32,166 nucleotides of DNA from Deltaproteobacteria bacterium (GCA_030698575.1 JAUYMQ010000100.1:1-32166); one strand, 5' to 3'; shown: positions 1 to 32,166, counted from the first letter of the stretch. Program-made: numbers and translations. The notes: generated by a model from the letters alone, not told the origin.

Positions 1-1
1 A

Positions 2-1072
2 GAGGCCCTCGCCGAACGGGGGCACGATGTGCGCCTGGCGGCATACGCCGGCGGCGAGCGGCTCGCCTGCCGCGTCCCGATCCGCCGCATTCCGTCGCTT
101 CCGGGCGCCGGGCGCCTGCGCTCGGGACCCTCTCTCGCGAAGCCCCTGCTCGACGGGGCGCTTCTCTTCACGGTCCGCAGGCTGGCCCGCGAGTTTCGCC
201 CCGACGTCATTCACGCGCACAACTTCGAGGGAGCGGCCGTCGCGCTGGTCTCCGGCGCCGCGCCGGTCGTGTATCACGCCCACGGTCTCCTTTCGGCGGA
301 GTTGCCGGTCTACCTGCCGCAACTGTTCTCCACCGCGTCCCGCCTGCTCGGCGCAGCGGTCGACCGGTCACTCCCGCGCCGCGCGGCGGCCACGGTCGCG
401 CTCACCGGGGCTGCGGCGCGGGCCCTCGTCGCAGCAGGCGCGCCGGCACGCCGCGTTCACGTCATCCCGCCGGGAATCGCCGTGACGGCGGTCGATGTCG
501 CGGCGTCTGCGGCGCTCCGGGCCCGGTTCGTGGGCCCGGCGGAGTCGCTGTTGGTCTACGCCGGTAACGCGGATGCCTACCAGGAGATCGGGACATTGCT
601 CGACGTCGCGGCGATGCCCGGCTCTCCGACCGAGGCGCGCTATGTCTTCGCCCTCACGGGCGGCGCCCGGGATCTGCCGGCCGCGGCCCGGGCGCGAGGG
701 CTCGAAGGCCGCGTGCATTTTCTCGATTCAGACTGGGAGGAAACGGCACAGCTCCTCGCGGCTTGTGACGCTGCCGTCGTTCCGCGCTCCGATCCCCACG
801 GCTTTCCCATGAAGCTTCTGAACGTTCTCGCGCTGGGCGCGCCGGCGATCGTCCACCGCGGATGCGCGCACGGACTCGAGGACGGGGTGAACGCGCTCGT
901 TGCGGATGGCGCGGAAGGTTTCGCGCGCGCTCTCGGGCGAGTCTTGGATGATCGGGCGGGGGCGCGCCGCATCGGCGAGGCTGGCCGCCGCCACGCGCGA
1001 AAGCACCACGCCTGGGATGATCTCGCCCCGCGACTGGAGGCGGTGCTGGCGGATGCGGCGGCCGCGGGCTAG
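2..1072 (+). CDS. Glycosyltransferase family 4-like protein (5' end truncated by the window)
   Basis: Frame is open from base 2 (EALAERGHDVRLAAYAGG...). GT4-like features: RPDVIHAHNFEG, VVYHAHG, RVHVIPPGI, LLVYAGNADAYQEIG, PMKLLNVLALGAPAIVHRG. Stop at 1072. Confidence 0.85.
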   Translation, partial: EALAERGHDVRLAAYAGGERLACRVPIRRIPSLPGAGRLRSGPSLAKPLLDGALLFTVRRLAREFRPDVIHAHNFEGAAVALVSGAAPVVYHAHGLLSAELPVYLPQLFSTASRLLGAAVDRSLPRRAAATVALTGAAARALVAAGAPARRVHVIPPGIAVTAVDVAASAALRARFVGPAESLLVYAGNADAYQEIGTLLDVAAMPGSPTEARYVFALTGGARDLPAAARARGLEGRVHFLDSDWEETAQLLAACDAAVVPRSDPHGFPMKLLNVLALGAPAIVHRGCAHGLEDGVNALVADGAEGFARALGRVLDDRAGARRIGEAGRRHARKHHAWDDLAPRLEAVLADAAAAG

Positions 1073-1210
1073 CGTTGGCCGACAGAAGCCTGGCAGCAGG
1101 TCCGAGTCCGGGCCCCCCTCCCTTGAATCCTTCGCATGGGGAGGGCGGGCGGTGGGCGAGGGCCTAGATCCGTTGGGCCGGGCCCGGATGGCCCAGGATG
1201 AGAATCTCAA

Positions 1211-4200
1211 TTGGCGCGTGAAGACCCACTGAAGAATCTGCTCGACGAGGCGCTGGAGGGGCGCGGCCCCTTGCGCCTCACGGGCCTGGCCGGCTCAGCC
1301 GGGGCCTATCTGCTCGCGCGGCTCCTGGCTCATCGGGGGATGGGCGGCCGCGGGCCGCTACTCGCCCTCTTTCCCGACGCCGAGGCCGCGGTCACCTTCA
1401 CCCAGGATCTTCGCTTCTTTGCTCGCGAGGCCGGGCTTCCTGACGCCACGTCGCGCATCCTCCATCTCCCGCCCTGGGAGATACTCCCTTACGACCGCCT
1501 TTCACCTCACCGCGGAACCTCCTTCGACCGGCTCACCGTCCTCGCGCGGCTCGCAGTCCCGCCGCCCACGCCCCGGGGGCCCGAGGGAACAGTCCTCGCG
1601 GTGATCACCGATGCGCGCTCACTGGCCCAGCGGGTGATGGCACCCGAGGCGCTCCGACGCGCGGCTTTCGATCTGGAGGTCGGCCAGGAGATTGATCGGG
1701 ATCAGCTCCTCGCGCGCTTGACGGTGTCGGGCTACAGCGGGGGTCCGCTTGCCGAAACCCGCGGGGAGTTCAGCGCGCGCGGCGGTCTCGTGGACGTCTT
1801 TCCCATCGACGCGGCGGATCCAGTCCGCATCGAGCTGGACGCCGACCGTATCGAGCGCTTCCGCCCCTACGATCCCGAGACGCAGCGCAGCCTCACCGGG
1901 CGGGCGGCCGCCGGGCGTGGGGTTTCCAGCGAACGGATACAGATCCTTCCCGCCCGCGAAGTCGTTTTTGACCACGACACGGTGGGCCGGTCGAAGGAGG
2001 CCGTCCGCGTGCGCCTGTCGGATCTCGGCTTCACGCTCGAGCAGCGCGTCGAGGTGCTTTCCGATCTCGAGCGCGCCATTTACCATCCCGGGGCCGAGTT
2101 CCTGCTTCCATTGCTCGACCCACCGGCCGTGCCCGTCACCGCCTATCTCGGCGCGCGGCCCATCCAGATCCTGTTCGAGCCGATCGAAATCGAAACAGCG
2201 CTCGAAAAACACGCGGAGGAGATCGCCCGCGGCCTCGAGCGCGCCAGGGAGAGCGGCCATCTCTACCTGGAGCCGGGCGCACTGTGGCGCACGCCGGCGG
2301 AGGTGCTCCGCGATCTTCCCGCGGCCCGCATCGAGGTCTCGGCCCTGCAGATCGACACCGCCGCGGATGCGGCCTCGGGCGAGGAGACGCCAGGCGGGCG
2401 GAGGCTCACCTTCGAGGGGAATGCCGATCTCCGATTGAAGCTCGAGGAGAGCCACACGAAGGCCCACCCCCTGCTTCCCCTCGCGCAAGCGATGGAGGCC
2501 TGGCGTGACGAGGGCGACGCGATCGTTCTCGTTGCAACCACCGTGGGAAGCGCGGACCGGCTGCGCCGCCTGCTCGAGGGGTACCGCCTGGAACTCCCGG
2601 TCTGGACGGACGGATCGCCCGTGGAAACAAGCGCGGGCGAGGGGCTCCGGGCCGGCATCGCGCTGGGGCCGCTCTCGGCGGGATTCCGGTTTCCGCAAGG
2701 CCGGCTGGCGCTCGTTACGGAGGCGGAGATCTTCGGGCCCCGGCGCCGCATGCACGGGCGCGCTACCCGGCGCGAGCAGGTCGCCGAAGCTTTCGGCACG
2801 CGCCTGGAGGATCTCAAGGCTGGCGACTATCTCGTTCACCGGGACCATGGCGTGGCGCGCTACCACGGGCTCGTCCATCTGGCTGTGGGCGAGGAGGAAG
2901 GCGATTTTCTCCAGCTCGAGTTCGCCGCCAACGACCGGCTCTATCTCCCCGTCCGGCGCGTTCACCTCGTGCAGCGTTACGTGGGGGCGGACGATGCAAC
3001 GCCGCGGGTCGACCGGCTTGGCGGCACGGCGTTCCTGCGGGCGAAGGGCAAGGCGGCGCAAGCAGTGCGAGCGATGGCGCGGGAGCTCCTGGAGGTGCAC
3101 GCCGCGCGTAAGGTGCTCCGGCGGAAATCCTACGGCCCCGCAGATGAATCCTACGAGGAATTCGAAGCGCGTTTTCCCTACGAGGAGACGCCGGATCAGC
3201 AGAAGGCAATCGATGAGACGCTGGCCGATCTCGAGAGTCCCCGCCCGATGGATCGGCTGGTGTGCGGCGACGTGGGCTACGGCAAGACCGAGGTGGCGAT
3301 GCGCGCCGCCTTCAGGGTGGTCGGCGCGGGGAGGCAGGTGGCGCTTCTGGTCCCCACGACCATTCTCGCGCTCCAGCACCATCAGACTTTCAGCGAGCGC
3401 TTCAAGGACTACCCGGTCGTTATCGAGGAGCTGTCGCGCTTCAAGTCGGCGAAGGCGCAGAAGGAGATCATCGCGCGGCTGGCCGAAGGCAAGGTGGACA
3501 TTGTCGTGGGAACCCACAGGCTTCTCGCCAAGGACGTCGCCTACAAAGATCTGGGCCTGCTCGTCGTGGATGAGGAGCAGCGATTCGGCGTCCGGCACAA
3601 GGAGCAGATCAAGCAGTCGCGGAAGCTCGTGGATGTGCTCACCCTCACCGCCACGCCAATCCCCCGAACGCTGCACATGTCGCTCGTCGGCCTCCGGGAT
3701 CTGTCGGTGATCAACACGCCGCCCGAGGACAGGCTGGCCATCCGCACGTTCGTGATGCACTGGGATGAGGGAACGGTCGCCGAGGCGATCCGGCGCGAGC
3801 GCGCCCGGGGCGGGCAGGTCTTCTTCGTCCACAACCGCGTGCGCACAATCATGGAGGCAGCCGACGGCCTGAAGAGGATGGTGCCGGAAGCCAGGGTGGT
3901 CGTAGCGCACGGCCAGATGCATGAACGCCAGCTCGAGCGGGTGATGCTCACCTTCCGGCGGGGCATGGCGGACGTTCTTGTTTCGACCTCGATCATCGAG
4001 AACGGCCTCGATCTTCCGAACGTCAACACGCTGCTCATGGAGCGCGCCGACCGATTCGGGCTGGCGCAGCTCTATCAGATGCGCGGCCGCGTGGGGCGCG
4101 GATCGCACCGCGCCTACGCCTACTTCTTTGTCCCCCGGGCCACGTCGATCAGCCGCGACGCGCGCAAGCGCCTGGCCGCGCTCCAGGAGCTTGTGGAGCT

Positions 4201-4801
4201 GGGTTCGGCGTTCAAGCTGGCGGCGCACGATCTCGAGATCCGGGGTGCGGGGAACCTTCTGGGTGCTGACCAGTCGGGGCACATCGCGGCGGTTGGCTAC
4301 GAGATGTTCGCCGAGCTGCTCGAGCGAGCCGTCCGCGAGATGCAGGGCGAGACCGTCGAGGAAGAGGTCGAAGTCGAGATTGACCTGAAGATCCCTGCGT
4401 TCATCCCGGAGGGCTACGTCGCCGACACGAGTCAGCGCCTCGCGGCCTACCGGCGGCTGTCGCTCGCGGGGAACGAGGAGGACGTCGGCGAGATCGAATG
4501 GGATCTGGCCGATCGCTACGGGGCGCTGCCTGAGGAGGCACTTTATCTCCTCGGCGCGGTTCGGGTGCGGCTGCTGGCGCGCTCCCTTGGCGTCAAGACG
4601 GTCGAGCGGCACGGCCGTGAACTGGTCGTGACCTGGAGCGATCCCGGGAAGGTCAGTTCCGGGCGGATCGTCGAGATGGTCCGCGACTCGGAGGGCGAAC
4701 TGCGGCTTTTGCCCGACAACCGCCTGCGGCTCTACATGCCGGGCAAAGCCCCGAAAACAGTGCTAGAATCCGCCAAAAACCTATTGCAAAGCGTCAGTTA
4801 G
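1211..4801 (+). CDS. mfd: Transcription-repair coupling factor Mfd
   Basis: 1196 aa; CarD-like/RID segment (DYLVHRDHGVARYHGL), Walker A (CGDVGYGKTEVAMRAAF), DEEQRFGVRHKEQIK, TATPIPRTLHMS, QMRGRVGRGSHRAYAYFF. TTG start. Confidence 0.97.
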   Translation: MAREDPLKNLLDEALEGRGPLRLTGLAGSAGAYLLARLLAHRGMGGRGPLLALFPDAEAAVTFTQDLRFFAREAGLPDATSRILHLPPWEILPYDRLSPHRGTSFDRLTVLARLAVPPPTPRGPEGTVLAVITDARSLAQRVMAPEALRRAAFDLEVGQEIDRDQLLARLTVSGYSGGPLAETRGEFSARGGLVDVFPIDAADPVRIELDADRIERFRPYDPETQRSLTGRAAAGRGVSSERIQILPAREVVFDHDTVGRSKEAVRVRLSDLGFTLEQRVEVLSDLERAIYHPGAEFLLPLLDPPAVPVTAYLGARPIQILFEPIEIETALEKHAEEIARGLERARESGHLYLEPGALWRTPAEVLRDLPAARIEVSALQIDTAADAASGEETPGGRRLTFEGNADLRLKLEESHTKAHPLLPLAQAMEAWRDEGDAIVLVATTVGSADRLRRLLEGYRLELPVWTDGSPVETSAGEGLRAGIALGPLSAGFRFPQGRLALVTEAEIFGPRRRMHGRATRREQVAEAFGTRLEDLKAGDYLVHRDHGVARYHGLVHLAVGEEEGDFLQLEFAANDRLYLPVRRVHLVQRYVGADDATPRVDRLGGTAFLRAKGKAAQAVRAMARELLEVHAARKVLRRKSYGPADESYEEFEARFPYEETPDQQKAIDETLADLESPRPMDRLVCGDVGYGKTEVAMRAAFRVVGAGRQVALLVPTTILALQHHQTFSERFKDYPVVIEELSRFKSAKAQKEIIARLAEGKVDIVVGTHRLLAKDVAYKDLGLLVVDEEQRFGVRHKEQIKQSRKLVDVLTLTATPIPRTLHMSLVGLRDLSVINTPPEDRLAIRTFVMHWDEGTVAEAIRRERARGGQVFFVHNRVRTIMEAADGLKRMVPEARVVVAHGQMHERQLERVMLTFRRGMADVLVSTSIIENGLDLPNVNTLLMERADRFGLAQLYQMRGRVGRGSHRAYAYFFVPRATSISRDARKRLAALQELVELGSAFKLAAHDLEIRGAGNLLGADQSGHIAAVGYEMFAELLERAVREMQGETVEEEVEVEIDLKIPAFIPEGYVADTSQRLAAYRRLSLAGNEEDVGEIEWDLADRYGALPEEALYLLGAVRVRLLARSLGVKTVERHGRELVVTWSDPGKVSSGRIVEMVRDSEGELRLLPDNRLRLYMPGKAPKTVLESAKNLLQSVS

Positions 4802-4881
4802 GCTGGTAGGGTCGGCGCCTCGCGAAACGTCTTCCGACCCCGTCTATCCTGATATGACCCTCCATCCACAGAGGAACGATC

Positions 4882-5886
4882 ATGTCGCGCTTTTTTCGAT
4901 CTGGCTTGATGGCAGTGGTGATCCTGAACATCGCTCTGGCGCTTTTCGCGTGCAGCCCCGACAAGGGGGGCGAGGAAGCCTCCCGGGAGGAAGGCGGGGG
5001 TGAGGTGGTGGCTTCCTACGGAGGCCACAAGCTCACGCTCGAGGAATTCGAGGCGGAGGTGAACAAGCTCCCGGAGCAGGTGAGGCCCATGCTTTCATCG
5101 CCCGATCGGCGCAAGCAGTTTCTGGAGACCTTCATCCTTAGCCAGCTCCTGATCGACGAGGCCAGGAAGAAGGGGCTCGACAAGGATGAGGAGATACGCA
5201 CCCAGGTCGAAGAGACCGAGAAGCGGCTTCTCCTCCAGCGCGCCTACGGCGACCTCCAGCAGGCCGTCGCCGTCAACGACGAGGAGATCAACGCGTATTT
5301 CAACGCGAATCCCGACGAGTTCTCCACGTCGGAAATACGGGCGAGTCACATTCTCGTCGAGGACGAGGCCACGGCGAAGGACCTGTTGACCAAGGCGAAG
5401 GCCAACCCGGACTCCTTCGAGAAACTCGCCAAGGAGTATTCGAAGGACACCGCCACCGCGTCCAACGGCGGCGATCTCGGCTTCTTCGGCCGCGGGCGGA
5501 TGGTGCCCGACTTCGAGGATGCCGCCTTCGTCCTGGTCGAGCCGGGCGAAATCTCGGAGGTGGTGAAGAGCCCCTTCGGCTACCACATCATCAAGCTGAC
5601 CGAGAAGAAGGAAGGCGAGAAGAAGCCCCTCGACCAGGTGAAGGAGCAGATTCGCGTCAAGCTTCTGCAGCAAAAGCAGGAGAAGAGCGTCGAGGAGTAT
5701 TTCGAGAAGCTGAAGGCCGACAACCAGGTGCGGATCAACGACGAGGTCCTTGCCAAGCTTTCCAATGCGCCTGCGGGCGCCGGGCAGTCGTATCTGCCAG
5801 GGGTTGGCGGCGGAGATGAGGCTCCGGAAGCCGGTGAAGCGCCCACGGAGGCGCCGGCGGAAGGTCCGGCGGAGGGGCAAGAGTGA
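4882..5886 (+). CDS. Parvulin-type peptidyl-prolyl cis-trans isomerase, probable lipoprotein
   Basis: Lipobox-like N-terminus (LALFACSPDKGG); parvulin core RASHILVEDEATAKDLL...GGDLGFFGRGRMVPDFEDAAF...VVKSPFGYHIIKL with both conserved His residues. Confidence 0.93.
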   Translation: MSRFFRSGLMAVVILNIALALFACSPDKGGEEASREEGGGEVVASYGGHKLTLEEFEAEVNKLPEQVRPMLSSPDRRKQFLETFILSQLLIDEARKKGLDKDEEIRTQVEETEKRLLLQRAYGDLQQAVAVNDEEINAYFNANPDEFSTSEIRASHILVEDEATAKDLLTKAKANPDSFEKLAKEYSKDTATASNGGDLGFFGRGRMVPDFEDAAFVLVEPGEISEVVKSPFGYHIIKLTEKKEGEKKPLDQVKEQIRVKLLQQKQEKSVEEYFEKLKADNQVRINDEVLAKLSNAPAGAGQSYLPGVGGGDEAPEAGEAPTEAPAEGPAEGQE

Positions 5887-6878
5887 CCGAGAGGCGCAGG
5901 GGACCACGCATTCGAGTCCGCACGCTTCCAGCCCTGGCGGTGCTGTTGCAAGCGCTTCTCTGGGCGGCGCCTTCCGGGGGCGAGATCGTCGACGGCGTGG
6001 CCGCCATCGTAAACGACGACATCATCACGCTGAGCGAGGTCGACGCGGCGGGCGCGCCGATCTACCAGGAGATCATGAGGCGGTACGGCGACGAGGCGCA
6101 ACCCGAGATCGCGCGGGCCCGGCGTGAGGTGCTCGATCAGCTAATCAATCAGAAGTTGATGGAGCAGGTGATCGAAAAGTACGACATCACCGCCAGCGAG
6201 GGAGAGATCGACACTGCCATTGAGGACGTGAAGCGGCAGAACGGGATCACTCACGCAGATCTCCTGGAGGCGCTCCAGCGCGAGGGGATCACGTACGACG
6301 AATACCGCGACCAGGTGACGAAACAGATCCAGCGGACCAAACTCATGCGCCGCCAGGTTCGTGGCACGAAGGACACAAGCGACGCCGGCGCGCGCAAGTA
6401 CTACGACGAGAACCCTGAACTCTTCCAGCTGGGTGAGGAAGCGATGGTGGCGCATATTCTCATCGCCACGCCGCCTGCCGCACCGCCCGAGGAGAGGGCG
6501 GCGGCGCGAAAGAAAGCCGCGGCGGCCCTGGCAAGGCTGAATTCGGGGGAGGATTTCGGCGAGCTGGCCAAGAAGGTTTCGGCAGGCCCGACGGCGGCCC
6601 AGGGCGGTTCTCTCGGCTACATTCGCCGGGGGGACACGGTGCCGGATTTCGAGGACGCGGTCTTCTCGATGAAGAAGGGCGAGACGAGCGGGGTGGTGGA
6701 GACCAAGATCGGCTACCACGTCATTCGCGTCGAGGACAAGAAGCCTTCCCGCACCATCAGCTTCGAGGAGTCGAAAGAATCGATCAAGCGCCGGATGGCG
6801 CAGGAGGAGATCGAGACCGATTTTCAGGAGTGGCTCGAAAAGCTTCGAACCAGCGCATACGTCGAAAAGAAATTGTAA
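5883..6878 (+). CDS. SurA-like periplasmic chaperone / parvulin PPIase
   Basis: 4-nt overlap with the upstream gene; N-terminal hydrophobic segment then GEIVDGVAAIVNDDIITLSEVDA (SurA N-domain-like); parvulin core MVAHILIATPP...GGSLGYIRRGDTVPDFEDAVF...IGYHVIRVEDKK. Confidence 0.92.
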   Translation: MTERRRGPRIRVRTLPALAVLLQALLWAAPSGGEIVDGVAAIVNDDIITLSEVDAAGAPIYQEIMRRYGDEAQPEIARARREVLDQLINQKLMEQVIEKYDITASEGEIDTAIEDVKRQNGITHADLLEALQREGITYDEYRDQVTKQIQRTKLMRRQVRGTKDTSDAGARKYYDENPELFQLGEEAMVAHILIATPPAAPPEERAAARKKAAAALARLNSGEDFGELAKKVSAGPTAAQGGSLGYIRRGDTVPDFEDAVFSMKKGETSGVVETKIGYHVIRVEDKKPSRTISFEESKESIKRRMAQEEIETDFQEWLEKLRTSAYVEKKL

Positions 6879-6885
6879 CCCGGAA

Positions 6886-6916
6886 CCGGGGGGCTTCGGC
6901 CCCTCGTTGCTTTTTT
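6886..6916 (+). terminator. Intrinsic terminator after the SurA-like gene
   Basis: GGGGC-TTCG-GCCCC stem-loop (6890-6903) with TTCG tetraloop, followed by TCGTTGCTTTTTT. Confidence 0.65.
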
Positions 6917-6955
6917 GAACGCCGCCGTAGACGGGATGGCCAGGGAGGGCGCAGG

Positions 6956-7966
6956 ATGAAACCGCGGGTCGCCATCACGATGGGCGAGCCGGCCGGCGTC
7001 GGCCCGGAGGTGGTGGCGCGCGCCCTGGCGGACCGCCGGGTCTGGGAAGTCTGCGCCCCGATCGTAATCGGTCACCGGCGGCTTCTCGAGCAGGCGGCAA
7101 AGGCTCAGTCGCTCGAGGTGCGTTTCGTCGACGAGTTGCGCCCCCGCGCCGCAGCCGGGCCGGATGACGTGCCGGTGCTCCTGGGGGAGCTTTTTGATCC
7201 CGCGCTCGTGACCCCCGGCAAGCCGACCCCGGAGACTGGCCGTGCCGTCATTCGCTGGATCGAGGAAGCCGTGCGCCTGGCGCGCGGGGGAGAAGTGGAG
7301 GCGATGGCCACCGGTCCCATCGACAAGGCCGTGCTTAGCCGCGCGGGCTTCGGCTTCCCTGGCCACACGGAGTTCCTGGGCGCGCTCTGCGAGACTCCCC
7401 GGCCCGTCATGATGCTCGCGAGCCCTCGCCTGCGCGTGGTGCTCGCGACCATCCATATCCCTCTCTCGGCGGTTCCGGGACAGCTCGAGGCAGCCGATCT
7501 TCCGGGTCTTCTCCGGATCACTGATGCCGCCCTCAGGCGGGACTTCGCCCTCTCCCGGCCCCGCATTGCCGTGGCCGCCCTCAATCCGCACGGGGGCGAA
7601 GGCGGGATGTTCGGCGACGAGGAGGAGCGTCTCATCCGCCCCGCGGTGGAGGGCGCGCGCCGGGCCGGGATCGACGCCGTCGGACCCCTCCCGGCCGACA
7701 CACTTTTCTTTCATGCCCGCGAGGGGGCCTGGGACGCCGTGGTCTGCATGTACCACGATCAGGGCCTTATCCCGCTCAAGATGGACGGCTTCATGGAGGG
7801 AGTAAACGTGACGCTGGGCCTTCCCATCGTGAGGACCAGCGTCGATCACGGGACCGCCTACGACCTGGCGGGCACGGGCCGGGCGGATCCGGAAAGCCTC
7901 GTGGCGGCCCTCCGCATGGCCGCCGAGGTGGCTACCAATCGGGCTCGGATCGCCAAAAACTCTTGA
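6956..7966 (+). CDS. pdxA: 4-hydroxythreonine-4-phosphate dehydrogenase PdxA
   Basis: MKPRVAITMGEPAGVGPEVVARAL; GPIDKAVL...GFPGHTEFLG; ALNPHGGEGGMFGDEE; MYHDQGLIPLKMDGFMEGVNVTLGLPIVRTSVDHGTAYDLAGTGRAD. Confidence 0.97.
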   Translation: MKPRVAITMGEPAGVGPEVVARALADRRVWEVCAPIVIGHRRLLEQAAKAQSLEVRFVDELRPRAAAGPDDVPVLLGELFDPALVTPGKPTPETGRAVIRWIEEAVRLARGGEVEAMATGPIDKAVLSRAGFGFPGHTEFLGALCETPRPVMMLASPRLRVVLATIHIPLSAVPGQLEAADLPGLLRITDAALRRDFALSRPRIAVAALNPHGGEGGMFGDEEERLIRPAVEGARRAGIDAVGPLPADTLFFHAREGAWDAVVCMYHDQGLIPLKMDGFMEGVNVTLGLPIVRTSVDHGTAYDLAGTGRADPESLVAALRMAAEVATNRARIAKNS

Positions 7967-7973
7967 AAAATCC

Positions 7974-8002
7974 TTGATCTTTGTAAAGGGGCAAGGTATT
8001 TG
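7974..8002 (+). promoter_or_regulatory. Possible sigma70-type promoter ahead of the small acidic ORF
   Basis: TTGATC - 17 nt - TATTTG by eye; followed by a ~120-nt leader before the ATG at 8126. Confidence 0.3.
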
Positions 8003-8125
8003 AGGGATGGTTTTCGAGGGGGAAGCCATCGCCGTCAACGCCGGAGCGGGCGCCCGCGCGCGACGCCGGCCACCTCTGGAGGGACACCCGCAGCGGCGCG
8101 GCGGGGGAGCCCGAGGGTAACGCAC

Positions 8126-8371
8126 ATGCTCAAGAAGGAAGACATCATCGCCCAGATCGACGCCCGCCTGAGGGGCGATATCGACGATGAGGAACTGGTC
8201 ACCTGGGCGCACCAATGTTTCCTGGACGACGACGCCGGCGAGAACGCCTACGACGAGGAGTGGGATGACGTGATCGACGATGTCGTCTACCGCCTCCAGG
8301 CCTCCGATGAGCCAGACAAGGAACTTTCGGAAGAGACGTTGAAAGAGCTGCGCCAGAAGCTGATCGAATAG
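8126..8371 (+). CDS. Small acidic hypothetical protein (81 aa)
   Basis: MLKKEDIIAQIDARLRGDIDDEELVTWAHQCFLDDDAGENAYDEEWDDVIDDVVYRLQ...; followed directly by a strong terminator-like hairpin. Confidence 0.75.
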   Translation: MLKKEDIIAQIDARLRGDIDDEELVTWAHQCFLDDDAGENAYDEEWDDVIDDVVYRLQASDEPDKELSEETLKELRQKLIE

Positions 8372-8396
8372 CGCGGCCTCCGGGACGGCGCGCGGC

Positions 8397-8424
8397 GGGG
8401 AGGGGCCATCAACCCCTCCCCTTT
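8397..8424 (+). terminator. Intrinsic terminator
   Basis: GGGGAGGGG - CCATCAA - CCCCTCCCC perfect 9-bp stem (8397-8421) followed by TTT. Confidence 0.65.
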
Positions 8425-8486
8425 CGATTCCGGATCGGGCTCCCGGCTCGCGCCGCGGGCGCGGCCCCCTGTGCTAGACTGCCCCC

Positions 8487-9139
8487 ATGTGCCCCACCGA
8501 TCTCCCCCTTTTCGGCCGGTTCGCCGCCGATCACGGGCTCGCCACGAAGCCCGAGGGGTGCGTCATCCGCGAGGAGCAGGGGGGCGATGGCGAGCTTTTC
8601 ATCATTCCGCCCAATTCCGAGGTGATCTCCGGGGCGCAGCTGGCCTTCGCGATCGTCTGGGCAACCGTCTGGACTTCCGCCATTGCGATTTACGTCGCCG
8701 TCCCGAACGCCCACGGCGCGATCTTCAATTTCTTCGCGCTCCTGGCCGGGGTAGCAGGCGAGTATCTGGCGCTCTTCGTTCTCTACTCGGCGCTTGCCGC
8801 GCGCATGGCTGTCGAGCGGATCCTGGTGGGGCCCGGGGGCATCGCGCAGCAGATCCGCCTCGGGCCGCTCCGGCGCACCCGCCGAATCGCGCTCCCGCTT
8901 GTCCGCGAGTTCCGGGTCGACGCGTTTCCCGCGCCCCGGCGAGGGCCCCGCGGTTTCGCCGCCCGGCTCTACTTGCTTCACGGTGAACCGCCCGCCCCGG
9001 GAGCTCCCGGGAGCCGTCACGGCTTCCGCCCCCTTCCGATGGCCGAGGGCGCACGGGATGCCGACAAGGCCTGGCTCGCCTCCCGGCTGAACGAGCAACT
9101 CTGTACCTACCGACGCCGGAAGGAATCCCTGACGACCTG

Positions 9140-9140
<1 letters not shown>
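8487..9140 (+). CDS. Hypothetical membrane protein
   Basis: 217 aa with two hydrophobic segments ([47 protein letters not shown]) then a basic C-terminal part; stop overlaps the uvrA ATG. Confidence 0.7.
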
Positions 9141-11968
<2,828 letters not shown>

Positions 11969-11997
11969 GGGGGCCGCGCGAGGCCCCGGCCCTATCC

Positions 11998-12783
11998 GTG
12001 GATACGAGGCGAAGCTTGAAGCGCATCCTGCTTGCAGCCCTGCTTGCTCAAACGCTTCTTTTTGCGCCCCCGGGGTTTTCTGCGCCGGGGAAGGAAGACC
12101 CCGGCGCTTCGCCACCGGCGGATCCCCATCCTTCACCACGGCTCGAATCCTTCTACGACATCGCCTCGTCGACGCCCTGGGAGCTCAGGCGCATCGATGC
12201 CGACAACGCTTCCATCCTCGGCATTCGCATAGGCGACGCCCTGGGGCATATGAAGCGGACGCTGGGCAAGCCGCAAGCCAAACGAGTCGAGAAAATAGGC
12301 GGCGTGGTTGACCATACGGTATACCGTTTCGAGAACCTCGAGGTCCGCGTCGACGCCGACGGCCGCATCTCGCGCATAAGGTTGATGGCGAGTGGCGCAC
12401 GGGTCATGAAGAACGGCATCGAGACGCTCATGAGCGATTTCAGCGAGACCCGCATGCGCAAGGTTCTGGGCTGGAACTACCATCGCAAGCTCAAGCGGGT
12501 GTATGTCTGGCCGATCAGCCGCTCGAAGTTCAGGCAGGACAAGGACCGGGAACGGCTGCTGAACAGCGTTCAGCAGTACTACAAGCTCGATTCCGTCGAG
12601 GAGGCCGAAAAGCGCATCATCCGCGCCTGGGATACCGTATACCTTTACCCGGAACGCGGCATCCGGATGCGGGTGTACAGCAACATTCCGGTGTCGGGGC
12701 GATTCAAGGCCGATTTCGTGCTCATCAAGCCTCCGCCGCCACCCGCCCCCGAAGCGAAGGCCCCAGATTCCTCTGCGGGCTGA
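11998..12783 (+). CDS. Hypothetical exported protein
   Basis: GTG start, signal-peptide-like N-terminus (KRILLAALLAQTLLFAPPGFSAPG), 261 aa, Pro-rich C-terminus; no family recognised. Confidence 0.7.
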   Translation: MDTRRSLKRILLAALLAQTLLFAPPGFSAPGKEDPGASPPADPHPSPRLESFYDIASSTPWELRRIDADNASILGIRIGDALGHMKRTLGKPQAKRVEKIGGVVDHTVYRFENLEVRVDADGRISRIRLMASGARVMKNGIETLMSDFSETRMRKVLGWNYHRKLKRVYVWPISRSKFRQDKDRERLLNSVQQYYKLDSVEEAEKRIIRAWDTVYLYPERGIRMRVYSNIPVSGRFKADFVLIKPPPPPAPEAKAPDSSAG

Positions 12784-12920
12784 AAAGCTTGACGGAAGCC
12801 GGGGGCTTCGCCTAGCCTACCGTCGGGCCAAGCCAGAGCTCCCGGAGTGCCGGATCATTCAGAGTCTGGGCGGAGCCTGGCCGCAGGCTGGCCGGCATCC
12901 GGCGCCGAGAGGAGGGTGCT

Positions 12921-14360
12921 ATGAAGGGAATAGCTTCCATCTGCCTGCCCCGCTGCGAGCGTTCGACTCTCCTGCAGGGCGTGATGTTCCTCGGGCTCGC
13001 CTTCACCTGGCTCTTCCTTGCGGGCTCGGCCCGCGCGGACGAGCTGGCCGAGATCGCCTTCACCGAGGGACTTGTCGCCGTCAAGACCGGAGCGCCGGAA
13101 GAGGCGGTCGAACGGCTCGGCGAGGCGACGCAGCGGAACCCTGAGGACGCCGTCGCCTGGTACTGGCTGGGGGTGGCGCACGCCCGGCTGGATGAGAAGG
13201 AGGCGGCGCTCGAAGCCTTCGATCGTGCCCTCGCGCTCGACCCGCGGTTCGCCGAAGCCTCCTATGCCCGGGGAAACGTCCTCAACAGCCAGGGAGACGA
13301 GCGGGAGGCCAAGCTCGCGTGGGATCAGGCTGCAGCCCTGGCTCCCGGTTCGGACCTGGCCCGAAGGGCGCGTGAAATGGGCGACGTGCCGCGCCCCCCC
13401 GATGCGTCCGGACGAGACTGGTATGCCGACGCCGGGATGGGGGTCGAGTACGATACGAACGTCTTCCTTTATCCCAACCAGGGCGATGCCCCTGTGGTCG
13501 GGGGGATCGGCGGGAAGCGCTACCGCCCGAGTGATCCGATCCAGGACACCCGCTTCGTCTTCTACGTCGACGGCGGCTACCGGCTCTTCGGTGGCGACAA
13601 CTGGTCGATCAATACCCATCAGTCGTTTCAGGCTGGCGTCCAGGCGCGAAGCGAGGATGTGAATTATGTCGAGTACAGGCCGTCTCTTTCGCTGCTCTAT
13701 GACGCCGACCCGCTGACCTTCGGCCTGAGCTACACCTTCACGCTCTTCGGGCTGGGCGGCGAGGTCCTCAGTGTCAGCCATGAGGTGGAGCCGAGCGTGA
13801 CGCTCAGGGAGGGCAACCGGAGCTACACGCGCCTGTTCTACCGTTACACGCGCAATGACTTCGTGGATGACGTCGCGTCGAATTTTGATCTTTCCGGGAA
13901 TGATCACCGCGTGGGAATAGACCAGTATCTTCTGCTCTTCGACCGGAGAGGCTATGCGCGCCTGGGGGTGGAGTTTCGACGGGATCTCACCGACGGATCG
14001 GAGTATTCGGGAAGCTACACGACCCTTGGCGGCGAGATCCTGGCCCCGATCCCCGGCGACGCCACTCTGCGGCTGGAGGCCGCGCAGCGCTGGGCGGACT
14101 TCGACAATGACAGCGCCTTCAGCATTCCCAACACAGTGTTCTTCGTAATGGGCCCGACCTTCAACCGCACCATCGTGCCGGTGCGCACGGGTGATCCGAA
14201 GAACGAAATTCTCACCACCGTAAGCGCGACCGTATCGCGCGAGTTCGGGGATCACTGGAGCGCCTCAGCGCGCTACATCTATTCTGTGAATCAATCGACC
14301 ATCCAGACGTACGATTACAACCGGAGCATCTTCTCTGTTTTCGCGAACTACCGTTTCTGA
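12921..14360 (+). CDS. TPR-repeat outer-membrane beta-barrel protein
   Basis: Signal peptide-like N-terminus; TPR-type segment (AVAWYWLGVAHARLDEKEAALEAFDRALALDPRFAEASYARGNVLNSQGDE); then alternating aromatic beta-strand pattern ending with a C-terminal Phe (SIFSVFANYRF). Confidence 0.85.
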   Translation: MKGIASICLPRCERSTLLQGVMFLGLAFTWLFLAGSARADELAEIAFTEGLVAVKTGAPEEAVERLGEATQRNPEDAVAWYWLGVAHARLDEKEAALEAFDRALALDPRFAEASYARGNVLNSQGDEREAKLAWDQAAALAPGSDLARRAREMGDVPRPPDASGRDWYADAGMGVEYDTNVFLYPNQGDAPVVGGIGGKRYRPSDPIQDTRFVFYVDGGYRLFGGDNWSINTHQSFQAGVQARSEDVNYVEYRPSLSLLYDADPLTFGLSYTFTLFGLGGEVLSVSHEVEPSVTLREGNRSYTRLFYRYTRNDFVDDVASNFDLSGNDHRVGIDQYLLLFDRRGYARLGVEFRRDLTDGSEYSGSYTTLGGEILAPIPGDATLRLEAAQRWADFDNDSAFSIPNTVFFVMGPTFNRTIVPVRTGDPKNEILTTVSATVSREFGDHWSASARYIYSVNQSTIQTYDYNRSIFSVFANYRF

Positions 14361-14405
14361 TCGCCACGAATGGGCGACATCACCGCCGATGCAAGGAGAA
14401 TCTTC

Positions 14406-15251
14406 ATGAGTCATTCACGACTTGGCGCCCTCGCCGCCGGGCTTGCGGTCCTGAGCATGCTCTCGGCTCCCCCCGCCCTCGCCCAGGCGGTGGGCAAAAG
14501 CGTTGCGACAGTGGCGGAGAGGGCCCTCCCGGCGGAGGTGAAGCGGTCGGGGCAGACCGACTGGGCGGAGATCGAGGACGGGGGTGAAGTCCTTCTCGGT
14601 GACACGCTCCGCACCGGCGAGGGCGGCAGGCTCAAGATCGTGTTCAACGACAAGAGCATCATGATCCTGGCCGAGAACACCCTGCTCGAGATTACCCAGC
14701 ACGTCTATGATCCGGCCGCCAAGGAGCGCACGTCGCTCTTCAAGCTCTATGAGGGAAAGGTGCGAGCGATTGTGGGTGAGCTGTTCGGGGCCCAGTCGAG
14801 GTTTGAGATCGAGACGCCCGTGGCAGTGGCGGGCGTGAAGGGCACCGACTTCGAGACTCATCACCCGAAACCCTGCAGCACGGTTTACACACAGCTCGGC
14901 GACTCGTATGCCAGGAACGTCAATCCGGCCGTCAGTGGTGACGTGGTCGTACCGGGCGGATTCATGACGACCATCTGCGAGGGCGCGAAGCCCACGGACC
15001 CGGTGGAGGCTTCGGAGGAGTTCCTCGAGGGGACGATCCCGCTGCGGGGGCTCGACACGACGCGGCCTGGAACGCCGCCCATGGACGGCTTTCCGCCGCT
15101 TGGGCCGGACAACCAATTGCCTGGAAAGCCCAACATCCCTCCGGGTCCGCAGCCGAACATTCCACCCACGAGCACGGGCGGGCTGCCGCCAGGTGGCGCG
15201 CCGGTCACGCCGCCGCCGCCCAGGCCCATCGTGAACAACACGATGCAGTAA
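14406..15251 (+). CDS. FecR-domain exported protein with Pro/Gly-rich C-terminal tail
   Basis: Signal peptide (LAAGLAVLSMLSAPPALAQA); FecR-type segment DGGEVLLGDTLRTGEGGRLKIVFNDKSIMILAENTLLEI...GKVRAIVG...FEIETPVAVAGVKGTDFE; tail PNIPPGPQPNIPPTSTGGLPPGG. Confidence 0.87.
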   Translation: MSHSRLGALAAGLAVLSMLSAPPALAQAVGKSVATVAERALPAEVKRSGQTDWAEIEDGGEVLLGDTLRTGEGGRLKIVFNDKSIMILAENTLLEITQHVYDPAAKERTSLFKLYEGKVRAIVGELFGAQSRFEIETPVAVAGVKGTDFETHHPKPCSTVYTQLGDSYARNVNPAVSGDVVVPGGFMTTICEGAKPTDPVEASEEFLEGTIPLRGLDTTRPGTPPMDGFPPLGPDNQLPGKPNIPPGPQPNIPPTSTGGLPPGGAPVTPPPPRPIVNNTMQ

Positions 15252-15295
15252 TCCCTCATCGCCGCGTGCCGCGCGCGCGGCGCGTCCCGGAATGG

Positions 15296-15330
15296 ACAGA
15301 AGCCCGAGGGCGCCCCCCTCGGGCTTCTGT
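15296..15330 (+). terminator. Intrinsic terminator-like hairpin after the FecR gene
   Basis: ACAGAAGCCCGAGGG - CGCCC - CCCTCGGGCTTCTGT: perfect 15-bp stem; no long T-tract follows. Confidence 0.6.
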
Positions 15331-15413
15331 TATGCCGGGCTGCCTCAAGTTCTCGGGAACGTGTTAAGGTTGGCTTGCTGGAGCGTTACACCCCGCCTCT
15401 GGGAGAGGAATAG

Positions 15414-17582
15414 ATGCGTGGCTGGCTGAGCCCGAGCGGCTGGAAGATCGGCCTTGCTTGCGCCGTCATATCGCTGGCTCTCTGGTACGCGGGCATTGCC
15501 TTCCTGCAGGACATCGAACTCAAGACCGTCGATGCGCGTTTCCGTCTCCGCGGCGTTCGGGATGTCAGCGATCGGGTGGTGATAGCCGCCATTGACGAAC
15601 GGAGCATCGACGCGCTCGGGCGATGGCCCTGGCCCCGGTCGGACATCGCCGCGCTGGTCGACAGCCTGAAAGACCTCGGCGCGCGCGTCATCGCCTTCGA
15701 CATCGTTTTCGCCGAACCTGAGCGAAACCACCCCGAAAACGATCAAATGCTGGCCGAATCGATCGAGCGGGCCGGCAACGTCGTGCTCGGTTACTACTTC
15801 CGCACGGCGCAGAAACGGCGGTATGCGGGCCCGACGAAGGGTCCTCCGGACGACCTCGCCAAGGAAATAGCCGTGGAGGAGGCGAAGCGCTTCAACCAGG
15901 CCCTCGCGGCGGTGTCAACCTCGCAGGTCTCGATCCTGCGGATGACCGAGGCGCCGCGAACGCCCGGGCAGTGCTCGGGCGTGGAGCCCAACATCCCCAT
16001 CATTGGCGGCGCATCCAAGGCCATGGGTTACTTCAGTATTCAGCCCGACATAGACGGCGTGGTGCGCCGCATCCCGCTTGTGCTCTCCTGTCGTGACGAC
16101 TACTACACCTCGCTCTCTCTCCGAGCCACGTCGGCTTATCTCGGCAACGCCCCGATCGCAATCGATCTCCGGAGAGACGGCATCCGATCCCTCACCGTCG
16201 GCCCGGGGCGCGTGAAAGTGGACGAGGCGGGCTTTCTGCGCGTCAACTTCCCGGGCCCTGCGCAGTCCTTCGCGTATTACTCCGCGGTGGATCTCATCCG
16301 CAAACGCGTCAACCCCGACGCGGTGCGCGACCGGCTGGTTATCGTCGGCTCCACAGAACTCGGCATCGAGGATATCCGTCCGACCCCCTTCGGCCCGGTC
16401 GTTCCGGGGCCGGAGGTCCAGGCGGCGGCCATCGAGACCATTCTCCGTGGATCTTTCATCCAGCGGGACAACGCCATCATTCTTGCCGACGTGCTCATGG
16501 TGTTCATCCTCGGCGTGGGGCTTGGCGGACTGTTCGGCCGCCTGCCCAGCGCCGTGCACCGTGCCGAGGCTTTTCTTCTTGCATCCATCCTGTTCATCGC
16601 CTGGCAGGGGTTCTCCTTCGGAAAGCTCGGGCTGCAGTTCAACACCCTTTACCCGGGCATCTCCCTCGGCCTCACCTACCTCGGCGTCAGTCTTTATGAG
16701 GCCTTCGGCATCGAGGCAAGCAGCCGCCGGACGCGCGCGGCCTTCGAGGCCTACGCGCCCCCGGAAGTCGTAGAAATGATCGTCAAGGATCCGGCGCGGC
16801 TGGTGCTCGGGGGAGAGCGGCGTGACATCTCGGTCCTGTTTTCGGACATCGAGGGCTTCACGACGCTCTCCGAGGCCCTCGCGCCGGAAGAGGTCGTGCG
16901 GCTGCTCAACACCTATCTCACACCCATGACCGAACTGGTGTTCGAGCACGGCGGCACGCTCGACAAGTACATCGGCGACGCCATCATGGCCATCTTCGGA
17001 GCGCCGATCGACGCGGCTGACCATTCCGAACGCGCATGCCGGACCGCGCTCCAGATGATGAAAGCGCTCGACGCGTTGAAGGATCAGTCCTGGTTCGATC
17101 GTGGCTGGCCCGACATACAGATCAGGATCGGCGTCAGCTCGGGTCCCATGGCGGTCGGGAACATGGGTACCGACATGCGGTTCGCCTATACCGCCATCGG
17201 CGACGGCGTGAATCTGGCGTCGCGGCTGGAGGGACTCAACAAGGATTACGGCAGCCGCATTCTTATCAGTGAGTTCACGCGCGATCAGTTGAAGACGGTG
17301 TTTTCCGTGCGAGAGATTGATGTGGTGCGCGTGCGTGGAAAGCGGGTGCCTGTGCGCGTGTACGAACTGCGCGGTGAAGGAGTCCCATCGATGGAGGAGG
17401 CGCGCTTCATCAGCGACTTCGAAGAGGGGCTGAAGGCCTTCCGATCCCAGCGTTACGATCTTGCCCGCGAGCGCTTCCGCTCCTGCCGGGAGCAGCAGCC
17501 CGAGGATGGCCCCGCGCGAGTGATGCTGGCGCGGTGCGACGCGGCCGAGAGGAAGCAGGATCTCGAAAAGGCGGCGCTCTGA
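15414..17582 (+). CDS. CHASE2 sensor-domain class III adenylate/guanylate cyclase
   Basis: N-terminal TM then CHASE2-like domain (DARFRLRGVRDVSDRVVIAAIDERSIDALGRWPWPRSDIAALVDSL); TM segments; cyclase catalytic domain RRDISVLFSDIEGFTTLSE...LDKYIGDAIMAIFGAP...FAYTAIGDGVNLASRLEGL. Confidence 0.95.
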   Translation: MRGWLSPSGWKIGLACAVISLALWYAGIAFLQDIELKTVDARFRLRGVRDVSDRVVIAAIDERSIDALGRWPWPRSDIAALVDSLKDLGARVIAFDIVFAEPERNHPENDQMLAESIERAGNVVLGYYFRTAQKRRYAGPTKGPPDDLAKEIAVEEAKRFNQALAAVSTSQVSILRMTEAPRTPGQCSGVEPNIPIIGGASKAMGYFSIQPDIDGVVRRIPLVLSCRDDYYTSLSLRATSAYLGNAPIAIDLRRDGIRSLTVGPGRVKVDEAGFLRVNFPGPAQSFAYYSAVDLIRKRVNPDAVRDRLVIVGSTELGIEDIRPTPFGPVVPGPEVQAAAIETILRGSFIQRDNAIILADVLMVFILGVGLGGLFGRLPSAVHRAEAFLLASILFIAWQGFSFGKLGLQFNTLYPGISLGLTYLGVSLYEAFGIEASSRRTRAAFEAYAPPEVVEMIVKDPARLVLGGERRDISVLFSDIEGFTTLSEALAPEEVVRLLNTYLTPMTELVFEHGGTLDKYIGDAIMAIFGAPIDAADHSERACRTALQMMKALDALKDQSWFDRGWPDIQIRIGVSSGPMAVGNMGTDMRFAYTAIGDGVNLASRLEGLNKDYGSRILISEFTRDQLKTVFSVREIDVVRVRGKRVPVRVYELRGEGVPSMEEARFISDFEEGLKAFRSQRYDLARERFRSCREQQPEDGPARVMLARCDAAERKQDLEKAAL

Positions 17583-17597
17583 AGCGTGAGGTGCGGG

Positions 17598-18221
17598 TCA
17601 GCTTTCGTAGACGACCAGATCTATCTCGTAGCCGCAGGCCTCGATGTTCTCGAGAATCCGATCGAAAGCAGGCGCCGCGATGGTGAGCACCACGTCCAGT
17701 CCGGAATCGTGCAACCGGAGATGGCGTTCGGCCCTCAACAGGCGGCCGCCGCGGTCGAGGACGATCTGGCAGATCCGATGGAACAGCTCGGGCTTCCGGG
17801 GAATGGTCAGTTCAATCCGCGCGCGCCGGTCGTGCTGGCTGGCGACCTCGATGAGCGCCTCGATGACGTCGCTCTCAGTGATAATTCCCACAAGCCTTTT
17901 CCCGCGCAGCACGGGTAGCCCGGCAATGTGATGCTTGCGGAACAGCCGTGCGGCTTTCTCGACGTAAGTTTCAGGCGAGACGGTGATGACCGAGGCAGTC
18001 ATGTAGTCCGCGACCGGGCGCTCGAGCGATGAGAGCGTGCCACCGGCTCGCGCGGTGGCCGAAAGAATGTCCCGCTCGGTGATGATGCCGACCAGCTCGC
18101 GCGCCTTCACGACGGGAAGGTGGCGCACGTCATTCTTCGCCATCAGATTGCAGGCGTAACGCAAGCTGGATTCGGGAGTCACGGTGATAGGTCGGCGGCT
18201 CATGCGGGACGAAACCTGCAT
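17598..18221 (-). CDS. CBS-domain-pair protein with C-terminal ACT-like domain (AcuB-like)
   Basis: MSRRPITVTPESSLRYACNLMAKNDVRHLPVVKARELVGIITERDIL and VADYMTASVITVSPETYVEKAARLFRKHHIAGLPVLRGKRLVGIITESDVIEAL; then RARIELTIPRKPELFHRICQIVLDRGG. An upstream in-frame ATG at 18311 is less likely. Confidence 0.88.
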   Translation of the reverse strand: MQVSSRMSRRPITVTPESSLRYACNLMAKNDVRHLPVVKARELVGIITERDILSATARAGGTLSSLERPVADYMTASVITVSPETYVEKAARLFRKHHIAGLPVLRGKRLVGIITESDVIEALIEVASQHDRRARIELTIPRKPELFHRICQIVLDRGGRLLRAERHLRLHDSGLDVVLTIAAPAFDRILENIEACGYEIDLVVYES

Positions 18222-18412
18222 GTCGGTCCTCAATCGCGTGGTGTGGTCGCATCCTACGCGCGCGTTCGAGACGGGTGCAAGAGCAAAGGGCCTGAAGTGC
18301 GTCGATTTCAAGTTCGTTCCTGCATGCGTTCCGATTCCGGTATATGCGCGCCCGCTTGACGCCCCCCTGCTAGACCGCGCCTAGGAAGTCCTCGCAAGTT
18401 GCTTCACGGATA

Positions 18413-18444
18413 AAGAAAATCCCCCTTCGAAATCGAAGGGGGAT
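18413..18444 (-). terminator. Intrinsic terminator of the enoyl-CoA hydratase family gene
   Basis: On the minus strand: ATCCCCCTTCG-ATTT-CGAAGGGGGAT (11-bp perfect stem) then TTTCTTTA. Confidence 0.8.
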
Positions 18445-18474
18445 CAAAAGCCGGCTGTTTCTCCGCTGTCCGCC

Positions 18475-19269
18475 TCAGCGGCCCTGAAACTTCGGATCGC
18501 GGCGTTCCATCAACGCGGTCGCGCCCTCCCGGAAATCTTCGGTCGTCAGGAGCGTGCTCTGGGCGAGCGCTTCCAGTTCCATGCCGCTCTTCTTGTCGAG
18601 CCCCTGGGCGCGATCGATGAGGCGCTTGGCCAAACCCACGGCCAGCGGCGCGTTCCGGGCGATCTCCGAGAGCAACCTGCGCGAACGGGGAAGGAGGTCG
18701 GCCGCGTCGACAACGTGGTTGACAAGACCGATCGTGTGCGACTCCCCGGCGGTCAATAGCCGGCCAGTCAGAATGATCTCCTTGGCCCAGGCCGGGCCGA
18801 CGGTCCGGAGCAGGCGTGTGGTTCCCCCTACGTCCGGAATCAAGCCCACGCGCACTTCGGGCAGACCGACGAGCGCCTCGCGTTCGGCAATCCGGAAGTC
18901 GCAGGCCAGGGCCAGTTCCAGTCCGAGGCCGACGCAGTGGCCTTGAATCGCCGCGACGATGGGCTTCTCCAGATCCTCCATTTCGTTGAAGCGCCCCTGG
19001 AGCCCATTCAACTTGGTCCGGAAGTCCGCCATGGTCGCGTTCACGGCGACCGATGAGCCCAGCCAGGCCGCGTCGATGCCGGCTGAGAAGGCCTTTCCCT
19101 CGCCACGCAGCAGGATGCCTCGCACATCCCGGTCGTCCCGCGCTTTCTCGAAGGCCTTGCTCAGGGCATCGAGCACGTCTCCGTTCAGCGCGTTGCGCTT
19201 CTCCGGGCGGTTCAGCGTGATGGTCAGAATCTGCGAATCGAGTTCGGTGAGAACGAGCGGTTCGGCCAT
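18475..19269 (-). CDS. Enoyl-CoA hydratase/isomerase family protein
   Basis: MAEPLVLTELDSQILTITLNRPEKRNALNGDVLDAL...GEGKAFSAGIDAAWL...KPIVAAIQGHCVGLGLELALACDFRIAEREALVGLPEVRVGLIPDVGGTTRLLRTVG. AAGGAG SD at 19276-19281. Confidence 0.93.
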   Translation of the reverse strand: MAEPLVLTELDSQILTITLNRPEKRNALNGDVLDALSKAFEKARDDRDVRGILLRGEGKAFSAGIDAAWLGSSVAVNATMADFRTKLNGLQGRFNEMEDLEKPIVAAIQGHCVGLGLELALACDFRIAEREALVGLPEVRVGLIPDVGGTTRLLRTVGPAWAKEIILTGRLLTAGESHTIGLVNHVVDAADLLPRSRRLLSEIARNAPLAVGLAKRLIDRAQGLDKKSGMELEALAQSTLLTTEDFREGATALMERRDPKFQGR

Positions 19270-19283
19270 GGGACACTCCTTCC

Positions 19284-19331
19284 TTCGTGCTGGCCTTCGT
19301 GCTGGCTTTCGTGCTGCCGTTCGTGCGGGCA
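19284..19331. repeat. Imperfect 12-bp tandem repeat, 4 units
   Basis: TTCGTGCTGGCC / TTCGTGCTGGCT / TTCGTGCTGCCG / TTCGTGCGGGCA, contiguous. Confidence 0.85.
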
Positions 19332-19502
19332 TCTTGCGGATACGGGCTTTCCGAGCCGGCCCCGACCCGGGGATGCGCGCAGCGCTCCGCAAGATGCCCC
19401 GGGCCGGATGTGGCATGTTGGCACGGGGGTGAAAAACCGGCAACCTGTCGGCCGGTAGGACGCGGACGCGCTGGAACGCGCGCCCGCGAAAGGGAGGAAC
19501 GC

Positions 19503-20441
19503 ATGCCGCGGTTCGGCGCGCACATGTCCGTGGCGGGCGGCGTGGAACTCGCCTTCGAGCGAGGAAAGCGCGTCGGCTGCGAGGCGATGCAGATATTCAC
19601 GAAGAACGCGAACCAGTGGAACGCGCGTCCGCTGGATGCCGGTGTGGCGGAGCGGTTCCGGAAGGCTGCGCGCGACAGCGGCATCCGGCCGCTTCTTGCG
19701 CACGACTCCTACCTGATCAATCTGGGGTCACCCCGGTCGCCGTTGTTGCGAAGGTCGCGCGCGGCTCTGGAGGACGAGCTGCAGCGGGCGGAGGCCCTCG
19801 GCCTCGACTATCTCGTGATTCATCCGGGAGCCGCTGTGGGAGGGTCGAAAGACGATTGTCTGCGGCGGATCGCCGAGTGCATCGACGATGTGCACGGCCG
19901 CACCTCCGGCTTCCGCGTGAGGATCCTCCTCGAGAACACGGCCGGGCAGGGAACCGTGGTTGGCCACCGGCTGGAGCATCTCGCGCGGATCATCGATGCG
20001 GTGGATGAGCCCGGGCGGCTTGGCGTCTGCATCGACACCTGCCATCTCTTTGCGGCGGGCTATGATTTTCGTGATGCGAAAGGCTACGCCGCAACCATGA
20101 AGGAGATCGGGCGAGTTCTTGGATTTCGCCGCGTGAAGGCCTTCCACCTGAACGACTGCAAGAAGGATCTGGGCTGTCGCGTGGACCGGCACGAGCATAT
20201 CGGCCGGGGCTTCATTGGACAGGAAGCCTTTCGCCTGATCGTTTCCGACAGCCGGTTCCGGGCGACGCCGATGATCCTCGAAACGCCGAAAGGAGACGAC
20301 GGATTCGGCATGGACATCGAAAACCTGACGCTGCTCAGGCGGCTGGCCGGGCGGACGAGCGGTGGGGGTGGGGCCGGGGGATTGCTTCAGCGCCCCTCAG
20401 CTGCGCGTCGCGATGACCCGCGCGGAGGCGGTGGAACGTGA
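19503..20441 (+). CDS. nfo: Endonuclease IV (AP endonuclease)
   Basis: MPRFGAHMSVAGGVELAFERGKRVGCEAMQIFTKNANQW; LLAHDSYLINLGSP; VIHPGA; ILLENTAGQGTVVGHRLEHLARIID; LGVCIDTCHLFAAGYDF; FHLNDCKKDLGCRVDRHEHIGRGFIG; ILETPKGDDGFGMDIENL. Confidence 0.96.
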   Translation: MPRFGAHMSVAGGVELAFERGKRVGCEAMQIFTKNANQWNARPLDAGVAERFRKAARDSGIRPLLAHDSYLINLGSPRSPLLRRSRAALEDELQRAEALGLDYLVIHPGAAVGGSKDDCLRRIAECIDDVHGRTSGFRVRILLENTAGQGTVVGHRLEHLARIIDAVDEPGRLGVCIDTCHLFAAGYDFRDAKGYAATMKEIGRVLGFRRVKAFHLNDCKKDLGCRVDRHEHIGRGFIGQEAFRLIVSDSRFRATPMILETPKGDDGFGMDIENLTLLRRLAGRTSGGGGAGGLLQRPSAARRDDPRGGGGT

Positions 20442-20668
20442 GCGATCTGCTGAACGTCAGCATCGAGGTGAGGGACGATGCCGATCTCTCCGATCTGCGG
20501 GCGCTGCTGCGCGACCGGGGAGCTTCGGTCATCACGTCGCGGGCGGCTGCCGCCGGGCGGCTGGAGTTTCTTGTCGTGATCGAAGCGGAGCAAGTCGAAG
20601 GGCTGGCCGACGTCCTGCCGGCCGGCGCGACCTGGCGGCGAACGGGCGTGCGGGGGAATCTCTCCTGA
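20438..20668 (+). CDS. Small hypothetical protein (76 aa) overlapping the nfo 3' end
   Basis: GTG start with 4-nt overlap with the nfo stop; MSDLLNVSIEVRDDADLSDLRALLRDRGASVITSRAAAAGRLEFLVVIEAEQVEGLADVLPAG..., plausible beta-alpha-beta pattern. Confidence 0.6.
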   Translation: MSDLLNVSIEVRDDADLSDLRALLRDRGASVITSRAAAAGRLEFLVVIEAEQVEGLADVLPAGATWRRTGVRGNLS

Positions 20669-20698
20669 CGGGGCCGCCGGGCGTCGAGGGAGGGGCGG

Positions 20699-22681
20699 CT
20701 AGTCCGACGATTGGACCAGCGCTGTTCGAGCCGGAGACGCATCTGGGAGCGAGAGGCTGACTTCCTCGATCAGCGCGCGAATGTAGCGCGAGGGGACAGC
20801 GAAGTTGAGCCCGGTCAATGCGACCTCTTCCGATTCACGAACGATGAAGGTGTTGATGCCGACGACCTCTCCCTGGAGGTTGAGCAGCGGGCCACCGGAA
20901 TTGCCGGGATTGATGGAAACGTCGGTCTGAAGGAAGTCCACGCCGTTGCGCATACGGCGGGTGGAGCTGATGATCCCCTTTGTGACCGTGTGCATGAGCC
21001 CCATGGGCGCGCCGATGGCGATCACGTCGTCCCCGGCGCGCAGCGGCGCCGCCGCGACGTAAAGGAAGGGGAGATCGCGCCCGCCCGTCCGCAGGATCGC
21101 CAGATCGCTCAGACGATCTTGCGACAGGATCCGCGCGCGCCGGCTCCCGTGCTCGGGAACACTCACCATGATCTTGTGGGCCCCCTCGATGACGTGAAGA
21201 TTGGTGACGACGATGCCGTCGGGACGGATGAGGGCGCCCGATCCGTAGGCCCGCTTTCCATCGCCGAGCTGAGCGGTGATCATGACGACGGCGCGCTCGC
21301 TGCGCGAAACGACCGCAGGCAACGAGCCGGGTTCGGTCGCTTCGGGGACGTACACCGAAGCCGGCCGTGTCTGGATGTCGAGCTGCAGCGGATCGTCGTC
21401 GTCCTCGAGGCGAAAACTGGTTGCCAGGCGGGTCAGCTCCGAACGCACCTCATCGAAGACGCCGTCGCCTGCGATGCCGAGCAGGAGATAGCGCTGTCCG
21501 CCCGCCACGTAGCAGGTGATGAGGAAGCTTTTCCGGCCATCCTCAAGCGAAACGGAGACAACCTCCTGGGCGCCGATCAGCCCGCCCGCCGACACGCTCT
21601 GCTCCTGGTAAACGGTCGGTTCGCGGCCGAGGGCCTTCAAGCGGCTCGCGCTTTCCGAAAGACACGCCTCCGCACTCCCCGTGTTTTCCTCAACAAGCAC
21701 GATCATCCGCGCAAACCCGTCCGCGCGCACGAGTTCGAGATCGGCTTCCGGCTGACCCGCGATCGGGCGGGGCGCTCCGAGCCCGTGCCAGTCGTCGTTC
21801 GGCCGGCGAAGCGTGTAGCCGTAGGCTGCTCCCTGAAGCAGCCGCTCTTCCTCCCAGCGGCTGATCCCTCGCCATGCGCCGATGATAAGGGAAGTGGAGA
21901 GGATCGCCGCAAGCGAGAGGCCGACCGCCGCGTGCAGGCCGCCCCCGGGACGGAAGGAAGCACGGACCGGGCGGCTCATGAGAACGGTCGCGGCCAGCGC
22001 GGACAGTCCGATGGCCGCCATGCCGCCGGCCAGCGGCGCCCAGGCTGCCTCGAGCGCGGCCCAGGTCATGCCGGCCAGCGCTGAAAGCGAAAGAAGAGCG
22101 AGAAGCACGAGTGCGGCCCGCCTCGCCCAGGACCGCATGGCAAGGAGCCCGGCGCCGATGACCACCCCCGGAGCGTTCAGCGACAGGAGGCTTGTGGCCA
22201 TAATCCCGGCGGCCACGGCGCGCACACGGCGCTGGACGTCGCGGGGCGTGACATCCTGGAGGCGTATCTTGACCGGGGGAGCGTCGGCGGTGGCGGTCGC
22301 GGCTGCTACCGTCGTCGCCCTGCCCTCCCGCGTCGCGGCTGCCGCCTGCACGTGCTCGATGAGCAGGCGCTGCTCGAGGGCCGGGAGCCAGACCCCGCCG
22401 TCCTGAGAGACGAGATCTTCCCAATCTACCCGTTCCTCGCCCATCCACTTCATGAGGCCGGCGAGCGGGACGGGCCCGAAAACGCCGGTGGTCACCTCGA
22501 CGAACCAGCGATCGCGGGCGGGCTCGTCATCGGGAGGGATCTCACCCGCGCCGCCGAAGCGCTCGGGCGCCCGCGGATCGAAGATCGTCCGGCAAAAGGG
22601 GCAGCGAGCCAGGGCGTCGGGCGCGAGCGACTCGTCGGCCGTCTCCCAGCTGGCGTCACAGGCTGGACAGTGAGGTGTCAT
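20699..22681 (-). CDS. Membrane-anchored trypsin-like (HtrA-type) serine protease with N-terminal zinc ribbon and GYF-like segment
   Basis: N-term CPACDASW...CPFCRTIFD; RWFVEVTTGVFGPVPLAGLMKWMGEERVDWEDLVSQDGGVWLPA; several hydrophobic segments; protease YGSGALIRPDGIVVTNLHVI / LSDLAIL / DVSINPGNSGGPLLNLQGEVVGIN. No PDZ domain after the protease. Confidence 0.9.
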   Translation of the reverse strand: MTPHCPACDASWETADESLAPDALARCPFCRTIFDPRAPERFGGAGEIPPDDEPARDRWFVEVTTGVFGPVPLAGLMKWMGEERVDWEDLVSQDGGVWLPALEQRLLIEHVQAAAATREGRATTVAAATATADAPPVKIRLQDVTPRDVQRRVRAVAAGIMATSLLSLNAPGVVIGAGLLAMRSWARRAALVLLALLSLSALAGMTWAALEAAWAPLAGGMAAIGLSALAATVLMSRPVRASFRPGGGLHAAVGLSLAAILSTSLIIGAWRGISRWEEERLLQGAAYGYTLRRPNDDWHGLGAPRPIAGQPEADLELVRADGFARMIVLVEENTGSAEACLSESASRLKALGREPTVYQEQSVSAGGLIGAQEVVSVSLEDGRKSFLITCYVAGGQRYLLLGIAGDGVFDEVRSELTRLATSFRLEDDDDPLQLDIQTRPASVYVPEATEPGSLPAVVSRSERAVVMITAQLGDGKRAYGSGALIRPDGIVVTNLHVIEGAHKIMVSVPEHGSRRARILSQDRLSDLAILRTGGRDLPFLYVAAAPLRAGDDVIAIGAPMGLMHTVTKGIISSTRRMRNGVDFLQTDVSINPGNSGGPLLNLQGEVVGINTFIVRESEEVALTGLNFAVPSRYIRALIEEVSLSLPDASPARTALVQSSD

Positions 22682-22804
22682 TCCGTCCGTGCATCCGCGC
22701 GAAAGGTTCCGGGGGGACAGGGAATACGTTTCAGAGGTTATCGGCGGAGTTGCGGGCGGGGTTGAGGGCTGGGTTGCCGGACCGGATTGCGGGAGGTGAG
22801 GGTT

Positions 22805-23398
22805 TCAGCGGGAGAGCGCCTTCTCCCACCGGATACGGCAGGGGTAGCGCTCGAGGCCGGGCTTCCAGGCAGCCATTTCAAGCTCCGTGGCGGAGCCGCC
22901 GGCCAGCTCGACGGTCTTGTTCAGGAAGCCCTGCGCGATGAGATAGAGCGGGTAGGGAAGATCGGGAAAATCCTCGATGTCCATGTCGACATAGTTCGAG
23001 TCCTGCGGCGCCGCCGCCTTTGGCGGTATTGCATAGTTCACCTTGCCGAAGTTGAAGCAGTTCTTCCAGAAGACGGGAAAGAGCTTCAGGGTCGCCGCTG
23101 GATCGCCCGGCTTCAGATACATGCTGTAGGGGCCCATGAGCAAGGAGGAGGCCATGAACTGCCCCATTCCGCGAGCGGCGTCGTCCTGCGCGTTAGAGAG
23201 CTTGTTGAAGATGACGTCGAGCGTGCGCTCGTAAACTTCGTAGGGATACCAGGAGCTGGGGAGAATGTAGGACATAACGACTTCACGGATCTCGGGCGAG
23301 AATTCCTCGAGCAGGCTCTCGTCCTTGGCGCGCCGCAGGATTCGAACATGCTGGGCGACCAGCGTTCCCTTGGCCTTGCGAGGCTCCCGTTCTGCCAT
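22805..23398 (-). CDS. Hypothetical protein (197 aa)
   Basis: MAEREPRKAKGTLVAQHVRILRRAKDESLLEEFSPEIREVVMSYILPSSWYPYEVYERTLDVIFNKL...; the layout loosely recalls myxobacterial DUF2378/TIGR02265-type proteins, unverified. Confidence 0.7.
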   Translation of the reverse strand: MAEREPRKAKGTLVAQHVRILRRAKDESLLEEFSPEIREVVMSYILPSSWYPYEVYERTLDVIFNKLSNAQDDAARGMGQFMASSLLMGPYSMYLKPGDPAATLKLFPVFWKNCFNFGKVNYAIPPKAAAPQDSNYVDMDIEDFPDLPYPLYLIAQGFLNKTVELAGGSATELEMAAWKPGLERYPCRIRWEKALSR

Positions 23399-23487
23399 CC
23401 CCTCACCTCTCGTGGATACTCTCGATCCATCGGTCCGGAAGGGGCAGGGCTTGAGCGGGCGAGGCGGGAGGGGGCACTGGAGGGGGG

Positions 23488-24165
23488 TCAGTTCGTGGCG
23501 GGCTCGGCCTGGGCTGTACCGGCCTCTGTCAACCCGGAGTCGGAGAACTTCGCAAGATCTTCGCCGATGCGGGTGGCCACACTGTCGCAAATCGCCAACA
23601 TCTGTCCATGCAGGAGTCCCCGGATCGGGCCGTAGACGAGTCCTCCCGTCCAGACGGGGATCTTCTGGAGCCCCTGGTTGCGGACCTGCTCGTGACTCGA
23701 CTCAACCAGGAGCTTGCCCGTCCTTCCATCATAAATCTTCACGCGCATCCCGACGCGGGCCACGGATTGGATCAGGTAATAGCTTCGGTCCCGGGCGAAG
23801 AGTTCGGGCTGGATCACGAGGTCCGCAGCCAGCGCCTGTCCGGCGCGGGCCATCTCCGCCTCGCCCTCGACCGGCCCTTCGCTGAGCGGAATCGCGCGAT
23901 CAACGCGCGGAAGGGAAATTAACTGATAGGCGTCTTGCGGGATTTTCATCGCGAGGCACCCGCGAACTTCTTCCAGGAGGTCGTAGCTGAAGTCGGGCAC
24001 TTCCTCCCCTTCAGCGGGGCTCGCCGGAATCACGGGAAGCAGCACCGCGCGCCACGGCGGTGGCCCGGAAGGATTGCCGGTTTTCAGGTAAACCGGTTCC
24101 GAGGCGCACCCTGCCGCCAAGAGCGCCAGCACCGCGAGCGCGGTGGTGGTTCCGGAACGCGTCAT
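23488..24165 (-). CDS. Hypothetical lipoprotein
   Basis: MTRSGTTTALAVLALLAAGCASEPVY lipobox; 225 aa; start overlaps the upstream gene stop by 4 nt (translational coupling). Confidence 0.8.
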   Translation of the reverse strand: MTRSGTTTALAVLALLAAGCASEPVYLKTGNPSGPPPWRAVLLPVIPASPAEGEEVPDFSYDLLEEVRGCLAMKIPQDAYQLISLPRVDRAIPLSEGPVEGEAEMARAGQALAADLVIQPELFARDRSYYLIQSVARVGMRVKIYDGRTGKLLVESSHEQVRNQGLQKIPVWTGGLVYGPIRGLLHGQMLAICDSVATRIGEDLAKFSDSGLTEAGTAQAEPATN

Positions 24166-24953
24166 CTAACGCCCCCCGCCCCACTTGCGAGGGCCCCGCC
24201 GTCCCCTTCGACCTCCGCTGCCTTCTCCAGGCTTCCGCCCGTTTCATCGAGGGGCTCCGGGATGGTCTCGAGGAGTTTGCGAACCGCCACGTCGGCGGTG
24301 CGGCGGTAGGCCGCGGGCAGGTCCTTGTTCTTCGGCTCCTCCATCCAGATGTCAGCGACGAAAAGATTGATGAACATCCCTCCCCGCGCTCCTTCCCACA
24401 GCCGCCCCGACCAAAGCACGTCGCCGGTGCTCGCCTCGACCAGTCGGAACGTCCCCTCGTAAACTGTGTGGGAGTAGACGTAGAGCGTCATGTTGCGGGT
24501 GCGTTTCACGTCGCAGTAGAGCAGTACTTCGGCGCCCGTGATTCTGCCGAGCGTGTCCGGGTTCATGCCGGGGATCTTGTCGGGCGTGATTCCCGCCTCC
24601 GCAAGCCGCCCGTCGACGTCCGCGAGCGGCACGACGCCGTAGCTGCGCAGCCGGCTGAGCGCCAGATCGAAGCTCGCGCGGAGCGTGTCGATGGCCTCCT
24701 CGCGCTCGGCGTTCGTGCCCTGCTCGGCGACAAAGGGAAGCACGGCGATCCTGCCCTGGCTGGTCTGCATGCGATCCTGCGCGCCGCCCACCGTGACGCT
24801 CGACTCGTAAAAGGGAAGCGGATAGATGCGATGGGCCCACTCCCAGCTGCAGCCGGGCAGGGCGAAAAGGAGAATCAGGATCGAGATGACGAGCGCGGGT
24901 CGCGGAGCGATAGCGGCGCGATCTGAGTCGGGTGTGGCGTGGGGGGAGGGCAT
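24162..24953 (-). CDS. DUF799/GNA1162-like lipoprotein
   Basis: Signal/lipobox (LVISILILLFALPGCSWEW); GRIAVLPFVAEQ...GVVPLADVDGRLAEAGI...ITGAEVLLYCDVKRTRN...TFRLVEASTGDVLWSGRLWEG. Confidence 0.75.
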   Translation of the reverse strand: MPSPHATPDSDRAAIAPRPALVISILILLFALPGCSWEWAHRIYPLPFYESSVTVGGAQDRMQTSQGRIAVLPFVAEQGTNAEREEAIDTLRASFDLALSRLRSYGVVPLADVDGRLAEAGITPDKIPGMNPDTLGRITGAEVLLYCDVKRTRNMTLYVYSHTVYEGTFRLVEASTGDVLWSGRLWEGARGGMFINLFVADIWMEEPKNKDLPAAYRRTADVAVRKLLETIPEPLDETGGSLEKAAEVEGDGGALASGAGGVR

Positions 24954-25038
24954 AGGGCGCGGAGTCTAGGCGATAGGGTGCCTCGGTGTCAACGGACCTC
25001 CTTGATCTACCCCGCAGGGCCTTCTATTCTCCCCCAGC

Positions 25039-26712
25039 ATGAAGCGCGCATTGCTATTCTCCGCCCTCCTCCTGCTGGCCGACGCCTTTTCGCTGCCCGT
25101 GCCCGCGCTCGTTTTCGCTGCCACCGATGACGTGCCTGAATCGCTTCGTGAGGCAGGCGAAGCGCTGGGCCGGGAGGTTCCGGAGTCGCCGAAGGAGGGC
25201 GAAGATGAAGCGGCGCCCGCCCGGGCAGTTCCGCCCGAGGTGCAGGCGATTCTCTCCAAGGGGAACCGCTTCTATGCTCTGGGAGATTACGACGCCGCCC
25301 GGGTGCAGTATCTCGAGGCAATCAGAAAGGATCCGGGATCTCCCGAGGGCCACTACGGGCTCGGGATGACCTACCTCGCGCTGGGCGATGTGAACGCGGC
25401 GATCATCGCCTGGCGACGAGCCGGCGGGGTCGATTCGGTGACTGCGGGGCTGTTCGACGAGTTCCGGAGTTTCCGCTCCGCGCGCGACGCGGTGCAATCG
25501 CAGCTCATGGCCACCCGCCGAAGCCAGGCTGAGGCGGTGGCGCGCGAGGAGCAGCCGGTGAGCGAGCGCTACGTGGGGCGCGGCGCGAGCGGGCTCTTCG
25601 ATTCATCCAACCGGGCCATGCTTGGGCGCCTCGACATTCCGCCGGAAGAGGAGACGGATACCCGGGCGCAGGATGGCGAGCTTCCTCCGCTGGGCAACAC
25701 CGCCTTTCCCCCGCCCCCGGATGCCGTCGCCGGGGAAGATCTTGCTCAGGAGCAGCTCCCGAGAGCCGCCACGGAAATGCCGCTCTCGGTTCAGAACGTG
25801 CCCGACACGCCGCGACCCGGGGGGCCGGCGCCTCCGGCCGTCGCCGCTCTCAGCCCCGAGCAGGCCGCCGACCCGAAGGCGCGGGGCATCTACTATGTCC
25901 AGACCGGAAACGATCAGGGCGCGGTGACCGCCTTCGAGGAGGTCCTGGCCACGGACCCGCGCGACAGCGATGCACTGAGCTACCTGGCCGGGCTCTATCT
26001 GGCGGGCGGGCGCGCCGACGATGCGGAAGGGGCCTACAAGCGCCTCGCCCGGCTCGAGCCGGCCTCGAGCGTGCCTCTCACCAACCTGGGAGGTCTGTAC
26101 TTGAATCTCGGCCGATTCGATGAGGCATCGACGACGCTCCAGGAGGCGCTGCGGCTCGACCCGTCGGATTCGCTGGCCATCAACAACCTGGCGGGCGTCT
26201 ACTACAAGACGGGCCGTGTCGATGACGCCGTCCGCGAGCTTAATCGGGCCATCGAGATCAATCCGGAGGATCTGAACTCACATAACAACCTGGCGGGCAT
26301 CTACTACCGCCAGGAAAGATTCGAGAAGGCCATCGAGGAGCTGCAGAGAATCCTGTCTCTCGATCCCTCGCACGCTGTTGCTGCCGCGAACCTCGAGGAA
26401 GCCTACAAGCGCAAGCGTGAGTTCGAGTCCGCCCGCAGTGAGCGGAAAATGCGGGCGCGCCAGATCGTGCTCCCTTCCGAGGAGGAAGCGAAGGCCGTTC
26501 GCGCGGAGATTCAGGACGGAAATGACTTCGTGCGGCTCGCCCGCGAGCGGAGTATCGATCAGACGGCGGCGAAAGGCGGCGATCTCGGTTTCTTCGACAA
26601 GGGCGATCTGGACAGCGAGGCGGAGGAAGCCATCCGCAAGCTCGCCCCCGGCGAGATCTCCGGTGTGGTGAAAACCCCCGGCGGCTACAGCATTTTTCAG
26701 CGGCTCGACTGA
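25039..26712 (+). CDS. Exported TPR-repeat protein with C-terminal parvulin-like domain
   Basis: Signal peptide-like N-terminus; multiple TPRs (SSVPLTNLGGLYLNLGRFDEASTTLQEALRLDPSDSLAINNLAGVYYKTGRVDDAVRELNRAIEINPEDLNSHNNLAGIYYRQERFEKAIEELQRILSLDPS); C-terminus RARQIVLPSEEEAKAVRAEIQDGNDFVRLARERSIDQTAAKGGDLGFFDKGDLDSEAEEAIRKLAPGEISGVVKTPGGYSIFQRL. Confidence 0.9.
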   Translation: MKRALLFSALLLLADAFSLPVPALVFAATDDVPESLREAGEALGREVPESPKEGEDEAAPARAVPPEVQAILSKGNRFYALGDYDAARVQYLEAIRKDPGSPEGHYGLGMTYLALGDVNAAIIAWRRAGGVDSVTAGLFDEFRSFRSARDAVQSQLMATRRSQAEAVAREEQPVSERYVGRGASGLFDSSNRAMLGRLDIPPEEETDTRAQDGELPPLGNTAFPPPPDAVAGEDLAQEQLPRAATEMPLSVQNVPDTPRPGGPAPPAVAALSPEQAADPKARGIYYVQTGNDQGAVTAFEEVLATDPRDSDALSYLAGLYLAGGRADDAEGAYKRLARLEPASSVPLTNLGGLYLNLGRFDEASTTLQEALRLDPSDSLAINNLAGVYYKTGRVDDAVRELNRAIEINPEDLNSHNNLAGIYYRQERFEKAIEELQRILSLDPSHAVAAANLEEAYKRKREFESARSERKMRARQIVLPSEEEAKAVRAEIQDGNDFVRLARERSIDQTAAKGGDLGFFDKGDLDSEAEEAIRKLAPGEISGVVKTPGGYSIFQRLD

Positions 26713-26760
26713 GATCCGGCGCTCACCCCTCCGCCACGCCGGGCTTGCCCCCAAACTGTA

Positions 26761-26789
26761 TTGATCCAGAACCACTGCGGGTGTATAAA
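26761..26789 (+). promoter_or_regulatory. Sigma70-type promoter candidate
   Basis: TTGATC - 17 nt - TATAAA. Confidence 0.5.
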
Positions 26790-26803
26790 ATCCGCCATAC
26801 CAC

Positions 26804-26831
26804 GCGCCCCCTCCCGGGAGCGCTGTTTTTT
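26804..26831 (+). terminator. Terminator-like hairpin with T-run, possibly ending the TPR gene transcript
   Basis: GCGCCCCCTCCCGGGAGCGCTGTTTTTT: arms GCGC...TCCC / GGGAGCGC with a bulge, then T6. Confidence 0.4.
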
Positions 26832-26857
26832 CCTGCCCGAATCCCCCCCCCCGCTCT

Positions 26858-26874
26858 GCCCAAATATTGGGCGG
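26858..26874 (+). promoter_or_regulatory. NtrC-like dyad (possible sigma-54 enhancer site)
   Basis: TGCCCAAATATTGGGCG, arms GCCCAA/TTGGGC; partial match to an NtrC-type TGCACC-N5-GGTGCA pattern; about 110 nt upstream of the -12 element. Confidence 0.3.
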
Positions 26875-26969
26875 TGACTCAAATTTCATCACGGTACCCG
26901 GTGGTGCGCGGCGGTCGTGCGGTACACGAAACCGCGGCCAAGCCGGAAGAATCGACAAGCGGCAGACAT

Positions 26970-26985
26970 CGGCACGCTTCTTGCT
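26970..26985 (+). promoter_or_regulatory. Sigma-54 (RpoN) promoter candidate of the porin gene
   Basis: CGGCACGCTTCTTGCT: -24 GG (26971-26972) and -12 GC (26983-26984) with 10 nt between; 94 nt from the -12 GC to the ATG at 27079. Confidence 0.75.
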
Positions 26986-27078
26986 GAACAGACCGTGTTT
27001 TGCACCGGGAGCCGCCGGGGAGCGCGTGACGAGTGTGTCGACGCCTGAATCCACGGGAAGCCAAGGGGAGGAGATTCA

Positions 27079-28497
27079 ATGGAGACGCTCGGAAAGGCAA
27101 CGATCGGAAGCGCAATGAAGGCGTTTCGCCGGGGGGTCGTCGTTGCAACCAGCTTGGCGACGACCGCCGTTCTTGTTCCAGCCGCGTGGGCCGGTGATCC
27201 GTCGAACACCGAGATGGTCAAAGAGTTCCAGAACATGAAGAGCGAGATCCGGGCGCTCCAGCAGAAAACCAACACCCTGGAACTGCGGAACGCGGAGAAG
27301 GACAGCCAGATCAAGTCGCTCGAGGGCCAGGTGCAGAAGACGAACGAGGATCTCACCGGCATGTCGGCCTACAACTTCGTAAAAGACGTCGAGGTTTCCG
27401 GCTACGTTTCGACCATCTTCACGGACACGCTGACAAACCCGAGCGATCAGACACGGCGGCTCGGCGTGTTCGAGACCAACTCGCACAGCTTCAACAACTC
27501 GGCCTTCAAGCTGGTGTTCGAGAAGCCGACCTCGAACGAGAGCCGGGCCGGCTTCCGCGTGGACATTCTGAGCGGCGAGACGGGACGCCTTCTCGGAAAC
27601 GCTACCTCGGACGTTCCCACTGGAAGCACGGGGCTCGACGACTTCGAACTGGAGCAGGCCTACGTGACCTACAAGGCCGACCTCGGCGACGGGCTCGACA
27701 TCTACGCCGGCAAGTTCGTGACGCTCCTCGGCGCGGAGGTCATCGAGAGCCCGCTCAACTACAACATCAGCCGATCCATTCTCTTCGGCTTCGCGATTCC
27801 CTTTACGCATACCGGCATTCGCGCGACCTATCCCCTCACCGACAAGATCAGCGTAACGGCGGGCGTGAACAACGGCTGGGACAACAACGATGACCTGAAC
27901 CACGGCTACAGCTATGAGGGCCAGGTGGCCTGGTCGCCGAACGACGACTTTTCCCTCTCGGTGAACGGTATCTGGGGACCGGAGCAGGTGGGTATCGAGC
28001 GGCGCAAGCGCGGCGTGGTGGACGTCGTGGCGAACTGGACCCCGACGGACAAGCTGACCTTGATCGGCAACTTCGACTGGGGCCACGAGTCGGGCGTCAC
28101 CGTTACCCACGAGAACATCATCTACGTGACGGAGCCCGACCCCAACGCGGTTCCACCATTCTCCTCCAATATGATCACCGCCGTAGATCAGTCCTATAAC
28201 AGCAAGACGGTGGCCGACTGGTACGGCGGCGCGCTGGTGGCGAACTACCAGTTCACCGACCGGTTCGGGCTTGCAGGCCGCGCCGAGTACTTCGTGGACG
28301 CCGACGGATCGCGCACGGGCTTGTCTCAGGACCTGTGGGAGTTCTCGGTCACTCCCGCCTTCTGGGTGACGCCGAAGCTCCTCGCGCGCCTCGAGTTCCG
28401 CACCGATCATTCGAGCGATAAGTATTTTCTGCAGGGATCCCAGCCGGCCAATCACCAGGAGACGGTGTTCGGCGAAGTTGCATACCTCTTCCCTTGA
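27079..28497 (+). CDS. Outer-membrane porin (putative BBP2/OmpL-like beta-barrel)
   Basis: Signal peptide (KAFRRGVVVATSLATTAVLVPAAWA); N-terminal coiled-coil; DVEVSGYVSTIFTDTL...YAGKFVTLLGAEVIESPLNYNISRSILFGFAIPFTHTGIRATYPLTDKISVTAGVNNGWDNNDD; beta-strand-rich C-terminus ...TVFGEVAYLFP. Confidence 0.87.
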   Translation: METLGKATIGSAMKAFRRGVVVATSLATTAVLVPAAWAGDPSNTEMVKEFQNMKSEIRALQQKTNTLELRNAEKDSQIKSLEGQVQKTNEDLTGMSAYNFVKDVEVSGYVSTIFTDTLTNPSDQTRRLGVFETNSHSFNNSAFKLVFEKPTSNESRAGFRVDILSGETGRLLGNATSDVPTGSTGLDDFELEQAYVTYKADLGDGLDIYAGKFVTLLGAEVIESPLNYNISRSILFGFAIPFTHTGIRATYPLTDKISVTAGVNNGWDNNDDLNHGYSYEGQVAWSPNDDFSLSVNGIWGPEQVGIERRKRGVVDVVANWTPTDKLTLIGNFDWGHESGVTVTHENIIYVTEPDPNAVPPFSSNMITAVDQSYNSKTVADWYGGALVANYQFTDRFGLAGRAEYFVDADGSRTGLSQDLWEFSVTPAFWVTPKLLARLEFRTDHSSDKYFLQGSQPANHQETVFGEVAYLFP

Positions 28498-28502
28498 CCT
28501 GA

Positions 28503-28889
<387 letters not shown>

Positions 28890-28937
28890 TCCGTCGCGAC
28901 ACAACCGAGCGAGGGTGGGCGGTCGAGCCCGCCGCGG

Positions 28938-28963
28938 AAAGGCAGGCCTTCGGGCCTGCCTTT
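28938..28963 (+). terminator. Intrinsic terminator after the first PII gene
   Basis: AAAGGCAGGCC-TTCG-GGCCTGCCTTT perfect 11-bp stem with TTCG tetraloop. Confidence 0.75.
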
Positions 28964-29125
28964 GCTTTGGGCCTCCCAAACCGCTCCGGGAGTTGCCCGG
29001 CCGTCCGTGCGGGGCGTCCCGATGCTGCTTAAAAACTGTGCAGCTGCCTCTGGCCTGCGCAGGGCACACCCGGCGGCCGGCACAAAAAGGTCTTGTAAAT
29101 CAAGAGTTTTTTGGACTTCCGGGTC

Positions 29126-29141
29126 TGGCACGGACATTGCT
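29126..29141 (+). promoter_or_regulatory. Sigma-54 (RpoN) promoter of amt
   Basis: TGGCACGGACATTGCT, full match to TGGCACG-N4-TTGCW; -24 GG 29127-29128, -12 GC 29139-29140. Confidence 0.9.
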
Positions 29142-29257
29142 TTGGGGAGAGCGGGGTTCACATATCTGTTCCAGTCCATCGACCCTCGGGGACGACGAGG
29201 CGGGCCTGGCGCCGGACAATCGAGCCGGAAAGGTCGGGCCCCTGACAGGAGGTAGAC

Positions 29258-30667
29258 GTGAGGCGCCTTGAACGAATACTCAGCGCAACCGCATTCGGGG
29301 CGCTGCTGACGATTTTGCTTCCCGTAGCGGCGCTGGCCCAGGAAGAGGCTGTGGTGGACAGCGGTGACACGGCGTGGATTCTCACCTCGTCGGCGCTCGT
29401 TCTGATGATGACCGTTCCCGGCCTGGCCTTCTTTTACGGCGGCCTGGTCCGGGGAAAGAACGTGCTCTCGACGCTCATGCACAGCTTCGTGATGATGGGT
29501 ATTGTGTCGGTATCCTGGATCCTCTGCGGCTACTCGATCGCCTTCGGTCCGGACGTCGCGGGGCTGTTCGGCAACCCGCTGACCCATCTCGGGCTGAAAG
29601 GGATCGGGCCGAATGACGTCTCGGGGTCGATACCGACTTATGCCTTCGTGGTCTTCCAGCTCATGTTCGCGATCATCACGCCGGCGCTCATAAGCGGCGC
29701 CATCGCGGAGCGGATGAAGTTCAAGGCTTACTTGCTCTTCATGATTCTCTGGGCCACGTTCATCTACGCGCCGCTCTGTCACTGGGTGTGGGGCGGCGGC
29801 TGGATCGCCGAGAAGTGGGGAGCCCTGGACTTCGCGGGGGGCACGGTCGTGCACATCTCCTCGGGCGTGAGCGCGCTGGTTGCCGCGATACTGCTCGGCC
29901 GCCGCCGTGGCCACGGTTCCGAGCCCATGCCTCCGCACAATCTCGCCTACTCCGTCCTCGGAGCCGGCCTGCTGTGGGTGGGCTGGTTCGGCTTCAACTC
30001 GGGAAGCGCGCTCGCCTCGAACAGTCTCGCGGCAACGGCGTTCATCACGACGAATACGGCGACCGGCGCCGCGGTGCTCGGATGGATGTTCACAGAGTGG
30101 ATCCACCGCGGCAAGCCGACAATGCTCGGTGTAGCCTCCGGTGCGGTGGCGGGCCTGGTGGCCATTACGCCGGCGGCGGGCTTCGTGAGCCCTATGGCCG
30201 CCATGCTCATCGGAGTCGTTGCGGGCGGTCTGTGCTACGGGGCAGTGAACCTGAAGGCCAGGTTCGGCTATGACGACGCGCTCGACGTGGTTGGCGTGCA
30301 CGGCGTCGGCGGGACCTGGGGAGCTCTGGCGACGGGCGTGTTTGCCTGGACAGCCATGAACGACGGCGGGAGCAACGGGCTCATCCACGGCAATCCGGGC
30401 CTGCTGCTCACCCAGCTCAAGGCGGTCCTGGCTACCTGGATCTTCTGCGGCGTGGGCACCTTCGTGCTGCTGAAGATCACCGACATGATCGTTGGACTCC
30501 GCGTCAACGACGAGGACGAGGTCATGGGGCTCGACATCACACAGCACAGCGAACAGGCCTACACCGGCGCGGGTTTCGGTGGCTCGGTCATGGGCATGGT
30601 GGGCAGCCATCAGCCCAGCGTGGAGAAGCCCGCGGCGCTGGGAATACCTGCCCGCAGCACGCCCTGA
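29258..30667 (+). CDS. amt: Ammonium transporter (Amt family)
   Basis: Signal peptide then DTAWILTSSALVLMMTVPGLAFFYGGLVRGKNVLSTLMHS; GAIAERMKFKAYLLFMILWATFIYAPLCHWVWGGGWI; DFAGGTVVHISSGVSALV; DVVGVHGVGGTWGALATGVFA. GTG start after AGGAGG. Confidence 0.97.
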   Translation: MRRLERILSATAFGALLTILLPVAALAQEEAVVDSGDTAWILTSSALVLMMTVPGLAFFYGGLVRGKNVLSTLMHSFVMMGIVSVSWILCGYSIAFGPDVAGLFGNPLTHLGLKGIGPNDVSGSIPTYAFVVFQLMFAIITPALISGAIAERMKFKAYLLFMILWATFIYAPLCHWVWGGGWIAEKWGALDFAGGTVVHISSGVSALVAAILLGRRRGHGSEPMPPHNLAYSVLGAGLLWVGWFGFNSGSALASNSLAATAFITTNTATGAAVLGWMFTEWIHRGKPTMLGVASGAVAGLVAITPAAGFVSPMAAMLIGVVAGGLCYGAVNLKARFGYDDALDVVGVHGVGGTWGALATGVFAWTAMNDGGSNGLIHGNPGLLLTQLKAVLATWIFCGVGTFVLLKITDMIVGLRVNDEDEVMGLDITQHSEQAYTGAGFGGSVMGMVGSHQPSVEKPAALGIPARSTP

Positions 30668-30823
30668 GGGGCAGTCTGATCCGCTTCGGAGGGGCGGCGA
30701 GCGCAAGGCGCCGTCCCTTCGGTGCATCGACGAAGGCCGATGGAAGCCGGGCGTTTTCAGGCCGGGTGCGCTCTGCCGGAGCGGGATCGGTACCGGCAGC
30801 CCCGGGCCCTCATGGACAGTTGA

Positions 30824-31264
<441 letters not shown>

Positions 31265-31404
31265 GGGAGCGCGGCGGCGCCGGGTTCGAAACGCCGAATG
31301 CCGGCGTGCCACGCCCGGTTTGTATGACAGCGAATAGTGAATTCTCGGCCTGCTCTCCCGGATCGGGACCCGAGTACATTGGATCGAAGAAGGAGAAAAA
31401 GAAG

Positions 31405-32166
31405 ATGACCCCGAAAGAGGTACTCGCGTTTGCCAAGAAGAACAGTGCCGTCATGCTGGATCTCAGGTTCATGGATTTTCCGGGCTTGTGGCAGCATTTC
31501 TCGGTGCCGATCGATGAGCTGAACGAAGGAAGTTTCGAGGATGGTTTCGGTTTCGATGGTTCCAGCATCCGGGGCTGGCAGCCCATTCATGCGAGCGACA
31601 TGCTCGTCGTTCCTGATGGCACGACAGCCGTCATGGACCCGTTCTGCCAGCATCCCACGCTCACGATGATCTGCGACATCGTCGACCCGATCACCCGCGA
31701 GAGGTACTCGCGTGACCCGCGCAACATCGCCCAGAAGGCCGAGGCCTACGTCCGGTCGACGGGAATCGCCGACACGATCTACTTCGGCCCCGAGGCCGAG
31801 TTTTTCATCCTGAACGACGTCCGCTTTGCGAACAGTCCCGAGCACGCCTTCTATTACATCGATTCGATCGAGGCGAACTGGAACACCGGGAAGGACGAGA
31901 AGCCTAACCTCGGCTACAAGCCCCGCTACAAGGAAGGCTATTTCCCGGTTCCCCCGATGGACCGCTTCCAGGACTTGCGCACAGAGATGGTGCTCGAGAT
32001 GCAGAAGGTCGGGATCGTTGTCGAGGCGCAGCATCACGAAGTAGCGACGGCCGGCCAGGCCGAAATCGACATGAAGTTCTCGCCCCTCACGAAAATGGCC
32101 GACTACCTCATGTGGTACAAGTACTGTATCAAGATGGTGGCCTTCCGCCACAACATGACTGTCACC
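31405..32166 (+). CDS. glnA: Glutamine synthetase type I (3' end truncated by the window)
   Basis: MTPKEVLAFAKKNSAVMLDLRFMDFPGLWQHFSVP...FGFDGSSIRGWQPIHASDMLVVPD...DTIYFGPEAEFFILNDVRF...EAQHHEVATAGQAEIDMKFSPLTKMADYLMWYKYCIK; open to the window end, absent from the supplied ORF track. Confidence 0.97.
   Translation, partial: MTPKEVLAFAKKNSAVMLDLRFMDFPGLWQHFSVPIDELNEGSFEDGFGFDGSSIRGWQPIHASDMLVVPDGTTAVMDPFCQHPTLTMICDIVDPITRERYSRDPRNIAQKAEAYVRSTGIADTIYFGPEAEFFILNDVRFANSPEHAFYYIDSIEANWNTGKDEKPNLGYKPRYKEGYFPVPPMDRFQDLRTEMVLEMQKVGIVVEAQHHEVATAGQAEIDMKFSPLTKMADYLMWYKYCIKMVAFRHNMTVT

Follow-up and report, generated by a model that had tools for sequence, protein, structure and literature searches.

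A gene trio for a TPR-barrel, a FecR-domain protein and a CHASE2 cyclase as a candidate split form of the NsrA-CyaK relay

Described systems and how the locus compares

Genetic work on Sinorhizobium meliloti shows that cAMP-dependent expression rises in response to an external protein signal, of plant or microbial origin, only if both NsrA and CyaK are present (PMC7529298). We read the domains of NsrA from its gene on pSymB. Immediately 5' of cyaK, and overlapping the cyaK start, lies a gene for a 1190-aa protein with a FecR domain at residues 66-160 (E 3e-15), TPRs at about residues 235-587, and a C-terminal region that ends in an outer-membrane-type strand. Position and length, together with a barrel published for residues 600-1200, lead us to assign this protein as NsrA. 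The shoot-signal response of S. meliloti goes through NsrA and CyaK, and disrupting smc02177, a FecR-domain gene near cyaD1 in the same species, leaves that response unaffected (PMC5498481).

The DNA analyzed here (the “window”) is a stretch of 32,166 nucleotides from a Deltaproteobacteria bacterium (GCA_030698575.1, JAUYMQ010000100.1:1-32166), which is a contig from a draft genome of 4.13 Mb, 91.6% complete and with 4.6% contamination. The window resembles NsrA-CyaK in combining FecR, TPRs, and a C-terminal outer-membrane barrel (predicted, in the window) beside a CHASE2 class III cyclase. NsrA is one chain, whereas the window encodes two proteins, barrel and then FecR. The FecR domain of NsrA aligns with the window FecR family (hhalign E 3e-13), and CyaK aligns with the window cyclase family (E 8e-87). 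Homology between the two barrels was rejected, as hhalign detected no similarity: the window barrel, predicted to have 14 strands, appears unrelated to that of NsrA, and in the window a hairpin precedes the cyclase gene. A further fusion of FecR, TPRs, and a barrel-like region lies about 2 kb from a CHASE2 cyclase at another locus (L098). When the parts of a fusion in one species are encoded by separate neighboring genes in another, they would usually be expected to work together.

A cluster of CHASE2-AC, phosphodiesterase, FecR, and TPR genes is reported in Campylobacterota (PMC9239204). Like the window, this cluster has FecR and TPR proteins alongside a CHASE2 cyclase, the TPR protein being named in that paper by its TPR domain only. 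One Sulfurimonas locus (L071) has the gene order of the window. Pfam finds no phosphodiesterase among the immediate neighbors of the window trio. In the Burkholderia BiofilmReg operon, a LysM-FecR protein is encoded beside a CHASE2 kinase (PMC5192318), so that a FecR-bearing protein again adjoins a CHASE2 sensor, but a histidine kinase and response regulator replace the cyclase and the TPR-barrel is absent. In magnetotactic bacteria, a CHASE2 cyclase gene follows mtxA (PMC4439547). We found no defined partner for CHASE2 in the literature examined.

The Fec/Pup systems (FecIRA, PupB-PupR) share with the window a FecR-type periplasmic domain and an outer-membrane partner, with a fold match to 6ovk, whereas the window lacks an ECF sigma factor, a TonB receptor, and a cytoplasmic anti-sigma part, and its output would be a cyclase. 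The classic FecIRA arrangement, which the sequence-only reading of this DNA had already set aside, is rejected here as well, since the scanned genes of the window include neither a sigma factor nor a TonB receptor. PupR binds the outer-membrane receptor PupB on its periplasmic side, and together with the 6ovk match this suggests a physical precedent for contact between a FecR protein and an outer-membrane protein. Slam/type XI proteins (PF04575) have N-terminal TPRs and a 14-strand barrel, as does the window protein according to its model. The window barrel gives no match to PF04575 (SlipAM) up to E 1, for which reason its identification as a Slam was rejected, and the window contains no TbpB-like C-terminal barrel cargo.

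The three genes of the locus

The trio lies on the plus strand. On its 5' side are uvrA and a gene whose 261-aa product has no Pfam match; on its 3' side, a CBS protein is encoded on the opposite strand. By Pfam, the immediate neighbors are UvrA, this unmatched protein, the CBS protein, and an enoyl-CoA hydratase. The sequence-only reading had described an outer-membrane TPR and barrel protein, an exported FecR protein with a Pro/Gly-rich tail, and a CHASE2 cyclase as products of consecutive genes. All three ORFs lie where it had placed them, and Pfam and structure models agree with its description, the barrel being a prediction. Models and signal peptides suggest the membrane placement of the three proteins given below.

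The first gene (12921..14360), with GGAGG upstream, encodes a 479-aa protein with a signal peptide. Pfam finds TPRs in this protein (TPR region, residues 40-155, 13038..13385) and matches no barrel family. In an AlphaFold2 model (mean pLDDT 72, pTM 0.52), TPR helices at residues 59-155 are followed by 14 strands at residues 167-478 (13419..14354), a region with homologues in 24 other genomes. The C-terminus (...FANYRF) is of the outer-membrane type, and Foldseek comparisons show resemblance of the model to BcsC, CymA, and OmpG, with BcsC the best match and PelB among the matches. The product is thus predicted to be an outer-membrane protein with periplasmic TPRs and a 14-strand beta-barrel.

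The second gene encodes an exported FecR-domain protein (PF04773, E 3e-14). Its ORF opens at 14370, but translation probably starts at 14406 instead (14406..15251), where AAGGAG lies just 5' and the product begins with a signal peptide (MSHSRLGALAAGLAVL...). The FecR domain (14601..14861) has a predicted fold like those of FecR/PupR periplasmic domains and of the cell-surface anchoring domain of MpAFP, with Foldseek matches to 4m0n (E 3e-7), 6ovk (E 2e-5), and 5ix9, the last of these, the MpAFP anchoring domain of an RTX adhesin, also being matched by the window FecR profile (E 8e-12). The Pro/Gly-rich C-terminal tail (15054..15248) is predicted to be disordered, with pLDDT values under 50 for most of residues 229-293. 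Within the 4.13-Mb, 91.6%-complete genome, no other FecR domain exceeds the Pfam cut-off, and the CHASE2 gene of the window is also the only one of its kind.

The stop codon of the barrel gene and the FecR start at 14406 are separated by 45 bp, and these two genes are probably co-transcribed. The FecR stop and the cyclase gene are separated by 162 bp containing a hairpin (15296..15330) with a perfect 15-bp stem and a 5-nt loop; no hairpin of this kind in the window is longer. The 162-nt gap folds better than all 200 shuffled versions (z -3.5). The hairpin itself thus stands as first described. Its proposed consequence, separate transcription of the cyclase gene, stands in part: the hairpin is followed by TATGCC with no T-run and was not flagged in a terminator scan of the window, so that termination is only plausible. 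As a possible terminator or attenuator, the hairpin may hold back transcripts that run on from FecR into the cyclase gene, and transcription of the latter is probably at least partly separate from that of the barrel and FecR genes.

The third gene (15414..17582) encodes a 722-aa inner-membrane protein with a CHASE2 domain (15471..16520; PF05226, E 6e-61), a class III cyclase catalytic domain (16821..17363; Guanylate_cyc PF00211, E 5e-29), and a TPR-like C-terminal end. Hydrophobic peaks lie near residues 12, 355, and 384, and no matching solved structure was found for the CHASE2 region. In the catalytic domain, D478, K518, D522, T593, N600, and R604 are invariant in 13 relatives. A Lys/Thr residue pair generally indicates an adenylate cyclase; Lys518 and Thr593 fit this rule, making cAMP the likelier product and a guanylate cyclase less likely. 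No CRP-type cAMP receptor, of which Clr is an example, scored above cut-off in the 91.6%-complete genome. Its two cyclic-nucleotide-binding proteins, a patatin fusion and a histidine kinase, are candidates for the cAMP readout.

Recurrence across genomes

Our comparison set contained 59 genomes, and the 58 others share only domain-level kinship with the window genome. FecR lies within 5 kb of CHASE2 for 13 of 63 hits against about 0.4 expected; outside the window the figure is 12 of 62, in 11 genomes, in line with the earlier statement that FecR and CHASE2 proteins are sometimes neighbors. The two domains also co-occur by genome (both in 23, CHASE2 only in 8, FecR only in 2, neither in 25; Fisher p 2e-7). 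A search with the cyclase alignment gave 80 loci, 75 of which were scored; 24 of these 75 have FecR within 5 kb, and among the 43 flanked by 4 kb or more on each side, 13 do. Barrel homologues occupy 4 of 47 neighbor positions adjoining FecR in the cyclase-centered loci, compared to 0 of 1003 other positions, and 6 of 94 neighbor positions compared to 2 of 594 others in FecR-centered loci.

A barrel-only profile, 6 of whose 7 sequences were taken from CHASE2-centered loci, was run on 386 genomes; not counting the window, it identified 26 strong barrels, spread over 24 genomes. TPRs are present in 24 of the 26. FecR is adjacent in 20 of 26, of which 19 are immediately downstream on the same strand, by a conservative FecR profile of our own that missed a Pfam FecR in L226. 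CHASE2 lies within five genes in 13 of 26 cases, in a scan in which several loci are cut by contig ends. Weaker barrels have neither neighbor (FecR 0/11, CHASE2 0/11; Fisher p 1e-5 and 3e-3, respectively, versus strong barrels), and no barrel relatives were found on the plasmids searched.

The constant element is a pair, barrel then FecR on one strand, with CHASE2 positioned downstream, divergently, or convergently. The order barrel-FecR-cyclase is also found at the Sulfurimonas locus L071, where the TPR protein has a barrel-type C-terminus, at L223, and at L070 (Pontiellaceae), whose barrel was detected with an ORF-level profile. Overall, the trio clusters beyond chance, and the co-localization of FecR, CHASE2, and TPR-barrel genes noticed at the single locus proved to be recurrent and strong and to span many families.

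A possible surface-to-cAMP relay and its alternatives

On balance, we lean toward a model in which the trio forms a split, NsrA-CyaK-type relay from the cell surface to cAMP. The gene 1 protein would reside in the outer membrane with its TPRs facing the periplasm, and the FecR protein would act as a periplasmic adaptor that binds both these TPRs and the periplasmic CHASE2 domain of the inner-membrane cyclase. A surface event, either ligand binding or barrel occupancy, would alter the contact between FecR and CHASE2, and the changed contact would in turn alter cytoplasmic cAMP synthesis. The putative first and last components of this relay are supported by their domains; the physical contacts, the signal, and its sign are elements that we infer. 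We base the model on the domains and catalytic residues, on recurrence, and on the joining of FecR, TPRs, and barrel in NsrA beside a CHASE2 cyclase, and it is further supported by the resemblance of the FecR fold to the cell-surface signaling domain of PupR. The relay to cAMP or cGMP first proposed from this DNA therefore remains a candidate, given recurrence and the NsrA-CyaK precedent, with cAMP now the likelier output.

Several observations run against the relay. No homology was detected between the window barrel and that of NsrA, and a hairpin separates the cyclase gene from FecR. There are also barrel-FecR pairs with no CHASE2 detected nearby. In addition, disruption of smc02177 left the shoot-signal response of S. 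meliloti unaltered, and no CRP-type receptor rose above the cut-off.

The most serious rival, though clearly less probable than the relay, is that the barrel-FecR pair is mainly a Slam/type XI-like export or anchoring device for FecR-bearing or neighboring surface proteins, and that the cyclase, where present, only monitors cargo assembly. The 14-strand TPR-barrel topology of the AlphaFold2 model is consistent with such a device, and two homologues of the barrel (L041 and L064) exceed the Pfam cut-off for SlipAM PF04575, but the window barrel itself does not match this family. On the FecR side, the resemblance to the MpAFP anchoring domain points the same way, as do a weak likeness of the FecR proteins of L064 and L059 to the LapA retention module and the occasional fusion of FecR proteins near CHASE2 to adhesin-type repeats. 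The C-termini of the L064 and L071 FecR proteins may look TbpB-like, but Pfam lends this putative resemblance no support in L064 and does not report it in L071. The FecR partner of the window barrel, by contrast, has only a disordered tail and no cargo domain by Pfam and model, and no large surface gene adjoins it. At other loci, the gene of a large extracytoplasmic protein (beta-helix, NHL or PQQ propellers, DUF11, Ig-type Big_2, or clostripain) either flanks the pair or separates FecR from the cyclase, and pairs often occur with no CHASE2 gene detected nearby. Because of these neighbors and CHASE2-less pairs, part of the pair's job may be export or anchoring. NsrA, which is built of the same parts, acts as a receptor, and this argues against export or anchoring as the main role.

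It is improbable that the cyclase is an independent CHASE2 sensor with its own transcript, adjacent to a barrel-FecR operon without joint function. The hairpin at 15296-15330 and the 162-bp gap would fit such independence, and many CHASE2 genes have no FecR nearby, but the strong co-localization recurs in unrelated genomes, opposite-strand arrangements included, and NsrA-CyaK provides a precedent for joint function. Least probable of all is a polysaccharide-export channel of the BcsC, PgaA, or PelB type under cAMP regulation: the Foldseek matches to BcsC and PelB and the weak C-terminal similarity of some homologues to exopolysaccharide/PEP-CTERM outer-membrane families favor it, but the barrel has 14 predicted strands rather than 16, no polysaccharide synthase lies beside the trio among the genes scanned, and the constant partner is FecR.

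CHASE2-AC/FecR/TPR clusters were already known in Campylobacterota (PMC9239204). Three points are new here: a 14-strand barrel is predicted for the TPR protein, barrel and FecR stay paired in many families, and the window appears to match NsrA-CyaK in split form. We also put forward, tentatively, a broader reading than the split relay: the TPR-barrel and FecR protein could together make up a widespread outer-membrane device, which would hold or export a protein at the cell surface and also signal the state of that protein. An attached CHASE2 protein, cyclase or other effector, would then be a dedicated reader of FecR. If this reading is true, CHASE2 would gain its first defined partner, and there would be a general pathway from the outer membrane to a second messenger, with NsrA-CyaK as a special case in which the parts are fused. 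With the set recurring, fused or split, in many families, the question of what CHASE2 senses becomes whether FecR binds CHASE2. For the split relay that we favor, the comparison suggests that the legume-symbiosis receptor NsrA may be one case of a wider Gram-negative route from the cell surface to cAMP.

Cyclic-nucleotide proteins and further FecR domains in the window's genome

Searches of the window's genome returned seven class III cyclase matches and no CRP-type regulator. Only two cyclic-nucleotide-binding proteins scored above the cut-off: one is fused to a patatin, and the other is a histidine kinase with a GAF domain. Their genes lie at loci L174 and L175 on contigs C99 and C449. The same genome encodes two further proteins with weak FecR domains, of 655 aa (locus L248, 8187-10154) and 589 aa (locus L249, 1458-3227); neither a TPR-barrel nor a CHASE2 gene adjoins either one. 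In the window itself, positions 25039-26712 encode a 557-aa protein that combines a PPIC-type (parvulin) prolyl isomerase domain and many TPRs in one chain.

A C-terminal motif in FecR proteins beside TPR-barrels

At five comparison loci (L116, L118, L119, L121 and L135), the FecR protein adjoining a TPR-barrel finishes with an amphipathic motif that resembles a strand, such as KGKIIIKF, ANIQLQFV or VHIRIVFPK, and that could serve as a donor strand or a barrel-docking signal. The window's FecR protein (probably 14406-15251) lacks this motif. A CHASE2 gene lies two genes away in L118, and none was detected in the other four loci.

Large FecR proteins of Alphaproteobacteria

Four alphaproteobacterial loci (L053, L059, L067 and L096) encode very large FecR proteins of 1225-1546 aa, each with a CHASE2 cyclase within about 5.3 kb. 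A domain scan of two of the four, L059 and L096, identified cadherin and RTX repeats. The LapA retention module is also weakly matched in L059, as it is in locus L064, which suggests adhesins that are anchored via FecR and linked to cAMP.
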